Shown here one piece after another: positions 1-64,000 of a stretch of DNA of 64,000 nt (the stretch's first letter is position 1; every line of letters begins with the position of its first letter). This DNA is from Oleispira antarctica RB-8. Its GTDB lineage: Bacteria > Pseudomonadota > Gammaproteobacteria > Pseudomonadales > Oceanobacteraceae. A program made the position numbers and the translations under genes. The DNA is taken from contig FO203512.1 of assembly GCA_000967895.1 (NCBI GenBank), positions 879,582 through 943,581 of the forward strand, written 5' to 3'. The notes under the pieces were generated by a model. It saw only the letters and a program-made list of their open reading frames with translations. It did no database searches and was not told the origin of the DNA.

Positions 1-686
1 AAAAAGTTATTATCGTGCTCAATCCAGCTGTGGTGAGTACGTTCTTCGGTTGGGTATGATGTCGCATCAATATCGGTGCCGTTACTAGCGATAAGTAGTG
101 GTGAGTTAATATTAGTGAAGTCATATTTTTGTAATCCAGAAAAGTTAACTCCGCCGTCTTGATGAATGATATACATATCGTCATTAAGCTTCGTAAATGA
201 CATCGTATCGTATTCTAATATACTGACTTCTAAGCCAAAATTATTCACATCAAAAACATGTAATCCACGGTATTCATCGCCGATGAATACATGGTCTTGA
301 TCATAGTACATATCGGTTACACGTAGAAAAGGAACTCCGCTTGGAAAATTTTGCGCGACAGGGTTTTCTGGATCAAAAGTAGAGACGGTATCTAAATACG
401 TATTTCCAAATTGACTAAAGCTAGCAACGATAGCGCCAAAGGGAAATGTTTCTACTAAAAATGAGGAGTCTGTCGCGGTAGTGCTGAGCAATGTAGGGGT
501 TGAAGGATCTTGAATGTCGATGACTTTAAATTGGTTTTCTGCCGCTATATAGGCATAAATAGCATTGTCTTCTGAGCTATTAGGGCTTGCTGAACTGTTA
601 TTATCAGTACAGGCAATGACTTGAGTTAGAAATAAGAAGGGGATAAAAATTTTTCTAACAGCGCATGAGTATTTTAATATGTTCAT
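1..686 (-). CDS. Lipoprotein with LVIVD-like beta-propeller repeats (3' part outside window)
   Basis: This CDS is incomplete because the window edge cuts its C-terminal part. The start is the ATG at 684-686. The first 25 or so residues form a lipoprotein signal (hydrophobic IFIPFLFLTQ, then VIAC as lipobox), followed by a low-complexity Ser/Asn/Glu linker, which predicts an outer-membrane or periplasmic lipoprotein. The rest has repeated short strands with motifs such as FKVIDIQDPSTPTLLS and GLHVFDVNNFG. These resemble LVIVD / choice-of-anchor type beta-propeller repeats. No catalytic residues are recognisable. It follows the larger lipoprotein gene (777-3413) on the same strand after a 90-bp gap containing a hairpin, so cotranscription is likely. 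The function is unknown; a surface or periplasmic binding scaffold is an inference. Confidence 0.6.
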   Translation of the reverse strand, partial: MNILKYSCAVRKIFIPFLFLTQVIACTDNNSSASPNSSEDNAIYAYIAAENQFKVIDIQDPSTPTLLSTTATDSSFLVETFPFGAIVASFSQFGNTYLDTVSTFDPENPVAQNFPSGVPFLRVTDMYYDQDHVFIGDEYRGLHVFDVNNFGLEVSILEYDTMSFTKLNDDMYIIHQDGGVNFSGLQKYDFTNINSPLLIASNGTDIDATSYPTEERTHHSWIEHDNNF

Positions 687-717
687 TTTTATTATTTCCA
701 GTAGATAAAAAATGATG

Positions 718-748
718 AGCATGAAAGGCCGTGTAGGCCTTCCATGCT
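718..748 (-). terminator. Strong hairpin between two lipoprotein genes
   Basis: A nearly perfect inverted repeat with arms AGCATG-A-AAGGCC and GGCCTT-C-CATGCT around a 5-nt loop (GTGTA) has a single mismatch. It lies between the stop of the 777-3413 gene and the start of the next lipoprotein gene. On the minus strand it is not followed by a clear T-run. An RNA-processing or partial attenuation element therefore fits better than a full terminator. Confidence 0.45.
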
Positions 749-776
749 GTTTATCATAGTTGAGTTATCCTGGTTG

Positions 777-3413
777 CTATGGGCAGTGCCCTAATTGACC
801 GTAGAAGTTAAGTTCTCCGTTAATCGAGCCACCACTTGGGCCAAAGACATTTTCTACTTCAAAGAATAACGTATGGTCTTCGTTTGCTCCAGTGGCTGGA
901 ATACTTTGGTAACCACTCACACTGGTCCCCCAAGAAGCCATGGTCGATTGATTATGAACAGTGCGTTGAACAAGTGTATTAGACGCGATGCTGCTATCGT
1001 CCAAATAGACGTGGCTATAGTTATCAGACTTCATTTCATCAACGGTAACTTCACCACCACCACAAGAGCAAAAATCAACTTTTAAGGTATGTGTTGTATT
1101 GTTAGCAGATCCGAAGTCGAACCAGTTCATGGCTCCATCCCAAATAACATTGGCCCAAGCAGGGTTGGGTGGGTAGGTAGAAAATACGTTGTTTTCTACG
1201 GGGGCGGTACCTGTTGCCGTATTTATCCAAGTCGTAGCGGGACGTAAATCAACAGTGACTTTTTTATCACAGTCTTTATCAAATACAACACAGTCATCCC
1301 ATACTAATGGATTTGTTGGATCACAATCCTCATCGTTAGGGTAGCCATCACCATCTAGGTCATCGGGTGTTGAGTTTGGATTGAATGGATCACTGCCGAG
1401 TTCTATTTCTTCGTCATCGCAGAAACCATCTCCATCAGTATCGATACAGCCATTGTCTTCTTTAGTACACAGTTGTAATAAAGTAACGTCAACTTCTGTT
1501 TGCCAGAGTGCTAATACATCTAAATTAGCAATTCCAGAGGTTAGAGTATTCAGTAATGTTCCTGAACCAACGGCGTGATTTTGATTAATAATATAGGCAG
1601 TGCCTGCGTTTGCTGTTGGGTATTCTTGTACACCTGAAGAGGCTGTTAAAAACCCACCAATATTGGCATTGCTACTAGTACTAGAGTACTCACCAAACAG
1701 GATTTTATCATTAAGCGATGAGGCTGAAAGACTGCGAGCATTGACTAACAGTTGTGCTTTCACAATAGAATTATTAGAGAGAGGCAAGCTATCAGCGAAG
1801 GCAGCGGACTTCTCAATACTTTGGTCATAACTAATTAAATTATTAAGACTAATTGAATTGGATGGCGTTGTTACATCAATCGGTGCTGCAAAATCATCAG
1901 GCTGACCACCCGTCACTTGGCTATATTGAGTACCAGATGGACAAGAAAAATCTTTAGTGACTTGGGCAATCACTTCTTTTATTGGGGTTCCTGTAGGTTT
2001 TGGTTTATCACGACAAGAGGCAACTGCAATAAAATCAACATTCGTCGTTATACCCATCACTACATCGATGTCTGTTTGACCAGACTGCAAACGATCCAAT
2101 AAGGATTCATTTGCGGCATTAGTCATATTGTTTAACGGACTAAAATAGATGTCACCACTGTTTTGCCAAGTATTTCTAAGGTCATGCACTTGGCCACTAA
2201 TATTAGTATTTAAAACACCACTACCAATACTAAAATAATCTGTGTAAGAAGGACCAGCAGCAAGCGTTACTCCTTTTTCTTTAAGCCCTATAATAAATAG
2301 CCCAGAGGTAGCATCGCTTGGCAGCCCTGTGAGAGTTTCTGCAAATATATTAGGTGTCTTGGCGGTTGCGTCATAATCGTATGGATGTGTATATCCAGCA
2401 TAAGCGTTAATTAAGCCCGAGAGATTGGCACTGGGATTCGTTAGTTCAGTATTTGTATTTGAAAAGTTATCGACCATGCCATAAAGGTGAATATCTTGCT
2501 GTTGATTATCTTCACAGCGAAGTTGGGAGATTATTTTATCCAGCGCAGAGGGTCTGTCTTCTTTCTCTCGAAGCTTAAAAGCAATTTGTACGGCTTGATG
2601 GCTCGATATTGATAGTAATAAATCTTGATCTTGATTTGGATGGTCAACACAAGGATGAAAGAGGTCTAAGTAACAAGGTAAGGCAATCGGTAATTCAGCT
2701 TCATCAGTTTCAACAGTACTACCAATAATACGTGATAATGATTTAATCGGAATCAGTCCCGATAAATCTGGACTTTGTTGATGCTTAACCGTCAAATCAA
2801 CCAATGCTTCTGCCATGGCTTTTATATCAGCGTCATAAGCCGCTTTTAGTTCTAGCCCCTGATTCCCTAATAGCTCAAGGTTGTGATTTATTGTGGCCAG
2901 CAGTGCTTCATTTTGTTGCTCTGTACCTGTCAGATTAAATTCTTTGGCGAGTACTTCTTTAGCTTCTTGATAGCTTTTCGGTGCTACCATTTTACACGGT
3001 GCGCACCAGTCAGCGCCCGCTTGCTGAGCATAAAGGTATAAACCAAAAGCCAAAGCATTTGTTGCAGAAATATCTTTTTCTTCAGCCGGTAGTACTAAGT
3101 AACGGAAGCCTTCAAAATTAGAGAATTCAGTAACCGATATTTCTCCAGCAGAAGATAAGCGAGCAATAGTTTTAGCGTTGCCCTTATTATCATTATCAGT
3201 GGGTTTAAATTCTTTTAAAGACGTAGGGGTATCATCACAGAGATAGTCATCATTAGTATCTGAACAGACCTCCATCTTAAACTCGGCGGATATTCCCGAT
3301 TGGCTTAATTCTTTTTTTGAATCGGGGGACTCAGATGAGCTGGTTGGGTCGCACCCACTAAGTATGGTGCAACAAACTATTGCGCTCATGGTTAAATAGG
3401 TAGAGTGTTTCAT
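777..3413 (-). CDS. Large lipoprotein with calcium-binding thrombospondin-type repeats, unknown function
   Basis: The product is 878 aa. It begins with a lipoprotein signal whose lipobox LSGC puts the lipidated Cys at residue 21. A short Asp-rich CSDTNDDYLCDD segment lies near residue 50. A long region (about 110-640) contains two related stretches, both with NxNI and phrases on yearly or index-like loops, that I could not assign to a family. Residues about 650-710 carry classic D-x-D-x-D-G thrombospondin type 3 / dockerin-like calcium repeats (DTDGDGFCDDEE, DLDGDGYPNDEDCDP). The C-terminal 150 residues are beta-rich with paired cysteines. A thioredoxin-like WCAPC stretch is at residues 136-140, in no obvious thioredoxin fold. 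It is predicted to be surface-exposed or periplasmic. The divergent histidine kinase gene upstream may regulate it. Confidence 0.6.
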   Translation of the reverse strand: MKHSTYLTMSAIVCCTILSGCDPTSSSESPDSKKELSQSGISAEFKMEVCSDTNDDYLCDDTPTSLKEFKPTDNDNKGNAKTIARLSSAGEISVTEFSNFEGFRYLVLPAEEKDISATNALAFGLYLYAQQAGADWCAPCKMVAPKSYQEAKEVLAKEFNLTGTEQQNEALLATINHNLELLGNQGLELKAAYDADIKAMAEALVDLTVKHQQSPDLSGLIPIKSLSRIIGSTVETDEAELPIALPCYLDLFHPCVDHPNQDQDLLLSISSHQAVQIAFKLREKEDRPSALDKIISQLRCEDNQQQDIHLYGMVDNFSNTNTELTNPSANLSGLINAYAGYTHPYDYDATAKTPNIFAETLTGLPSDATSGLFIIGLKEKGVTLAAGPSYTDYFSIGSGVLNTNISGQVHDLRNTWQNSGDIYFSPLNNMTNAANESLLDRLQSGQTDIDVVMGITTNVDFIAVASCRDKPKPTGTPIKEVIAQVTKDFSCPSGTQYSQVTGGQPDDFAAPIDVTTPSNSISLNNLISYDQSIEKSAAFADSLPLSNNSIVKAQLLVNARSLSASSLNDKILFGEYSSTSSNANIGGFLTASSGVQEYPTANAGTAYIINQNHAVGSGTLLNTLTSGIANLDVLALWQTEVDVTLLQLCTKEDNGCIDTDGDGFCDDEEIELGSDPFNPNSTPDDLDGDGYPNDEDCDPTNPLVWDDCVVFDKDCDKKVTVDLRPATTWINTATGTAPVENNVFSTYPPNPAWANVIWDGAMNWFDFGSANNTTHTLKVDFCSCGGGEVTVDEMKSDNYSHVYLDDSSIASNTLVQRTVHNQSTMASWGTSVSGYQSIPATGANEDHTLFFEVENVFGPSGGSINGELNFYGQLGHCP

Positions 3414-3499
3414 TTTAAAAGTCCTTTAGTTGATGCGTGTTAAAAAATAATTCCTTCAGTGTCGATATTGATAGTATGGAACCCTAAAAAATCCCACAA

Positions 3500-3515
3500 C
3501 TGTCGTATTCGACAG
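3500..3515. promoter_or_regulatory. Inverted repeat in divergent promoter region (candidate operator)
   Basis: CTGTCG-TATT-CGACAG is a perfect 6-bp inverted repeat. It sits in the 287-bp region between the divergent lipoprotein gene (starts 3413) and histidine kinase gene (starts 3701). Its symmetry suits a dimeric regulator such as the nearby LuxR-type response regulator. That assignment is inference; no further copies were found. Confidence 0.3.
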
Positions 3516-3700
3516 GTGCGGAAGGGTGTAGGAAAAACTGTGATCGGTGTCGGGTTTTTTTATCAGTATTTATGCGTATTAAAACGTTTTTAAATATATT
3601 GGTAATGCGCTAAAAGAGCATCTTTAAATCGCTACGAAGTCGATGGCAGCTAGACTTCAGAGAATTTAGATGTAAAAAGATATTATGAAAATCAGACGAA

Positions 3701-5572
3701 ATGTTAAATATGATCAAATCTATAGTTTTTCTATTCTTCATATCTATTGTGATACTTGTTATCAGTCCAACGGCACTATTACATGCCGAATATTCAGAAG
3801 AATTATTCCCGCAGACACTGAAAAAATGGAAGTTTGTAGCAGATAAGGGTATGCGTGATTATTCGGTATTAAATATTGATGCCGCTCTTTGGCAGCCGAT
3901 TAACGTTGGTGAGCTATTACCGCAAAAATATAATGCTAGCGTTTATGGCTGGTACAAAACAGAATTTTTAGTTGAGGCGAGCACTGTTGAAAGGCCTGCA
4001 ATTTTTATCGAGTCAATACGGGGTTCAGACGAAGTCTGGTTAAATGATCAATTAATAGGACAAAAAGGTAAGCTACATTCCCCTTGGGAATTATTAACAA
4101 CCCAGCCCCAAAGCTTGCCGCGTCTTTATCTTATAAAAAAAGAATGGCTTAAACCTGATGAAAATACGTTAATTATAAAAATTAATACCGGTATTGGACA
4201 CTCTTGGGGTGCCATGTTTCCTGGAGGTACAGGTATAACAGGAAAGGTTGTTTATGGGGATAAAGACGATTTAACCCCTTTGTATTATGAAAAAACGAAT
4301 CGTATTATCGCTCTTGATATGATGTTTATAATTCTTGGTTTGGTGGATGTTTTTATAATTCTTATATTATTAAAAAAGACCATTCGACCCTTTCCAGAAT
4401 TCAAATGGTTATTGCTAGGAAGTTGTTTGATGATGCTCGGTGCTGCAGGGCACGATATCTTCTTTGTCTATGAACTCAGTATTATTCCGGGGGGATTATC
4501 TTTATTCATAAGTTTATTATTTGTTCCTTATGTCAACGGACTGTACTTTTGGTCACAAAATAAAGATGTCTCGGTCACCATTGTTAGTATTATTAGCGTT
4601 GTTTTTTTAATCATTACTTTTACTCTATTAATTCCTGGTGTGATCTTATCGTTAAAAGACATCCTATGGCAGGTATGGGCATCTTTTGCTGCTTTATTTT
4701 TTTCCTATTCTTTATACAGTGCAATTGTAAGGGTTAGGTTAAATAAAATAGGCAGTATCTCTCAGTTAATAGGCGTTGTGATTTACATTTTCTCTATAAG
4801 GAGCCAATGGATACCGTTTGAATCTTACGATCATAGAAATATTCAAATAGGCAGCCTGTTTTTTCGTTATGCAATTTTGATCGCTTATTTTCAGCAGATA
4901 TTTTCTATGCGGCTTTCATATAAAGTATTATCGCAGAAAATGCTGTCTATCTCTGAAATGACACGGCAAGAGGTCGCTCGTGAATTACACGATAATATCG
5001 GACAGTATTTGGCTTCAGCAAAACTACAATTAGGTTTAGTGAAAAAGACACAAGATCCTAAGCACTTTCAGCTACTTAATAATGAGCTAGACGATGCTTT
5101 AGTTGGCATGCGTAGAACTATTGCAGGATTGCATTACTTTCCACTGGAAAACGATGGTTTAAGAAAAACATTGTTAAATTATTGTTTATCTCTAGAAAGT
5201 AAAAATAACATACAGGTCAATATCGATATGAATGCTGATAATCGATTTAATCATCCTGTTCACAGTAAGCAAGAGCTAAACTTTCATCATAATGTGTTTA
5301 GAGTTATACAAGAGCTGGCTCAAAACTCAATACAGCATGGACATGCGACAGAGCTGAGTATTTATTTTAAGTGTGATAAATATTATATAATGATCGTTGT
5401 GCAGGATAATGGCTGTGGGTTTGATCATGAAAAAAACTTAGCAACCTCTGATACTGGAGGCTTCGGGTTTATAAGTGTAAAAGAAAGAATTGCAATACTC
5501 GATGGTTATCTCAATATTGTCAGTTCGGTTGGGCAGGGGACTAAAGCAGACATTCGAATTCCTTTTTATTAA
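3701..5572 (+). CDS. Membrane sensor histidine kinase (NarL/DegS-type HisKA_3)
   Basis: This 623-aa protein is anchored in the inner membrane. It has an N-terminal signal/TM segment (residues 5-28) and a periplasmic jelly-roll-like domain (about 30-195) with sugar-binding-like patterns (ASVYGWYKTEF, GSDEVWLNDQLIG). About seven hydrophobic helices follow (200-400), an arrangement resembling 7TMR-DISM sensors. The cytoplasmic part carries a HisKA_3 phosphoacceptor motif VARELHDNIGQYL with its His near residue 430. The ATPase domain has an N-box (ELAQNSIQHG) and G-boxes (DNGCGFD, GGFGFISVKERI). Kinases of this family pair with LuxR-type response regulators, and one is encoded convergently right downstream (5620-6234). 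The start ATG at 3701 is followed by another in-frame ATG at 3710. The ligand is not identifiable; the jelly-roll domain hints at a carbohydrate-like signal. Confidence 0.85.
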   Translation: MLNMIKSIVFLFFISIVILVISPTALLHAEYSEELFPQTLKKWKFVADKGMRDYSVLNIDAALWQPINVGELLPQKYNASVYGWYKTEFLVEASTVERPAIFIESIRGSDEVWLNDQLIGQKGKLHSPWELLTTQPQSLPRLYLIKKEWLKPDENTLIIKINTGIGHSWGAMFPGGTGITGKVVYGDKDDLTPLYYEKTNRIIALDMMFIILGLVDVFIILILLKKTIRPFPEFKWLLLGSCLMMLGAAGHDIFFVYELSIIPGGLSLFISLLFVPYVNGLYFWSQNKDVSVTIVSIISVVFLIITFTLLIPGVILSLKDILWQVWASFAALFFSYSLYSAIVRVRLNKIGSISQLIGVVIYIFSIRSQWIPFESYDHRNIQIGSLFFRYAILIAYFQQIFSMRLSYKVLSQKMLSISEMTRQEVARELHDNIGQYLASAKLQLGLVKKTQDPKHFQLLNNELDDALVGMRRTIAGLHYFPLENDGLRKTLLNYCLSLESKNNIQVNIDMNADNRFNHPVHSKQELNFHHNVFRVIQELAQNSIQHGHATELSIYFKCDKYYIMIVVQDNGCGFDHEKNLATSDTGGFGFISVKERIAILDGYLNIVSSVGQGTKADIRIPFY

Positions 5573-5619
5573 GGCGCTAGGTTATAAATACTAAGAGCTC
5601 TAATCTTAAGAAATTAAAA

Positions 5620-6234
5620 TCAAATGATATCAATTAAGTGTAATTTTAGCGATTTTGCAATGGCATTAGATCGATTACTAGCGCCTAGTTTTAAGCAAAT
5701 ATTGGAGAAGTGAAAGCGGATAGTCCGTTCAGTAATCGCCAAGTCACACGCTATTTCTTTATTGCTTATTCCTTCGGCAGCCAGCTGTAAAATTTCTATT
5801 TCTCTAGCCGTAAGATTAGACTCTACAGAATTATTCATAGACTCAAGTAATAATGGCGAGAGATAAACTTCACCGGAAATTACCTGATTAATTGCGAATT
5901 CTAGCTCTTCAAAAGCAGATTCTTTTAATACGTAGCCAGAAACTCCCTGTGTCACTAAACCGTTAGCAAGCTGTGCATCTAGATTCATCGTTAAAATAAT
6001 AATAGATGTGTTTATAGGGCGGGTGACTTCTAAAATGTCTTTGACAGAAGCTCCAGGCATAGATAAGTCAAGTAGGACTAGTTGGGGGGATAATAGTTGA
6101 ATTCTTCCTATTAAATCATCGCCATTATTACACGTATCCACGAGGGAAATAGTCTGATTACCGGCGAAGAGGCTTTTTAAACCTTGCAGAAAAATTTCAT
6201 GATCATCTGCTGCAATAATGGCTATATTAGACAT
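5620..6234 (-). CDS. Two-component response regulator, LuxR/NarL family
   Basis: The product is 204 aa, typical for this family. The receiver domain (1-120) has the acidic pair DD (residues 10-11), the phosphoacceptor Asp in LVLLDLSMPG near residue 57, a conserved Thr/Ser position in IIILTMN, and the Lys of YVLKES. The C-terminal LuxR-type HTH (about 137-200) reads NLTAREIEILQLAAEGISNKEIA and then TERTIRFHFSNI. It is the likely partner of the convergently encoded histidine kinase, whose stop lies 48 bp away. Likely targets include the flanking lipoprotein genes, but this is inference. Confidence 0.9.
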   Translation of the reverse strand: MSNIAIIAADDHEIFLQGLKSLFAGNQTISLVDTCNNGDDLIGRIQLLSPQLVLLDLSMPGASVKDILEVTRPINTSIIILTMNLDAQLANGLVTQGVSGYVLKESAFEELEFAINQVISGEVYLSPLLLESMNNSVESNLTAREIEILQLAAEGISNKEIACDLAITERTIRFHFSNICLKLGASNRSNAIAKSLKLHLIDII

Positions 6235-6498
6235 AGTATTTATACGGACTCACAAAATTATATGATGCCTTAGCCCCCTTGTAATATCAAATTTAAAGAA
6301 GTCCTATTGCTTAGAAATTCATTCGCGATTAAAAAGCCTCATCGAGTCTTATTTACCTCATATCGTTAAAATGCTTAATAACTTAAACTTTCCATATTAT
6401 TCGTGTTTTTAGGTAGGAATAAGCGCTTTGATGGGGCTCTCACTGGTGGGGAAGTATGGTAAAATGGATTTTTCCATTGATGTATGAGTTAGAGCCAA

Positions 6499-6882
6499 AT
6501 GGCCGAGAAACCCGCTGCTGAGCCTATTTATCGCGTTATTTTTAATAACCAAAGCGAAGTATATGAGTTGTATACCCGATATATCTTTCAAAGTGAGATG
6601 TACGGTTTTATTGAAGTTGAAGAGCTGCTATTTGATGAGAGTCTGATTAGTGATGCCAGTGACGAGAAAGAAGCCAAAGCAAGCTTTGATAAGTTGAAGC
6701 TAGAATTTACAGGGGTGAAGCGCAGTTTTATCCCATTGCCTTCTATCATTCGTGTTGATGAGATGGAAAAACCTGGCGTTGTCAAAGTGTCTCCTTCTAA
6801 AGATGATCCGGCAGGCAATGTTCGTCATTTTCCCAGCCCAGTGTTTAAGCGCCCACCAGTAGAGCCGCCTTCTGACGATTAG
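6499..6882 (+). CDS. DUF1820 family protein
   Basis: This is a 127-aa cytoplasmic protein. The pattern PIYRVIFNNQSEVYELYTRYIFQ, then GFIEVEELLF and VDEMEKPGVVKV, matches DUF1820 (PF08850), a small gammaproteobacterial family with no known biochemical role. The C-terminus is proline-rich. There is no signal peptide or membrane segment. Its 3' end overlaps the 3' end of the convergent AraC gene by 38 bp, a tail-to-tail overlap. The 260 bp upstream (6235-6498) presumably carry its promoter; I see no other gene there. Confidence 0.8.
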   Translation: MAEKPAAEPIYRVIFNNQSEVYELYTRYIFQSEMYGFIEVEELLFDESLISDASDEKEAKASFDKLKLEFTGVKRSFIPLPSIIRVDEMEKPGVVKVSPSKDDPAGNVRHFPSPVFKRPPVEPPSDD

Positions 6883-7918
6883 CACGGTTGCCTAAAGTGA
6901 CTGACGGCAGCTCGTTAAAGAGCTGCTTATAATCTTGTGTAAATTGGCTTAAATGCCAGAATCCCCATTTTGCAGCAATATCGGCAATCGATTCAGTATG
7001 ATTCGCCAATAATTCTCTGCGCACGCCATTCAGTCTGCTTAAGCGTAAATAACGCAGTGGGCTAATTCCTAGGATGGTTTCAAAACTGTATTGCAAAGTT
7101 CGTCTGCTAACATGGCTTAAAGCACATAAGTCGTTAATGGTCACCGCACTATCTTGGTGTAAGCGTAGATAGTCTTTAACGTGCTCGACAATTTGTTGGC
7201 GACGAAAAAAGCTGAGTGGTTCATTTTTTACTGGTTGAGAATTCTCTAAGCTCTCTAATAAAGCCATCATAATTACATCGTGTTGAAGTTTAGCGGGGCG
7301 CTGGTGGCTATCACTAACGCTGAGTAAATTATTTAACACAAAGCGCAAAGCGGTAATGGTTTTTTCTGGCAGAGTGAGGCGTCCTTGCTGATATAAATGG
7401 TTCCAGTTAATTGAAATATTCTGACTCTCGGCCATGCTTTGTATTTTCTTCTGTTCAACGACTAAGCCATAGATATCAAAATCATGTGGTGTGACTAATT
7501 CAAATTCACAATTACCGGGTCGGCACATAATATTATTGTTATCGATACTCAGGCCATTAATTTTACTGCTTTGATGTTGATTAACTGGAATTCCTAACCA
7601 TAAAGACTGGTCCCAGGTATTGCAGGTTTGGCGCAACGCTTGGCTTGTGTGCTCTTGGAATAACTGCAGCCCTTCAAATTGTATTTCGACTACTTGACCA
7701 TAAAAACTGCCAGCACTCACTTGGTCATACTGCTGTTGCCAGTTTGTTAAGTTGTGGGCGTGCTGATCGGCATCTGTCGCTTCTACTTGTACTCGCCCAT
7801 GTTGCATTATTTCGTTATGGAAATAATCTTCGCCTTTATTCGGTGCACTGTTTAAGGGTTGTGATTTCATTTTGTGCATTCTCACTCGTATTGATTTAAC
7901 TTCTGCATTAAATCCCAT
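6845..7918 (-). CDS. eutR: EutR-like AraC-family activator of ethanolamine genes
   Basis: The product is 357 aa. The N-terminal sensor part matches E. coli EutR in arrangement: DQVSAGSFYGQVVEIQFEG, then LQLFQEHTSQALRQ and WLGIPV. The C-terminal AraC HTH pair (about 245-345) contains VTINDLCALSHVSRRTLQYSF, then ISPLRYLRLSRLNGVRREL and WGFWHLSQFTQDYKQLFNELPS. It is divergent to eutB. EutR proteins activate eut genes in response to ethanolamine plus adenosylcobalamin, so autoregulation and activation of 8071-11890 is expected. The start is uncertain: ATG at 7918, 7879 or 7870. The 7879 start has a better purine-rich upstream stretch. The C-terminus overlaps the DUF1820 gene by 38 bp. Confidence 0.85.
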   Translation of the reverse strand: MGFNAEVKSIRVRMHKMKSQPLNSAPNKGEDYFHNEIMQHGRVQVEATDADQHAHNLTNWQQQYDQVSAGSFYGQVVEIQFEGLQLFQEHTSQALRQTCNTWDQSLWLGIPVNQHQSSKINGLSIDNNNIMCRPGNCEFELVTPHDFDIYGLVVEQKKIQSMAESQNISINWNHLYQQGRLTLPEKTITALRFVLNNLLSVSDSHQRPAKLQHDVIMMALLESLENSQPVKNEPLSFFRRQQIVEHVKDYLRLHQDSAVTINDLCALSHVSRRTLQYSFETILGISPLRYLRLSRLNGVRRELLANHTESIADIAAKWGFWHLSQFTQDYKQLFNELPSVTLGNRANRQKAALLVGA

Positions 7919-8070
7919 TTAAAACAGCGTAAAAAATTGCCAAAACTCGATAACGGTTAAAAATCCTGCTTGTTATCGTATTGCTAATACTTAGACAGCA
8001 AGAACTATTCCTTTTGTTGCCTAATCATTTATTAGCGACTGGGTCGTTAGTTTTAGTGGGGAGAAAGTCA

Positions 8071-9483
8071 GTGTTTAGGCAGCCAGCAATTTACAAATAC
8101 GTTCTTGGTCAACGTACATTTGAGTTTAAAGATTTAAAAGATTTAATGGCTAAGGCAACGCCTGCACGTTCTGGAGATCGGTTAGCGGGGGTTGCTGCAG
8201 AAAATTCTGAGCAACGTGCGGTTGCACAAATGTTATTAGCTGAACTTTCACTGAAAGTTTTTCTAGAAGATTTATTAATTCCTTATGAGAATGATGAGGT
8301 AACAAGACTGATCGTTGATGATCATGACCTTGTCGCTTTTTCATTAATCTCACATCTTACTGTAGGTGATTTTCGTAATTGGTTATTGAGTGATATCGCG
8401 ACTCCGGAAATCTTAGCAAAAGTAAGACCTGGTATTACGCCAGAAATGGCGGCGGCTGTTAGTAAAATTATGCGCAATCAAGATCTTATTTTAGTTGCCA
8501 AAAAATGCCATGTTATCACCGCTTTTAGAAATACGATTGGTTTACCTGGACACTTATCGACGCGCTTACAACCGAATCATCCGACCGATGATGTCACGGG
8601 AATTGCCGCCAGCTTATTAGACGGTTTGTTATACGGCAGTGGTGATGCTGTTCTGGGAATTAATCCCGCCACCGACAATGTCGTTCAAGCCACCAAACTC
8701 ATGCAGCTTATGGATGAGGTGATTCAAAAATATGAAATACCCACTCAGTCTTGTGTTTTAACTCACGTCACAAGTACGTTAGAAGCGATTGAACAAGGTG
8801 CGCCAGTTGATTTGGTTTTTCAGTCTATTGGCGGTACAGAGGCAACGAATTCAAGCTTTGGTTTTGATCTTGCGATCTTGGCTGAAGCAGAGCAAGCGGC
8901 TTTATCACTTAACCGTGGCACGGTCGGTAATAACGTCATGTATTTCGAAACAGGCCAGGGCAGTGCTTTATCGGCAAATGCTCATCATGGTTTAGATTTA
9001 CAAACTTGTGAAACTCGTGCGTATGCAGTGGCGAGAAAATTTAACCCGCTATTAGTGAATACGGTGGTGGGCTTTATTGGTCCTGAGTATTTATTTGATG
9101 GCAAAGAGATCATTCGTGCAGGTTTGGAAGATCATTTTTGTGGGAAATTATTAGGGCTGCCAATGGGGTGTGATGTTTGTTATACCAATCACGCCGACGC
9201 TGACCAAAATGATATGGATAACTTATTAACGTTATTAGGCGTAGCTGGCTGTACGTTCATTATGGGAATTCCAGGTTCAGACGACATTATGCTGAACTAT
9301 CAAACTACATCTTTTCACGATGCTCTCTATGCACGTAAGGTTTTAGGTTTAGATCCTGCTCCTGAGTTTAAACACTGGTTAGAGAAAATGAATATTTTCG
9401 ATGACGTGCATAACTATATTTTAAATGACTCCTTGCCTACTGCTTTTTCTGCATCACTTAATAATATTTTGGAGAAGATGTGA
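8071..9483 (+). CDS. eutB: Ethanolamine ammonia-lyase large (alpha) subunit
   Basis: EutB with EutC forms the adenosylcobalamin-dependent enzyme that converts ethanolamine to acetaldehyde and ammonia. The frame is open further upstream, but homology begins at YVLGQRTFEFKDLKDLMAKA. The best start is GTG at 8071, preceded at 8 nt by GGGGAG, giving 470 aa against about 453 in E. coli. Family motifs are clear: RSGDRLAGVAAENSEQRA, LSTRLQPNHPTDDV, GDAVLGINPATDN, YFETGQGSALSANAHHG, GFIGPEYLFDG and MGCDVCYTNHADADQND. It overlaps eutC. No eutA reactivase or shell-protein genes are in the cluster, so this is a simple cytosolic pathway. Confidence 0.93.
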   Translation: MFRQPAIYKYVLGQRTFEFKDLKDLMAKATPARSGDRLAGVAAENSEQRAVAQMLLAELSLKVFLEDLLIPYENDEVTRLIVDDHDLVAFSLISHLTVGDFRNWLLSDIATPEILAKVRPGITPEMAAAVSKIMRNQDLILVAKKCHVITAFRNTIGLPGHLSTRLQPNHPTDDVTGIAASLLDGLLYGSGDAVLGINPATDNVVQATKLMQLMDEVIQKYEIPTQSCVLTHVTSTLEAIEQGAPVDLVFQSIGGTEATNSSFGFDLAILAEAEQAALSLNRGTVGNNVMYFETGQGSALSANAHHGLDLQTCETRAYAVARKFNPLLVNTVVGFIGPEYLFDGKEIIRAGLEDHFCGKLLGLPMGCDVCYTNHADADQNDMDNLLTLLGVAGCTFIMGIPGSDDIMLNYQTTSFHDALYARKVLGLDPAPEFKHWLEKMNIFDDVHNYILNDSLPTAFSASLNNILEKM

Positions 9484-10367
9484 TGACTGATATCAAAGAG
9501 CATAAAGAAAACGAAATAGAAAAAAATACGATACATACTGTTGATAATCCTTGGCATGTATTGCGTCATTATACTGCGGCCCGTATTGGTTTAGGACGAG
9601 CAGGTATCAGTGTACCTACAAAGCATTTATTAGATTTTCAGCTTGCTCATGCTCAGGCACAAGATGCCGTGCATGTGCCATTAGATACTGATCAACTAAA
9701 AGCGGATATTAACGCGAATTGTTTAAATCTGCATAGCCAAGTGAACGATCGCTTTCATTACTTACAGCGACCTGATTTAGGCCGCCGATTGAATGCAGAT
9801 TCCATAAAACGGTTAAAGCAATCTGCCGCTCCTCATGATAATCCCTATGATTTAGCCATTGTTATTGTTGATGGTCTTTCGTCTTTTGCTATCCAAAAAA
9901 ATGCTGCGCCACTATTGCATGTATTAACACAACGCTTGGCTCAACAGACTTTATCAAAAAATGAAGATGCTATGTGCCGCTTAGCCCCGATTGTTATTGT
10001 GCAGCAAGGTCGAGTTGCTATTGGTGATGAGGTGGGTGAAATTTTAAATGCCAAATCTGTGCTGGTATTTATTGGTGAACGTCCAGGATTAAGTTCACCG
10101 GATAGTTTAGGTCTGTATTTAACATGGGCTCCAAAAATCGGTCTTACTGACGAAGCGCGTAACTGCATTTCAAATATTCGTCCACAAGGTTTGGTGTATC
10201 AAGAGGCTGTGAATAAGGTCTTTTACTTACTTAGCGAAGCGCATCAGCGAAAGTTAACCGGAGTTAATTTAAAAGAACGTTCACAAGAGCTCGATGATTC
10301 TTTATTACGCAATAATATAGGTACGAACGGCATTAAAAATCCCGAGAAAAATTTTCTTTTATCTTAA
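9483..10367 (+). CDS. eutC: Ethanolamine ammonia-lyase small (beta) subunit
   Basis: The product is 294 aa, counting from ATG 9483; a GTG three bases earlier is less well spaced from the GGAG at 9471-9474. Conserved EutC features are TAARIGLGRAGISVPTKHLLDFQLAHAQAQDAVH at the N-terminus, RPDLGRRLN, DLAIVIVDGLSSFAI, and VFIGERPGLSSPDSLGLYLTW, which is part of the cobalamin-binding domain. Its first base is the last base of the eutB stop, indicating translational coupling for 1:1 subunit production. The C-terminal tail after SEAHQRKLTGVNLKE is slightly longer than usual and Asn/Lys-rich. Confidence 0.93.
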   Translation: MTDIKEHKENEIEKNTIHTVDNPWHVLRHYTAARIGLGRAGISVPTKHLLDFQLAHAQAQDAVHVPLDTDQLKADINANCLNLHSQVNDRFHYLQRPDLGRRLNADSIKRLKQSAAPHDNPYDLAIVIVDGLSSFAIQKNAAPLLHVLTQRLAQQTLSKNEDAMCRLAPIVIVQQGRVAIGDEVGEILNAKSVLVFIGERPGLSSPDSLGLYLTWAPKIGLTDEARNCISNIRPQGLVYQEAVNKVFYLLSEAHQRKLTGVNLKERSQELDDSLLRNNIGTNGIKNPEKNFLLS

Positions 10368-10450
10368 CGTAAAAAATACAAATAATAAAAATCAGAAAAT
10401 TGAGAGTCAGGGTTAGAAACAAAATTTTAAAACTAAAGTAAGGTGGTTGT

Positions 10451-11890
10451 ATGAGTGAAAATACAGTGAATAAAGATTATCTGGCTAAGCGTCAGTTAAA
10501 AAAAGGCAGCGCAGGTTGGCTTTTATTAACAGGTTTAGGTATCTCTTATGTTATCTCTGGCGATTTTGCCGGTTGGAATTTCGGTATTGCGGAAGCTGGT
10601 TGGGGTGGTTTTGCCATCGCTGCTTGTTTAATGGCAGTGATGTATTTTGCGTTGGTTTTATCATTAGCCGAAATGTCTTCAGCAATTCCAGCGGCGGGTG
10701 GTGGTTATAGCTTTGCTCGCCAAGTTATGGGGCCAACGGGAGGCTATTTAACAGGGCTAGCGATTCTTATTGAGTATGTTTTAGCACCAGCTGCAATTGT
10801 TATCTTTATTGGCTCTGCTGTTGAAGAGTTAATTGGTATTAATGGCCCTTGGGTTTATGCCGCTTTTTATACAGCTTTTATCGCTATGCATCTAGTGGGC
10901 GCTGGTGAAGCATTAAAAGTGATGATGGTTATTACAGGGCTTGCGATATTTGCAATTATTGCAACCGCGGTTGCTTTGTTAGCCGATTTTGACGCGTCGT
11001 TGTTATTTGATATTGCCGTGACCGATGCGGCAGGTGCTTCTACCTTTATGCCGATGGGCTGGTATGGAATTTGGGCTGCATTGCCATTTGCTATGTGGTT
11101 ATTTTTAGCGGTTGAAGGTGTGCCTCTGGCGGCTGAAGAAGCTAAGAATCCTGAAAAAGATGTGCCTAAAGGAATCGTTGCTGCCATGTTATTTTTATTG
11201 GTTACAGCGGTATTAGTCGTTGTGTTAGTAGCGGGTACTGGTGGTGCTGCTGCGATGGGTGCGAGTGCAGTGCCTTTGGTGGATGCTTTAAATGCAACGG
11301 GTAATAACAACTTAGCGATTATTGTTAATGTATTGGGTCTTGCGGGTTTAGTAGCGTCATTTTTCTCGATTATTTATGGTTATAGTCGTTTAGTATTTGC
11401 ATTATCGCGTGGTGGGTATTTACCGAAGTTTTTATCTTTAACCAGTGATCGTAAAGCACCGACTTGGGCTTTAATTGTTCCTGGGGTATTAGGTTTTGTT
11501 GCTTCGTTAAGTGGTGAAGGTGATCTGATGTTGGCAATGGCGGTTGTGGGTGCCACAATTTCTTATGCATTGATGGCCTTTAGCCATATATTATTGCGCA
11601 TTAAAGAACCTAATATGCCACGCCCGTATAAAACGCCAGGTGGTATCGTGACGTCTTCTACTGCATTAATATTGTCGTTGGTCGCATTAACAGGGGTTTA
11701 TGCCTTTGATCCTCGCGCTTTTGGTTTCACGATTGTATTGTATGCTCTAGGTGCGTGTTACTTCTTTTTCTACAGTAAACATCATTTGGTTGCTAAAACA
11801 GCTGAAGAAGAATTCGCTTTGTTGGCGGTTGCTGAATTAGATTTGCTGCAAGATGATGAGGAAAAAATGGAGGCTCAAGTGAAGGCATAG
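10451..11890 (+). CDS. eat: Ethanolamine permease (APC superfamily, Eat type)
   Basis: This 479-aa inner-membrane protein has about 12 hydrophobic helices. The N-terminal region GWLLLTGLGISYVISGDFAGWNFGIAEAGWGGF, and later AEMSSAIPAAGGGYSFARQVMGPTGG, are hallmarks of the ethanolamine permease branch of the amino acid/polyamine transporters. The SD sequence AAGGTGG precedes the ATG at 10451. It lies 83 bp after eutC on the same strand, so uptake and cleavage of ethanolamine are encoded in one operon, probably under the divergent EutR-like regulator. Confidence 0.9.
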   Translation: MSENTVNKDYLAKRQLKKGSAGWLLLTGLGISYVISGDFAGWNFGIAEAGWGGFAIAACLMAVMYFALVLSLAEMSSAIPAAGGGYSFARQVMGPTGGYLTGLAILIEYVLAPAAIVIFIGSAVEELIGINGPWVYAAFYTAFIAMHLVGAGEALKVMMVITGLAIFAIIATAVALLADFDASLLFDIAVTDAAGASTFMPMGWYGIWAALPFAMWLFLAVEGVPLAAEEAKNPEKDVPKGIVAAMLFLLVTAVLVVVLVAGTGGAAAMGASAVPLVDALNATGNNNLAIIVNVLGLAGLVASFFSIIYGYSRLVFALSRGGYLPKFLSLTSDRKAPTWALIVPGVLGFVASLSGEGDLMLAMAVVGATISYALMAFSHILLRIKEPNMPRPYKTPGGIVTSSTALILSLVALTGVYAFDPRAFGFTIVLYALGACYFFFYSKHHLVAKTAEEEFALLAVAELDLLQDDEEKMEAQVKA

Positions 11891-11947
11891 GTTGCTTAAT
11901 CACGTATTCTATTGATGCCTAATCAAAAAAATACACGATAAAAATAG

Positions 11948-13018
11948 TTAAACAAGGCTTATCGAAGACATCGATAAGTCTTGTTTTAAGTTGTTGGGGG
12001 TTCGACCGCTCCAGCGCTTGAAAGCTCTGCGGTAATTAGGCATGTCATTAAAATTCAAATAATTAGCAACTTGTGAATTATTAAAACCATTGCATTGATA
12101 AAGATACAGCGCGGTTGATAAACGTGTTTGATCTTGCAGTTGCTGAAAGCGACAGTTGTGTTTTTTTAACTTACGTTTAAACGTTGCACTGCTCATTTTA
12201 AAATGTGTAGCAACTTCTTCTAGCGTTAATGATTGGCGAATATTCGCCTGTATATAATTAAAGATTTGTTCAATGAAAGTGACAGCATTAGTTTGATTCT
12301 GTTGGCATTGGCGTAAAGCAATATTGTAGGCTGTGGTGGTTTCATGTTGCCAATTTTGGTGTAAATATGCTTTGTCGATAGCCATGACATCGATGCCTAA
12401 ATCGAAATATAACTGGTCTCCTAAGTTGACCTGATATTGCTCTTGATACTTCGGTTTGATATGACTAAAACCGAAATGCCATGGCAGCTTTTGCTTTGAA
12501 CGGGCGTGGCACAGTGCTGAAAACCCAGTCATCCAAGATTCGATCACAAATTTTCTTTGTTCACCTAAACCGATGGCATCGCGCCAATGAATATAACAAT
12601 AGCGGCTATCTTGAGTAATAATGGGGGTAATGAGCGGAGACAGCTTTAGTCGATGCTTGCTCAATACTTGCAACGTTTGATAAAGATTTTGGCAATTGCC
12701 CAATAATTGACTGAAGCTATCATAGTGACCGGGCCAAAGTGTATGTCCCCAGCGGAAACTTAAATCATTATTTTTGTCAAAAAGTTGTGCGTTTTTTATC
12801 AAACGTAAAATCTGTTCTCCACTGATGTTTTTTTCACCGTTGATAATGTCTTCATAAAATAGCCCTGTACCCGATAACAGTTTATGGCTGCTTATTTTTT
12901 GGTTAGTATTTGTGTTATTACTTTTTTTCTGTACTAGATCGATTAATAATGCGACATGATGATGAGCCGAATAAATCGGTGCATCATTTTCATAAAGTAC
13001 AATCGATGGCGAGTTCAT
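11948..13018 (-). CDS. AraC-family transcriptional regulator (Arabinose_bd type N-terminus)
   Basis: The product is 356 aa. Residues 20-210 resemble the PF12625 domain of OruR/ArgR-like AraC regulators (LSGTGLFYEDIINGEKNISGEQILRLIKNA; LGNCQNLYQTLQVLSKH). The C-terminal HTH_18 domain has SLTLEEVATHFKMSSATFKRKLKKH and then ALYLYQCNGFNNSQVANYLNFNDMPNYRRAFKRWSGRTP. It is encoded convergently to the ethanolamine permease and 24 bp upstream of the diguanylate-cyclase-like gene. A hairpin overlaps its 3' end. The target genes are unknown; a role linked to ethanolamine or amino-alcohol metabolism is possible only by position. Confidence 0.85.
   Translation of the reverse strand: MNSPSIVLYENDAPIYSAHHHVALLIDLVQKKSNNTNTNQKISSHKLLSGTGLFYEDIINGEKNISGEQILRLIKNAQLFDKNNDLSFRWGHTLWPGHYDSFSQLLGNCQNLYQTLQVLSKHRLKLSPLITPIITQDSRYCYIHWRDAIGLGEQRKFVIESWMTGFSALCHARSKQKLPWHFGFSHIKPKYQEQYQVNLGDQLYFDLGIDVMAIDKAYLHQNWQHETTTAYNIALRQCQQNQTNAVTFIEQIFNYIQANIRQSLTLEEVATHFKMSSATFKRKLKKHNCRFQQLQDQTRLSTALYLYQCNGFNNSQVANYLNFNDMPNYRRAFKRWSGRTPNNLKQDLSMSSISLV
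11951..11985. terminator. Hairpin at eat/AraC convergent junction, overlapping araC 3' end
   Basis: Two 15-nt arms (starting AACAAGGCTT and TCGATAAGTC) are complementary at 14 of 15 positions around a 5-nt loop. It lies inside the last codons of the AraC gene. On the minus strand a TATTTTTAT tract follows, and on the plus strand TTGTTTT follows, so it may act in both directions. Coding DNA doubling as a terminator explains its unusual position. Confidence 0.5.
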
Positions 13019-13042
13019 AATAAAAATCTCATATCAGATTAC

Positions 13043-13984
13043 TCATGCTAAACCGCTTACACTTGCCAAGTGAATAGGCTTATCTTTTAATAACGCAAAA
13101 TTTGCACGCTCTAGAAGTTTTTCGGTAGATTCTAAAGCGAGGTCGTTATTATGTTCGGTTCTCCATTGAACACAGCCAATACTCAGATTTTGAAATTGAG
13201 AGTTTGAAGATTGTGGCACTTTAAAAGCAAAGTGTTTCACGGCTTGTTTGATTTCAGCCGCTATTTGACGACCTTGAGTTAACGAGGTGTCGGGTAATAT
13301 AACGGCGAAGCGATCGCCTGCGTAACGACAAATTAGATCCTGTTGGCGAAGGTTTAATAAGATGAGCTCACACATTTCTAATAATAAGCGATCACCTTCT
13401 TGATTGCCAAACTGACGATTGAAGTGTGAAAAATCATTAATATCGAGCATTAAAAAGACCAGGGATTGTTTTCGGCTGGTATTTTTATAAGAGGCTAATT
13501 GTTGAGATATATATTCACATTGTCCCGTTAGAGTGAGTTGATCGAAAGCTCTATGTTCGCGAAATACCAGCTCACGTTTTCGCAGTTGATAATTTAAGGC
13601 GAGCTGTTCTTGATGCCAGTGGTATAAACCATAAGTGAGCAGCATAACCCCTAAAGGCATAGCAATGGATTCCATTTGATCCCATAGTAATGAATTAGGC
13701 AGCTGAATAAACTCGTCAAGTGTATCTTGCCAAAAAGCAAGAAACATAAAGCCTAATCCGAGTGTTAATAAGTCAGTAACCCGACCTTGGGGGCGGCTAC
13801 CTAAGATGAAAATCATCCACGTTGCGAGTGCAATCGCACAACCTCCTTCACCTGCTACATCTAACCAATCTATTCTATCCCATGATTTAATATCTCCTAA
13901 GGATAGGCTCACAAAGATAGATATTATGAGCAAACTAATAATCAGTAGTATTTTATTTAGATGTAATTTCAGCAGATTGAACAT
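13043..13984 (-). CDS. Membrane GGDEF-domain protein with degenerate active site
   Basis: The frame is open to a TTG at 14029, but the ATG at 13984 is the likelier start (313 aa). Four hydrophobic helices (residues about 8-120) anchor it in the inner membrane. A short coiled stretch (QLRKRELVFREH) leads to a GGDEF domain (about 150-313). The metal-binding DINDFSHFN motif and GNQEGDRLL are present. The signature loop, however, reads RYAGDRFAVILPDT, i.e. AGDRF instead of GGDEF, so the catalytic Glu is replaced by Arg. The RQQD inhibitory I-site lies exactly five residues before it and is intact. It is therefore likely not a cyclase but a c-di-GMP-binding receptor (inference from family knowledge). 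Confidence 0.85.
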   Translation of the reverse strand: MFNLLKLHLNKILLIISLLIISIFVSLSLGDIKSWDRIDWLDVAGEGGCAIALATWMIFILGSRPQGRVTDLLTLGLGFMFLAFWQDTLDEFIQLPNSLLWDQMESIAMPLGVMLLTYGLYHWHQEQLALNYQLRKRELVFREHRAFDQLTLTGQCEYISQQLASYKNTSRKQSLVFLMLDINDFSHFNRQFGNQEGDRLLLEMCELILLNLRQQDLICRYAGDRFAVILPDTSLTQGRQIAAEIKQAVKHFAFKVPQSSNSQFQNLSIGCVQWRTEHNNDLALESTEKLLERANFALLKDKPIHLASVSGLA

Positions 13985-14029
13985 AGTGCCGATTCCCGAA
14001 CAATAAAAAGTATCATTAGGGAATAACAA

Positions 14030-14584
14030 AACTATGTGACCGTTATTTTACAAAGCGATAAAAATATTTAGAATTTTATATCCAAACCTGTAATGTTAGC
14101 GCTCAGTTCTGGATGAATAAAAATTCACATTCAAACAAACCATATTACCAAGACAATGAAATAACCCTAGGTTATCCACCATAGATATGGCTTTACCCAC
14201 ATTAGCAAGACTCACGCCTACACCTCCCACACCATGATCAACAATGCGATTACCAGCAGAAAAAGCTCATTTTTGGCGTATGCTCCGACGCTAATGCTCT
14301 GTAATGGACAATAAGATTCAGCTAACGTCTTAACCGTTACATGGGTTTAATGTTCAAATCGGTTAGGGTCAAATTGGCTCAGAGTAATATTCGGAATAAT
14401 GCCATTAATGGCTGCAATAATCTTAAAGGAGGTATGTAAGCGGTGGAAAGGGATGCGAAGAAGATTGTTAAGGAGATTATGAAGGGAGTATTACGAGGTC
14501 AAATTAGATCACTGCGGTAAAATCATGATGCTCAAGAGCGCTTTATGCCGGTATTAAGCAGCTAAACCTTCAGTATTAGATTTT
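14030..14584. other. Gene-poor region, possibly decayed coding sequence
   Basis: About 550 bp hold no intact reading frame of useful length on either strand. Hydrophobic, stop-interrupted stretches appear on the minus strand around 14160-14280 (for example LFLLVIALLIMVWEV). Short frame fragments appear on the plus strand around 14385-14560. This could be the remains of a decayed gene, but I cannot assign a family. Confidence 0.3.
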
Positions 14585-14602
14585 TTGTCATATAACTGTC
14601 AT
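14585..14602 (+). promoter_or_regulatory. Pho box upstream of phytate-utilisation operon
   Basis: The sequence TTGTCAT-ATAA-CTGTCAT shows two 7-bp direct repeats separated by 4 bp. It matches the PhoB-binding consensus (CTGTCAT, 4-bp spacer, CTGTCAT) at 13 of 14 repeat positions. It ends 54 bp before the ATG of the TonB-dependent receptor gene, on the correct strand, with a weak -10-like TTATGG about 10 bp downstream. It implies induction of the downstream operon under phosphate limitation. Confidence 0.8.
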
Positions 14603-14656
14603 TTTATTTTTTTATGGTCACGCCAGATCAAATAAATAACTGGATGTGAATCAATC

Positions 14657-17446
14657 ATGAACTCTGTATTGAAACCCTTAGTGGTCGCGATGGCATTAGT
14701 GTCTGCCGCCGTTGCAGCCGATGGAACTTTAGAAGGTCGAATTAGTGATGCCAATAGCCGAGCTAATGTGTCGGGTGCGGTATTAAAGATTCAAGCACAA
14801 GATAATCAAAAGAATAAACGTGAGATATTAGTAGAAGACGGTCGTTTCCGTTTATTGAATTTGCCCGCAGGACTGTATGACTTAAGCATTTCTTTAAGTA
14901 ATGAAACGCTGTATCAAGACAGCATTGAAATCAAAGATAACGAAAGCTTGGAAAGTAACATTGAAATTAATACTGCTAACCAACCAGTAGAGGAAGTTTT
15001 GGTGGTGGGTCAAGCTGCACAAATTCAACGTGCTCTTGATCGCCAGCGTTATGCCGACAATATGATCAGTGCGATTAATGCCGATGCCATTGGTCAGTTA
15101 CCTGACAATAATGCAGCAGAAGCTTTGCAGCGAGTTCCAGGTTTATCGATTGAACGTGATCAAGGTGAAGGTCGTTTTGTGCGTGTTCGTGGTATTAGCC
15201 CAGATTTAAACAGTGTTTCTGTGAATGGCACTCAAGTTCCTGCTCCTGAATCTGGCAGCCGTGCGGTGGCTTTAGACGTCATACCGGCCGATTTATTAAG
15301 CAGTTTGGTCGTGACCAAAACGTTAACCCCTGATATGGATGCTAATTCAATTGGCGGCAGTATTGATGTTAAAAGTTTGTCAGCTTTTGAGCGTGACGGC
15401 GGTTTTTATACTTTACGCGCTGAGGCTGGTTATGATGCGCACAGTGAAGAAACAAGCCCTGCACTTGCTTTGACGGGTGGTAATACATTTCAACTCAGTG
15501 AAGAAAATCGTTTGGGTATTGCAGGTGCATTAAGTTGGGAAAATAGAAAGTTTGGTTCTGATAACGTAGAAACCGGTGGCGCTTGGGATTTCGATGAAGA
15601 TGAAGCAGCTTTAGAAGAAATTGAGCAGCGTGATTATACCATTGAGCGAGAGCGAATGGGTGCAGCCCTTAATTTTGATTTAGAACTTGGGTTGGATACT
15701 TCGTTGTATTTACGAACGTTATACAGTGAGTTTAGTGATGACGAACAACGCCAAGCCAATGTTATTGAATTCGGAGAAGAAGCACTGAACGATGACGATG
15801 AATTAGAGTTTGATGGTAAAGGGCGAAAAGTTGGAGACGTCGGTTTAGCTGAAATTAAGCGTGAACTAAAAGATCGTAAAGAGACTCAACGCATTTTTTC
15901 TTCGACGTTTGGAGGTCAACATTATGTGAACGACTGGACGATCGACTTTTCGGCAGGTTTTAGCAAGGCGAGTGAAGACGATCCTGGTGGAATAGGTGGC
16001 GCGACTTTTAAGGCGGATGCTTTTGATGGTATTGGGTTTACTCACAGTCGAAAGCCGAAAATTATTGCTTCGCAAGATTCATTAGATCCCAATAATTATG
16101 AACTTGATGAAATTGAATATGAAACTGCTCAAACCTCAGACATTCAAAAAAGTATAAAATTCGATTTCACTCGTGATCTGTATATAAATGACAATCCTGC
16201 GTTGGTTAAGTTTGGTATTAAGGCAAGCCAGAGAGAAAAGAAACAAAACATTAATGAGTACGTTTTTGAAGATTTGGATGATCAAGGGTTTACAGATGCA
16301 GAGCTTTCACTCGCGAACTTTACTGAGGGTCGGGTGGATTATGGCTTAGGAGCATTTGGTCCTAAAATTTCAGCGGATCAGGTAAACCAATTGGTTGATA
16401 GTTTAAACCGGGAGGATTTTATTGACGAAGAAAAATCTCGTATTGCTGATTATACCATTAACGAAGATATTCAGGCCGCCTATGTTATGGGTCGTATTGA
16501 TATTGATGAGTTAAGAATATTGGCTGGTATTCGTTACGAAGGCACAGAGCATGCATTGAAAGGCGTTCGCTCTGATGGTGATGCTAATTTCCAAGATGTT
16601 AATGAAAAGAATGATTATTCTCATGTTTTGCCAGCGCTGCATGCACGTTACCAATTAAGCGATGAGACTCAAGTTCGCGCAGCATGGACCCACTCGGTTG
16701 TGCGCCCTAGTTTTGAACAGCTAGCGCCTAGTTTTGTTGATGATGGCGAAGAAGCTGAGTTTGGTAATACTCAATTGAAGGCACTTGAATCTGCGAATTA
16801 TGATTTTGGTATTGAGCATTTCACGGGAACTGCCGGTACTGTTTCTGCATTTGTATTTTATAAAGATATTAAAAACTTTGTTTATGAAACAGATATTGCA
16901 GGTTCTTCAGGCTGGGAAGATTATGATGAGGTTATAACCTTTGAAAATGGAGAAAATGCAGACCTTATGGGGTTAGAGCTCGCTTATTCACAAAAGCTGA
17001 ATATGTTACCAGCGCCTTTCAATGGCTTAATGTTAAGTACTAATGCCACGTTTAGTGAAAGTAACGCGCGCATCAACAGTTTTGATGAAGGTGAGAGTAT
17101 TAGCCGAGACATCACAATGCCTAATCAATCTGATTTAACCGGAAATTTCATTATTGGTTTTGAACACAACGCCTTAATGTTACGCCTTGCCGCTAATTAT
17201 AAATCGGAATATTTATTAGAAGTTGATGACATTACTGATAAAAGAAAAGATGTTTATCAGTCAGCACAAACTCAATTAGATTTCAGTGCTAACTATGCAA
17301 TTCAAGAGAATCTTAAAGTCAATTTCGAAATTGCTAATATCACCGATGAACCTTATTACACGTACAGCAATCAAGAAAAATACAATGCGCAATTTGAAGA
17401 CTATGGTCAGACCTATCGTATTGGTGTGAGCTACAGTAACTTCTAA
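14657..17446 (+). CDS. TonB-dependent outer-membrane receptor (probable phytate or organophosphate uptake)
   Basis: The product is 929 aa. It has a signal peptide (cleavage near VAAD, residue 21) and a CarboxypepD-reg-like beta-sandwich (23-105). A TonB box EEVLVVG is at 112-118. The plug domain (about 130-240) has QLPDNNAAEALQRVPGLSIERDQGEGRFVRVRG, and the 22-strand barrel ends with the aromatic C-terminal FEDYGQTYRIGVSYSNF. It resembles the TIGR01782 class of receptors. It is first in an operon with a beta-propeller phytase (18 bp downstream) and an alkaline phosphatase, behind a Pho box. Receptors adjacent to beta-propeller phytases are known in marine Proteobacteria. Import of phytate or a metal-phytate complex is a reasonable inference but not proven by sequence. 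Confidence 0.88.
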   Translation: MNSVLKPLVVAMALVSAAVAADGTLEGRISDANSRANVSGAVLKIQAQDNQKNKREILVEDGRFRLLNLPAGLYDLSISLSNETLYQDSIEIKDNESLESNIEINTANQPVEEVLVVGQAAQIQRALDRQRYADNMISAINADAIGQLPDNNAAEALQRVPGLSIERDQGEGRFVRVRGISPDLNSVSVNGTQVPAPESGSRAVALDVIPADLLSSLVVTKTLTPDMDANSIGGSIDVKSLSAFERDGGFYTLRAEAGYDAHSEETSPALALTGGNTFQLSEENRLGIAGALSWENRKFGSDNVETGGAWDFDEDEAALEEIEQRDYTIERERMGAALNFDLELGLDTSLYLRTLYSEFSDDEQRQANVIEFGEEALNDDDELEFDGKGRKVGDVGLAEIKRELKDRKETQRIFSSTFGGQHYVNDWTIDFSAGFSKASEDDPGGIGGATFKADAFDGIGFTHSRKPKIIASQDSLDPNNYELDEIEYETAQTSDIQKSIKFDFTRDLYINDNPALVKFGIKASQREKKQNINEYVFEDLDDQGFTDAELSLANFTEGRVDYGLGAFGPKISADQVNQLVDSLNREDFIDEEKSRIADYTINEDIQAAYVMGRIDIDELRILAGIRYEGTEHALKGVRSDGDANFQDVNEKNDYSHVLPALHARYQLSDETQVRAAWTHSVVRPSFEQLAPSFVDDGEEAEFGNTQLKALESANYDFGIEHFTGTAGTVSAFVFYKDIKNFVYETDIAGSSGWEDYDEVITFENGENADLMGLELAYSQKLNMLPAPFNGLMLSTNATFSESNARINSFDEGESISRDITMPNQSDLTGNFIIGFEHNALMLRLAANYKSEYLLEVDDITDKRKDVYQSAQTQLDFSANYAIQENLKVNFEIANITDEPYYTYSNQEKYNAQFEDYGQTYRIGVSYSNF

Positions 17447-17463
17447 AAATTGGATATAGAACG

Positions 17464-19335
17464 ATGAATATTATATTTGAAAAGACAGCATTAAAGAAAC
17501 CAGTACTAAAAAATAAAATACTAAAGCGAACATTGAATATTGCATTATTATCGAGTGTATTGTCGATGCTATTAACAGGGTGTGGCTTATTATCAGAGCC
17601 TCGTTCGATGGAATATACGTCAGTTGAAATTCTAGATGTGACGGGAAGCAGTCGAGTTATAGATAATGGAAATGTATTTGATCAGGCCGATAGTCAGCTT
17701 GATGAATTTTCAAAGAAAGTAGGTTATCCCCTTGAAGGTTTATGTTTTTATCAGCCTCAAGGTAATAGTAGCCAACAACAGGTCTTTTTATTAGATGAGT
17801 CTTCAATGGCGCATCAGATGTTGGTTGAACAGAATGAAAATGATTTTAATCTGTTAGAAATTCGACAGTTTCCATTGCCTCCTAATGCAGAATATTGTGT
17901 GGTAGATGATCAAAGCGATCGATTATTCGTTAGTGAAGAGCATATTGGGGTTTGGGTTTATTCTGCTCGGGCAGAAAGTGATGTGAGTCGTTCTATTATT
18001 GATTTGGTGAAACCTTATGGCAACTTGATCAATAACAGTGGCCCATTAGTAATGATAGATCAGCAGCTTTTTGTGGCTGAAAAAGAAGGGCACTTTATTC
18101 ATCAGTACGATGTTCAAGCACGCTTAAAAAAGAGTTATCAATTAAACCATAATGTAAGTTTAGATGGACTCGAGGTTAAGCGAGAAGGAGAACACCTTAT
18201 TCTCAATTATTTGGATGATCACAGTGGAAAAGTATTTCAAACGACGCTGTTATTAAAGGATGAGAATCTAATAACGGATGTATTTGAACAAGAATATTTC
18301 ATCAAAAACATTCCAGCAGACGGAGAGACTCAACCGGTAAGCGATGTAGGAGATGCAGCAGATGATCCCGCTATTTGGTTGCATTCATCGATAGCAGAAA
18401 AAAGCTTGGTATTTGGAACGAATAAGAAACGCGGCTTATTAGTGTATAACCTAGATGGAAACCTGATTCAGCAATTGGATGTTGGGCGTGTCAATAATGT
18501 CGATATTCGTCAGGGCTTTACTCATAAAGGCTTACCAGCAGATATTGCGGCGGCCAGTCAACGAGACAATCGTAGCATTGCGTTATTTCATATTTCTCCC
18601 GTTGATGGCGTGGCATCTGCCGTTAATGAAATTATTACAGGTTTAGATGAAGTCTATGGCTTGTGTATGTATCGTGGTTTGGAAAGTAAAGTTTATGTCT
18701 TTATTAACGATCAGGATGGGCGTTATGAGCAATATGAAATTAGTGATAGTGCAGCGGGTTGGTCGGGCACACGAGTACGTGAATTTAGTGTCGGTTCTCA
18801 GCCAGAAGGCTGCGCAGCTGATGATAAAAACCAACGTTTATTTGTGGGCGAAGAGAATGTTGCATTATGGACTTTAGGCGCGGAGCCTGATGCGAATAAA
18901 CGCAATGATATGACGATGGAAAAAATATCGGCGATCACTGATTATTTACACGCTGATATCGAGGGTATGGATTTATATCAAACCGAGACTGAGAATTATT
19001 TATTAGTGTCCAGTCAAGGCAATGACAGTTATGTTTTATTTCAAGCAGAGTCTCCTTATGAGTACGTCGGTCGTTTTCGCATTAGCCTTAATTCGATCAG
19101 TGGTATTGATGGCGCTTCGGAGACCGATGGTCTCGCAGTATCGGGTGCTTATTTAGGTGAAAAATATCCTCAAGGTTTAGTGGTAGTACAAGATGGTCGA
19201 AATTTAATGCCCCACGAAGCGCAGAATTTTAAACTACTTTCTTGGCAGAAAATTAATGACATTATTTTAGCGCCAAAGACTGTCGAGCGTGACGCTATCC
19301 AGCAGCATAAAAATACAAAGGCAGTGGATAAATGA
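17464..19335 (+). CDS. Beta-propeller phytase lipoprotein, two-domain form
   Basis: The product is 623 aa. An N-terminal lipoprotein signal has lipobox LLTGC (Cys at residue 40). Residues about 50-285 form an incomplete, divergent propeller domain. Residues about 295-610 form a complete beta-propeller phytase domain with DDPAIWLHSS, LVFGTNKKRGLLVYNLDG, VNNVDIRQGF, GLCMYRG, QPEGCAADDKNQRLFVGEE, ADIEGMDLY, LLVSSQGNDSYVLF and IDGASETDGLAV. These supply the acidic calcium- and phosphate-binding residues. The enzyme dephosphorylates phytate at the cell surface or in the periplasm. Tandem incomplete-plus-complete domain phytases are a known arrangement. The stop overlaps the start of the alkaline phosphatase gene (ATGA), which would then act on the lower phosphate esters. 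Confidence 0.92.
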   Translation: MNIIFEKTALKKPVLKNKILKRTLNIALLSSVLSMLLTGCGLLSEPRSMEYTSVEILDVTGSSRVIDNGNVFDQADSQLDEFSKKVGYPLEGLCFYQPQGNSSQQQVFLLDESSMAHQMLVEQNENDFNLLEIRQFPLPPNAEYCVVDDQSDRLFVSEEHIGVWVYSARAESDVSRSIIDLVKPYGNLINNSGPLVMIDQQLFVAEKEGHFIHQYDVQARLKKSYQLNHNVSLDGLEVKREGEHLILNYLDDHSGKVFQTTLLLKDENLITDVFEQEYFIKNIPADGETQPVSDVGDAADDPAIWLHSSIAEKSLVFGTNKKRGLLVYNLDGNLIQQLDVGRVNNVDIRQGFTHKGLPADIAAASQRDNRSIALFHISPVDGVASAVNEIITGLDEVYGLCMYRGLESKVYVFINDQDGRYEQYEISDSAAGWSGTRVREFSVGSQPEGCAADDKNQRLFVGEENVALWTLGAEPDANKRNDMTMEKISAITDYLHADIEGMDLYQTETENYLLVSSQGNDSYVLFQAESPYEYVGRFRISLNSISGIDGASETDGLAVSGAYLGEKYPQGLVVVQDGRNLMPHEAQNFKLLSWQKINDIILAPKTVERDAIQQHKNTKAVDK

Positions 19336-20930
19336 CTTCATTACTGAATCAGTATTCTAGAAATAGCACAGTACGTTGGCTGTTTGTTATTTTAATCTCT
19401 ATTAATATAACCGCTTGTTTTTCAGAGAAAAGAGAAGATATGTCGTTAACATATATTCAATCTTTACCTCAACATCAAGTGAATAATGTGTGGTTTCAGC
19501 AGGCACAATCCAACTTGAAAGATAAGATGAAAAACAAGGTATTAACAAATTCTGCAAGTAGCGCTAAGAATGTCATTTTGTTTGTGGGTGATGGTATGGG
19601 AGTCAGTACGGTATCGGCTGCACGTATTCTGCAGGGGCAGCTCGCAGGTAATAATGGAGAGGAGAATTTATTAAGTTTTGAGCGATTCCCTTTTTCTGGT
19701 TTTTCTAAAACGTATAACGTCGATCAGCAAACCCCTGATTCAGCGGGAACGATGACGGCCATGATGACGGGCGTTAAAACCGATGCGGGTCTTTTATCCG
19801 TTGATGAACAATCGAATCGCGGAGATTGTGCTTCAGCCAAGAATCATCGCCTCACAACAGTATTAGAGCTCGCGGAGTTAGCAGGCAAAGCGACAGGTAT
19901 TGTTACGACGGCACGTATTACTCACGCGACACCTGCAGCCAGTTATGCCAAATCGGTAGAGCGTGATTGGGAGGACGATTCTGAATTGAGTATTGATGCC
20001 AAAGCCTCGGGCTGTGTCGACATAGCCCAGCAGCTTTTGGCGTTCAAAGGCGGTATCGATGTGGCGCTTGGCGGAGGTCGTAAACATTTTCTACCAGAAG
20101 CACAAAAAGGGTCTCGTCAGGATGGAAAAAATCTGATTTCACAATGGCAAACATTGTATCCTCAGGGGCAATACGTAGATTCTAAACAACAATTGTTAGC
20201 ACTCGATAGCAAAATAAATGGACCTTTATTGGGCTTATTCAATGATTCTCATATGGATTATTCTGCCGAGCACTCGGTGGATAAAGTGGAAGAGCCTAGC
20301 TTGTCCGACATGACTCGTATTGCACTTTCGAGATTGAAAAAAAATGATGAAGGTTTTTTCTTAATTGTTGAAGCGGGGCGCATTGATCACGGTCATCATG
20401 CAGGTAATGCTTATAATGCATTGCATGAAACTATTGAGTTGTCAGATGCCGTTGCATTGACTTTAGAGCAAGTAGATCTAACGAATACACTTGTTGTTGT
20501 TACAGCAGATCATAGCCATGTTATGACGTTTGCTGGTTATCCTAAACGGGGTAATCCGATTCTAGGTAAGGTTGTTGCCGCAGGGGAAAATACTCCCACT
20601 TTAGCGGACGACGGTTTACCTTATACGACCTTGTCTTATATGAATGGCCGTGGCATGCATAGCTTAGGGCATGAAGGCGACGCGGATAGGGTTAATAAGT
20701 TGGAAATTAATGTAGGACGTAAAGATATTTCTAAGATCGATACCGAGCTACCTGGTTATCACCAAGAAGCGTTAATTCCGCGTCATTCTGAAACTCATGG
20801 AGGCGAAGATGTTGGCATTTATGCCGCGGGTCCTGGGGCTCAGTGGTTAACGGGAGTGAATGAGCAGAATATGATCTTTCATGTCATTGCTCAGAGCTTG
20901 TTGAGTAAAGATGAAAGCGTGGTTTTTTAG
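19332..20930 (+). CDS. Alkaline phosphatase (PhoA superfamily), lipoprotein
   Basis: The product is 532 aa. The N-terminal signal ends in the lipobox-like NITAC, predicting a lipidated periplasmic enzyme. Catalytic elements are metal-binding Asp in NVILFVGDGMGVS (about residue 80-90), nucleophile Ser in QTPDSAGTMTAMMTG (about 135), and HATPAASYAKSVERDWEDDSE. Further ligands are in LIVEAGRIDHGHHAGNAYNALHE, VVTADHSHVMTFAGY and a late His (SETHGGEDVGIYAAGPGA). It overlaps the phytase stop by 4 bp, indicating translational coupling. It would release orthophosphate from the phytase products. A strong terminator follows. Confidence 0.93.
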   Translation: MTSLLNQYSRNSTVRWLFVILISINITACFSEKREDMSLTYIQSLPQHQVNNVWFQQAQSNLKDKMKNKVLTNSASSAKNVILFVGDGMGVSTVSAARILQGQLAGNNGEENLLSFERFPFSGFSKTYNVDQQTPDSAGTMTAMMTGVKTDAGLLSVDEQSNRGDCASAKNHRLTTVLELAELAGKATGIVTTARITHATPAASYAKSVERDWEDDSELSIDAKASGCVDIAQQLLAFKGGIDVALGGGRKHFLPEAQKGSRQDGKNLISQWQTLYPQGQYVDSKQQLLALDSKINGPLLGLFNDSHMDYSAEHSVDKVEEPSLSDMTRIALSRLKKNDEGFFLIVEAGRIDHGHHAGNAYNALHETIELSDAVALTLEQVDLTNTLVVVTADHSHVMTFAGYPKRGNPILGKVVAAGENTPTLADDGLPYTTLSYMNGRGMHSLGHEGDADRVNKLEINVGRKDISKIDTELPGYHQEALIPRHSETHGGEDVGIYAAGPGAQWLTGVNEQNMIFHVIAQSLLSKDESVVF

Positions 20931-20946
20931 TGCAATCAACAGGCAT

Positions 20947-20986
20947 AAAAAAAGGAGCTGCTAGTATGTCTAGTGGCTCCTTTTTT
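20947..20986 (+). terminator. Intrinsic terminator after phytate operon
   Basis: An A-rich 5' arm leading into GGAGC pairs with GCTCC leading into a T6 run, with an inner CTAG/CTAG pairing extending the stem. It lies 16 bp past the alkaline phosphatase stop. The flanking A and T runs could also serve the convergent lipoprotein gene on the minus strand. Confidence 0.85.
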
Positions 20987-21017
20987 ATATTGACTCGCTT
21001 TAAATTCGCTGACCCTA

Positions 21018-21968
21018 TTAATGGCTCTTGCGCATTATTTTTTCAACTTCGGTCGCTAAGGTGCCTGCTTGTTCATCGAATGGACGATGACGAATATCAT
21101 CATGCTTTAAGGCAACACTAACGCGATATAACCAACGCTCAACACGAAGCGCAATGGCTTCTGCATTATCACTATTGGCATTATTTATTTCATTTGAAAA
21201 GTCAGTAATGATATTCGCATGATCGGCCGCTCGTTGAGCATTATGGGTCGCTTGCATAATCTGTTTTTTAGCACGAGGTGTTTTACCAATTAATGCCTGT
21301 GCTTCCTTCATGCTGCGTTGTGCTACAGCCCAGCTTGTGGGTGCAATACTATCGCCGCCTTTGCCTTTGGTATTCTTCAGTTGGTCTTTAATTGACTGCA
21401 GTTGAATAAACTCAATGGTATCAACTTCGTTGCTGTGCATGCGCGGTAGTAATTCTTTTTGTCCTTTTTGTGCTTCCGCTATTTTCCCATCTTCGATTAA
21501 ATCGATCAGTGTGACAATGGTCGCAGTGATGTTTTTATAATCTTCTGGGTAATATTTATCGGCTTTGATTTCCAATAATTTTTCTTTGTGCTTAAGAGTA
21601 GAACGCAAGGTAGTAATAACGGCTTTCTTAGTGGCTAAACCCGCTTCAATGGTTTTTTTAGCTGCCATGGCAACAGGTTTAACTTCGCCATCAGGGTTGC
21701 CTGATGTATGCATACCACGAGCTTCTATAAGTTTAGCTTGTGCTATTTTAAGGTGGCGAGGGGCGTAATAAGCAAGATCTTCGGTTTTGCCTAATTCAAT
21801 ATTCATTTGTGCCCGTTGAATGCTTTTAGCAGCAGACTCGTCGGCCATCGCAGCGTCTTTTTTAGCTTCAAGTTCTATATAGTCTAGGTTGGCAACTTTA
21901 GTTGCGCAGCCTGTCATTAAACTGACCGAAAGAATGGCGGTCAGTGGTAATAAACGCAAGGTGTGCAT
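21018..21968 (-). CDS. Coiled-coil lipoprotein, DUF4398-like, unknown function
   Basis: About 316 aa from the ATG at 21968; the frame extends six codons further to 21986. The lipoprotein signal is MHTLRLLPLTAILSVSLMTGC. The mature part is helical and rich in Ala, Lys and Glu, with two related helical stretches (AKSIQRAQMNIELGKTEDLAYYAPRHLKIAQAKL and SWAVAQRSMKEAQALIGKTPRAKKQIMQATHNAQRA). That pattern resembles DUF4398 periplasmic lipoproteins. No catalytic motif is visible. It is convergent to the phytate operon and has its own promoter region (21969-22100). A structural or envelope-maintenance role is only a guess. Confidence 0.65.
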   Translation of the reverse strand: MHTLRLLPLTAILSVSLMTGCATKVANLDYIELEAKKDAAMADESAAKSIQRAQMNIELGKTEDLAYYAPRHLKIAQAKLIEARGMHTSGNPDGEVKPVAMAAKKTIEAGLATKKAVITTLRSTLKHKEKLLEIKADKYYPEDYKNITATIVTLIDLIEDGKIAEAQKGQKELLPRMHSNEVDTIEFIQLQSIKDQLKNTKGKGGDSIAPTSWAVAQRSMKEAQALIGKTPRAKKQIMQATHNAQRAADHANIITDFSNEINNANSDNAEAIALRVERWLYRVSVALKHDDIRHRPFDEQAGTLATEVEKIMRKSH

Positions 21969-21986
21969 AAGCAGTCCTTTTCCCAA

Positions 21987-22321
21987 GTATTTGTTTTATT
22001 TGGCTTAATGGTATCACTTTTAATCACTAAGTGAACTTTTGACCGTTCTTGATTGTTAGAGCATAAGCTACACTTAAGACAATACGTGGGTAAAGAGACG
22101 TGTATTGATCATGATTTTTAATCGTCACTTTATGAAAAATAACGTTAAAGTCTCTTTAAAAATGAGCGATAACAAAAGTGATAGCAAAGAAAGAGTTGCT
22201 AATTATTACGCTAATTTTCTTGCGTGGGCTTTTTAGCCCTGCTAATAATAAGTTAGCGCAACTCATTGAATATGAGTGATACCGTAAAGAATGCGAAACA
22301 AGCCACAAAGGAGTGAGCGAC
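21987..22321. other. Divergent intergenic region with a doubtful short ORF
   Basis: About 330 bp separate the minus-strand lipoprotein from the gene at 22322. A 41-codon frame (22111-22236, plus) is present but lacks a ribosome binding site. A short GGGCT/AGCCC hairpin sits at its end. I do not call it a gene. The region presumably holds the two promoters. Confidence 0.3.
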
Positions 22322-22939
22322 ATGAGTGCCGTATTACAACCCTTGTTTTGGCGTTTAGCCAACGAACAGAACTCTGACATGGATATGGTCAGTGTGCTTA
22401 TGCCCCGCGGTGCAGAAGAAGAGAAAGTTGCGATAGAGTATGCAATAGATGTTTCTTTTAAGCCTTCAACTCAACACCAAAGCCCGATTGATTTACGCTG
22501 GTCTGAAGAAGACGGTGAGTTGTTTATGAGCTTGTTGAAGAATGTGATGAACATCGGCGATGAACATATTGAACTGGACATTGAAGATGGCATGATTCAA
22601 GGCCTTATCAATTTAGTCGCAACGGCTCGCTTTCATACGCCGTGGCCAGGGGATGATTTGGAAGGTGAAGATTTTATGACTTATCGTAAAGAAATAGAAG
22701 TAGGGGATTTTATTTCTTTAAATACTGTTTATGGTTTCTATAGTGCGGTGATTGTTGCGTTGGATTCGATTGATGCAACGGTAGTATTGCTGGATGACAT
22801 TATCGCTCCAGAAACCGTGGATGCGCCTGAAGAGCTGGAGGACGTGATTATGCCAAGTCACCGCTTGTTAATGCTTAACCGGGTCTGTGTATTGCCAGCG
22901 GAATTTGCTGAAGATATGGAGGCGACGTTACTGCATTAG
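22322..22939 (+). CDS. Conserved-looking acidic protein of unknown function
   Basis: The product is 205 aa from ATG 22322. The AGGAG at 22309-22313 is spaced 8 nt from it, and it makes the upstream GTG at 22313 unusable as a start. The protein is strongly acidic (many Glu/Asp), soluble, and has no signal peptide or membrane helix. Residues 10-60 and 110-170 are beta-rich (KEIEVGDFISLNTVYGFYSAVIVALDSIDATVVLLDD). I do not recognise the family. It lies between a lipoprotein gene and a convergent DEAD-box helicase gene, which gives no functional clue. Confidence 0.6.
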   Translation: MSAVLQPLFWRLANEQNSDMDMVSVLMPRGAEEEKVAIEYAIDVSFKPSTQHQSPIDLRWSEEDGELFMSLLKNVMNIGDEHIELDIEDGMIQGLINLVATARFHTPWPGDDLEGEDFMTYRKEIEVGDFISLNTVYGFYSAVIVALDSIDATVVLLDDIIAPETVDAPEELEDVIMPSHRLLMLNRVCVLPAEFAEDMEATLLH

Positions 22940-23011
22940 CGACTGGAATATAGAAGCGAAGGAATTTTACAACCTTCGCTCTATTATTTTCTAGTTAGCC
23001 ATTAGTCGCTT

Positions 23012-24415
23012 TTAGTCATCACTAGGCTTATGAGGTGCTGGGTTTTTCTTCTTCTTGATCGGTGCGAAACCTTTAGAATCCATCAAGTTGCTTGGCTTTG
23101 GCTGAGGACGACTAGGGCGTGGGCCATTTGCTTTTTTAGCACTGACTTTCTTCGTTGCTGGAGCAGCACCTTTACCAGGACGTTTATCACGACCAGGGCC
23201 GGCTTTCTTCTTCTTAATACCTGCCGCTTTACCAGACGCTTTTAAGCGCTTAGGGCCACTGTAAGCACCTTTTAATTCTTTAATCGCGCGATGCTCAAAA
23301 TCTTGCTTAATGTAGCGTTCGATAGCTGCTTTTAAGTTCCACTCAGTATGGTTGATCAGCGAGATCGCAGTTCCGGATTCACCCGCACGGCCCGTACGGC
23401 CAATACGGTGAACATAATCATCGCCTTTGCGTGCCATATCATAGTTCACAACCAGATCGATGCCTTTAACATCCAAACCACGTGAAGCAACGTCGGTAGC
23501 AACTAATACGGTGATCTTGCCTTCGCGGAATAACTGCATCGTCGCGTTACGCTGATCTTGGCTTAATTCACCGTGCAATACCGCACAACGACAGCTGTGC
23601 TGACGCAAGAACACGTTTAAACGTTCTGACTCAGTACGGGTATTTGTGAAGATGATGGCTTTTTCATAGTCATCATTCGATAATAACCAACTTAATAGAC
23701 GGTCTTTATGAGCACCATCGTCGGCTAGAATGACTTGCTGTTTAATGTTGTCATGCTTGTCTTGAACCGTCGCAGTGGTAATTTCCATCGGGTTATCAAG
23801 AACTTTAGCTGCAACGCGAGCGATGCCTTTGTGGTGCAATGTCGCAGAGAACAATAACGTCTGGCGATGGCCTTCGTTACATTCGCCCGAGATGATTTCC
23901 ATGTCTTCAGCGAAGCCCATGTCCAACATACGGTCGGCTTCATCTAATACCAGAATTTCTAGGCCAACCAAATCAGTTGAACGACGCTTAATGTGGTCAA
24001 CTAAACGACCAGGGGTCGAAACAACAATTTCTGGATTCTTACGCAACATCGCGGCTTGGAATTTAAAGTCATCACCACCGGTCAATAGGCCAACGTTCAT
24101 GCCGGTTACGTCAGTGAACTGCTTAGTCGCCTTGAATACTTGGCGCGCTAGCTCACGAGTCGGGCATAAAATTAAACCACGGGTGCCTTGGATCACAGAC
24201 TTAGATTCTAAGAACTTTTGCATCATTGGCAGTATGTACGCCAATGTTTTACCACTGCCCGTTTCTGCACAAACCTGAAGGTCTTTGCCATCTAAGGCGT
24301 GAGGTATCGAAGCTTTCTGCACGTCAGTTGGAACTCTAAGCCTAAGATTATCAAGGGCCTTTTCGATACGATCGTGAATAAAAAAATCAGAGAAAGAAGT
24401 TATTTCAGCAGACAA
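23012..24415 (-). CDS. DEAD-box ATP-dependent RNA helicase (SrmB/RhlE-like)
   Basis: The product is 467 aa. Helicase motifs appear in order: Q-motif region (PTDVQKASIPHALDGKD), I AETGSGKT, Ia PTRELARQ, GG, Ib TPGR, II DEAD, III SAT, IV IIFTNTR, V ATDVASRGLD, VI HRIGRTGRAG. The LDEADRMLDMGFAEDMEIISGE region resembles SrmB more than RhlB. The C-terminal 90 residues are basic, Lys/Pro/Gly-rich and low-complexity, typical of an RNA-binding tail. A role in ribosome assembly or mRNA turnover is expected from the family. It is a single gene with its own promoter region. Confidence 0.92.
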   Translation of the reverse strand: MSAEITSFSDFFIHDRIEKALDNLRLRVPTDVQKASIPHALDGKDLQVCAETGSGKTLAYILPMMQKFLESKSVIQGTRGLILCPTRELARQVFKATKQFTDVTGMNVGLLTGGDDFKFQAAMLRKNPEIVVSTPGRLVDHIKRRSTDLVGLEILVLDEADRMLDMGFAEDMEIISGECNEGHRQTLLFSATLHHKGIARVAAKVLDNPMEITTATVQDKHDNIKQQVILADDGAHKDRLLSWLLSNDDYEKAIIFTNTRTESERLNVFLRQHSCRCAVLHGELSQDQRNATMQLFREGKITVLVATDVASRGLDVKGIDLVVNYDMARKGDDYVHRIGRTGRAGESGTAISLINHTEWNLKAAIERYIKQDFEHRAIKELKGAYSGPKRLKASGKAAGIKKKKAGPGRDKRPGKGAAPATKKVSAKKANGPRPSRPQPKPSNLMDSKGFAPIKKKKNPAPHKPSDD

Positions 24416-24474
24416 GGGAAAGCCTCGGTGGAGTGTTCTAATAGATAAGAAACAGGGTGTGGATAAAAGTCTAG

Positions 24475-25404
24475 CTACATTCTACCAGACTTGTCATTTT
24501 TTGCTGCTTCTTTAAGCAATTTAGCCAATAGCAAAGCCGCAGGGCCGGTATTCGCTTTGTCGGCAAAGATGAGGTTCATATTTGAGCGAGATGGGCCACC
24601 GCCATCGATATCTAATTCTTTCAATTCTCCGGCATCAATTGCGGCTTCAGCGATGCTGCGGGCTAATACCCCGGAGCCAAAACCGAGTTTCAATAATTCC
24701 AATGCTTCAAACATATTGGGTACTGTCCAGCGCTGATCTGAGCCTAAAAATCCACGATTTTCACGACGGTAGCTGCCGGAGTCTCGGATCACGATTTGGC
24801 GATGCAGTTTCATATCGCTGTGATGAATGGCGCGGCCAATGTGGTGTAGCGGATGATCAGGGTGGGCGACACGAACAAATTCCATTTCAATAATCGGCTC
24901 ACCTACCATGCCACTGGGTATCATGTGGTTAATGGCGATTTGAGCTTCGCCATGGCGTAATTTATCGTCAACCCCAGACAGAACTTCAACGTATATTTCT
25001 AGACGAGTCTGTGGGCACTGCTGGCCAAACTCGGTGAGCGCAGCATATAGAATGTGCTTAGGAAACATGTCGTTAAGCACTAAGCCTATTTGCGGCTCCC
25101 AGCCGACAGCGAAATCAGCGGCGGCTTTTTCAGCAGCACTGGCAGCATGAATCAGATCTTTTGCGCGCTGTAGCATGAGCTGGCCGGCATCAGTGAGTAC
25201 CGCTTTTCGCCCTTTGTGTTCAAAAACTTTTACCCCTAAGCCTTGCTGCATTTTCTGCATGGCATAGCTAATACTGCTTTGGCTTTTCAGTAGTTTGTCG
25301 GCTGCGGCTTGAAAGCTACCTTCTTCAACGACTGTGATGAGCATCGACCATTGTTCGAGCGATACTTTGGGCATTAAAGTCTTGAATCTAGGGGATGAAG
25401 ACAT
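24475..25404 (-). CDS. LysR-family transcriptional regulator
   Basis: The product is 309 aa. The N-terminal winged HTH (about 14-75) reads SLEQWSMLITVVEEGSFQAAADKLLKSQSSISYAMQKMQQGLGVKVFE. The remainder is the LysR substrate-binding domain (LVLNDMFPKHILYAAL, and IAINHMIPSGMVGEPIIEMEFVRVAHPDHPL). It is divergent to the azoreductase gene at 25598, the usual layout for a LysR regulator and its target. A 24-bp imperfect palindrome lies between them. The inducer is unknown; quinones or azo-type electrophiles are plausible for an azoR neighbour. Confidence 0.9.
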   Translation of the reverse strand: MSSSPRFKTLMPKVSLEQWSMLITVVEEGSFQAAADKLLKSQSSISYAMQKMQQGLGVKVFEHKGRKAVLTDAGQLMLQRAKDLIHAASAAEKAAADFAVGWEPQIGLVLNDMFPKHILYAALTEFGQQCPQTRLEIYVEVLSGVDDKLRHGEAQIAINHMIPSGMVGEPIIEMEFVRVAHPDHPLHHIGRAIHHSDMKLHRQIVIRDSGSYRRENRGFLGSDQRWTVPNMFEALELLKLGFGSGVLARSIAEAAIDAGELKELDIDGGGPSRSNMNLIFADKANTGPAALLLAKLLKEAAKNDKSGRM

Positions 25405-25453
25405 GAAAAATCGCCTTTTTATTCAAAAATAGGATTTATTTCTTAATAAATAC

Positions 25454-25477
25454 ATCTATTAAATCGATTGATTAGAT
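25454..25477. promoter_or_regulatory. Imperfect palindrome, candidate LysR operator
   Basis: Two 12-nt half-sites (ATCTATTAAATC and GATTGATTAGAT) are complementary at 10 of 12 positions. It sits in the 193-bp region between the divergent LysR and azoreductase genes, about 50 bp from the LysR start. It contains T-N11-A type spacing typical of LysR boxes. The assignment is inference from position and symmetry. Confidence 0.45.
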
Positions 25478-25597
25478 CGGTTATTACTACTACCTGATCA
25501 GAATTGTAGATGTATACTAGCGTCATTAACTCGAAGCCGCAATGTGAAGCAGCTGCTTTGATGGAAACTAGAACGTTAGGCGTGAGAGAAGAAAATT

Positions 25598-26185
25598 ATG
25601 AAAATTGTACATATCGATTCCAGTATCGCGGGCCATGAAGGGACTTCGTCTATTTTAGCTAAGTCAGTCGTCGATAAATTGGTCAGTGGTCAAAATACTC
25701 AGGTTCATTACCGTGATTTAAACCAAGAAAATTTTGGGCACTTAACGGATGAAATATTTTCAGGTTTTCGGCTAGAGGCTGCTGAACGTAATGACGTCCA
25801 GCAGGCTGCAGCGAAACGTTCTGAAATTTATATTGAAGAATTACGCGACGCTGATGTGTTAGTACTGGCAGCGCCAATGTATAACTTCAGCACGCCTTCT
25901 ACCGTCAAAGCTTGGATCGATCATGTTGCTCGTGCGGGCATTAGTTTTGCCTATCGTGAAAACGGTCCCGTAGGATTATTGAACGTGAAAAAGGCTTATG
26001 TGGTATCAACCCGCGGCGGTCAGTATGCAGGTAGTGGGTTTGATCACATGTCTCCTTGGATTGAGCAGGTTTTAAAATTTGTTGGTATTCAAGACGTTGA
26101 GTTTATTTATGCTGAAGGCATGGCGGGTGGCAATGCTGAACAGTCGGTACAAGTAGCCAATCAGCAGATTGCCGAATTGTCTTAA
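25598..26185 (+). CDS. azoR: FMN-dependent NADH-azoreductase / quinone reductase
   Basis: The product is 195 aa with a flavodoxin-like fold. Features are VHIDSSIAGHEGTSSILAKSVVDKL (phosphate-binding loop for FMN), VLAAPMYNFSTPSTVKAWIDHVARAGISFAY (FMN ring binding), and VVSTRGGQYAGSGFDHMSPWIEQVLKFVGI. These match AzoR, which reduces quinones and azo compounds by two-electron transfer in the cytoplasm. It is divergent to a LysR regulator and followed after 43 bp by a small ORF on the same strand. Protection from electrophilic quinones is the usual physiological role. Confidence 0.92.
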   Translation: MKIVHIDSSIAGHEGTSSILAKSVVDKLVSGQNTQVHYRDLNQENFGHLTDEIFSGFRLEAAERNDVQQAAAKRSEIYIEELRDADVLVLAAPMYNFSTPSTVKAWIDHVARAGISFAYRENGPVGLLNVKKAYVVSTRGGQYAGSGFDHMSPWIEQVLKFVGIQDVEFIYAEGMAGGNAEQSVQVANQQIAELS

Positions 26186-26228
26186 GTATTAGACTAACAA
26201 TTAATTGAATAAGATTTTGGAGAAAATA

Positions 26229-26384
26229 ATGAGTGCATTAGAATTACAAAGCGCGATGAGCGATACGTTATTACATTTGGTATTAGCGCAAAGAGCACAA
26301 GTTAAGAAACAGCGTGAGCAGCTTGCTGAGCAAAAATCTGCCCATGCTGTTTCTTCATCAAGGGTTTATGCTAAAGCGGCTTAG
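26229..26384 (+). CDS. Small protein (51 aa) downstream of azoR
   Basis: The ATG at 26229 is preceded by GGAG at good spacing (TTTTGGAGAAAATA). The product is a helical, Gln/Ala/Lys-rich peptide (SDTLLHLVLAQRAQ, then KKQREQLAEQKS). It has no signal or membrane segment. It probably shares the azoR transcript. Its last 14 bp overlap the 3' end of the convergent MFS gene. I do not know its function; the ribosome binding site and operon position are the main support. Confidence 0.55.
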   Translation: MSALELQSAMSDTLLHLVLAQRAQVKKQREQLAEQKSAHAVSSSRVYAKAA

Positions 26385-27603
26385 GTGCGACCTTAGCTTT
26401 TGATAATATTTTTAATCCGATTAAACCAATAAGTGCACAGCTCGCCATCACCCAAGCCATCGGGCTTAGGGTATGCTGCTGGGTAGCTGCAAATTGAATC
26501 TCGTGTAAATACGACCAAAAGATTCCAACGATAGCCCCCAAAGTAAACTCGGTGACGCCAATGACTGCGGTTGCAGTGCCACTGATATCAGGAAAGAAAT
26601 TGAGTGCTCCAGCAGTCGCGTTGGCAGCAATTAATCCAAGCGATCCGACAAATAGCATGTTTAAAGCGACGACAAAATAAAGATCAGCCTGAGTGTAACT
26701 GGCCATGATCAGTGCTATGCCACATATTAATTGAATGATTAAGCCTGCGGTTAATATATTTACCGAAGAATAATGATTAAGTGCCCAAACATTTATTCGG
26801 TTCATAAGCATCATCACCAAGACATTAGCCCCAAATAGAAAAGGGAACATCTGTACGCTGACTGAATAATATTCTAGGTAGGTAAAAGCTGATGAGGTAA
26901 TGAAAACAAACATGCCACTGAAAGCAAAGCTAATTGCCATGATGTAGCCCATAGCTTGGCGATGAGTTAATACACGCTTATAAGATTGCCAAAGTTTAGT
27001 CTTGCCACTCTCGATCTCTTTTTTATCTCGTATTGATCGAGTATTCGTCTCAGGTAAACGCCAAAGTAAAAGAAGCATAACAAAGAGCGAGTAGATCGAG
27101 AGACAAAGAAAGATAGCCTGCCAATCGAAGAACTTAACAATCAGTGCACCTAACATCGGTGCGATTAACGGTGCTGACATCATAACAATGGCAACCATAG
27201 ACAATACCTTGGCCATTTCATCACCGGAAAACAAATCACGAATCATGGCAGAAGAATTTACCGTCGCCATACCACCGCCAATCGCTTGAATGGCGCGCAA
27301 AAATAACAGTTGATCGATCGATTCTGTTTGGGTCAATAATAAACTGGTGGTTGAAAATAAAATAAGACCCAGAGCGATCATCGGCTTTCTACCAAAACGG
27401 TCAGAAGCTGGACCGCCGACCAATTGGCCGATGGCAAAACCAAAAAGGAAAGTACTGACACTGATTTCAACGTAGTGAATCGGTGTGGATAAGTCTATGG
27501 CCATTGCTTGCATGGCGGGCAAGTACATATCAACCGCAAACGGTGCGACTGCGGTGAGCATCGCCAGTAAGATGGCGAGAGATCGTATAGAGGGGGCAGG
27601 CAT
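26371..27603 (-). CDS. Bcr/CflA-type multidrug efflux MFS transporter
   Basis: The product is 410 aa with 12 hydrophobic helices. Motif A-like GGPASDRFGRKPMIALGLILF, the N-terminal LAMLTAVAPFAVDMYLPAMQAMA and QAIGGGMATVNSSAMIRDLF are typical of the Bcr/CflA family (drug:H+ antiporter 1). A proton-driven exporter of drugs or metabolites in the inner membrane is expected. Its 3' end overlaps the small ORF after azoR, in convergent orientation. Substrate unknown. Confidence 0.88.
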   Translation of the reverse strand: MPAPSIRSLAILLAMLTAVAPFAVDMYLPAMQAMAIDLSTPIHYVEISVSTFLFGFAIGQLVGGPASDRFGRKPMIALGLILFSTTSLLLTQTESIDQLLFLRAIQAIGGGMATVNSSAMIRDLFSGDEMAKVLSMVAIVMMSAPLIAPMLGALIVKFFDWQAIFLCLSIYSLFVMLLLLWRLPETNTRSIRDKKEIESGKTKLWQSYKRVLTHRQAMGYIMAISFAFSGMFVFITSSAFTYLEYYSVSVQMFPFLFGANVLVMMLMNRINVWALNHYSSVNILTAGLIIQLICGIALIMASYTQADLYFVVALNMLFVGSLGLIAANATAGALNFFPDISGTATAVIGVTEFTLGAIVGIFWSYLHEIQFAATQQHTLSPMAWVMASCALIGLIGLKILSKAKVAPKPL

Positions 27604-27784
27604 CGTATTCCCGAAGTAGATAGTTTAAATTGAAGAGATCGGTGAGAATGATGTAATTCATTCAGTTTTTGAATAATGATTAATTATACGCTGTTTTGAT
27701 TAACCTTTATCTAAACATCACTCAAGCATTGAAAAGCTCAGTGCAACACACCATCTCTGTCAGATCATAAAAAGAGGTTTTATC

Positions 27785-29614
27785 ATGTTATTTTGGCTAT
27801 GGCAGTTTGTTCGCCCATATCGAATGCGATTAATTGTCGCCATTATTGCACTCATCGCAACGGCAACATTAACCTTGTCGTTAGGTCAGGGCGTAAAGCT
27901 GATGATTGATGAAGGCTTCTCATCTCAATCAACGGTTGGTTTAGCGAACGCGTTAGGTGTCGTGGGTTTTATTATTGTTGCCATGTCGATCGGTGCTTAC
28001 TTTCGCTTTTATATGGTGTCTTGGCTGGGTGAGCGCGTCGTTGCTGATATACGCAAAAAACTTTATAGCCATTTGGTCAGTCTTCCTCCTAGTTTTTTTG
28101 AAGATAATTTAGCGGGTGAAATTCAAAGTCGCGTTACTACCGATACTACATTATTACAAACGGTAATCGGTTCTTCTTTTTCGTTTGCGTTGCGTAATAT
28201 TTTAACATTTATCGGTGGTTTGACCTTGATGTTTATCAGTAATATTAAGCTCACCTTGATTGTATTATTAGTCGTTCCTTTTATTATATTTCCTCTCATT
28301 TATTTTGGCCGAAAAGTGAAAAAACTGTCTCGTGATAGCCAAGACAAGATTGCCTCTGTCGGCGCTTGGGCTGGAGAAAGTCTGCAACATATTAAAGTGG
28401 TGCAGGCGTTTACTCGTGAAGATATGGTTAATGAACAATTTAGTTTGGCAGCAGAAGGGGCATTTGATGTTGCCTTAAAGCGTATCAGTCAGCGAGCGAT
28501 CTTGATTGCGTTAGTGATGATGTTAGTCATGGGTTCTGTTGCGGGTATGTTGTTTGTGGGGGGAAGTGATGTGATTGCCGGAGAGCTGTCAGCAGGTGAT
28601 TTAGCGGCTTTTGTTTTTTACGCCATCATGGTTGCAGGCTCATTGGCCGCGGTTACAGAAGTTTATGGTGAAGTACAAAGAGCGGCGGGTGCCGCGGAGC
28701 GCATTCGAGAATTGTTAGCGACGGAAGCTGATATTAAATCGCCGATGACTAAATTGCCGCCGGTAGAATTACCTGGAATCATCGAGACAAGTGAGATATT
28801 TATAGAAGACGGGGTTGTAGAAGAAACGGTTACAAAAGAAGAGTTTGCGATAGAAAAATCTAAAAGCGAAGCGTTGATTGAATTTAATAATATGAGCTAT
28901 GCATATCCTTCGCGGCCGGATCAAAATGCGCTGGAAAAATTAAACTTGGCGGTGAAAGCCGGAGAGAGTATTGCAGTGGTCGGGCCATCAGGCGCAGGCA
29001 AATCAACACTGTTCGATCTGTTATTACGCTTTCGTGATCCGCAAAGTGGCGATATTAAAATATCAGGCAAGCCATTACCGGAGTGGGATCTTCAAGAATT
29101 ACGCAGTCAGTTTGCATTAGTGCCACAGCAGCCAGTTTTATTCAGTGCCAATGTTTGGGATAACTTAAAATATGGCCGCCCAAATGCAACGGAAGCAGAA
29201 GTTATCGCGGCGGTAAAAGCGGCGCATGCAGAAGAATTTATTGAGCAGCTGCCAGATGGCTATCAGTCCTTTTTAGGCGAACAAGGGGTGAAGCTTTCCG
29301 GTGGACAGAAGCAGAGACTTGCCATTGCTCGTGCCATCTTACTAGACCCTAAAATTTTATTATTAGATGAAGCTACGAGTGCGTTAGATGCACAAAGTGA
29401 GCACTATGTGCAGCAAGCACTCGATACTCTAATGAAAGGCCGAACCACTTTTATTATTGCGCACAGATTAGCAACGGTGAGACACGTCGATAGAATTGCT
29501 GTGTTTGACCATGGGCGGCTGATGGATGTGGGCAGCCATGATGAATTGATTGCTAGCTCTGAATTGTATCGTCGATTGGCTGAGTTGCAGTTTCAGGTAA
29601 AAGAAATGGTCTAA
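27785..29614 (+). CDS. ABC exporter, fused permease and ATPase
   Basis: The product is 609 aa. The transmembrane domain has six helices (about 15-310) with the ABCB-type pattern RKKLYSHLVSLPPSFFEDNLAGEIQSRVTTDTTLLQ. An unusually long acidic linker (about 325-370) precedes the nucleotide-binding domain. That domain has Walker A GPSGAGKST, Q-loop ALVPQQP, signature LSGGQKQR, Walker B ILLLDEATSALD and H-loop IIAHRLAT. It acts as a homodimer, exporting lipid or drug substrates. It resembles the MsbA/BmrA-like group widespread in Proteobacteria; true MsbA function is not established. It is monocistronic. Confidence 0.9.
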   Translation: MLFWLWQFVRPYRMRLIVAIIALIATATLTLSLGQGVKLMIDEGFSSQSTVGLANALGVVGFIIVAMSIGAYFRFYMVSWLGERVVADIRKKLYSHLVSLPPSFFEDNLAGEIQSRVTTDTTLLQTVIGSSFSFALRNILTFIGGLTLMFISNIKLTLIVLLVVPFIIFPLIYFGRKVKKLSRDSQDKIASVGAWAGESLQHIKVVQAFTREDMVNEQFSLAAEGAFDVALKRISQRAILIALVMMLVMGSVAGMLFVGGSDVIAGELSAGDLAAFVFYAIMVAGSLAAVTEVYGEVQRAAGAAERIRELLATEADIKSPMTKLPPVELPGIIETSEIFIEDGVVEETVTKEEFAIEKSKSEALIEFNNMSYAYPSRPDQNALEKLNLAVKAGESIAVVGPSGAGKSTLFDLLLRFRDPQSGDIKISGKPLPEWDLQELRSQFALVPQQPVLFSANVWDNLKYGRPNATEAEVIAAVKAAHAEEFIEQLPDGYQSFLGEQGVKLSGGQKQRLAIARAILLDPKILLLDEATSALDAQSEHYVQQALDTLMKGRTTFIIAHRLATVRHVDRIAVFDHGRLMDVGSHDELIASSELYRRLAELQFQVKEMV

Positions 29615-29714
29615 ATTGACAAATAAGTAAATACCATTAGAATCGCGTCGCCAGCATGGAAGCTAGATCATTATTTCTATGCAAATATAATTATTAAAAA
29701 TTTATGGACGAAAC

Positions 29715-30323
29715 ATGATTAAGCCTATTTCTGCAGTGACCTTATTTTCTCTTGCTGCACTTTCCCTCAATACTCAAGCGGACGTTGAACCTGGCGTATA
29801 TCTTGGATTAGATTTAAGCACTAGCCTAACGGGTACTGCTAAAGCAGAAGCTAAAGATAATGGTTCAACATCGGAAGCAGAAGCCGATGTCGATGCCAGC
29901 AGCGTTGGCGTATATTTAGGATATCGTTTCGCTTCCAATAACCGCTTTCAAATATCTCGAACGTCTATTGATGTAGAACTTGAAAATAATGATGAAGTTA
30001 CATTCTCAGGTACCGATTTTGATTGGCATTTTGTTTATGGTGATGAACAGGTTCAGCCGTACTGGGGGTTAGGTTTTGGTTTTTACACGTATGAAGATAC
30101 GGCTTTTATATCGAGAGATAATGAAGACTTAACCGGAGTATCTTTTCAATTACGAGGGGGCATAAAAATCGATGTGCATGAGCATGTTGAACTTGATATG
30201 TCGTACCGTGCTAAGAGCATTGTATGGCAAACAATAGAAATTTCTGACGGCTATAATGATGCAAAAGTCGATTTGAGACACAGTTTTGGTTCTTTAAACT
30301 TTGGTGTAGCGATTAAATTTTAA
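29715..30323 (+). CDS. Outer-membrane beta-barrel protein (OmpA/OprF-N-like small barrel)
   Basis: The product is 202 aa. The signal peptide has cleavage after TQAD near residue 23. Alternating hydrophobic strands and a terminal aromatic residue (SLNFGVAIKF) are typical of an 8-stranded barrel. The pattern GVYLGYRFASNNRFQISRTSIDVEL and WGLGFGFYTYED fits the outer-membrane protein beta-barrel (PF13505-like) group. Periplasmic loops are short and extracellular loops acidic. The function is unknown. It has a terminator downstream and is probably transcribed alone. Confidence 0.75.
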   Translation: MIKPISAVTLFSLAALSLNTQADVEPGVYLGLDLSTSLTGTAKAEAKDNGSTSEAEADVDASSVGVYLGYRFASNNRFQISRTSIDVELENNDEVTFSGTDFDWHFVYGDEQVQPYWGLGFGFYTYEDTAFISRDNEDLTGVSFQLRGGIKIDVHEHVELDMSYRAKSIVWQTIEISDGYNDAKVDLRHSFGSLNFGVAIKF

Positions 30324-30360
30324 TTCATATTACTAGATCAGACAGTCTAAAGCGGTAATA

Positions 30361-30399
30361 GAAAGGGTGAGCCTACGCAAGTAAGTTCGCCCTTTTTAT
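30361..30399 (+). terminator. Intrinsic terminator after outer-membrane barrel gene
   Basis: An AAAGGG-GA arm pairs with TC-CCCTTT across a roughly 17-nt loop, with a T5 run after it. It lies about 40 bp past the stop codon at 30323. Confidence 0.7.
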
Positions 30400-30952
30400 T
30401 GCCGCTCAATTACTCATTTCAAGCCATTCAATAATAAAAAAGGCTCATAATAATTCAATAGAACAATCAATAGAGTGCATAAAGTAAGCACTCATTAGTT
30501 AATTCTAAGTCGCTCTTGGTTCTTCTAAAACCGATATAGATCACTATTTAGAGACATTATGCGCCTTTTATTATTATGTAATCACAGCACTTTGTAGAAT
30601 TCTGACGGTTTAGACAGAATTAAATCTAGCCCAAATAGACATATTTACGAATATTATTGTTTAATAAATGCTCAATACGAGGTGGTGTTTATAATTAATG
30701 ATGGTGGTAACTGATTGTTTAATAAAGAAATAGTTGTATTTTGTATAAATATCAACCACTTCGAGCTTGTTGTTTATATTGAGTGCTAATCAGAAGTTTC
30801 ATGTGTTTTTATTGTTGAATGTCCATTTAATCAACTTTCCTGTAAAGTTATGTCGACAATCGCTGATTGGTTGAAAATCAATCAGTGACGGCTCATGGGT
30901 GCTAGTATTCATTAGAGCCAGATAAAAATTGAAAAATTAAGGTTGTAATAAT
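30400..30952 (+). promoter_or_regulatory. Long leader/promoter region of the porin gene with structured 5' UTR
   Basis: About 550 bp hold no reading frame I can support. An ATTCTG/CAGAAT inverted repeat lies near 30600. Just before the gene are two hairpins: CTGATTG/CAATCAG (30863-30885) and GGCTC/GAGCC (30890-30919). The long AT-rich region and folded leader suggest regulated transcription and possibly sRNA- or protein-controlled translation, as is common for porins. The promoter itself is not assigned. Confidence 0.35.
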
Positions 30953-32140
30953 ATGTATAAAAAATCACTTTTAGCCGTGGCGATAACAGCCGTTGCTTTT
31001 TCAAATGCGGTAATCGCAGCTCCTACAGCGGATATTTATGGTTTTGTTGATATCGGTTTAGAGCATATCAATGAATCAGGTTTGGGCAACGGCACTGATG
31101 TTTTTCCCGGTGGTGATACACCGAATGGCAATAGTGATGAACAAGAATTTGCGTTAACCAATAACGTTCAATCACGTATTGGTATTAAGGGTGAAGAAGA
31201 AATTGACGGTGGCTGGAAAGGCACTTATAAAATGGAATTCCGCGCTAACGTTTTAGAAAGTGGCGGTAATGCATTGCGTACGCGTTTAGGTTGGTTGGGT
31301 CTTGAGAAAGGAGAGCACAGCTTTAAAGTCGGTACTCAGTGGTCTCCGTTCATGGCTTATAGCGCATGGAATACAAACCGTGGAGAATCACAAGGCTTAG
31401 CATCATACTTCTACATTACTGATGAGCTTAAAGGCTCTATGGCTTATGGCTTCCGTAACTCAAACATGATCAGTTATACCTATGGTAGCGGTGGTTGGGG
31501 AGCCGCGTCTCCAGTAACAGCAACCGTTGCGTTACATGTGGGCGATGATGATCGTAAAACTTTTGAATATACTGCCGCGACTAGTACTGATAAAGCAGTT
31601 TTTGAAAGCACTGACGAACTTACCAACGACACAGGTATTACAGGTATCTCTATTGCCGGTGCAGCTACCTTTGGTAGCTTGACCTTGAATGCGGTTTACG
31701 TTCAAAACTTAGTCGCTGAAAGTTCTGCTGCAAAAGCTCAAATAGCAGCGGCTACTGATGCTGTTGAGCTTGCAAAAGCTAAAGATTTAGTGACTGAACC
31801 TGCTGTCTTTGGTGCTGGCGCTAAAATGCAAGTAAGCAAGGATTTAGAGCTTGGTTTTGCTTACCGCGGTGCTGATCGTGATACCGACGAAAATGATTAT
31901 ACTTATACTACGTCTATTTCGAGCCAGTATCAGTACAACGAAAAAACCAATATTCACTTAGGTTTTGGTCAAGGTGAAGATGACGATTCTTCTGCTCGCC
32001 AATTGAAATTAAACTTCTATGGTCAGGTTTGGTATCAAGTTACTGACAGCCGTTCTGTTCGCTTTGAGTTTGAGCATGCTGACTATGGCGATGATGGTGA
32101 GGTATTGGTAACTCTTATGAGTATGCGTCAAGCTTTTTGA
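30953..32140 (+). CDS. General porin (Gram-negative Porin_4 type)
   Basis: The product is 395 aa. The signal peptide ends at VIAAP (residue 22). The N-terminal strand is ADIYGFVDIGLEHI. Typical porin motifs are QSRIGIKGEEEIDGGWKGTYKMEF, RTRLGWLGLEKGEHSFKVGTQWSPF (loop 3 region) and MISYTYGS. The terminal strand MSMRQAF ends with Phe, needed for barrel insertion. It forms trimeric 16-stranded pores in the outer membrane for small solutes. A Lys/Ala-rich helical stretch near residues 255-285 is an unusual insert within a surface loop. Confidence 0.9.
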   Translation: MYKKSLLAVAITAVAFSNAVIAAPTADIYGFVDIGLEHINESGLGNGTDVFPGGDTPNGNSDEQEFALTNNVQSRIGIKGEEEIDGGWKGTYKMEFRANVLESGGNALRTRLGWLGLEKGEHSFKVGTQWSPFMAYSAWNTNRGESQGLASYFYITDELKGSMAYGFRNSNMISYTYGSGGWGAASPVTATVALHVGDDDRKTFEYTAATSTDKAVFESTDELTNDTGITGISIAGAATFGSLTLNAVYVQNLVAESSAAKAQIAAATDAVELAKAKDLVTEPAVFGAGAKMQVSKDLELGFAYRGADRDTDENDYTYTTSISSQYQYNEKTNIHLGFGQGEDDDSSARQLKLNFYGQVWYQVTDSRSVRFEFEHADYGDDGEVLVTLMSMRQAF

Positions 32141-32180
32141 TCGAAGCAGATTCACTCTAGTGACAAATTTTAGCTAAACA

Positions 32181-32219
32181 AAAAGAGCGCATTGTCTTTC
32201 GATATTGCGCTCTTTTTTT
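32181..32219 (+). terminator. Intrinsic terminator after porin
   Basis: A perfect 11-bp stem (AAAAGAGCGCA with TGCGCTCTTTT) is followed by T residues. It lies about 40 bp past the porin stop and is convergent with the MocA-like gene. Confidence 0.88.
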
Positions 32220-32241
32220 ATCTATTTTTTTAACAACTTTA

Positions 32242-32835
32242 TTAGCTTAACCGCTGTAGTACTTCAGGTGTATCCACATCGATTAAACAAGTTTCATCGG
32301 TAATGTTGAGTAACGTTTGTTGTTTAATCATTGTCTTCGCACCATCATCCCCTGTTAACTGACTTAATTTAAATCCGTATTGCTGTGGAAAATAGACGGG
32401 ATGAGAAGGAATGCGTTTTTCTTTTTCTAAAAAACTAGGCCTAACAATCTGCTGGGGATGTTTAATAATATTTTTTATCAGCGCTTCTAGTATTTCAATT
32501 GTGAGGTTAGGCATATCTGCCAGAGAAATCATCCAACCTTGCCATACTTGATTACTTTTGATGCCGTGAGCAATGCTATGTCCCATTCCTAAATAAGCAT
32601 TGTGGCAAAGTGTATAAGGTATTTTTTTGGCGGTAAGGTAGTCAATTAAATTTTGGTTGTCTGCGCGAGTGATTACGCACAGTTTTAGTCGATACTTTTT
32701 TGCTATTGTTTGTAGCGGCGCCAGACTATGAGCAATAACTGGTCGCCCATCGGGCATTTTAGCGAGTAATTTATCACTGCCAAAACGGCTTGATTGCCCG
32801 GCGGCTAAGACTAATATTCCAAAGTCAGGCGTCAT
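32242..32835 (-). CDS. MocA-like molybdenum cofactor nucleotidyltransferase
   Basis: The product is 197 aa. The N-terminal LVLAAGQSSRFGSDKLLAKMPDGRPVIAHSL is the nucleotide-binding signature of MobA/MocA-type NTP transferases; WMISLADMPNL carries the metal-binding Asp. MocA makes the cytosine dinucleotide form of molybdopterin used by xanthine-oxidase-family enzymes. It is the last gene of the operon that encodes IorA/IorB-like subunits and XdhC, which supports this reading over GTP-specific MobA. It starts 33 bp after the XdhC stop. Confidence 0.85.
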   Translation of the reverse strand: MTPDFGILVLAAGQSSRFGSDKLLAKMPDGRPVIAHSLAPLQTIAKKYRLKLCVITRADNQNLIDYLTAKKIPYTLCHNAYLGMGHSIAHGIKSNQVWQGWMISLADMPNLTIEILEALIKNIIKHPQQIVRPSFLEKEKRIPSHPVYFPQQYGFKLSQLTGDDGAKTMIKQQTLLNITDETCLIDVDTPEVLQRLS

Positions 32836-32868
32836 AAAGCAATTGATTTCATAGCGTGAAAACTTTCA

Positions 32869-33846
32869 TTAAGTTGCTGATCTAGGAACAGCGGGCCTAG
32901 CTGCCCGTTCTGCAATTAACTGCGCCGCAATAGACACGGCAATTTCATAAGGTGTTCGGCTGTGAATATTTAACCCAATGGGGGCGTGAAGTTTTTGAAT
33001 GTGTTGGGCATTCAGTTCCAGCTCAAGTAACCGTTCACGACGCTTATTAGATGTAATTAGCGATCCCATAGCTCCCACATAAAAAGCATCAGTTTTTAGC
33101 GCCTGCATCATCGCCATGTCATCGACTCGTGGATCGTGGGCGAGGGCGACAATTGCACAGCGATGATCGTGAAACGCTGCGGCGATTAAATCATCAGGCA
33201 TGGCTTTAATAATTTGAACGCCTTCTACATGCCAGCCTTGTAAAAACTCATCTCTAAAATCACAAAGGGTGATTTCGAACTCAAGATTCTTACAAATTTC
33301 TGCTAAGCAACGAGAGACCTCACCTGCACCGATTAATAGCAGTTTATCATGGGGCTTCAAAGCATGGATGATTGTATCGGTTGTGCGCTGAATATCGTGT
33401 TCATTGGTTTCATTAATCGTATGTATTCTGCGTTTAACCAAATCAATATGACGACTTATCTCTTGGCGAGAGAGTAGTGCGTTTTCTAATACTCGAAAAT
33501 GATTCTGATCTTGAGGTTTTATTTTTTCTAATAAAACATCCAAGTGACCGCCACAAGGAAGCGCTAGCCGCGATCGTTGCTCGACACTTTCACCGTAGCG
33601 AATTATGGTCGGACACATCACTTTGCTACTAGAGTCTTCGTTTGCAAGTTGGTTCATTAACTCTTGTTCAATACAGCCACCGGAAAGAGAACCAATGATT
33701 CCTTTTTCGGGATGATAAATCATCATAGAGCCACTAGGGCGTGGCGAAGAGCCATAGGTTTCAATTACAGTGGCTAGCCAAGGTTGAAAGCCTTGTGCTA
33801 ACCAGAGATTGAGTTGTTCAATGACGAATCGATTGCTGCCGTTCAT
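32869..33846 (-). CDS. xdhC: XdhC-family molybdenum cofactor insertion/maturation factor
   Basis: The product is 325 aa. The N-terminal XdhC/CoxI domain is VIETYGSSPRPSGSMMIYHPEKGIIGSLSGGCIEQELMNQ. The C-terminal XdhC Rossmann domain has LLIGAGEVSRCLAEICKNLEFEITLCDFR and CAIVALAHDPRVDDMAMMQALK, then FYVGAMGSLITSNKRRERL. XdhC proteins bind and sulfurate molybdenum cofactor and deliver it to the hydroxylase. The position between the large subunit and MocA fits that role. Confidence 0.9.
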   Translation of the reverse strand: MNGSNRFVIEQLNLWLAQGFQPWLATVIETYGSSPRPSGSMMIYHPEKGIIGSLSGGCIEQELMNQLANEDSSSKVMCPTIIRYGESVEQRSRLALPCGGHLDVLLEKIKPQDQNHFRVLENALLSRQEISRHIDLVKRRIHTINETNEHDIQRTTDTIIHALKPHDKLLLIGAGEVSRCLAEICKNLEFEITLCDFRDEFLQGWHVEGVQIIKAMPDDLIAAAFHDHRCAIVALAHDPRVDDMAMMQALKTDAFYVGAMGSLITSNKRRERLLELELNAQHIQKLHAPIGLNIHSRTPYEIAVSIAAQLIAERAARPAVPRSAT

Positions 33847-33893
33847 AAAATGATGTCGCTCATAACAGGATGCTATTCATTAGAATTTAATAA

Positions 33894-36188
33894 CTACCCT
33901 AATGTAAGCGGCAATGAATAAAAGTATTGCCCTGTTTTAGCAGTAATCGCATTGGCGACGGCGGAAGCAAGTGGCGGTACGCCTGGCTCGCCCACCCCAG
34001 TCGGTTTTTCATTACTGGCAATAATATGCACATCGATTTGTGGTGCTTCGTTAATGCGTAATAGCTGATAGTCGTGGAAGTTTGTCTGCTGCGGGATGCC
34101 GTCTTTAATCGTAATCTTACCGTATAGCGCTGCGGTAAGGGCGAAGATAATACCGCCTTCCATTTGTGCAACCACAGTATCAGGATTAACAACTTGGCCA
34201 CAGTCCACGGCACAAACGATACGCTTAACGTTAATTTTATTATCTTCAACCATTACATCCGCAACTTCGGCGACCCAAGTTCCAAACGATTTATGAATCG
34301 AAATACCTTGAGTACAGCCTGGTAGAGGCGTTCCCCAGTGTGCTTTATCTGCAGCCATTTTCAAAACTGCTTGGGCTCTTGGATGCTGCTTTAATAAATC
34401 ATAACGAAATTGATAAGAATCTTTTTTCGCTTTCATCGCAGGTAGTTGTGCAAGTTGTTCCATAAAGGTTTCAACGATAAAACCGTTATGTGAATAACCT
34501 ACACTGCGCCAGTTGCCGACTAAAATACCACTGTCGGATTTTTTATAGTCGACATTGATGTTAGCAAAGTCATAAGGAATACCATTGGCGCCTTCAAAGA
34601 TGGAACCATCTGCAGGCGCAATAATCCCTTCACCTAATTTCCCTGCACTTTCTAGCATACCGAACATAAATTTCGGCATAAAAGGATATTGAGCAGGCGC
34701 TGCATCACCGACGAAATAATCGAAAACACCAGACCCTGCCATTTGGTGGTTCCAGCCTGTTATTTCACCGGATTTATTAAGACTGGCGCTGAGCTTGTGA
34801 TAACTTGAAGGGCGATACCAATCACGCTGGGTATCTTCTTCTCGTGACCAAATTAACTTAATTGGCTGTTGTGAAATTTCACTAATCGCAGCGGCTTCGG
34901 CAACAAAATCTTGATTTATTCGACGTCCAAAACTGCCACCAATAAAAGTCGTATTTATTTTAATATCCGACAGGGAGTAATCCGTCACTTTGGCTGCAGC
35001 GACTTGTGCCATATCCGGCGATTGCGTCGGAGCCCAGATTTCTAAGCCTTCGGGTTTTGCCCAAGCGGTGCAGTTTTGCGGCTCTAGTGATGCATGAGCA
35101 AGAAAAGGCATTTCATATTCTGCGCTAATGGTTTGTTCTGCGTTTTCTAAGGCCGATTCTATGTCGCCTTCGCTGCGAACATTTTCACCACTATCGGCGG
35201 CAAGGTCTTTTTTATACTGGGCAAAGATACTGGCATCATCAACTTGAGTTAATTCACTTTCATGCCATTCAACACTCAAGGCTTGCTGTGCTTTACGTGC
35301 TTGCCAATAGCTTTTTGCCACAATGGCAACACCTATTGTGCTGGATTTATTGACTGCAAAAACCTGTTCAATTCCTGGCATATTTTCGATCTGGCTAGCA
35401 TCAAAGCGTTTGATCTGGCTATCCCAGCGAGGTGCGCGAGTGAAGACTGCGTATTTCATTCCAGGTAATTCGGTATCGATACCGTAGTCTGCGGTGCCTG
35501 TTGCCTTTTTGAGTGCATCCAGGCGCTTATTGTATTTGCCAATGATTTTAAAATCGGCTTTGTCTTTTAGTGGAATATCGCTCGGAACGGAATAAGTAGC
35601 GGCAATGACTGCAAGTTGGCCAAAGGTTATTTTTTGACCATGGCTTTCATGGCCAGCAGCTTTGTTAATGACGGCACCATTTTCTGCCATGCAATCTGAT
35701 GTGTTAATATTCCATGTATTCGCGGCGGCTTTAATTAACATAATACGCGTAGCAGCACCTGCTTCGCGGACGATCTGCCAGCTACTCGCGACACTGGTGC
35801 TGCCACCTGTGATTTGAATACCATAAATTGTATTGCGATAAACAGAATCAACACCAGCAAAGCTGACGTTAACAGTCTCTGGATCAACTTCGAGCTCTTC
35901 ACAGAGCAAAGAGGTCATGCCGGTATACGTGCCTTGGCCCATTTCTACCCGATCGAGTACAAAGTGAATGCTATTGTCGCTATCGATGCGTAACCAAGCA
36001 TTGGAGTCCCATTGTTCATTATCACCGACTTGGCTTATGCCGCCATTTTTTAACGTCGCACAACCCGGAAGAGCAATGGACATCATTAAGCCGCCGCTTC
36101 CCATTGCTGTGGCTTTAAGGAAAGTACGTCGAGATTGTTTAAGCTCAGCGAATGCAGAAGTTGATACATCTGATGTTGATGAAGTCAT
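33894..36188 (-). CDS. iorB: Molybdopterin-binding large subunit, isoquinoline 1-oxidoreductase/aldehyde oxidase-like
   Basis: The product is 764 aa. A Tat signal (SRRTFLKA at residues 19-26, followed by a hydrophobic stretch ending LPGC) predicts export to the periplasm, with a possible lipid anchor. Molybdenum-hydroxylase domains follow: GQGTYTGMTSLLCEELEV, FIGGSFGRRINQDFVAEAAAIS, GNWRSVGYSHNGFIVE, and the active-site Glu in GVGEPGVPPLASA. It forms a heterodimer with the 2Fe-2S subunit, whose stop it abuts. The subfamily oxidises N-heterocycles or aldehydes, and the substrate is not readable from sequence. The fit is to periplasmic IorB-type enzymes without a separate FAD subunit. Confidence 0.88.
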   Translation of the reverse strand: MTSSTSDVSTSAFAELKQSRRTFLKATAMGSGGLMMSIALPGCATLKNGGISQVGDNEQWDSNAWLRIDSDNSIHFVLDRVEMGQGTYTGMTSLLCEELEVDPETVNVSFAGVDSVYRNTIYGIQITGGSTSVASSWQIVREAGAATRIMLIKAAANTWNINTSDCMAENGAVINKAAGHESHGQKITFGQLAVIAATYSVPSDIPLKDKADFKIIGKYNKRLDALKKATGTADYGIDTELPGMKYAVFTRAPRWDSQIKRFDASQIENMPGIEQVFAVNKSSTIGVAIVAKSYWQARKAQQALSVEWHESELTQVDDASIFAQYKKDLAADSGENVRSEGDIESALENAEQTISAEYEMPFLAHASLEPQNCTAWAKPEGLEIWAPTQSPDMAQVAAAKVTDYSLSDIKINTTFIGGSFGRRINQDFVAEAAAISEISQQPIKLIWSREEDTQRDWYRPSSYHKLSASLNKSGEITGWNHQMAGSGVFDYFVGDAAPAQYPFMPKFMFGMLESAGKLGEGIIAPADGSIFEGANGIPYDFANINVDYKKSDSGILVGNWRSVGYSHNGFIVETFMEQLAQLPAMKAKKDSYQFRYDLLKQHPRAQAVLKMAADKAHWGTPLPGCTQGISIHKSFGTWVAEVADVMVEDNKINVKRIVCAVDCGQVVNPDTVVAQMEGGIIFALTAALYGKITIKDGIPQQTNFHDYQLLRINEAPQIDVHIIASNEKPTGVGEPGVPPLASAVANAITAKTGQYFYSLPLTLG

Positions 36189-36700
36189 TATTTAGCCTCC
36201 ATTTTATTAGCCATGATGTTAGTGAACAATTCAGAGTTGTTTGTGGCTTTTTTAGCGGCTACGGAATGAATAGCTGCTTTAATGCGAGGGTAAGTACCAC
36301 AACGGCAAATATTTCCGCTCATCGCGCTATCAATATCTTGATCGCTAGGGTGAGAATTGCTTGCTAATAACGCCGTCGCTGACATTATTTGTCCTGACTG
36401 GCAATAACCGCACTGAGGTACGTTATGCTCGACCCAGGCTTGCTGAACGGAGCTTAGAGAGTCAACGTTACCTAAACCTTCAATGGTGGTGATTGCTTGT
36501 CCAGCAACACTGCTAACAGGGGTTATGCAGGTGCGAATAGGGTTGCCGTTTAAATGCATAGTACACGCTCCGCATAAACCTGCACCGCAGCCAAATTTGC
36601 TACCTTTTAGATTTAAATAGTCACGGACTACCCATAATAATGGGGTATCGGCGGCAACATCGAGGGAGTGTTCGATGCCATTCACAGTTAGCTTAATCAT
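36188..36700 (-). CDS. iorA: 2Fe-2S subunit of molybdenum hydroxylase (IorA-like)
   Basis: The product is 170 aa. The plant-type ferredoxin cluster is at [16 protein letters not shown], with the preceding [10 protein letters not shown]. The second [2Fe-2S] cluster is in the helical domain ([16 protein letters not shown] and [18 protein letters not shown]). It passes electrons from the molybdenum site. The stop is adjacent to the large-subunit start, consistent with tight coupling. It has no Tat signal and probably travels with the large subunit. Confidence 0.9.
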
Positions 36701-36877
36701 TGTTATTTCACTTATTATAATGCGTCTAATGCTGCGAGATTAGCAATTGCGAGAAGATGACGCAAAGTTACTTTAATTCTCTGGCAGGAGTCAGAGTGGT
36801 TTTCTGCTAAAATCTAGCAATAATTCCCCTGTTAAGGCTCTCACGGCTAAAACAGCTAAAACAAATAAGGCAATTTG

Positions 36878-37651
36878 ATGGCAAAAAAATTCTATGTGAT
36901 TTGGGTTGGGCGTGAGCCAGGTATTTATACCGATTGGCCCACGGCACAGAAGCAAATTATGAAATTTTCTGGGGCAAAATACAAATCGTTTCCGACCAAG
37001 GCCGAAGCCGATGCCGCATTCTCTGGTGGTTCAGTTTCGTCAGATGCAGGTGCAGGGTCAAAGCCCCGTGGATCAAGCAGCAAAACAAGTCGTGGTAATA
37101 ATTTATCGGCACCACCGATCAAGACCGATGTGGTGATTTATTGTGATGGTGGCTGTGATCCAAATCCGGGTAAAGCAGGTTCTGGAGTCGCGGTGTATCA
37201 AGATGATCAACTGATTCAACTTTGGTATGGGGTTTATAATCCGAATGGCACGAATAATACCGCTGAATTAAGCGCGCTATTTTATTCGTTACAACTCGCT
37301 CAGCATGCGACTAAACAAGGGTTGAGTGCACAAATATTATGCGATTCGATGTATTCGATTCAGTGTATTCGTGATTGGGCGGCGGGCTGGGAAAAGAATG
37401 GTTGGAAGAAGAAAACGGGAGAGATCAAAAACCTCGACATTATTAAGCAGGCCTATGCTTTATACAATGAGATTAAAGAGACGGTTTTATTATCTCATGT
37501 GAAGGCTCATGCGGGCACTGAAGGGAATGAACTGGCCGACCGTATGACAATGGTCGCGGTTGAGCGAAAAGACCCAGCTTGGGTGCAGTATGAGCAAGAT
37601 TCAAATAATGGATTTAATATCCCGGCGCTACTCAAGATGCGAGCGGGTTAA
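36878..37651 (+). CDS. rnhA: Ribonuclease HI with N-terminal viroplasmin-like domain
   Basis: The product is 257 aa from ATG 36878. Residues 3-50 form a caulimovirus viroplasmin-type RNA:DNA hybrid-binding domain (FYVIWVGREPGIYTDWPTAQKQI, GAKYKSFPTKAEADAAF). A flexible Ser/Gly linker leads to the RNase H catalytic domain (about 85-250). Catalytic acids are visible in YCDGGCDPNPGKAG (D), NNTAELSAL (E), LCDSMYS (D) and HAGTEGNELAD (D), plus the RNase H His in HVKAHAGTEG. The enzyme removes RNA from RNA:DNA hybrids. It is convergent to moaE. The domain arrangement resembles eukaryotic RNase H1. Confidence 0.92.
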   Translation: MAKKFYVIWVGREPGIYTDWPTAQKQIMKFSGAKYKSFPTKAEADAAFSGGSVSSDAGAGSKPRGSSSKTSRGNNLSAPPIKTDVVIYCDGGCDPNPGKAGSGVAVYQDDQLIQLWYGVYNPNGTNNTAELSALFYSLQLAQHATKQGLSAQILCDSMYSIQCIRDWAAGWEKNGWKKKTGEIKNLDIIKQAYALYNEIKETVLLSHVKAHAGTEGNELADRMTMVAVERKDPAWVQYEQDSNNGFNIPALLKMRAG

Positions 37652-37686
37652 CATACACGCATCTTACTCGACGAAGCTAAGAGAAA

Positions 37687-38160
37687 TTACGCTTTTGGCG
37701 TGTGCCAATCAGCGGCTTGTTGTGAGTCGCTATTTTTTGCATCTACCCAACGTTCCCCTGAGCTGCCTTGATTATCTTGAGTGCTTTCTTTTTTCCAAAA
37801 TGGCGCTTCGGTCTTCAGAATATCCATAATAAATTGCGAGGCTTCATAGGCGGCAATGCGATGAGCGCTGCTAACCCCCACTAATACGATTTGATCGGCC
37901 GCATGTAATTCGCCCACACGATGAATAATACGCACACCGTCTAAAGGCCAGCGCTGCTCGGCTTGCTGGGCAATACCGTTCAATACATTCTCCGTCATGC
38001 CAGGGTAATGCTCTAAAGTCATGCTACTGACTTGAGTATTGTCACTAAAATCTCTAACTAGACCGACGAACATAACAATAGCGCCGCTTTGCAGGCTACG
38101 TTTGCGGAGTTGCTGATATTCATTGGCAAAATCAAAGTCTTCATTTTGAACAGATATCAC
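37687..38160 (-). CDS. moaE: Molybdopterin synthase catalytic subunit MoaE
   Basis: The product is 157 aa. Family signatures are GAIVMFVGLVRDFSDNTQVSSMTLEHYPGMTE, VRIIHRVGELHAADQIVLVGVSSAHRIAAYEASQFIMDILKTEAPFWKKE, with the active-site Lys in the APFWKKE region. It converts precursor Z to molybdopterin together with MoaD, whose gene is not in the window. A C-terminal Gln/Ser-rich tail extends past the usual end. It is near, but not in, the molybdenum hydroxylase operon. Confidence 0.93.
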   Translation of the reverse strand: MISVQNEDFDFANEYQQLRKRSLQSGAIVMFVGLVRDFSDNTQVSSMTLEHYPGMTENVLNGIAQQAEQRWPLDGVRIIHRVGELHAADQIVLVGVSSAHRIAAYEASQFIMDILKTEAPFWKKESTQDNQGSSGERWVDAKNSDSQQAADWHTPKA

Positions 38161-38535
38161 GATAAACCTCTGGCAGAGTCTTTAAAAAAAGTTGTAAGGG
38201 GACGGGCTAAAAATTAATAAAAACATTATGCGCTTTTAGCCAAAATTACACAAAACAAGGCCGCGACTGATAAAACTTATGCTCAAAATGGTTATGTAAG
38301 CATGTCGCATAGCCTAGCTAAGCAGCAAGTACTTGTACCAAAAATCAGCAAGTATATGAGCCTTGCAAGGTGCTGAAGACCAATATTTCTAGTGTTCGAG
38401 CTAATAGAATGTTGATCTAGGTGAATATAATTACAAGAAGGCCTAGTTAATTGATAATTAGGCCTTTTTTGTGTCTTGACACAAGGAACTGCAAGAGTAA
38501 TCTGGATGAACAATAAATGCTTATAGGAAAGCAAT
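38161..38535. other. Intergenic region with possible small RNA
   Basis: About 375 bp lie between moaE (minus) and the next plus-strand gene. No reading frame stands out. A strong plus-strand terminator is at 38438-38470, with no plus-strand gene upstream nearer than 37651. A short transcript from this region is therefore possible. I cannot pin a promoter. Confidence 0.35.
38438..38470 (+). terminator. Orphan intrinsic terminator, candidate 3' end of an sRNA
   Basis: A perfect 8-bp stem (AAGGCCTA with TAGGCCTT, 13-nt loop) is followed by a T-rich tail. The T-run is on the plus strand only. It precedes the gene at 38536 and is not explained by an upstream coding gene within about 780 bp. Confidence 0.75.
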
Positions 38536-38778
38536 ATGCCATATCACGACAACGTTGTAGATGAACTGAATTTGCTTGTGAAATTTAACCTGCGTTCAAT
38601 GCAAGAAGGCATTAAAGTGCACCATGATGCGGAGATATCTCTCGTTGAGGCTGCAGAGCGTTTACATAGCAAAGGGATGATTACCCAAATTGACGGTGGT
38701 TATTTGACCGATCGAGGCGTTGAAACCGCTGAAAAAGCCCATGCGTTAGTGGCAGCACTAGAAGTAAAAATGTATTAA
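38536..38778 (+). CDS. TIGR02647-like small protein
   Basis: The product is 80 aa, cytoplasmic, with no membrane segment. The pattern VVDELNLLVKFNLRSMQEGIKVHHDAEISLVEAAERLHSKGMITQIDGGYLTDRGVETAEKAHAL resembles the TIGR02647 family known from Pseudomonas and relatives. It looks like a winged-helix or helical DNA-binding scaffold, but no function is established. The following gene is separated by a perfect 14-bp inverted repeat. Confidence 0.7.
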   Translation: MPYHDNVVDELNLLVKFNLRSMQEGIKVHHDAEISLVEAAERLHSKGMITQIDGGYLTDRGVETAEKAHALVAALEVKMY

Positions 38779-38818
38779 TTTAAACGGTAACGAAGACTTT
38801 TAGACTTTCACTCGTATA

Positions 38819-38853
38819 AAGATACAAATACTTAAATAGAGTATTTGTATCTT
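38819..38853. promoter_or_regulatory. Perfect 14-bp inverted repeat upstream of EF-hand/sigma operon
   Basis: The arms AAGATACAAATACT and AGTATTTGTATCTT are exact reverse complements around a 7-nt spacer. The second arm ends 16 bp before the EF-hand gene ATG. There is no T-run after it on either strand, so it is less like a terminator than an operator or an mRNA-stabilising 5' hairpin. AT-rich symmetrical sites of this length suit a dimeric regulator. Confidence 0.55.
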
Positions 38854-38869
38854 AAATACAGGTGAAAAA

Positions 38870-39175
38870 ATGAACAAGAATATTATTGCTGCAATCATCC
38901 TTTCTAGTGCTTCAACTCTTGCCTTTGCTGGCATGGAACATCGAGGCGGCCATTCTCCTGGCATGAAAAAATTCTCCTTAATTGATACTAATGGTGATGA
39001 GTCCTTATCTAAGGAAGAAATCATTAATTTTCATACTCTGCACTTTACCGAAATGGATGCCGATAATGATGGCCTAGTGAGCAAATCTGAAATGAAGTCT
39101 TATAAAAAACAACAGCATCGTGGCAAAAAATGCTCTAAAGGTAAAAAAGGCTCTAAAGGCTCTGATACTGAATAA
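38870..39175 (+). CDS. Secreted EF-hand calcium-binding protein
   Basis: The product is 101 aa. The signal peptide has cleavage after LAFAG, near residue 21. Two EF-hand loops are visible: DTNGDESLSKEEI and DADNDGLVSKSEM. The C-terminal tail is very basic and Lys/Gly/Ser-rich (HRGKKCSKGKKGSKGS). It is predicted to be periplasmic. It is the first gene of a four-gene set with an ECF sigma factor, a small membrane protein and a CnrX-like sensor, suggesting a role in metal or calcium sensing or as a regulon target. Confidence 0.82.
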   Translation: MNKNIIAAIILSSASTLAFAGMEHRGGHSPGMKKFSLIDTNGDESLSKEEIINFHTLHFTEMDADNDGLVSKSEMKSYKKQQHRGKKCSKGKKGSKGSDTE

Positions 39176-39186
39176 ATATTATCTTG

Positions 39187-39765
39187 ATGGATCACTCTAT
39201 GAAAAGTCTAAAGCAACAGACCGATGAGGAGCTTATGGTATTAATTCAAGCGTTTAATCATGAGGCATTTTCAGAGCTGGTGATACGACACTCTGATCGT
39301 TTTTATGCGCTGTCATACCGTACCCTATTCCATCAGTCTGATGCTGAAGATATTGTGCAAGAATCTTTTCTTAAATTATGGCGCAAGCCAACGTTGTGGC
39401 AGCAAAAACGTGGCGTTCAATTTAAAACTTGGTTTTATCGAATTATCGTTAATGCCTGTTATGACTTAAATAAGAAAAAATCTTCGCAAGAATCTTCTCT
39501 GGTTGATAACGATTATGAAGAAGCTGCTGCTGAAGAAGATCATACTTCACAGCAGCTTTCTGATATTGATACCGCACTTAAAAATTTACCAGAAAGACAA
39601 CGCACAGCACTTAACTTATGTTTTTATGAAGAGCTGAGCAATAAAGAAGCCGCCAGTATTATGGACATTCGTTTAAAGGCATTACAGTCGTTAATTATGC
39701 GTGCTAAAACGGCATTGAAAGCACAGCTTAGTATCTCTGAGGAAGATGATCATGAAAACAAGTGA
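39187..39765 (+). CDS. ECF-type RNA polymerase sigma factor
   Basis: The product is 192 aa from ATG 39187 (an upstream TTG is also in frame). Region 2 (about 25-90) is FSELVIRHSDRFYALSYRTLFHQSDAEDIVQESFLKLWRK. Region 4 (about 125-180) is IDTALKNLPERQRTALNLCFYEELSNKEAASIMDIRLKALQSLIMRAKTALK. The linker is acidic. It overlaps the next gene by 14 bp, the usual arrangement with an anti-sigma factor. The downstream pair resembles CnrY/CnrX-type regulation of CnrH (nickel/cobalt), although gene order differs. Confidence 0.9.
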   Translation: MDHSMKSLKQQTDEELMVLIQAFNHEAFSELVIRHSDRFYALSYRTLFHQSDAEDIVQESFLKLWRKPTLWQQKRGVQFKTWFYRIIVNACYDLNKKKSSQESSLVDNDYEEAAAEEDHTSQQLSDIDTALKNLPERQRTALNLCFYEELSNKEAASIMDIRLKALQSLIMRAKTALKAQLSISEEDDHENK

Positions 39766-40144
39766 TGAAAAACTCAATCAGTTATTAAGGAGTGCAGCGC
39801 CAGTACCGCAAAACTTGGGTTTAGCGCAGCGAATTATTTCAAAATCGATACAAGAAGCTAGCACTAAGGCATGCAATGAATCGAAGGCGATCAATAAAGA
39901 AAGTTTGCTTAAACAAATTATTAACAGCTTTATTATCCCCAAGCCAGGTTATGCATTAGCGTGTAGCATGTTAGTAGGCATACTTTTTGGTTGGCAGAGT
40001 AATGCTATAACAGAAGCGGTTGTTACAAGTAATATTGCAAGTGAGCTTGGCATAAACTTAAGGGATGAGAGTACTTTGCAGACAACATCCGTTGAAGAGG
40101 ATTTAAACAGCTTGTTTCTTGCAGAGGTTAATTATTATGAATAA
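39752..40144 (+). CDS. Small single-pass membrane protein, probable anti-sigma factor
   Basis: The product is 130 aa from ATG 39752, which is correctly spaced from GAGGAAG at 39739-39745. The N-terminal cytoplasmic part (about 1-60) is helical (DEKLNQLLRSAAPVPQNLGLAQRIISKSI). A single transmembrane segment (PGYALACSMLVGILFGWQS) follows, and a short periplasmic tail. This topology, plus the sigma factor overlap upstream and the CnrX-like sensor downstream, matches CnrY-like anti-sigma factors. Sequence identity to that family cannot be claimed here. Confidence 0.65.
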   Translation: MKTSDEKLNQLLRSAAPVPQNLGLAQRIISKSIQEASTKACNESKAINKESLLKQIINSFIIPKPGYALACSMLVGILFGWQSNAITEAVVTSNIASELGINLRDESTLQTTSVEEDLNSLFLAEVNYYE

Positions 40145-40592
40145 AAAAATGAAAACGTTTATTTCACTGTCTGTTTTTTTGAATGTGCTGCTGGTGGGCA
40201 TTATTCTCGGTGGTGTAAGTGGTGGGTTCTCGAAGCACCATTTCGATCGCGGCCACAAGTCTGAGCAAATGGAACAGCGTTTATCTCGTATACTCGCGGT
40301 ATTACCCGCCGAAAAAAATGCGCTATTTAAGCAACGGCTTAACGAACTTAAAGTATTAAAACGTACAGATAAAGAACAGATGAAATTTGCACGAAGAAAC
40401 ATTTTGCAAGTTTTTGAACAAGAGCCTTTTGATAAAGTTGCGTATCAACACGCGGTTCAGGCATTGAATCAATTGCATCAAACGCAGATGGATAAGCGAG
40501 TGAGCTTGCTGGCCGATGTGGGGGAATACTTGTCACCTAAAGAAAGAAGACAGCTGTCGAGCTTGATTATGAAGCGTGGTGAGCGTAAATAG
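40137..40592 (+). CDS. Periplasmic heavy-metal sensor-like protein (CnrX/CpxP-like, PF13801 type)
   Basis: The product is 151 aa from ATG 40137, overlapping the preceding stop by 8 bp. The N-terminal membrane anchor is FISLSVFLNVLLVGIILGGVSGG. The soluble helical part follows with an LTxxQ-like helical hairpin pattern (MEQRLSRILAVLPAEKNALFKQRLNELKVL and VSLLADVGEYLSPKERRQLSSLI). A His/Asp-rich patch (SKHHFDRGHKSEQ) right after the membrane could bind metal. In the CNR system the analogous protein senses metal and frees the sigma factor. Confidence 0.78.
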   Translation: MNKKMKTFISLSVFLNVLLVGIILGGVSGGFSKHHFDRGHKSEQMEQRLSRILAVLPAEKNALFKQRLNELKVLKRTDKEQMKFARRNILQVFEQEPFDKVAYQHAVQALNQLHQTQMDKRVSLLADVGEYLSPKERRQLSSLIMKRGERK

Positions 40593-40599
40593 CAGGCAC

Positions 40600-40636
40600 A
40601 AAAAAGGACGCTAATAGTGTTTAAACACTGCGTCCT
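40600..40636 (-). terminator. Intrinsic terminator, minus strand (native tRNA-Met terminator)
   Basis: On the minus strand the stem AGGACGC...GCGTCCT encloses a palindromic AGTGTTT/AAACACT inner stem with a 4-nt bulge, and is followed by a T-run (A-run at 40600-40605 on the plus strand). It lies 15 bp beyond the 3' end of the tRNA fragment, exactly where a tRNA terminator is expected. The A-run could not terminate plus-strand transcription. Confidence 0.7.
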
Positions 40637-40650
40637 AAATCGAGTAAAAA

Positions 40651-40695
40651 TGGTGGGCCCGCCCCGACTTGAACGGGGGACCTGCCGATTATGAG
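40651..40695 (-). repeat. Left attachment site: 3' fragment of tRNA-Met (CAT)
   Basis: Read on the minus strand, the segment begins at the anticodon loop CTCATAA, runs through the anticodon-stem 3' half (TCGGC), variable loop AGGTC, T arm (CCCCG-TTCAAGT-CGGGG) and acceptor 3' strand with CCA. The anticodon stem's 5' half (needed GCCGA) is absent: TTCGC is found instead. It is thus a tRNA fragment, not an intact gene. The element carries its integrase on the near side. The intact tRNA would be rebuilt at the right end, outside the window. Confidence 0.85.
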
Positions 40696-40926
40696 GCGAA
40701 AGGCTTTCGACTGTAAGCCTTTGAAACTAAAGGGCTTGGTTTAAATACGGTTTACGTTTGACACCTTTTTGACACTATCAGGTTAAAAATAAGGAGGATA
40801 AAATCAATTTAAAATAAAGATTCTAATTGTATTGCAATTAGGATTTAAGAGAGTATATTAAACACATGGCCGCAACACAGCGACATCGGACTAGACCGAA
40901 TCTAGTTAAGAAATGGAATTAAGATT

Positions 40927-41229
40927 ATGAGCACTTACAACACAATCAACATCATCTCTCAAAACGAAAATGGCGTAATCTACATAGAGAACGAAAGCGG
41001 TTTGGTTTTCGGTATCGTAGATGCAGCAAAAATCACAGACGAAGACGGAATCCCTTTTCAGGAATCTACTTTAGAAATCATTGAAAAAAACTTTGACTGC
41101 GATATTGAGCAAGACTTCGAAAAAGAGACTTCAACAATTTATACAGAAGACGGAGGTGCTTTAGTATTTTCTGGCAACGATGTAACTATTGTTGAGTTTG
41201 ATGAAAACGGTGAGCCGGTAGCCATTTAA
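40927..41229 (+). CDS. Acidic 100-aa protein of unknown function, prophage accessory gene
   Basis: The protein is strongly acidic (many Asp/Glu) with beta-strand-like segments (GVIYIENESGLVFGIV; GGALVFSGNDVTIVEF). No signal, helix bundle or known motif is visible. It lies between the left attachment site and the integrase, a usual place for non-essential cargo genes, and has its own terminator (41234-41253). An AATTG/CAATT inverted repeat lies upstream near 40825. Such acidic small proteins are sometimes DNA mimics, but I cannot support that here. Confidence 0.55.
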   Translation: MSTYNTINIISQNENGVIYIENESGLVFGIVDAAKITDEDGIPFQESTLEIIEKNFDCDIEQDFEKETSTIYTEDGGALVFSGNDVTIVEFDENGEPVAI

Positions 41230-41233
41230 CCAC

Positions 41234-41253
41234 AGCCCTTCGGGGCTTTTTTT
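41234..41253 (+). terminator. Intrinsic terminator after accessory gene
   Basis: AGCCC-TTCG-GGGCT is a stable tetraloop hairpin followed by T7, ending just 11 bp before the next start. Confidence 0.9.
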
Positions 41254-41263
41254 GGAATCAATT

Positions 41264-41554
41264 ATGACTACTAAAACACACGGCATGGCAGGCCAACGCA
41301 ACGCGGCTAAACCCGAAACATTAGACGGCACATTCTCAGGCCGGTGCACTAAAGAAGAAAAAGCCGCGTGGGTTAAAGTGGCGCAGTCGCGTGAAATGAA
41401 GCTACAGCAATTCATTCGTTCACTGCTAAACGCCGAGGCCAATAGCATTTTAAACCCTGAAAAATGCCCCGATTGTAAAAGTGAAAACTTTGAACGATTC
41501 TTCCCAGGTGATGCCGTTGGTAATACGATCTGCCACGATTGCGGCAGGGATTAA
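41264..41554 (+). CDS. Small zinc-ribbon protein, prophage accessory gene
   Basis: The product is 96 aa from ATG 41264. The N-terminal half is basic and helical (CTKEEKAAWVKVAQSREMKLQQFIRSLLN) like a ribbon-helix-helix or MobC-like segment. The C-terminus has a four-Cys zinc ribbon (CPDC ... CHDC). Its stop is immediately adjacent to the convergent integrase stop. DNA binding is plausible; function unknown. Confidence 0.6.
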   Translation: MTTKTHGMAGQRNAAKPETLDGTFSGRCTKEEKAAWVKVAQSREMKLQQFIRSLLNAEANSILNPEKCPDCKSENFERFFPGDAVGNTICHDCGRD

Positions 41555-42748
41555 CTAAAAACTAGGCAATATATCAACCGCATCACGCTGGCTGGCTTCC
41601 CGTGTGTTGTAATATCTCATCGTTGTTTGAATGCTGGCATGATCGGCTAGTTGCTGCACTTTTTGTGGTGATTCGCCGGCATTCAAAAGCCACGTAATTA
41701 ATGCCGCTCTCATTCCCCAATGAAACGGTTTTACGCCACTGGGCAAGCCAGCAGCATTGCATGATTTAGTCATTGATCTAGAAATTGCGCTGGTATCGGC
41801 GTACCACGGTTGGCCGTTACCATTGTCTAAATAGTATTTCTCTTTTGGCCCGCGTGTGGCCAAGTCTTGTTCTAAAAACTCATAAAACGATTTATTGATT
41901 GGTTTGTTCGGCCACTTGTAACCTTTGTTTTTCCAGTTCAATTCAGGCACGTCACGAATCTTAATAATTCGCGCATTCATATCGATGTTTTTTAGCTCTT
42001 GAGAAGCTATCGCGCCTTTTCTCATTAGGCAAGACGTGGCCATATTGAACGCACGCAAAAGGTTTACAGTGTTAACCTTTTTCCGTGGTGTGTCGGCCTG
42101 TTCAATTTGAATCAATAAATGGGCTTTTAGCTGTTCAAGATGCTGAATGCTGAAAACTTCCATTTCTTTGGTCGGAGCCTTGGCTTTTTTCAAACGAACC
42201 ACTTTGTCTAGATATTCGTTATCGTATGCCCAGCGTAAATAAATGTTCAATTGGCGCATGTGCATGTTTTGAGTTGATGCGCTGATTAAATGAGCAGGGT
42301 TTTTAATCGAATGCAATTCGGTAAGGGATTTGTAAAACGTAATATTGTGATCACGGGAAAAATCTTTTAACAGATGATTACCCACCTCATTCAAATAAAT
42401 GCCAATAGTCTGTTTATACAAATTCAGCGTTTTGGTTGAAACCATTATTTCTAAATGAGAAAACCAAACCTTGGCCGCGTCATTCACCGTAATATTTTTA
42501 CGTTCGTGATCAGATCGCGCTTTGCTCTCATTCTTAACGAACTGTTTTTCTCTGATCTCTTTCTCTTTTAGCGAGTACTTAGAAAACGCCAACGTCATAG
42601 CGGCATCACTTCCCATACTTTCACAATCAGCAGCGCTTACTAAGCGGCGGCGCAATCCGCGCTTGTGTGCAATAAAACCAACTTCGGGATCGTGTGGAAA
42701 TTCACCGCATAAGTTTCCGTGACTATCATGAAATATTCTTTGTCTCAT
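41555..42748 (-). CDS. int: Tyrosine-recombinase integrase
   Basis: The product is 397 aa. The SAM-like N-terminal core-binding domain (about 80-180) precedes the catalytic domain. Catalytic residues are Arg in SCLMRKGAIASQEL, HxxR in HWGMRAALITWLL, His in LADHASIQTT, and the nucleophile Tyr in MRYYNTRE. It is the closest recombinase to the left attachment site and drives integration and excision at tRNA-Met. Only one base separates it from the stop of the membrane protein upstream, so they are cotranscribed. Confidence 0.93.
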   Translation of the reverse strand: MRQRIFHDSHGNLCGEFPHDPEVGFIAHKRGLRRRLVSAADCESMGSDAAMTLAFSKYSLKEKEIREKQFVKNESKARSDHERKNITVNDAAKVWFSHLEIMVSTKTLNLYKQTIGIYLNEVGNHLLKDFSRDHNITFYKSLTELHSIKNPAHLISASTQNMHMRQLNIYLRWAYDNEYLDKVVRLKKAKAPTKEMEVFSIQHLEQLKAHLLIQIEQADTPRKKVNTVNLLRAFNMATSCLMRKGAIASQELKNIDMNARIIKIRDVPELNWKNKGYKWPNKPINKSFYEFLEQDLATRGPKEKYYLDNGNGQPWYADTSAISRSMTKSCNAAGLPSGVKPFHWGMRAALITWLLNAGESPQKVQQLADHASIQTTMRYYNTREASQRDAVDILPSF

Positions 42749-42749
42749 G

Positions 42750-43256
42750 TTATGACACCTTAGAATTGCGAAACGATGCGCGCCAATCTTTTAAAGTTAG
42801 TACTTCACCTGTATCAAGTTTAGTCACTTCCTTATTTACAATTCTTTCGGGCAAGAAGGTTCTGATCCCATCGCGCTCAATACACCATCCCTCTAAATCA
42901 CCCCTTAATCCTTTGTAAACTAAGACGGTATAGGTCTGTTTATTCCCACTGGCCGTGCGGTATTCAAATTGAATTTTGTCTATGTATTTATTACGTGGCT
43001 TGGTTTCTTCAACTTCGTCTTCTTCGTAGTCAATATCGTCATCAGAGTAATAAGAAGTTGAAATAATTGAATCTGAATTAGTTTCAGATTGTTGAAACTT
43101 ATTCTTTAAAATCTCAATGAGATTTCCGATCATGCCAATAATTAGCAAAACAGCTACACCAATCGCCCATCCTTTACCGCCAAAGTAATATGCAATGCCC
43201 GAAAATATAAGAACAGCGAGGGGGCCAAGTGTTAAAAGTTCTTTGAGAGTGATCAT
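42750..43256 (-). CDS. Small membrane protein between repressor and integrase
   Basis: The product is 168 aa. Two N-terminal hydrophobic segments (LGPLAVLIFSGIAYYFGG; WAIGVAVLLIIGMIGNLIEIL) are followed by an acidic linker and a beta-rich C-terminal domain (YIDKIQFEYRTASGNKQTYTVLVYKGLRGDLEGWCIERDGIRTFLPERI). The C-terminal part resembles small domains that bind protein or DNA, but no family is recognised. Co-transcribed with the repressor and integrase, it is likely expressed in the lysogen. Superinfection exclusion is a possible role, by context only. Confidence 0.65.
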   Translation of the reverse strand: MITLKELLTLGPLAVLIFSGIAYYFGGKGWAIGVAVLLIIGMIGNLIEILKNKFQQSETNSDSIISTSYYSDDDIDYEEDEVEETKPRNKYIDKIQFEYRTASGNKQTYTVLVYKGLRGDLEGWCIERDGIRTFLPERIVNKEVTKLDTGEVLTLKDWRASFRNSKVS

Positions 43257-43266
43257 AATTATTCCT

Positions 43267-43614
43267 TTAATTATTTTTATCTTCGTTTAAAACCTGAAAG
43301 GCTTTCATTTTTGTTTGTAGGGACGCAGAACGAAACAAGTTGATCATTTCGATTTCATCATCATTAAATTCAGGCGCGGGTGACTGAGTTATTTCTGGAT
43401 CGCCTTTCATCATTGGGCCCTCACCGTTTAGTAACCAAAGTGGGTTTACTCCGGTTGCTTCGGCTATGTCAATAATGTTTTTACCTGTTGTTTCGCCTTT
43501 GGATTTTAAATGGTGAATTTGGGATGAGGAGATGTTTGTCTTCTCTGAGATTTGCTTTGCTCCAAAGCGCTCCACAATTAGTTTTATTCTTGAGTTGAAT
43601 TGAATAGCTTCCAT
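43267..43614 (-). CDS. CI-like prophage repressor, XRE/helix-turn-helix
   Basis: The product is 115 aa. The HTH (about 12-60) is AKQISEKTNISSSQIHHLKSKGETTGKNIIDIAEATGVNPLWLLNGEGPM, where the last phrase is typical of P2-like CI repressors. The C-terminal part is acidic and short, so there is no LexA-like cleavage domain; induction would then not rely on RecA cleavage. It faces the early lytic operon across a palindromic operator region (43654-43789). Confidence 0.88.
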   Translation of the reverse strand: MEAIQFNSRIKLIVERFGAKQISEKTNISSSQIHHLKSKGETTGKNIIDIAEATGVNPLWLLNGEGPMMKGDPEITQSPAPEFNDDEIEMINLFRSASLQTKMKAFQVLNEDKNN

Positions 43615-43653
43615 AGCTTCGTCCTAAATTTAGGGTTAAATCCGTTTTATTGG

Positions 43654-43681
43654 TTGACAGTCAGATATATAGGATATATCT
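43654..43681 (+). promoter_or_regulatory. Early lytic promoter overlapped by palindromic operator
   Basis: TTGACA (43654-43659) and TATCTT (43677-43682) are spaced 17 bp, a good sigma-70 promoter pointing to the early operon. A perfect inverted repeat AGATATAT-AGG-ATATATCT (43663-43681) overlaps it. Related AT-rich sites are nearby (CCTATATGTAGG near 43750; CCATATAGGGG near 43773). Binding by the CI-like repressor would block early transcription. Confidence 0.7.
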
Positions 43682-43790
43682 TTCTATCATCCGATATATG
43701 GGATGAGTTCTTAAAAGGTTCGCAGATGTTCCTAATAGTAGACTCTTTTCCTATATGTAGGCCAGTAATTAACCATATAGGGGACGAAAA

Positions 43791-44012
43791 ATGACACTTC
43801 TGTCACAAAAACGCTTGAATACTCATCAGACGGCCGAATTTTTGGGGGTGACTGGGAAGACTGTATCGAAATGGCGTGATGCAGGCGTAATGCCAAAGCC
43901 TATGCGCTTGGGCCTTAGCGAATACTGGTTAGAAAGCCAGCTTGAAGCATGGGTTGCCGAGCAAAACCCGCACTTAGTTGAAGCCAAGCCACAATCAGCA
44001 ATCACTCAATAA
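43791..44012 (+). CDS. Excisionase/Cro-like HTH protein (MerR-like HTH_17)
   Basis: The product is 73 aa. The winged HTH is TAEFLGVTGKTVSKWRDAGVMPKPMRLGLSEYWLESQLEAWV, typical of AlpA/excisionase proteins that bend DNA or repress repressor genes. It is the first gene of the rightward early operon, the position of cox or cro in P2-like phages. A related protein lies at 44484-44798. Confidence 0.8.
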   Translation: MTLLSQKRLNTHQTAEFLGVTGKTVSKWRDAGVMPKPMRLGLSEYWLESQLEAWVAEQNPHLVEAKPQSAITQ

Positions 44013-44035
44013 ACCCTCTTTAAACGGAATTAATT

Positions 44036-44470
44036 ATGAGCATGTTACTAAAAAACCACCTTAACGCAGTTGCCCCCGCATTGGGCATGATCCCAATGAG
44101 CTTTGAAATTCACTATGACGAAAGCGAAGAAGAAAACTTCAACGAATCATGGGCAGAGGCTTTTTCTGAATTGCGCCGCCTTGAAGTTTGCATGGTCGGA
44201 TATGTGCTAACCAAGTTTGAAGACGGCTTTAAAGAAAGCGTTGGCAAAACCGTTGTTCTGTATGCCGAAGATTCACAAACTGAAAAATCAATAACCGACG
44301 TTATGTTTCAAATGGAATTAGACGTGGTTCATACCGGTGAAATGGGCGTGAAGTATGCCCGTGGAATTGAGCCAAGCTTTTTTGGCGTAGATCGTTTTAC
44401 CGAATTATTGATCAGTGATCTTAAAGACATAAACATTGTTAAAACCCACTCCATTGCAAGCGCACTTTAA
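44036..44470 (+). CDS. Early phage protein, unknown function
   Basis: The product is 144 aa, with Met residues at the start (ATG 44036 or 44042). It is acidic, with DESEEENFNESWAEAFSELRRLEVCMVGYVLTKFEDGFKESVGKTVVLYAEDSQ and IEPSFFGVDRFTELLISDL. No membrane segment or known motif is visible. Position after a Cox-like gene suggests an early regulatory or replication-support role. Confidence 0.6.
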   Translation: MSMLLKNHLNAVAPALGMIPMSFEIHYDESEEENFNESWAEAFSELRRLEVCMVGYVLTKFEDGFKESVGKTVVLYAEDSQTEKSITDVMFQMELDVVHTGEMGVKYARGIEPSFFGVDRFTELLISDLKDINIVKTHSIASAL

Positions 44471-44483
44471 AAAGGAATTCATC

Positions 44484-44798
44484 ATGTTAGCTATTGATCA
44501 AAATCCGCTGAATATTCTAGAGCAAAAGAAATACAACGTTAGCCAAGCGGCAGCACTTTTGGGCATGTCGAACGCTTCATTAAATCGATTACGTAGGAAA
44601 GGTGATGCGCCCAATGAAATTAGTATTGCTGGTAATACTCGTTTTTTAGAAAAAGATTTATTGAACTGGTTGATTGATCAAAACCCAAGACTAAAAGATC
44701 AGTTTGAATTGATGGAGTCGGCTAGAACCGCATTTTCAAGAAGTGCGGCCCGTGCAAACAAAGCAAAAAACAAAGCAGCATTAAAGGCGGTGAAGTAA
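44484..44798 (+). CDS. Second MerR-like HTH protein
   Basis: The product is 104 aa from ATG 44484, preceded by AAAAGGAATT. The HTH is YNVSQAAALLGMSNASLNRLRRKGDAPNEISIAGNTRFLEKDLLNWLIDQNPRL, closely parallel to the protein at 43791-44012 (both end in W-[VL]-x-[ED]QNP-x-L). The C-terminal part is Ala/Lys-rich and basic. It may be a duplicated Cox-like gene. It shares a base with the next start. Confidence 0.78.
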   Translation: MLAIDQNPLNILEQKKYNVSQAAALLGMSNASLNRLRRKGDAPNEISIAGNTRFLEKDLLNWLIDQNPRLKDQFELMESARTAFSRSAARANKAKNKAALKAVK

Positions 44799-45304
44799 TG
44801 GGAATGACAATGCCGATGCCTATTAAATTTATTGATGGTCAGGCGCTTATTTCGTATGACTTGCGAATTCGTGAAGGGTTGGTGAAGCCTAAAAGAATAC
44901 TTGGCTTTTGTTGGCTTATTGAAAAGGACTGCCCCGAGTGGTGGGAAGGGATGGCATTTTTTCCGTTTGGTGATTGCTATAGCCAAACTCTGGGCCGTCT
45001 TTGTTATGAAAATACTCACGGAATGCAAATAACATACTTTCTATTCGAGAATGGTTTTCCATTTGGTTTTTATGAATCAGAGCGGGAGGCAATACAGTTT
45101 CAAATAAATAATCACCGTAAATGTATTTCGGGCTTGGAAAATAAAATTGAAGATCGCAAGGGCGTTTTTTGCATTCATGAATATGCGAGAAGTTTAAGCA
45201 TATTTAAGAGAGAACTTAGGTTATTTAAGGGTCTTAGAACTCGTTATAAAAAGAATCAAAAGCGTTTGGCAGAACTAGAATATTTAGATGAATGGCCATT
45301 TTGA
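44798..45304 (+). CDS. Early phage protein, unknown function
   Basis: The product is 168 aa. It starts on the last base of the preceding stop. It has a GWRxx-like region CPEWWEGMAFFPFGDCYSQTLGRLCYENTHGMQITYFLFENGFPFGFYE and a basic helical C-terminus (LRLFKGLRTRYKKNQKRLAELEYLDEWPF). No catalytic motif is recognised. It is in the early operon between HTH genes and gene A. Confidence 0.6.
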   Translation: MGMTMPMPIKFIDGQALISYDLRIREGLVKPKRILGFCWLIEKDCPEWWEGMAFFPFGDCYSQTLGRLCYENTHGMQITYFLFENGFPFGFYESEREAIQFQINNHRKCISGLENKIEDRKGVFCIHEYARSLSIFKRELRLFKGLRTRYKKNQKRLAELEYLDEWPF

Positions 45305-45331
45305 AATGAGAATATTAAAGGCGGTGAAGTG

Positions 45332-45604
45332 ATGGGTGCTACAAAGTTAAGTTTTAAGTCAAAGGGCATGGTGAACAGTATTCGCGTTCAGGGCGGTCAT
45401 GGTTTACCGCCGAATGTGCTTGCTGTTTTTTCAAATGATACGGCGGGAGTTTCGGTTGAGCCAAATGCAGTTCGTTGTTTTGTTGAACAGCGTATTTTGA
45501 CCATGGGTGATATGCAAATATTTTTAGATGATTCGGCTATTAAGCAAGTTCATTATTTTTTAAGCGCGCAATTTAAAGCGCGTGATATTTATTGGGGTTG
45601 TTAG
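45332..45604 (+). CDS. Small early phage protein, unknown function
   Basis: The product is 90 aa from ATG 45332. The core is NSIRVQGGHGLPPNVLAVFSNDTAGVSVEPNAVRCFVEQRILTMGDMQIFLDDSAIKQV. It is beta-rich and has no membrane helix. Two hairpin terminators follow. No family recognised. Confidence 0.55.
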   Translation: MGATKLSFKSKGMVNSIRVQGGHGLPPNVLAVFSNDTAGVSVEPNAVRCFVEQRILTMGDMQIFLDDSAIKQVHYFLSAQFKARDIYWGC

Positions 45605-45660
45605 CCATAGCGCTAACTGCCTTTTTTTATTTTCGGTTTTGCTCTTTATAGAGCGTTTTT
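45600..45660 (+). terminator. Tandem intrinsic terminators
   Basis: Two hairpins lie in a row. GTTAGC/GCTAAC (45600-45617) is followed by T7 at 45622-45628. GCTCT/AGAGC (45641-45654) is followed by T5. They separate the small early genes from the zinc-ribbon and gene A transcript. Confidence 0.75.
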
Positions 45661-45693
45661 ATTTTTATTTGGTTTTATTCGTTGGGGTGTTTT

Positions 45694-46182
45694 ATGGGTT
45701 ATATCTCTGTTGTTTGTACCAATCCTGATTGTGCATTAGAAACCACTCGCTTAGAAGATACCGAATGGTGCCCAAAATGCGGTGATTATACTCAGCCAGT
45801 CGCGGGTTTTAATAGCCAGGCAACCCCCGTTGCACCAATGGTCAATAATAATATATCTCCTGAGTTGCTGCGTTCAATTGCTAACTCAAAACCGATTGAG
45901 TTTGACGGCCATGATTTGACGTTCATCTATTCATTATTAGATAAAAAGCAAAGCGAGTATTTACAGGGCGTAATTAAGTTAGAGACTACTAATGAGAACG
46001 CCAGAAGTACGAAAGAATATTTTGATCTTTGTCAGGGGTTTGAGCATGCAATGAAGATTATGCAGTTGATTAATGAAGAATTTAAAAAGCAACGCGCAAA
46101 ATCAGAAATTCACCGCCGCATGACGGGATTTTATTCAACGCCTGAAAATATTAAAAAATCTAACTTGGTTGGTGTTGCGTAA
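45694..46182 (+). CDS. Zinc-ribbon early phage protein
   Basis: The product is 162 aa from ATG 45694. The N-terminal four-Cys ribbon is TNPDCALETTRLEDTEWCPKCGDYTQP. The rest is helical (LLDKKQSEYLQGVIKLETTNENARSTKEYFDLCQGFEHAMKIMQLINEEFKKQRA). It shares its last base with the gene A start, so it is translationally coupled to it. A DNA- or protein-binding accessory of replication is possible. Confidence 0.6.
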   Translation: MGYISVVCTNPDCALETTRLEDTEWCPKCGDYTQPVAGFNSQATPVAPMVNNNISPELLRSIANSKPIEFDGHDLTFIYSLLDKKQSEYLQGVIKLETTNENARSTKEYFDLCQGFEHAMKIMQLINEEFKKQRAKSEIHRRMTGFYSTPENIKKSNLVGVA

Positions 46183-48179
46183 TGGCTGTTATAGAAAATC
46201 TTGCTGAATACGCATTAGTCAGCGCACCAAAAGCAAAATATCCTGATTTCTGGCTGGGTGAGGCTAAGAAGCTTGCTAATCGTTGTAATAAATATTATTC
46301 AACAGCGCTTGTGAATGAATGGCAGCGTGTTGCTAAAAATAAAAGTCTTAAGGATGCCAATATTCGTTTAAAGAAACTTCAAGAAAGTTTTAAGTTTGGT
46401 GACTTCGTAATTACTGATACTCAAGACGAAGCCGTTTCTGATTATGCCAATACGCTTTCAATTAAGTGCATTACCATTTTAGCTAATTACATGCAATTTG
46501 GTGATGAAGAAAAAGCCGTTCAGCACATTCAAAACGTATGTGATCGCCATGAGTTATCAGAAGATTTAGAAACCGTGGTGAAGCGCGGTGAATTTCGCGG
46601 CTTTGCATTACGCTTGCAAGACGCTAAATGGTGGCGCGGTAAAATCAAACGTTTTTCGGCCCGCCGTATCGAAAAGATTTCACGCGAACTGGGTTTTATT
46701 AATAAAGCCCGTTCAATGTATTGTTCAGAAGTTGGCAAACGTGAGCACAAGCGTTCAAAGCAATTAGGTTTTGAACACATGGAAAACGTGGTTTTAGAAA
46801 ACAACGTTGGTGATCAATATACCCTTGCTGATCTTGCAGAATTGAGTAATTCAAACCCTGCTATTCGTAGAGCTGAATTGATGGTGAGAATCGCAGGCTT
46901 TGAGCAGTACGCAAAAGAACGCCAATTTAATGCTTGGTTTTTCACAATTACTTGTCCATCAAAATACCACTCTCATCACTTGAGCGGTCATAGAAATAAA
47001 AAGTTTCAGGGCTCTGGTCAAAAAGAAGCACAAGATTATCTTTGCAAACTTTGGGCAAAATTTCGTTCTAAAGCTAAGCGCATTACAAAAGACAAAGACG
47101 AAGAGTGGGAGTTTTTCGGCTTTCGTGTTGCAGAGCCTCATCATGATGCTACACCGCATTGGCATCTTCTTTTATTTATAAACCCGCGTCATGAAAGTGA
47201 AGTGCGTTCTTTTTTGCGTAAATACGCAATGGAAGAAGACGGCAATGAGCGCGGCGCTTATAAAGCACGTTTTGATGAAACCAAAATCAAGCAGGGTTTG
47301 AACGAAGCCACAGGCAAGGAATATTCTGCGGCGGGTTATATCGCTAAATATGTTGCTAAAAACATTGATGGTGAGCATGTCGATGTTGATACCTATGGCG
47401 AGGATGCCAGGGCAAGCGCGCAAAGTATTGTCGGTTGGTCGTCACGTAATGGCTTGCGTCAATTTCAGCAAGTAGGCGGGCCAAAGGTTAGCCAATGGCG
47501 CGAGCTTAGAAGACTAGCGAATATTTCAGAAGAAGACGAAGCGGAAATGAGCCCTCTTTTAAAATCGGCCATCGATAAGTTAGAAAGCTTTGAACATGCA
47601 GCAGATGCTTGGTGCTGGTATTGCCGTTTTTCTGATCAACATGGTTTGTCACTTTATAAAATCGCTAAAACGGTTGATGACATTATTGAATCAGTTGATA
47701 CCGAAACGGGCGAAGTGTTCCCACTAACCCTGCAAAAACCAAGTGTGAATTATTACGGCGAATTTATAGATCAAATAAAAGGCATTGATTTAAGCCTTAA
47801 CTTTTTGCCCGAAGGTTTTCCGTATCCGGTTGAAGATAATCAGTCTAACCACATTCGTCAGAAAACCCGCTTCTACGATTGGACCATTATTAACGCCACG
47901 AAAGCCGAAGCGGCAGAAGTGCGCGCAACTAACGTTGCTAAGAAGCTGGCAATGAATGAAGCAAAGCTTGGAGAAGCGGTTGCGGTTGCTGATGACTTGC
48001 TAACGGCTTTGGTGGTTGCTGCTCCTGAATCTTTTGATCTTGATCTTGAGTCTCTTGATTTTAAAGCGCTTTGCGCGCCTTGGACTGGTGTCAATAACTG
48101 TACTGGGTCGGTTGAAGGCTTCGGACAGAAACCCGAAGCCCAGCAACAACAAACTCTTTTTGATTTGAATAGGCCGTAA
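46182..48179 (+). CDS. Replication gene A, rolling-circle initiation endonuclease
   Basis: The product is 665 aa, close to P2 gpA in length. It contains the HUH motif PHWHLLLFIN (His near residues 325 and 327) and the paired-Tyr region YSAAGYIAKYVAKN (about residues 381-393). It also has the upstream conserved WFFTITCPSKYHS. The enzyme nicks one strand at the origin and stays covalently attached to initiate rolling-circle replication. The origin itself, usually inside gene A, was not identified. It is preceded by the zinc-ribbon gene and followed by CsrA and methyltransferase genes. Confidence 0.93.
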   Translation: MAVIENLAEYALVSAPKAKYPDFWLGEAKKLANRCNKYYSTALVNEWQRVAKNKSLKDANIRLKKLQESFKFGDFVITDTQDEAVSDYANTLSIKCITILANYMQFGDEEKAVQHIQNVCDRHELSEDLETVVKRGEFRGFALRLQDAKWWRGKIKRFSARRIEKISRELGFINKARSMYCSEVGKREHKRSKQLGFEHMENVVLENNVGDQYTLADLAELSNSNPAIRRAELMVRIAGFEQYAKERQFNAWFFTITCPSKYHSHHLSGHRNKKFQGSGQKEAQDYLCKLWAKFRSKAKRITKDKDEEWEFFGFRVAEPHHDATPHWHLLLFINPRHESEVRSFLRKYAMEEDGNERGAYKARFDETKIKQGLNEATGKEYSAAGYIAKYVAKNIDGEHVDVDTYGEDARASAQSIVGWSSRNGLRQFQQVGGPKVSQWRELRRLANISEEDEAEMSPLLKSAIDKLESFEHAADAWCWYCRFSDQHGLSLYKIAKTVDDIIESVDTETGEVFPLTLQKPSVNYYGEFIDQIKGIDLSLNFLPEGFPYPVEDNQSNHIRQKTRFYDWTIINATKAEAAEVRATNVAKKLAMNEAKLGEAVAVADDLLTALVVAAPESFDLDLESLDFKALCAPWTGVNNCTGSVEGFGQKPEAQQQQTLFDLNRP

Positions 48180-48184
48180 AAATA

Positions 48185-48433
48185 ATGAAAAACACGCAAC
48201 TGAATATTCCTATTAGACGCTTAGATGCAATCGAGATTGCCGCATTAGAGCCAATGGTGAAAGCCGCGTACCTAAAACGATTAAAAATCCAGCGCCCAAA
48301 TTTATTTGAAGGGGTTTTGCGCCTGGTCACAATTGAAGAAACTCGTTTATTGGTTAATAAGGCGAAAGCCAGCGGCCAAGAAGACTTTGTAATTAGATCT
48401 ATAAACAACGCAATGGAGAAAGCAGAATGTTAA
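48185..48433 (+). CDS. Small phage protein before CsrA homologue
   Basis: The product is 82 aa. It is basic and helical ([49 protein letters not shown]). It overlaps the start of the CsrA homologue by 7 bp, indicating coupling. No motif recognised; DNA or RNA binding is possible from charge. Confidence 0.55.
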
Positions 48434-48771
48434 TTTTAACTCGTAGAGTCGGTGAAGCCTTGGTGATCGGTGATGATTTAAGAATAGTGGTCGATTCGAT
48501 AGGTTTAGGTGACGTCAGATTTACAGTAATTGATATTTCAAAGATTGGTAATGGTGGCGAATGGGCTGCTTATTCTGATTTTGGTGAGTGCTATATATTA
48601 AACAAAGAACTTAAAATTAATTTTCTTAGCGTGAAAGGCAGTCAAGTGAAGATCGGCATTGATGCACCTAAATCAATTTCAGTTCACCGTGAAGAAATTT
48701 ATAAAAAGATTCAGGCCGAAAAACCAGAACGAATCACGCTTTCAAAGCGTGGCTTGGAAATGATGGGTTAA
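48427..48771 (+). CDS. CsrA/RsmA-family RNA-binding protein with internal insertion
   Basis: The product is 114 aa, against about 60 for canonical CsrA. Residues 1-20 ([20 protein letters not shown]) match CsrA strands 1-2, with L4, R6 and R7 present. Residues about 60-98 (start [20 protein letters not shown], then [20 protein letters not shown]) match strands 3-5 and the helix, with the RNA-binding Arg kept in VHREE. Between them lies an extra segment of about 40 residues whose first half, [16 protein letters not shown], resembles a second copy of strands 3-4. CsrA dimers bind GGA motifs near ribosome binding sites. RsmN-type proteins also carry an insertion, but a shorter one. Location between gene A and the membrane protein gene indicates an early phage function. 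Confidence 0.88.
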
Positions 48772-48795
48772 TCACGTTTAAAAATGGAATTTAAT

Positions 48796-49734
48796 ATGAC
48801 TACGTTCAAAATTAAAAATATGACTTTTTCGAAGCTGGGCTTGCTGATCGTAGCCGCTGGCCTATTTTCAGTATCGGTTTATAGCGAAGTTATGTTGTTC
48901 ACTTCGGTATTTCAAGCGAATGCTGAAAAGCTGTTGGCGGGTACGTTTGCTTTTTTCGTTGTATTGGCACAAATAGTTTTTGCAGATCAAGCCGCATTTT
49001 GGCGCAGTAGAAAAAACGATTTATTAGCGGGCCTGTGTGGGTTGGCTGTACTGGTCTTAATGACTGTATCGGTTGCGGGTTCTGTTTTCTTTTTTGAAAG
49101 TGGTTATAACGAAATGAAACAAAAACAAAACACCAGCGGCATGGGTTATCAGTTGGCCGTTGAATTGATCAACAGCAAGAAAAACACCATTGCAGGTTTG
49201 AAAGCGAATGCTGAAAAATCAGAGCAGGCGGGCAACGCTTGGGACGCTGGGCAAAAACGATTGAAAGCGGTTGAAGTAGAAAACGAACTGGCCGCGTTGA
49301 TCTTATCATTGCGTGATAACAAAGCCGAAGCCGTGGGCAGCGCTTCGGCCATGGTGGGCATTCTTGAATCCTATCGATTTATCGCATGGTTCATCTTTGC
49401 CGCTATTGCTGATTTTGTGCCCGTACTGGCCGTGGTGTTGTTGCGTCTTTGCCCTGTTAAAGAAAGCCCTGCCAAGGAAACAAAACAGGAAGCAAAACAA
49501 ACGAACAAAACAAAACAGCCAGCAAAACAAAACGAAAACAAAACAGTAAAAACGAATGCAATAGCAAAACAAAAATTAAGGCATGTGATCGAGATGCGTC
49601 AAGCCGTACCCAGTGTACGTGAAGCCAAAAAATTGGGTTTCAGCTATGCAGCATTCAAAGCAGAAATTGAAGCCTTGGTTGAAGATAGATTTTTAACAAA
49701 ACGCGAAAGCGGAAAAGGGTGGGAAGTAGCATGA
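48796..49734 (+). CDS. Four-helix membrane protein with Lys/Gln linker and C-terminal winged-helix-like segment
   Basis: The product is 312 aa from ATG 48796. Three N-terminal hydrophobic helices (residues about 10-105) are followed by a helical extracytoplasmic or coiled region (LKANAEKSEQAGNAWDAGQKRLKAVEVENELAAL). A fourth helix follows (YRFIAWFIFAAIADFVPVLAVVLL). A Lys/Gln/Thr-rich low-complexity linker, encoded by repeated AAACAAAACA-like DNA, leads to a short C-terminal segment (SVREAKKLGFSYAAFKAEIEALVEDRFL) that looks like a DNA-binding helix-turn-helix. It shares 4 bp with the methyltransferase start. A membrane-tethered DNA-binding protein would be an unusual phage component; function unknown. 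Confidence 0.7.
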   Translation: MTTFKIKNMTFSKLGLLIVAAGLFSVSVYSEVMLFTSVFQANAEKLLAGTFAFFVVLAQIVFADQAAFWRSRKNDLLAGLCGLAVLVLMTVSVAGSVFFFESGYNEMKQKQNTSGMGYQLAVELINSKKNTIAGLKANAEKSEQAGNAWDAGQKRLKAVEVENELAALILSLRDNKAEAVGSASAMVGILESYRFIAWFIFAAIADFVPVLAVVLLRLCPVKESPAKETKQEAKQTNKTKQPAKQNENKTVKTNAIAKQKLRHVIEMRQAVPSVREAKKLGFSYAAFKAEIEALVEDRFLTKRESGKGWEVA

Positions 49735-50600
49735 TCGATGTTAAAAGCTATTTTTGTGGTGCTGGTTTGATGGACGTTGGTTTGATACAAGCTGGCGTTA
49801 ATATCAAACAATCTTTTGAAATCGATAAGAACGCTGTAAAAACTTACAAAGCAAATATTGGTGATCATGTTAAGCATTGTGATATTTCACAAGAATTAGT
49901 ACTTACACAAGATGGCTGTGATGTGATGGTTTTTACATACCCTTGCACTAAATACAGTTCAATAGCTGATATTCATCAAACAAGAACGGGTGATGAATTG
50001 TTTCTTCATGCGTTGCGCCATGTTGCCATTGAGCGGCCAGAAGTGTATTCCATTGAAAATGTACCAGGTATGAAAGCGTTTCCAATAGTCATGGAAGCAA
50101 TGACGAAAATGCCTGATTACTATGTGCAAGTATTTTGCCCTATTCAATCTGAATTGTGGTTACCGCAAAGAAGAAACCGTTTGATTATTTTTGGTAGCAA
50201 AAAACGCTTTGCCATACGTCCACCTGAAAACACACGGGCTATTTCATTGGCTGAAATATTAGAAAAAGAACCTAATGTGACATTACCAAAAGCAATTGCC
50301 GCGCGTATGGGTGGAAAATATAGAGACTTGCCAATTATTAGTGATCCGGCCAAAGGTGATATTGCTCCAACGTGTGTTGCTCATTACGCAAAAGATAAAA
50401 GCACGCGCTTAGTTGTTGATAAGCGTTTCCCGTTAGGGGTTCGGCCTTATTCAGTTAGAGAGTTCGCCCGTCTTCAAGGCTTGCCGGATTCTTTTGTTTT
50501 TCCTGTTTCTGATAGTTCAGCATATAAACAAATTGGAAACGGTGTTTCTGTTCAGGTCGGTGAATGGCTTGGAAAAGAAATAAAAAGATATTTTCATTAA
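49731..50600 (+). CDS. DNA (cytosine-5)-methyltransferase
   Basis: The product is 289 aa from ATG 49731, with an ATGA overlap to the preceding gene. C5-methyltransferase motifs appear in order: I SYFCGAGLMDVGLIQAGVN, IV VFTYPCTKYSS with catalytic Cys (PC followed by T instead of the usual Q), VI YSIENVPGM, VIII PQRRNRLIIFG, IX VREFARLQGLPDSFVF, and X AYKQIGNGVSVQVGEWL. The target-recognition region is short, and no restriction gene is linked. In phages such solitary enzymes protect against host restriction or act in regulation. A hairpin (AAGCGGG/CCCGCTT) lies just after the stop. Confidence 0.92.
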   Translation: MIDVKSYFCGAGLMDVGLIQAGVNIKQSFEIDKNAVKTYKANIGDHVKHCDISQELVLTQDGCDVMVFTYPCTKYSSIADIHQTRTGDELFLHALRHVAIERPEVYSIENVPGMKAFPIVMEAMTKMPDYYVQVFCPIQSELWLPQRRNRLIIFGSKKRFAIRPPENTRAISLAEILEKEPNVTLPKAIAARMGGKYRDLPIISDPAKGDIAPTCVAHYAKDKSTRLVVDKRFPLGVRPYSVREFARLQGLPDSFVFPVSDSSAYKQIGNGVSVQVGEWLGKEIKRYFH

Positions 50601-50657
50601 CCAAAATCAAGCGGGTTAATCCCCGCTTTAACCAAAAACCTAAAGTGAGTAAGTAAA

Positions 50658-51215
50658 ATGTACCAAGCAAACCAACCAGCAGCACAACCAATGAACGCAG
50701 CACAAAACGTGGTACCAATTTTCCAAATGAATGAAAACTTGGCTGCAGAAGCGGGCATTTCTGAATTTGTAGTCAATGGCGGCGCGTATAACTGCACGAT
50801 CCTAAAGGCCAAGTTCATTAAAGCTAAATCCACAGGCAGTGACGGTTTAGAAATTAGCGTGATTACTGATAGCGAATTGAAAGCCAATTACCTAAATATC
50901 TATTTCCGTAAAAATAATGGCGAATCGATTAAATCGGGTGAAGCCATGCTTTCGGGTATTATGTATTTAACCGGTATTCCTGCGTTAACTTCAACGCAGC
51001 AAAACGGCGAATTTTTCGCGCTTGAATTAGAAGGTCAGAATCTTGGTTTATTCTTGCAAAAGTCGTTTTATAAAAAAACAGGGGGCGGTGAAGGCGCCAA
51101 CTTTGATATTGCCATGCCGTTTCAAACGGGCAGCTTGTTAACACCAGAAGAAGCCATGCAAGGCAAGGCTGCCGAAACAATTAAAAAAATGATCGCTGAT
51201 TACCGCGATAAATAG
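50658..51215 (+). CDS. Phage protein, possible ssDNA-binding (DUF669-like)
   Basis: The product is 185 aa. A Gln/Ala-rich start leads to a beta-rich domain (ISEFVVNGGAYNCTILKAKFIKAKSTGSDGLEISVITDSELKANYLNIYFRKNNGES). A second segment (LTGIPALTSTQQNGEFFALELEGQNLGLFLQKSFYK) and a helical C-terminus follow. The length and pattern resemble DUF669-like phage ssDNA-binding proteins, but I cannot confirm the family. It is the last gene of the early operon, followed by a terminator. Confidence 0.55.
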   Translation: MYQANQPAAQPMNAAQNVVPIFQMNENLAAEAGISEFVVNGGAYNCTILKAKFIKAKSTGSDGLEISVITDSELKANYLNIYFRKNNGESIKSGEAMLSGIMYLTGIPALTSTQQNGEFFALELEGQNLGLFLQKSFYKKTGGGEGANFDIAMPFQTGSLLTPEEAMQGKAAETIKKMIADYRDK

Positions 51216-51232
51216 CGAACATTAGTAAAAAC

Positions 51233-51277
51233 AAAGCCCGCCTGGTTAACCTCTAATTAGCCAGCGCGGGCTTTTTT
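51233..51277 (+). terminator. Intrinsic terminator of early operon
   Basis: AGCCCGC (51235-51241) pairs with GCGGGCT (51266-51272) and is followed by T5. It also lies just beyond the convergent XRE gene. Confidence 0.85.
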
Positions 51278-51305
51278 GTATCAGTCTGTTTTGGTCGCGG
51301 TTTTT

Positions 51306-51668
51306 CTACTGTGCCAGTTTTAAAGCTTGTTTTGCTAAGTTATCAAAAATATCACGTTGTTTAGCGCTGAGTGATGAGTACTCACGAATCCAAGATGCTT
51401 TAGCAGGTGACTCAATTTCTAGCATGTGCTCAATTGAAACGCCGGTTAATTGTTCAAGTTTTTTGATCTGGCTTAGGGTGTATTCATTTTTGCCGCGTTC
51501 AACACGGCTTATATGATCTTTTGAGCAGTTTAGAGCGGTTGCAAGTTGTGATTGATACATTCCGAGCCATTCAAGGCGAATGCTCGCTAAATGCTTGCCT
51601 GTGTCCTTGTGGTTCCAAGTGTCGGCATTGTCTTGATTCGTATTGTAACTACGGGTTTGTGAAATCAC
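51306..51668 (-). CDS. XRE-family helix-turn-helix regulator
   Basis: The product is 120 aa. The HTH is LASIRLEWLGMYQSQLATALNCSKDHISRVERGKNEYTLSQIKKLEQLTGVSIEHML. The N-terminal extension is polar and unstructured. It is transcribed opposite to the early and late genes. In P2-like phages a second XRE regulator here may control a small accessory locus. Target unknown. Confidence 0.82.
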   Translation of the reverse strand: MISQTRSYNTNQDNADTWNHKDTGKHLASIRLEWLGMYQSQLATALNCSKDHISRVERGKNEYTLSQIKKLEQLTGVSIEHMLEIESPAKASWIREYSSLSAKQRDIFDNLAKQALKLAQ

Positions 51669-51888
51669 TTAAACAGCCTAAAGCATATATGCGTTTAGTT
51701 TAGCTAACATTTTCAATCACGCGCTTCTGTGCGCCCTAAAGTTGTTTTTTATCTGTATTATCCATACCAAGCATTAGAAGCTATTTTATCAATAGCGATT
51801 GAATGTTGTTGATTTTACGCGTGTGAATAGTGCTAATGCTGAAATGGAAACATGTAGATAATGTACAAAAGGTTCAAGGATTAACGGA

Positions 51889-52107
51889 ATGAACATAAGT
51901 AGCCAAGAAAGTGGTCTGGTGATGGGGCGTCTGCAAGAAGCCAGTGCAATCAATAAAACGGTTTGTGCGTTTATTGCTGCCAAGGGGGCGGGTCAAGATT
52001 TGGTGATCGGTGATGATGAGGCACTGGGTTTTGTGCTCATCCTTGAGCAGTTAGGAAATAAATTAGATGAAGCGGAAAAGGCATTGAGAAGGGAGGGTAT
52101 AAATTAA
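51889..52107 (+). CDS. Small phage protein, unknown function
   Basis: The product is 72 aa, starting at ATG 51889, with AACGGA upstream. It is soluble and mixed helical/beta (GRLQEASAINKTVCAFIAAKGAGQDLVIGDDEALGFVLILEQLGNKLDEAEKALRREG). It overlaps the convergent Ogr-like gene by 4 bp. The region 51669-51888 upstream holds its promoter together with that of the XRE gene. Confidence 0.5.
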   Translation: MNISSQESGLVMGRLQEASAINKTVCAFIAAKGAGQDLVIGDDEALGFVLILEQLGNKLDEAEKALRREGIN

Positions 52108-52394
52108 GAAGATTGCATCGATTGGCTGGCTGTTGCTAAAAATTGCTTTTGGGCATCGGCTGGCAAATTTTGAAAAAGGAGGTCTAGTGAAATTTGAACC
52201 GCCGCAACTTTAGGATCCACCCAATGTGTGAACGCTACTTGAGTTACAAAACTATGGCCATTTTTCTCACACGAATGGTTTGTACACTTCGCATAAACAC
52301 TGCTTACTTCTTCCGTTGAAGCCGGGTGTGTGTAGATACGGGCTTTAATTTTACAAGCTGGGCATTTAAGACGCATTTTTGTGTGTGTTCTCAT
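52104..52394 (-). CDS. ogr: Ogr/Delta-family zinc-finger late-gene activator
   Basis: About 96 aa if started at ATG 52394; the frame extends to 52430. The signature is RLKCPACKIKARIYTHPASTEEVSSVYAKCTNHSCEKNGHSF, with four Cys in the CxxC-CxxxxC arrangement that binds zinc in Ogr/Delta proteins. These activate P2-type late promoters. It sits just upstream of the leftward portal/terminase genes rather than at the end of the tail genes. Confidence 0.85.
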   Translation of the reverse strand: MRTHTKMRLKCPACKIKARIYTHPASTEEVSSVYAKCTNHSCEKNGHSFVTQVAFTHWVDPKVAAVQISLDLLFQNLPADAQKQFLATASQSMQSS

Positions 52395-52463
52395 GTAGTG
52401 ACCTTTCGACACATTATAGCCATATTTCATATCAACTTACTAATTACAAGGTTTTTTAGGGTG

Positions 52464-53486
52464 TCAATCTTTGGTATTGACTGAGTTTAGGTCAAAATTA
52501 AATTCAAAACGCTTACCTTCTAGCTCATCGTTTAGTTCTAAAAACGGTTGAACAAGGGCACGGACTTCATTATTTCGGTAGAAACGTTCGGCCTTTTCAA
52601 TATCCCCAAATCCGCCCACGTTGTCGGGCTTCATACCTGCCAGGCTAGCTTGTACGCCGTGGCCTATCAAAATATCGTCGGCAGAGATGTTTTTAACCCG
52701 CTCGAATTCGTCTTTTTGTGAAATATCGCCCACGGGGATAATCTGAACGGCTTTTTCTTTGCCATTGGGAATATTGATATACATCGATTTAAAGTTGCCC
52801 GCGCCTTTGCCCGCCGCAATTGTTTCGCGCAAATTGTCTTCAACGTCTTTATCAAGGCTAGGATCGCTGGTGTAAAGAATGTACCCTAGGTGAGATCCAT
52901 TCTTATAATAACGGCGGCGGAATAGTGTTGCTTCACTGTTCAAGAAAACATCGTGCAAGCTGCCGATCCATTCGGGTATGCCGTAAATGTCTTGGCCCGT
53001 GTCGTAATGAAAGCCGTGTAGAATTTCCCCTGGCACAAATTCAATATCAGGGTCTATACCTTGAACCAATTTAAATTTGTTATTTTTACCTTTTCGCATG
53101 TTTAACGCGGGAACGTGAACAACGCGGGTAATTTGCTTAAAGCCATTGCGTTTAACTTGAATGTAAAAATTACCAAAACTTTCAAGGTCACGGGCGCAGC
53201 GGCGAAAATCGCGCAAACTCATTAAGCCGTTTTGTACAAAAACAATCGCCATTTGATTAACTTTAAAATTAATGCAGCGGCGGTGAACGCCATTAGCCCT
53301 GGTTAATGTGTCTAGCCCTTTTGTAGAAATCGGGGGGCTGTAATATTCGCCCATCGAATCATAAAAAGTTCCAATCATATCGGCCCAGTTATTAACGGGT
53401 TCAGGTTCGCCAAAGCTAAAACTTAGCGATTGGTCGTTAATACGTTGAACACTGCTATTTGACGAGTTATCAGATTTATCTATCAT
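52464..53486 (-). CDS. Portal protein (gpQ-like)
   Basis: The product is 340 aa, as in P2 gpQ. Conserved parts are SLSFSFGEPEPV, YYSPPISTKGLDTLTRANGVHRRCINFKVNQMA, HFYIQVKRNGFKQITRVVHVPALNMR, EVLHGFHYDTGQDIYGIPEWIGSLHDVFLNSEATLFRRRYYKNGSHLGYILYTSD and PDNVGGFGDIEKAERFYRNNEV. It forms the dodecameric DNA entry channel of the head. It overlaps the terminase gene start by 4 bp and reads leftward as in P2. Confidence 0.92.
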   Translation of the reverse strand: MIDKSDNSSNSSVQRINDQSLSFSFGEPEPVNNWADMIGTFYDSMGEYYSPPISTKGLDTLTRANGVHRRCINFKVNQMAIVFVQNGLMSLRDFRRCARDLESFGNFYIQVKRNGFKQITRVVHVPALNMRKGKNNKFKLVQGIDPDIEFVPGEILHGFHYDTGQDIYGIPEWIGSLHDVFLNSEATLFRRRYYKNGSHLGYILYTSDPSLDKDVEDNLRETIAAGKGAGNFKSMYINIPNGKEKAVQIIPVGDISQKDEFERVKNISADDILIGHGVQASLAGMKPDNVGGFGDIEKAERFYRNNEVRALVQPFLELNDELEGKRFEFNFDLNSVNTKD

Positions 53487-55276
53487 GCTGCCATTTCCAT
53501 AACGTAAGAGCTTTTCTTAGCGCCCGTTGATTGAAGACCTTCTTTGATGAGCGCGTGCATTAATGCCCAAGCCGCATCCGCGTGACCTATGTTGTTATCG
53601 CGTGCCGCCACGTAAGTAATGCCCGTGCCGGTACTTGCCCGACGAATAGCTAAGAATGCTTGTGGTATATCAACATGTTCTTCACTCCATTCAATCCGGC
53701 CATCGTTAATGATTTCTTGTGCTTTCAATACCAAACGTGTTTTCACTTCTTGGGTGTAGTTGATGATCATGGCGGTTGGGAAAAACTCGCTAACGCGTTC
53801 AGCAACACCACTACCAGGGCCAGTAGCATCAATACCAATATGATCCACATTGTATTTTTCGGTTAAACCACGAATAACTTCGGCTTGATGCGTCCAGTTT
53901 TGATTTTGCATCGTAATTTTTTCCAGAACTCGGAATTTGCCTTTGGCATTTTTAGGTACTGCCAATACGACCACTTCGGCACTGTCACGATGACGGGCAG
54001 GATCGTACCCAATCCAAACGAGGCCATCACCAAACGGTCGTAATTGATTCGGTTTGAAATCAGACCAGCGCACATCAGATTTAGCACAGTTTAATAATTG
54101 CTCTAGGCTGAATGCGCTGTTGGTATCATCAATGAATTTGCATTCGTAAAGCTGCGCAAACGTTTCGGGATCGTTTTCTAGCTGCAGTTGTTTTACATCA
54201 AATAAGCCACAGCCACCTGCTAACGCATCGTGAATAGTAATAATCTTTCGATATGTACCATCAACACAATCAACCCCAAGGCGTAATTGTTTACGGGTAG
54301 GTTCTTTGTATGCGGGTAATTCGGGGCGGTGCTTTTGAATCTTTTTGTATTCTTCGCCCGCCCACAGCGCATACGCTTCGTGTGACTTGGTGGAAGGAGT
54401 AGAAAAGTAAGTTTTGCGCCAGTGTTTGTGAGAGGCAATAGCGCCCGCTAAATCTTTAAGCTTTTTGAAATTGCGAACCCAAAAACATTCGTCAATATAA
54501 ACGTTACCCGTTGGCCCTTGGGCGGTTGAGCTGTTGGTACTTAAAAAGAATAAGGTAGCATCGCCGTGATCGGTGCGAATCGTGATTTTATCGCCGCCCT
54601 TTAATTCAACGTCATACCATTCAAGCGCAAACGATGTGATATAACTTTTGAATAACTGGGCTTGTGCTTTAGATGCAGATAAGAACGCTTGGTTCTTGCC
54701 TGTCATAATGGCATCCGCAAAAGCTTCACGGGCGAAATAATAAGTAAGGCCGATTTGACGTGACTTTAAAATATTACGAACGCGTTTTTTTCGTGCGGTC
54801 CATAAATCCTTTTGATACTGAAAAAGACCTTTGTAAAATTTCTTTTCAACATCGTCTGGATCAATATCACGAAAATCATTCTTTCCACGGCTTCCACTTC
54901 GTGCGCGCCTTTTTCCTTCTGCAATGTTTTCTTCTTTTAATGGCGCTGTGCGCTGAACGTGGTCAGCCCCTGCCATTATGATTCCTTCACTGCCAGCGCT
55001 TCTAAGTTTAATTTCTTTTTGGCGTGCAACCATTAAACGATCGATAGCGTTTAAATCTTTGTCGTTTAAATCGTCTTTATTAATGAGCGTAACCAAACGA
55101 CGATTAAACGCGTCCATTACTTCGTCTACTTGAATTAAGTCATCCCAATTAAGGGATTTAATCCAATAGTACAAAGTACGGCGGGGAACTTTGGTTTCTC
55201 GTTCAATGTCGGGTACTCGTGCGCGCTTTAAAAAAAGGCGTTTGCAGAGTTCTTTGGTTTCGTCTGAATATTTCAT
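53483..55276 (-). CDS. Terminase large (ATPase) subunit, gpP-like
   Basis: The product is 597 aa. An N-terminal HTH (RVPDIERETKVPRRTLYYWI) is followed by the ATPase domain with Walker A-like KSRQIGLTYYFAREAFADAI and Walker B NVYIDECFWV, then coupling motif YFSTPSTKSHEAYALW. The C-terminal nuclease-like region includes IGYDPARHRDSAEVVVL and IGIDATGPGSGVAERV. It packages DNA together with gpM. It is read divergently from the capsid genes. Confidence 0.92.
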   Translation of the reverse strand: MKYSDETKELCKRLFLKRARVPDIERETKVPRRTLYYWIKSLNWDDLIQVDEVMDAFNRRLVTLINKDDLNDKDLNAIDRLMVARQKEIKLRSAGSEGIIMAGADHVQRTAPLKEENIAEGKRRARSGSRGKNDFRDIDPDDVEKKFYKGLFQYQKDLWTARKKRVRNILKSRQIGLTYYFAREAFADAIMTGKNQAFLSASKAQAQLFKSYITSFALEWYDVELKGGDKITIRTDHGDATLFFLSTNSSTAQGPTGNVYIDECFWVRNFKKLKDLAGAIASHKHWRKTYFSTPSTKSHEAYALWAGEEYKKIQKHRPELPAYKEPTRKQLRLGVDCVDGTYRKIITIHDALAGGCGLFDVKQLQLENDPETFAQLYECKFIDDTNSAFSLEQLLNCAKSDVRWSDFKPNQLRPFGDGLVWIGYDPARHRDSAEVVVLAVPKNAKGKFRVLEKITMQNQNWTHQAEVIRGLTEKYNVDHIGIDATGPGSGVAERVSEFFPTAMIINYTQEVKTRLVLKAQEIINDGRIEWSEEHVDIPQAFLAIRRASTGTGITYVAARDNNIGHADAAWALMHALIKEGLQSTGAKKSSYVMEMAA

Positions 55277-55455
55277 TCTTGCAGTTTATAGCGGCAAATC
55301 ATAAAAATATTATTCAATATTTCTAACTGTTTCTATTAGGGTAAAAATAGAAAAATACCGAAATTTTGGTCTTTGAAACTGGGTAGTGAAAGGCGTTATT
55401 GTAAAAATCTTAAACGTGAACACGATTATAGAAATCAAAAAGAAGAGACTTTTTA

Positions 55456-56343
55456 ATGCTGCTAACTGAATATTTAACCTTTGCAACGGCGGGCGCTACT
55501 GTAGACGGTCGCGCTATTGAAGAGTCTTGGCTTGTTGAAGTGGCAGAGTCTTACGATACCGATGTGTATACCGCGATGATTGATGCTGATCATGAAATGG
55601 ATTGGTTCGGTTGTTATGGGCACGTTAATGATGTTCGCTTGGGTAAAAATAAAAACGGTGAAACAATTTTAGAAGGCCGTATTTCTCCAAACATTCGTTT
55701 GATTGAAATGAATCAACGTGGTCAGCGCACATTCTTTTCTATTAGCTTGGAAGAAGATTTTCAAGGCAAAGGCAAACACTATTTATTTCGCTTGGCCCTT
55801 ACCGATTCCCCTGCGTCTATTGGTACATCTCAAATAAAAATGTTTAGTGCCAAAGGGAAAACTGGCATTAAAACAAACCCGCTTACATTGAGCTTCAAAC
55901 TTGAAGGTTCAGAAGAAGACGATTCAAACGAAGCCAGTATGATTTCAAAGCTGTATCACAAATTCTTTCCAAACAAACCTACAGCTCTTGACGAGTTGGA
56001 TTCCGAGGACGAACCCATGAACGAAAAACAATTTGCAGCAATGCAGGCACAGAACGTTGATGTTATTGCGGGTATTACTGGCATGACACAGGCTTTCACC
56101 GCGTTTACTGAAAAGCTAGCCGCAACTGATTCAGCAAAAGAAGGTGACGAAGAAAGCGCACCTGGTGAAGAATCGGATAAAGAATTCGCGGCGAAATTTG
56201 CCAAAATTTCGGAGTCGCTAGAGGCGGTAACGGAAAAGATGGGCGCTATGGAAACTAAGTTTAGTGCGCTATCACTAGAATCAGACGGAACAACAGTGCC
56301 ACCCAACGGCGGTAATGCTGAAGACGAAATCGAATTTATTTAA
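55456..56343 (+). CDS. Capsid scaffolding protein with protease domain (gpO-like)
   Basis: The product is 295 aa. The N-terminal gpO protease region (EESWLVEVAESYDTDVYTAMIDADHEMDWFGCYGHVNDVRLGKNKNGETILEGRISPN) is followed by a GKGKHYLFRLALTDSPASIGTSQ stretch, an acidic linker, and a helical coiled scaffold (about 200-270). GpO shapes the procapsid and is cleaved during maturation. It starts the rightward late operon; the 180 bp upstream (55277-55455) hold the divergent promoters. An AATATT-ATTC-AATATT repeat is there; a clear Ogr box is not. Confidence 0.88.
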   Translation: MLLTEYLTFATAGATVDGRAIEESWLVEVAESYDTDVYTAMIDADHEMDWFGCYGHVNDVRLGKNKNGETILEGRISPNIRLIEMNQRGQRTFFSISLEEDFQGKGKHYLFRLALTDSPASIGTSQIKMFSAKGKTGIKTNPLTLSFKLEGSEEDDSNEASMISKLYHKFFPNKPTALDELDSEDEPMNEKQFAAMQAQNVDVIAGITGMTQAFTAFTEKLAATDSAKEGDEESAPGEESDKEFAAKFAKISESLEAVTEKMGAMETKFSALSLESDGTTVPPNGGNAEDEIEFI

Positions 56344-56415
56344 TTCGTTAGTTTTTAGTTGTAAGTGTTAAAAAAATATAAACAAAAACAGATCATCTAA
56401 TTAAAAGAGATTGAT

Positions 56416-57435
56416 ATGAAAAAGAATACCCGCCAACTCTATGGCAAATTATTAGCAGGCATGGCCAAAACATACGGTATTAGTGTGGCTGATGTTAGCA
56501 AGGAATTTGCTATCGAGATTCCTCAAGAAACCGTTTTGAATGACAAGATTCAAGAATCTTCTGATTTCTTAACGCGTATCACAATGGCAACCGTTGACGA
56601 TACCAAAGGCCAAGCGCTTGAAATGGGCGTTGAAGGTTTGCTGGCAAAACGCACCGAAATTACGGGCGGTGCTGTTCGTCAGCCAAATATGCTGGGCGGG
56701 CCAACGGGTTCATCTTGGGAAGTTGCGTTTACTGAATTTGATGTGGCTATTAAATACATCACGCTTGACCAGTGGGCTCGTTATAAAGATTTCTTCCAGC
56801 GCTATATGAATGCGGTTCGCCGTCAGATTGCGCTTGATAAAATCACGATTGGTTTTCATGGTGAATCACGCGCAACGACTACCGATCCTGTTGCTAATCC
56901 GCTGGGGCAAGATGTGAACGTGGGTTGGTTAAAGCTAATCGAAACTCAAGCACCAGAACGTTACATGAAGGAAGGTTTGGTGACTGATGTTATTAGCATC
57001 GGCGCGGCGGGTGATTACAAGAATTTAGATGCGTTGGTTTATGACTTGTTCGCGGCTATTCCTGTTGAGCATCGCACCGGTAATGAAGTCGTGATTGTAG
57101 GTGCTGCGTTGGTTGCGGATGACGTGAGCAAAGGCCTGACTAAAAACGCGGGCACTCCAACTGAAAAGGCCGTGGGTATCACTGAGCTTTCAAGTACTTA
57201 CGGTGGCTTGCCAGCAATTCAGGTGCCTAAGTTCCCTGATATGGGTGTATTGGTGACGGATTTAGAAAACCTTCACTTGTACAACCAAGAAGGTCGTATG
57301 CGTCGTAATTCTGTTGAAGAGTCAAACGCTAACCGCGTTGTTGATTACATTAGCTCAAACGATGCTTATGCAATTGGTAATTTGAAAGCCGTGTCTGCAG
57401 TTCATGCTGCCAACATGATTTTTAAAGAAGCCTAG
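56416..57435 (+). CDS. Major capsid protein (gpN-like)
   Basis: The product is 339 aa, typical of P2 gpN. Markers are RQLYGKLLAGMAKTYGISVADVSKEFAIEIPQE, FLTRITMATVDDTKGQALEMGVEGLLAKRTEI, QKDFFQRYMNAVRRQIALDKITIGFHGESRA and RNSVEESNANRVVDYISSNDAYAIGNL. It has the HK97 fold. It is followed by a perfect hairpin. Confidence 0.94.
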   Translation: MKKNTRQLYGKLLAGMAKTYGISVADVSKEFAIEIPQETVLNDKIQESSDFLTRITMATVDDTKGQALEMGVEGLLAKRTEITGGAVRQPNMLGGPTGSSWEVAFTEFDVAIKYITLDQWARYKDFFQRYMNAVRRQIALDKITIGFHGESRATTTDPVANPLGQDVNVGWLKLIETQAPERYMKEGLVTDVISIGAAGDYKNLDALVYDLFAAIPVEHRTGNEVVIVGAALVADDVSKGLTKNAGTPTEKAVGITELSSTYGGLPAIQVPKFPDMGVLVTDLENLHLYNQEGRMRRNSVEESNANRVVDYISSNDAYAIGNLKAVSAVHAANMIFKEA

Positions 57436-57459
57436 CTTTTAGCTAATTAGTTAGTAGCC

Positions 57460-57491
57460 AAATAAGCCCTGGTTAAAAGCGGGGCTTATTT
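57460..57491 (+). terminator. Hairpin after major capsid gene
   Basis: Perfect 10-bp arms, AAATAAGCCC and GGGCTTATTT, flank a 12-nt loop. It is followed by an A-run rather than a T-run. It may reduce readthrough or stabilise the abundant capsid mRNA rather than terminate completely, since essential genes follow. Confidence 0.6.
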
Positions 57492-57519
57492 AAAAAAATC
57501 CCTTTTGGAATTTGCAAAC

Positions 57520-58257
57520 ATGACAACACCATTCCAGCGACACATGAAAGAACAGTTGGCTAAAACAGAAAAAGCCCAGCAAGTAAAAGCCCTAGATGCG
57601 GGCGATATTAAAACCGTTGAAAATACGGTTGCAGATTACGGCCAGTTTGAAGTTTTAACATCATCGTTAAATAACGATGTAGCCGCGTTGGCAAATACAC
57701 CAACGGGCGAACGTGACAAATTACGCAAAACATTTATAGCTCGATATTTACCGCATGTTGAAGAATATGTGAAGTCAGCCGAAGTTTATGCCAATTCAGT
57801 ATTGGTGATGGTGATGATGTGGTTGTTTGATAATCGTGATATTGGAAGCGCATTAAAGTATGCAGCTGTGGCGATTGAGCAAGGCCAAAAAATGCCACAG
57901 CAATTCAATCGCAACTTGGCAACGTTTGTTGCTGATGCGGTTTTAGAGTGGGCAGATCGTGAGCTCAAAAAAGGCCATGCAATAGAGCCCTATTTTACCC
58001 AAGTGTTTAAACAGCTAGAGCATTGGCCTGTGCCAGAAGTTGTGATGATGAAGTATTACAAGTTGGCGGGATCGCTGGCTTTAGAAAGTGAGCACTATGC
58101 AGATGCGGTGATGTATTTACAAATCGCAGATGAATTTGGCACAGCTAATAATCCTGCCAAGGTGACTACCAAACTTAACAAAGCGCGGGCCGAGTTAGAA
58201 AAGTTACAAGGGCCAGTTTCTGAAACCGAAACGGTGACAGAAGAAAAAACTGATTAA
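57520..58257 (+). CDS. Terminase small (endonuclease) subunit, gpM-like
   Basis: The product is 245 aa from ATG 57520. The pattern MTTPFQRHMKEQLAKTEKAQ, FIARYLPHVEEYVKSAEVYANSVLVMVMMWLFDNRDIGSALKYAAVAIEQGQKMPQQFNRNLATFVADAVLEWADRE matches gpM of P2-like phages, which cuts at cos. The position after gpN and before gpL agrees. Confidence 0.9.
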   Translation: MTTPFQRHMKEQLAKTEKAQQVKALDAGDIKTVENTVADYGQFEVLTSSLNNDVAALANTPTGERDKLRKTFIARYLPHVEEYVKSAEVYANSVLVMVMMWLFDNRDIGSALKYAAVAIEQGQKMPQQFNRNLATFVADAVLEWADRELKKGHAIEPYFTQVFKQLEHWPVPEVVMMKYYKLAGSLALESEHYADAVMYLQIADEFGTANNPAKVTTKLNKARAELEKLQGPVSETETVTEEKTD

Positions 58258-58273
58258 CCATCTTCCAACCCTA

Positions 58274-58339
58274 AAGAGTGCCCCTGTTCGTTTTCAGCGG
58301 TAGAGACTACTAAACCGATAAGGTAAAGCACTCTTTTTT
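58274..58339 (+). terminator. Long-loop hairpin between gpM and gpL genes
   Basis: AAGAGTGC pairs with GCACTCTT across a 46-nt loop holding a smaller hairpin (CGGTAGAGAC region), followed by T5. It looks like a terminator or attenuator within the late operon. The long structured loop is unusual. Confidence 0.5.
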
Positions 58340-58371
58340 ATTTTAAATATTGTTCGTTAGGTTAGTAATTT

Positions 58372-58842
58372 ATGAATCATGGTTTCAGTGCTAATAGCGC
58401 AACGGTAAGACCGACCGAAAAAGTCTTAAATGATGGGTTTTTTACAAGCTTGTCAGTTGAAGAGTTTTCAAGCGGTTATGGTTTGCCAGCCGAAATGACT
58501 AACCAAGTTATTGAACAATATTTGTTGTCTGCAATGGATCGCATTAATACAGCGCTGCAGGCGTTCAAAAGTGCAAGTGATGCTAACGGGTTTAATAAGC
58601 TTGAAGATGTTGTTTCAAGTCAACTAGGCGGTATTAGTGCCAAGGTTATTCAATACAAACAAGCTGTTTACAGTGCGGCCAAGGCCGATTTATTACGCGC
58701 TGATATTAGTATGGATAGAAAGCCAAATGCAGAAAATGCAGCAAATAGCGCAGATGAAATGATGAGTCATTACGAACGTCAATCAACCCGCGCAATTGCC
58801 AATATTCAAGGCCAACGCATGATTGGCATTCACAGCATTTAA
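58372..58842 (+). CDS. Head completion protein, gpL-like
   Basis: The product is 156 aa. Typical parts are ATVRPTEKVLNDGFFTSLSVEEFSSGYGLPAEMTNQVIEQYLLSAMDRINTALQAF and YKQAVYSAAKADLLRADISMDRK. GpL seals the portal after packaging. It is followed 11 bp later by the gpR-like gene. Confidence 0.85.
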   Translation: MNHGFSANSATVRPTEKVLNDGFFTSLSVEEFSSGYGLPAEMTNQVIEQYLLSAMDRINTALQAFKSASDANGFNKLEDVVSSQLGGISAKVIQYKQAVYSAAKADLLRADISMDRKPNAENAANSADEMMSHYERQSTRAIANIQGQRMIGIHSI

Positions 58843-58853
58843 GGCGAACGATT

Positions 58854-59303
58854 ATGAAAACAATGAATGATTTTTTAGCCATGCTAGATGAGCAAAAATC
58901 TTTGATTTGTATTCGTCGCAAACAGTTTGATGTATGGATTGAAAGCAGCGTAATAGTGCCAGGTAGCAACAAAGAAACAGAAGACGGTTTTCATTACATG
59001 GATTTTGAATACCGCCTGTGTTGCATGATTGAACGACTGCCAGCAGCACAAGGTGGTTTGTTGTGTTTATTGGTTCATCAATTTGTTAACGGCCTTGATC
59101 GACATGAGTTAGAAACGGTATCGGTTGATATTAGCGATAATGACGGTAAGACCGTTGATGCAGAAATAAACTTTGGTGTTCGTGATCCGTTTTATTTAGT
59201 GCCTGTTGAAAATAGCCCGATTGTTATAGACGGGGTAAAAATGGGTTTTGGCGAAGGTGGGTTAGATGTAGCCGAGGTGGTTACGTTAAATGCTCTCAGT
59301 TAA
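58854..59303 (+). CDS. Tail completion protein, gpR-like
   Basis: The product is 149 aa. Resemblance to gpR lies in FLAMLDEQKSLICIRRKQFDVWIESSVIVPG and the central IERLPAAQGGLLCLLVHQFV. It overlaps gpS by 14 bp. It functions in tail-head joining. Confidence 0.75.
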   Translation: MKTMNDFLAMLDEQKSLICIRRKQFDVWIESSVIVPGSNKETEDGFHYMDFEYRLCCMIERLPAAQGGLLCLLVHQFVNGLDRHELETVSVDISDNDGKTVDAEINFGVRDPFYLVPVENSPIVIDGVKMGFGEGGLDVAEVVTLNALS

Positions 59304-59976
59304 TGCAACGGGGTCGGTAAAGCTTCAACGTCAAATACAGGCGCTTATGCTGCCCGCCAATCAGCGTAAGAAAATAAATACCAGATTAGGCCGTGAAGTA
59401 ATAAAGCAGTCACGGGAAAGAATAAGTAAGCAGCGAACAATAGACAGCGGCCAGTTTTCCCCGAGGGCCAACGGACGTAAGAAAAAATTATTACGCAAGA
59501 TGATGACGGGTAAAAAGGTAAAGGTTTGGGCGGGGCCGAATGGGGCAAAGGTAGGCTGGCAGAATTCATTAACGGGAAAAATAGCCCGCGCTCAACAAGA
59601 TGGTTATACCGAAAGTTTTAATGCTGGCAAAGTAGCACGACAAGAAAGTAAGAACGAAGATCCTGATGCTAATGCGACAAAAGCCCAGGCTAAAAAATTA
59701 GTAGAGTTGGGTTATACGCGAAGTGTAGGCACTTATAAAACGGGTGCAAAAAAAGGGAAAGCACGAAAAAAACGAGTTTCGCAGCGCTGGATTATGGATA
59801 ACTTGAACACTGGTTATGCGGGCATATTAATTAGAACAATCGGTAACGAAGATTTAAAAGCAAGTTGGAATGTTGTGGTTCCAGCCAGACCGTTTTTTGG
59901 TTTAAGTAAAAGTGAAATCAAAAATATGGGCAAACAAATTATTGAAGACGTAATGAACGATGTGAAAGCACGTTGA
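59290..59976 (+). CDS. Virion morphogenesis/tail completion protein, gpS-like
   Basis: The product is 228 aa, basic. Markers are LPANQRKKINTRLGREVIKQSRERISKQRTIDSGQFSPRANGRKKKLLRKMMTGKKVKVW, and IGNEDLKASWNVVVPARPFFGLSKSEIKNM. Matches the gpS family (PF05069) by order and pattern. Confidence 0.85.
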   Translation: MLSVNATGSVKLQRQIQALMLPANQRKKINTRLGREVIKQSRERISKQRTIDSGQFSPRANGRKKKLLRKMMTGKKVKVWAGPNGAKVGWQNSLTGKIARAQQDGYTESFNAGKVARQESKNEDPDANATKAQAKKLVELGYTRSVGTYKTGAKKGKARKKRVSQRWIMDNLNTGYAGILIRTIGNEDLKASWNVVVPARPFFGLSKSEIKNMGKQIIEDVMNDVKAR

Positions 59977-60001
59977 TTCGAACTGAAGGGTGGGTAATTA
60001 A

Positions 60002-61126
60002 ATGGCTTTAGGCAAAGTAAAACTAACGCAAGAGAATACGGCCAGTGGTGGCATTAGTGCTGTTGAACGCCGCGTATTATTCATCGGCACGGGTGACGAT
60101 GCAGCTGATCGTGATGTGTTGCATGTTTTAAATGCTCAATCTGATTTAGATGTGTTGTTGGGTGCTGCAGATTCGGTATTAAAAACAAACATCGAAGCGG
60201 CTATGTTGAACGCGGGTGAAGATTTTACGGGCTACGTTTTCCCATTGAAAGCCGTGGCGGGTTTGTATACGTGGGATACGGCGTTAGAGTTCGCGCTTGA
60301 AACCCCTAATGATGTTGACGTTGAAATCGTTGCGTTGGTCGATGCAATCACCACAGACGCAGAAGTTGATTTGCTAAATGCGGCAGCGGTAAGCGCGTAC
60401 AACACTTACGGTAAGTTTTTAAGTATTCATGCGGCGGTGCCAGGTATCGCTAGTGAAACTTGGTCAGTATATTTGGCCGCGACTAAAGCGATTAATAATA
60501 CCAAAGTGGCAACGCGTGTTGCGTTGGTGCCACAGCTTCACGGTAACAACTTGGGCGTGGTGGTTGGCCGTTTGATTAACTCTGATCAATCTATTGGTGA
60601 TTCGCCAATGCGTGTTCGGTCGGGTTCTGTTGTTGGCTTGGGTATCGCCCCTGTTGATAGTGCGGGTTTGCCGTTGACCATGGCACACCTTGGCGAGTTG
60701 GCGACTAATCGTTTTTCTGTGCCACAGTCTTACACAAATTTTGATGGCATTTACTGGGCCGATCACCCAATGCTAGACGCGGAAGGTGGAGATTTTCAGG
60801 TTTATGAAAACTTACGTGTGATTGATTTTGTTAGCCGCCGCGTTCGTATTCTGATGATTCAAAAAGTTGCAGATCGTGAGCTTAACGCGACTGATAGCAG
60901 CATTGCATATCATCAAACGTATTTTATGCGACCTGTTCGATCCGCATCTAAAAGCACGACAATTCGCGGTGTGACTAAGCCGGGCTTAATTAAGCCGCCC
61001 TCGTCTGATGACATCGTGATTACGTGGAAAAGTAAAACAGAAGTAGAGATTCACATGGTTGTTACGCCATACGAATCACCTAAACAGATTAGCGCAAAAA
61101 TAGCGCTTGATTTAACCAGTCTGTAA
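60002..61126 (+). CDS. Contractile tail sheath protein (DUF2586, HP1/K139-type)
   Basis: The product is 374 aa. It begins GKVKLTQENTASGGISAVERRVLFIGTGDD, typical of the HP1/K139 sheath (DUF2586) rather than P2 gpFI. A conserved region includes VALVPQLHGNNLGVVVGRLINSDQSIGDSPMRVRSGSVVGLG and NRFSVPQSYTNFDGIYWADHPMLDAEGGDFQVYENLRVIDFVSRRVRILM. It contracts to drive tail-tube injection. Confidence 0.88.
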   Translation: MALGKVKLTQENTASGGISAVERRVLFIGTGDDAADRDVLHVLNAQSDLDVLLGAADSVLKTNIEAAMLNAGEDFTGYVFPLKAVAGLYTWDTALEFALETPNDVDVEIVALVDAITTDAEVDLLNAAAVSAYNTYGKFLSIHAAVPGIASETWSVYLAATKAINNTKVATRVALVPQLHGNNLGVVVGRLINSDQSIGDSPMRVRSGSVVGLGIAPVDSAGLPLTMAHLGELATNRFSVPQSYTNFDGIYWADHPMLDAEGGDFQVYENLRVIDFVSRRVRILMIQKVADRELNATDSSIAYHQTYFMRPVRSASKSTTIRGVTKPGLIKPPSSDDIVITWKSKTEVEIHMVVTPYESPKQISAKIALDLTSL

Positions 61127-61163
61127 AACAGTTTAATAATTACTAATACAAATTAGGTGACTA

Positions 61164-61625
61164 ATGAAAAATCGTATTAATGGCAAAAGTTTTGATGTTC
61201 GCATCATGGGTTTCAAAATTCACTTTGAATCGTTCAATATTTCTATTGAAGATAATTCAACGGTGGCAACAAACAACGGTCGCCCAAATGGGGTGCTGTT
61301 GGGTGATATTTCAGCTTCGGGTGAACTTGTAGTAGATACCGCTAATTTTATGTTAATTACGGCAGCGGCAAAGGCGGCGGGTTCTTTTCAAGAATTACCA
61401 ACGTTCCCAATCGATGCCTATGCGGGCGGTGGTAATGCCCGTGGTGTTGAGCTAATGCACGTTCACGCGCATGAATGCAATATGAAAGTATCTGACCTGC
61501 TGAGTATTGATCCTAGCAGCAGCGATAAGACTACGCACAAGATTGATTTTGATGTGACGGGTCAAGACTTCGTTTATATCAATGGTGTGCCGTATGCCAA
61601 AACAACTGAACTAGATTTGGCGTAG
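61164..61625 (+). CDS. Tail tube protein (HP1/K139-type)
   Basis: The product is 153 aa. The opening KNRINGKSFDVRIMGFKIHFESFNISIEDNSTVATNNGRPNGVLLGDISASGELVVDTANFM, and QELPTFPIDAYAGG, match phage tube proteins of the DUF2597 group. It is next to the sheath gene in the expected order. Confidence 0.82.
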   Translation: MKNRINGKSFDVRIMGFKIHFESFNISIEDNSTVATNNGRPNGVLLGDISASGELVVDTANFMLITAAAKAAGSFQELPTFPIDAYAGGGNARGVELMHVHAHECNMKVSDLLSIDPSSSDKTTHKIDFDVTGQDFVYINGVPYAKTTELDLA

Positions 61626-61637
61626 GGGCTTAGCATT

Positions 61638-62093
61638 ATGAAAAAATTAGCACTTACAGTACGCACCGCTATTGAACGTTCATTAGAGAAGTTTGGTTTG
61701 CCAAATGATGAAGCCATTGTGCGTTTGCTATTAATGATTTGCGCACATGAAAGCCGTGGTTTTGTTTGCTGCAAGCAATTAAACGGCGGGCCCGCGTTGG
61801 GGTTGTTTCAAATGGAGCCAAACACGTTTGATTTCGTTCAGGGGTATTTAACCAGGACTAATAAGTTTCCGTTAATCAGTCGGTCAATGATTGTTGAACG
61901 CTTGCTGATTGATGTTGAATTTGCGGCGGCCATGGCGCGGGTTTATTTATGGACCGAACCAACGCCGTTACCTGATGCAGATGATTTGCAAGGTTTGGCA
62001 GAGTACGCAAGTAAATTTTGGAATCGTGGTGGTGAAGGTGAGCCGCACGAATACTTAAATGATTTTAAAATCCATGTTTGGGGAGAAGTTTAG
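61638..62093 (+). CDS. Lysozyme-like endolysin
   Basis: The product is 151 aa. An SLT/lysozyme-type core HESRGFVCCKQLNGGPALGLFQMEPNTFDFV has a catalytic Glu in HES and a GLFQ substrate groove. FWNRGGEGEPHEYLNDF follows. There is no signal peptide, so a holin or pinholin would be needed. It degrades peptidoglycan at lysis. The next two genes are the likely accessory lysis genes. Confidence 0.78.
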   Translation: MKKLALTVRTAIERSLEKFGLPNDEAIVRLLLMICAHESRGFVCCKQLNGGPALGLFQMEPNTFDFVQGYLTRTNKFPLISRSMIVERLLIDVEFAAAMARVYLWTEPTPLPDADDLQGLAEYASKFWNRGGEGEPHEYLNDFKIHVWGEV

Positions 62094-62369
62094 ATGAGTG
62101 AATTTGTAAAAGGTTTGTTTTCTTTAATTACGGGTGGCGCGGGTATTACTTGGACGCTGGTTTGGGAAACGCTAAAGGCAATCATTGGCCGCATTACATG
62201 GCGCGTTGTTTTAGAACGTTTCTTAACGCGTGTTCTGGTTGAAGCGTTAAAGCGATTAAAAACTCTAAGTTCTAATCGCATTGTCGATGAAACGGTTGAT
62301 TCTATTTTATTGCAGTTGCGGGGCGATGGTTTGCTAATGGCAAAAATTGAAAGCAGCAAAAAAAAATAA
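62094..62369 (+). CDS. Small protein downstream of endolysin, possible lysis protein
   Basis: The product is 91 aa, starting directly after the endolysin stop. The N-terminal hydrophobic stretch FVKGLFSLITGGAGITWTLVWETLKAIIG is amphipathic, followed by a basic helical part (RVVLERFLTRVLVEALKRLKTL). It could be a holin or a membrane-associated lysis regulator. No clear family. Confidence 0.55.
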   Translation: MSEFVKGLFSLITGGAGITWTLVWETLKAIIGRITWRVVLERFLTRVLVEALKRLKTLSSNRIVDETVDSILLQLRGDGLLMAKIESSKKK

Positions 62370-62385
62370 AATGGGGAGGGCAAAC

Positions 62386-62643
62386 ATGAAGGATTTAACC
62401 ATTGCTGATTTGAAAGAAATGATTAAGCAGGCCGTTGAAGAAGGCAATAAATCTTCACTTATGAAAGTAGGTATTGATTTGGATGATCCTATCAACGTTC
62501 AGCGTGATCTTGCATTTTCTCGTAAGCAGCGTGAAATTAGTGAAAAAATAACAATGCACGGACGCATGGTTTTAATGGGTCTGTTTTTAACGGGTCTAGG
62601 TACTGTTGTATTAATCGGAATTAAAGAAGCGATTAATAAATAA
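62386..62643 (+). CDS. Small membrane protein, possible holin-related
   Basis: The product is 85 aa from ATG 62386, preceded by a strong GGGGAGGG. The N-terminal half is soluble and helical. A C-terminal membrane helix (MVLMGLFLTGLGTVVLIGI) ends in IKEAINK. P2-like Vibrio phages encode similar proteins between lysis and tail genes. Role uncertain. Confidence 0.6.
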   Translation: MKDLTIADLKEMIKQAVEEGNKSSLMKVGIDLDDPINVQRDLAFSRKQREISEKITMHGRMVLMGLFLTGLGTVVLIGIKEAINK

Positions 62644-62669
62644 TCATTTATTTTTAGAGAGTAACGATC

Positions 62670-62951
62670 ATGGCTAAAGCGAATAAAAAAGCAGTTGTTT
62701 TAAGTGTGGGTGAAGATGAACTACGTTTTGAAGTTGGAATTAACGAATTCAACGGTTTGCAAAACGAAATGTTACCCAACAACAAAGTTGCACCGTCTGA
62801 AAACTTTTTAGTGAAGTGTGTTCATCCTGATGATAAAGACAAAATGATTGATTATTGTGATCAAGGTTTTGCCATTGAATTAGCGCAAGCCGTGGCCGAG
62901 CAGTTCAAACCAGAGTTGGTAATTTCTGTAAAAAAATTGAACGGGTCGTAG
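62670..62951 (+). CDS. Tail assembly chaperone, upstream frame (gpE/gpG-like)
   Basis: The product is 93 aa in the zero frame. It has a beta-rich core (VVLSVGEDELRFEVGINEFNGLQNEMLPNNKVAPSENFLVKCVHPDDKDKM) typical of small tail chaperones. It lies directly before the tape measure gene, where these chaperones are always found. A slippery A AAA AAA at 62930-62936 just before its end allows a shift to the -1 frame, giving a longer 152-aa form. Confidence 0.82.
   Translation: MAKANKKAVVLSVGEDELRFEVGINEFNGLQNEMLPNNKVAPSENFLVKCVHPDDKDKMIDYCDQGFAIELAQAVAEQFKPELVISVKKLNGS
62930..62936 (+). promoter_or_regulatory. Slippery heptamer for -1 ribosomal frameshift
   Basis: In the zero frame codons read GTA AAA AAA TTG. 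The heptamer A-AAA-AAA permits both tRNAs to slip back one base. The -1 frame then continues ATT GAA CGG to the stop at 63125-63127. This matches the programmed frameshift of P2 gpE/E' and lambda gpG/GT, although the slippery sequence differs. Confidence 0.78.
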
Positions 62952-63127
62952 AGTCATTAAAAAGCAATCAACTTAGCCAGGCTAAAGTCTTGGCCAAGTG
63001 GTTGCTGAATGATGATGATCCGGATGAAGAAACAATGGGTGAAGCGGTTTGGCTTTATTCTGATTTAGTAGAAACATTGGCGGGCGTAGTAACAAAAGGA
63101 ATTGGTAAGGCGTTTAGCAAAAGTTAA
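62936..63127 (+). CDS. Tail assembly chaperone frameshift extension (T-domain, -1 frame)
   Basis: A 63-codon open frame (IERVVESLKSNQLSQAKVLA through to KGIGKAFSKS) has no usable start codon of its own before 63035. It overlaps the upstream frame by 16 bp. Expressed after the frameshift, it makes a helical C-terminal extension that would bind the tape measure protein. The end lies 29 bp before the tape measure start. Confidence 0.78.
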   Translation: MERVVESLKSNQLSQAKVLAKWLLNDDDPDEETMGEAVWLYSDLVETLAGVVTKGIGKAFSKS

Positions 63128-63156
63128 ATGAAGTTTGGAAAAGGTGATTAGTTGTA

Positions 63157-64000
63157 ATGAGCATGTCTGCACTCGAAAAATTGACCTTTACCGTTGGACT
63201 AAAAGATTTAGTTAGCCCCACGGCCAAATCAATTAATAATACTATTTCAGGAATGAAAAAAAACGCAACACAGGGTTTTGATGCAATCCGTGGCGGCGCT
63301 GTTGGTTTAGCGGGTGCTGGCTTTGCCATTAAAACCTTCATGCAACCCGTTTACGATATGCAAAAAGCATTGGGCGAAGTTAAATCGCTTGATGTTGCTC
63401 AAAAAGAATTAGATACGCTAACGGCTAAGTCTTTAAAGTTTAGTATTGCCTATGGTGAAAGCGCTACAGATTTCGTGCGTTCAAGCTATGACATTCAAAG
63501 CGCAATTACGGGTTTAGTCGATGGTGAATTGGCTAAGTTTACTAACGCTTCAAACATTCTGGCCAAGGGTACAAAAGCCGACGCGGACACGATCACCAAC
63601 TACATGGGCACCATGTATGGCATTTTTAAAGATCAAGCCAATAAAATGGGTAAGGCTGAATGGGTTGAACAGTTAACAGGACAAACCGCGCAAGCTGTTC
63701 AAATGTTCAAAACCACGGGCGCAGAAATGAGCGGCGCGTTTACCAGCGTTGGCGCAAGTGCTACTTCAAGCGGTATTTCTTTACACGAACAAATGGCAAT
63801 TCTTGGCACGCTGCAATCAACCATGAGCGGAAGCGAAGCGGGCACAAAATACAAAGCGTTTTTATCCGGTGTTGCTGGGGCACAAGAAAAGCTCGGTTTA
63901 CAGTTTACGGATAGCGCGGGCCGTATGCTGCCAATGACTAAAATTCTAAACACGTTAAAAGGTCAGTTTGGCGATACGTTCAGCGAAGCCGAATCATTGG
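63157..64000 (+). CDS. Tail tape measure protein (3' part outside window)
   Basis: The CDS is open to the window end (281 codons shown). The start is ATG 63157 or 63163 after AAGGTGA. The start is SALEKLTFTVGLKDLVSPTAKSINNTISGMKKNATQG. The later TP901-like core region contains FVRSSYDIQSAITGLVDGELAKFTNASNILAKGTKADADTITNYMGTMYGIF and TGAEMSGAFTSVGASATSSGISLHEQMAILGTLQSTMSG. The protein sets tail length. Position directly after the frameshifted chaperone is diagnostic. Confidence 0.92.
   Translation, partial: MSMSALEKLTFTVGLKDLVSPTAKSINNTISGMKKNATQGFDAIRGGAVGLAGAGFAIKTFMQPVYDMQKALGEVKSLDVAQKELDTLTAKSLKFSIAYGESATDFVRSSYDIQSAITGLVDGELAKFTNASNILAKGTKADADTITNYMGTMYGIFKDQANKMGKAEWVEQLTGQTAQAVQMFKTTGAEMSGAFTSVGASATSSGISLHEQMAILGTLQSTMSGSEAGTKYKAFLSGVAGAQEKLGLQFTDSAGRMLPMTKILNTLKGQFGDTFSEAESL

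Follow-up and report, generated by a model that had tools for sequence, protein, structure and literature searches.

A prophage-encoded CsrA variant combining a partial and a complete CsrA copy in one chain, with a single predicted RNA-binding pocket

The CsrA-like protein described here consists of CsrA residues 1-36, an 8-residue linker and a whole second CsrA at an offset of 44, an assignment that is well supported. Its gene occupies positions 48427..48771 of the forward strand of the window, as we call the whole stretch of 64,000 nucleotides from Oleispira antarctica RB-8 that was analysed, and reads through without an internal stop to give 114 amino acids. The protein exceeds the curated cut-off of the Pfam CsrA family PF02599 (83.6 bits against a cut-off of 27, E 9.3e-24), which it matches in two stretches. 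It scores 96.8 bits against the NCBIfam CsrA model TIGR00202 and matches PHROG 9500, annotated as 'CsrA-like regulator'. We consider it probable that the chain forms a pseudo-dimer that is complete in itself and has only one GGA-binding site; it would neither bridge two sites nor need a host CsrA partner.

The gene is located in a prophage, which we take to be P2-like from its gene set, running from the integrase to the small terminase. An integrase (41555-42748, minus strand) and a repressor-like gene (43267-43614, minus) are followed by a replication initiator of the Phage_GPA type (46182..48179, +; Pfam/PHROG-type family matches and context), the CsrA-like gene, a membrane-like protein, a C5 cytosine DNA methyltransferase (49731..50600, +; context) and an SSB-like gene, with portal, terminase, scaffold, capsid and small terminase genes further on. 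The methyltransferase is part of the early operon of the prophage. The earlier note had placed the CsrA-like gene between the replication gene and the methyltransferase; this position holds, but an ORF of 82 aa and the membrane-like protein, of 316 aa, intervene. The former (48185..48433, +), of unassigned function and matching nothing in Pfam or PHROG at E 0.1, overlaps with its end the start of the CsrA-like gene, and translational coupling of the two is possible. Besides the prophage gene, the host chromosome carries an ordinary csrA elsewhere.

Copy 1 comprises residues 1-36 and strands 1-4 (48427..48534, +; TIGR00202, alignment and AF2) and tracks E. coli CsrA residues 1-36 without gaps. 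The linker, residues 37-44 (ISKIGNGG; 48535..48558, +), leads from strand 4 to strand 1' according to alignment and AF2. Copy 2, a complete CsrA, spans residues 45-102 (48559..48732, +; alignment, AF2 and superposition), and the C-terminal tail of residues 103-114 (48733..48768, +) contains a low-confidence AF2 helix at 104-111. From residue 45 onward the protein corresponds to CsrA from residue 1 onward with an offset of 44, such that G53/E54 are equivalent to G9/E10 and R88 to R44. The about 40 extra residues reported in the earlier note are 44 when counted ahead of the R44 equivalent, and the L4, R6, R7 and VHREE (residues 86-90) that it described as kept are indeed present in the translation.

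The repeat within the 114-aa protein is weak but in register. Offset 44 gives the best self-alignment among the ungapped offsets tried, with 5 of 10,000 shuffles scoring as well; for residues 9-36 against 53-80 within this self-alignment, 3 of 10,000 shuffles did so. When the protein is split at residue 44, a boundary of our own choice, the first 44 aa match positions 1-34 of the TIGR00202 profile and the last 70 aa match positions 9-67, so that positions 9-34 are covered twice. Profile-profile comparison with the register left free places copy-1 residues 9-36 on CsrA 9-36 (prob 94) and copy-2 residues 1-36 on CsrA 1-36 (prob 98). Taken by themselves, the short extra pieces keep this register (17-36 and 1-17) at E 7e-4 and 8e-4, with a prob of only 10. 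Against a profile of ordinary CsrA, residues 18-62 alone reach 1.5 bits (129 of 2000 shuffles as good), and these residues as well as 17-44 (180 of 2000), 37-61 and 45-61 all stay below significance. The homology of the extra segment is clear only together with the neighbouring strands or with relatives, and this single sequence should not be overread. The earlier note had read the beginning of this segment as a repeat of strands 3-4; the duplication itself stands, but it extends over strands 1-4, residues 45-61 being the degenerate strand 1-2 of the complete second copy. Its idea of a one-and-a-half-copy fold gains support from the relatives, the profile comparison and structure prediction.

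The AF2 model (pLDDT 77.9) contains nine strands, b1-b4 followed by b1'-b5', plus a helix. Copy 1 forms strands at residues 2-7, 11-14, 18-25 and 30-36, without strand 5 and the helix; copy 2 forms strands at 45-50, 54-57, 62-70, 73-79 and 86-88 and a helix at 89-98. The complete b1-b2-b3-b4-b5-alpha fold is thereby predicted for copy 2 only. A prediction made without any alignment recovers the first eight strands at pLDDT 54, and in neither predicted model is residue 89 preceded by a helix of at least four residues. Superposition on CsrA, a check that the earlier note had suggested, places three solved chains (1vpz_A, 2bti_A and 5z38_H) on residues 43-101 of the model with an rmsd of 1.3-1.5 Å over 55-57 residues.

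The search for homologues with the same layout, also proposed there, yielded 13 further two-copy proteins from phages, plasmids and other genomes, making 14 distinct proteins with that of the window. They correspond to 24 of 258 CsrA-matching frames, which match at least 12 positions of a profile built from 101 ordinary CsrA cores twice, the other 234 not doing so. The 258 frames include duplicate loci, and L060 and L061, one residue apart, were counted once. Because four queries, of which three were two-copy proteins, had served to preselect the frames, and the loci had in part been chosen for resembling such proteins over their full length, 24 of 258 is not a natural frequency. The same two-copy layout is found in Pseudomonas phage vsMR (L013) and in Xanthomonas and Stenotrophomonas plasmids; the Stenotrophomonas protein is matched over at least 80% of its length by 14 plasmid records (13 from Xanthomonas and one from Stenotrophomonas), four of which were read. 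Among 341 genomes of the window's order, searched with a profile of five members, the layout is present in G713, G490 and G535, so that at least four genomes of the order, including the window's own, encode a two-copy protein. In the genus of G713 it occurs in 3 of 48 genomes (G713, G730 and G747), and phage contig L151 encodes a protein identical to that of G730. Five of the 80 phage loci kept (126 found) are two-copy (L172, L190, L230, L233 and L249) and represent four distinct proteins. No full-length match was obtained in the other 54 of 55 host relatives. Of 369 genomes of the class, 13 gave a match at E 1e-18, a threshold that weaker two-copy forms would escape; only the window's own match spans the profile, the other 12 being ordinary.

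The two copies align without gaps in G713 (score 70, 14/36 identical) and in L151 (score 63, 12/36 identical), with none of 10,000 shuffles as good in either case; by their sequences, these proteins appear to be intermediates in which the two copies are still plain. Copy 2 starts at residue 38-45 in 12 of the 14 proteins, and in those 12 the linkers are 1-8 residues long; in L230 and L233 they are longer, with approximate offsets of 70 and 67. In L230 and L233/L249, which have longer linkers, copy 1 continues past strand 4, possibly a related but distinct arrangement. The two-copy relatives are under purifying selection, with dN/dS of 0.085-0.31 and both copies constrained in six pairs that come from two sets of three sequences, some with dS >1. 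The presence of such relatives in other phages and in plasmids suggests that mobile elements retain the altered CsrA for purposes of their own.

Several other arrangements of csrA-like genes were encountered. In the window host's family, a 133-aa protein of G013 (L051:3885-4283) unites two RNA-binding folds, CsrA (Pfam 2e-24 at 1-52) and a cold-shock domain (CSD, 9.5e-14 at 70-132); L052:251-706 and L053:3882-4337 of G039 are, by reading, of the same kind. On the Xanthomonas citri plasmid plB (L057), the two-copy gene at 4001-4342 is followed about 100 bases on by an ordinary csrA at 4446-4634, and a Legionella geestiana plasmid (L059, 4001-4684) has three consecutive csrA-like ORFs, of which one is ordinary, another degenerate and the third short. 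Two CsrA-like genes lie about 2 kb apart on the minus strand of L149 (G535 contig C271; 996-1364 and 3125-3343), the second having only a copy-2-like part in its frame. G048 contains nine csrA-like matches, several of the divergent KRRPGENLRIG type. In a prophage-like region of G713 with an integrase-like ORF (L147), a DUF4411 gene adjoins a helix-turn-helix/IrrE peptidase gene (4810-6485, minus) beside the two-copy CsrA gene; the pair may be of the toxin-antitoxin type.

Residues T5, R6, R7, E45 and E46 of CsrA have roles in its RNA pocket. According to an excerpt of PMC7652899, each RNA-binding surface combines strand 1 of one monomer with strand 5 of the opposing one, and L4 and R44 are critical. 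In the window protein, one full set of pocket residues (L4, R6, R44) is present. By residue comparison, the strand-1 half is supplied by L4 T5 R6 R7 of copy 1 (codons 48436..48447, +), and the strand-5 half by R88 E89 E90 of copy 2, equivalent to R44 E45 E46 (48688..48696, +), together with A80 P81, equivalent to A36 P37 (48664..48669, +). The second set is absent from the sequence, A48 Y49 S50 D51 of strand 1' replacing L4/T5/R6/R7 and copy 1 lacking VxREE. The same division runs through the whole group. Copy 1 retains L4 and R6 in all 14 two-copy proteins (98 of 101 in ordinary CsrA) and VxREE in none; copy 2 retains A36, P37, R44, E45 and E46 in all 14, and L4 together with R6 in none (R6 alone in four, L4 alone in one). 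The mirror arrangement, with the opposite pocket halves kept, did not appear in the double-match scan, which should have shown it. Because strand 1 and the opposing strand 5 form the CsrA pocket, the kept residues can be read as the two halves of one composite pocket.

Solved CsrA has antiparallel sheets with the strand order b5A-b2B-b3B-b4B-b1A (excerpt of PMC3791407), and strand 4 of one subunit should therefore end next to where strand 1 of the other begins. The 1-8 residues that join strand 4 to strand 1' would accordingly form a hairpin that closes the dimer in one chain, given the published topology and the predicted strand order. Copy 1 would supply the part of the second subunit, minus strand 5 and the helix, copy 2 being a whole CsrA, and the retained pocket would consist of L4/R6 of copy 1 and A36-P37 and R44-E45-E46 of copy 2. 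The second pocket is presumably dead, since L4/R6 are missing from strand 1' and VxREE from copy 1. From this we infer the monomeric state, RNA binding and role of the pseudo-dimer: it would bind single GGA sites, which could lie at a ribosome-binding site, in an mRNA of the phage or host, or in the Csr/Rsm sponge RNAs of the host, would have lost two-site bridging, and would not need heterodimers with the host CsrA encoded by the same genome. Most likely it would control phage or host messages through single sites during replication, or act as a plug on host CsrA sites.

A rival reading seems unlikely to us, namely that the protein is an antagonist of host CsrA that, through heterodimers formed via copy 1 or copy 2 or as an inert plug on GGA sites, lowers host Csr activity during phage replication. 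The plasmid protein RsmQ does dimerise both with itself and with host Rsm proteins (excerpt of PMC9928087), but the window protein would have its dimer interface occupied already by its own chain. Loss of bridging should weaken repression, full repression of glgC requiring both pockets and bridging (Mercante 2009, as given in an excerpt of PMC7652899); on the other hand, one known CsrA target is regulated through a single site (same excerpt). We rate as rather improbable a swapped homodimer, in which each copy 1 would pack with the copy 2 of the partner chain, giving two pseudo-dimers with two pockets in all and making bridging possible again. In its favour, strands 1 and 5 of CsrA are normally exchanged between chains (excerpt of PMC3791407), the missing strand 5 would leave the edge of strand 2' open, and the linker has only 1-2 residues in some relatives. 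However, pairing within the chain would profit from a very high local concentration of both copies, the hairpin from strand 4 to strand 1' should fit even the shortest linkers, and copy 1 has no VxREE in any of the 14 proteins, so that each pseudo-dimer would still have one pocket. A homodimeric CsrA of the ordinary kind, its strands 2 and 3 separated by an unrelated or RsmN-like insertion, is very hard to reconcile with a segment predicted as strands, with no helix of at least 4 residues before residue 89, with CsrA chains that superpose on the supposed insert (45-61) as well, and with relatives that have two plain copies.

Returning to the single-chain pseudo-dimer, we offer only tentatively the broader proposal that phages and plasmids evolved a monomeric, single-pocket CsrA which, with no bridging and no host heterodimer, holds or releases GGA-marked phage and host messages during replication. 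The sponge RNAs CsrB/RsmZ profit from two-pocket binding, and such a protein would therefore be weakly held by them and freed from Csr control. In published descriptions, CsrA is a homodimer able to bridge sites on one RNA with its two pockets; a natural fused form retaining the residues of just one pocket would make it possible to separate Csr functions that depend on bridging from those for which one site suffices. Such a form also points to a route from a domain-swapped homodimer to one chain, through the hairpin from strand 4 to strand 1', and suggests that mobile elements may adjust translation through a CsrA kept apart from that of the host.

The literature matches listed contain no description of a natural single-chain, single-pocket CsrA. 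In 2009, Mercante reportedly used a laboratory CsrA heterodimer as a single-pocket form (conveyed indirectly in PMC7652899). A CsrA N55D/CsrA heterodimer has likewise been made in the laboratory (excerpt of PMC6529632). Such constructs share with our protein an asymmetry that, there, was used to ask what each half of CsrA does; they are, however, two separate chains, whereas here the asymmetry is natural and lies in one chain. The presence of csrA in phages and plasmids is already known, examples being phage RsmM and 12 Xanthomonas plasmids, and the longer mobile-element subfamilies have extended C-termini, an internal duplication going unmentioned in the excerpt concerned (PMC7366521). RsmQ of plasmid pQBR103 is also a mobile-element CsrA homologue that acts on host translation, but it homo- and heterodimerises, and the excerpt describing it (PMC9928087) mentions no internal duplication. 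RsmN (RsmF) of Pseudomonas aeruginosa, to which the earlier note had likened the insertion, likewise belongs to the CsrA family, is longer and has an altered chain path. In detail the two differ: according to an excerpt of PMC3791407, an alpha-helical insert of 16 residues separates strands 2 and 3 of RsmN, which lacks the C-terminal helix and forms a dimer with two RNA sites, while the corresponding segment here is predicted as strands and the RsmN traits are absent from the AF2 model. With canonical CsrA/RsmA/RsmE homodimers, the window protein shares the Pfam CsrA domain, the superposition of copy 2 and the residues of one pocket; the canonical proteins are built of two chains, whereas it is one chain with a first copy devoid of strand 5 and the helix and a second pocket lost by sequence. 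We class the window protein as a CsrA variant that is neither a canonical two-pocket CsrA nor an RsmN.
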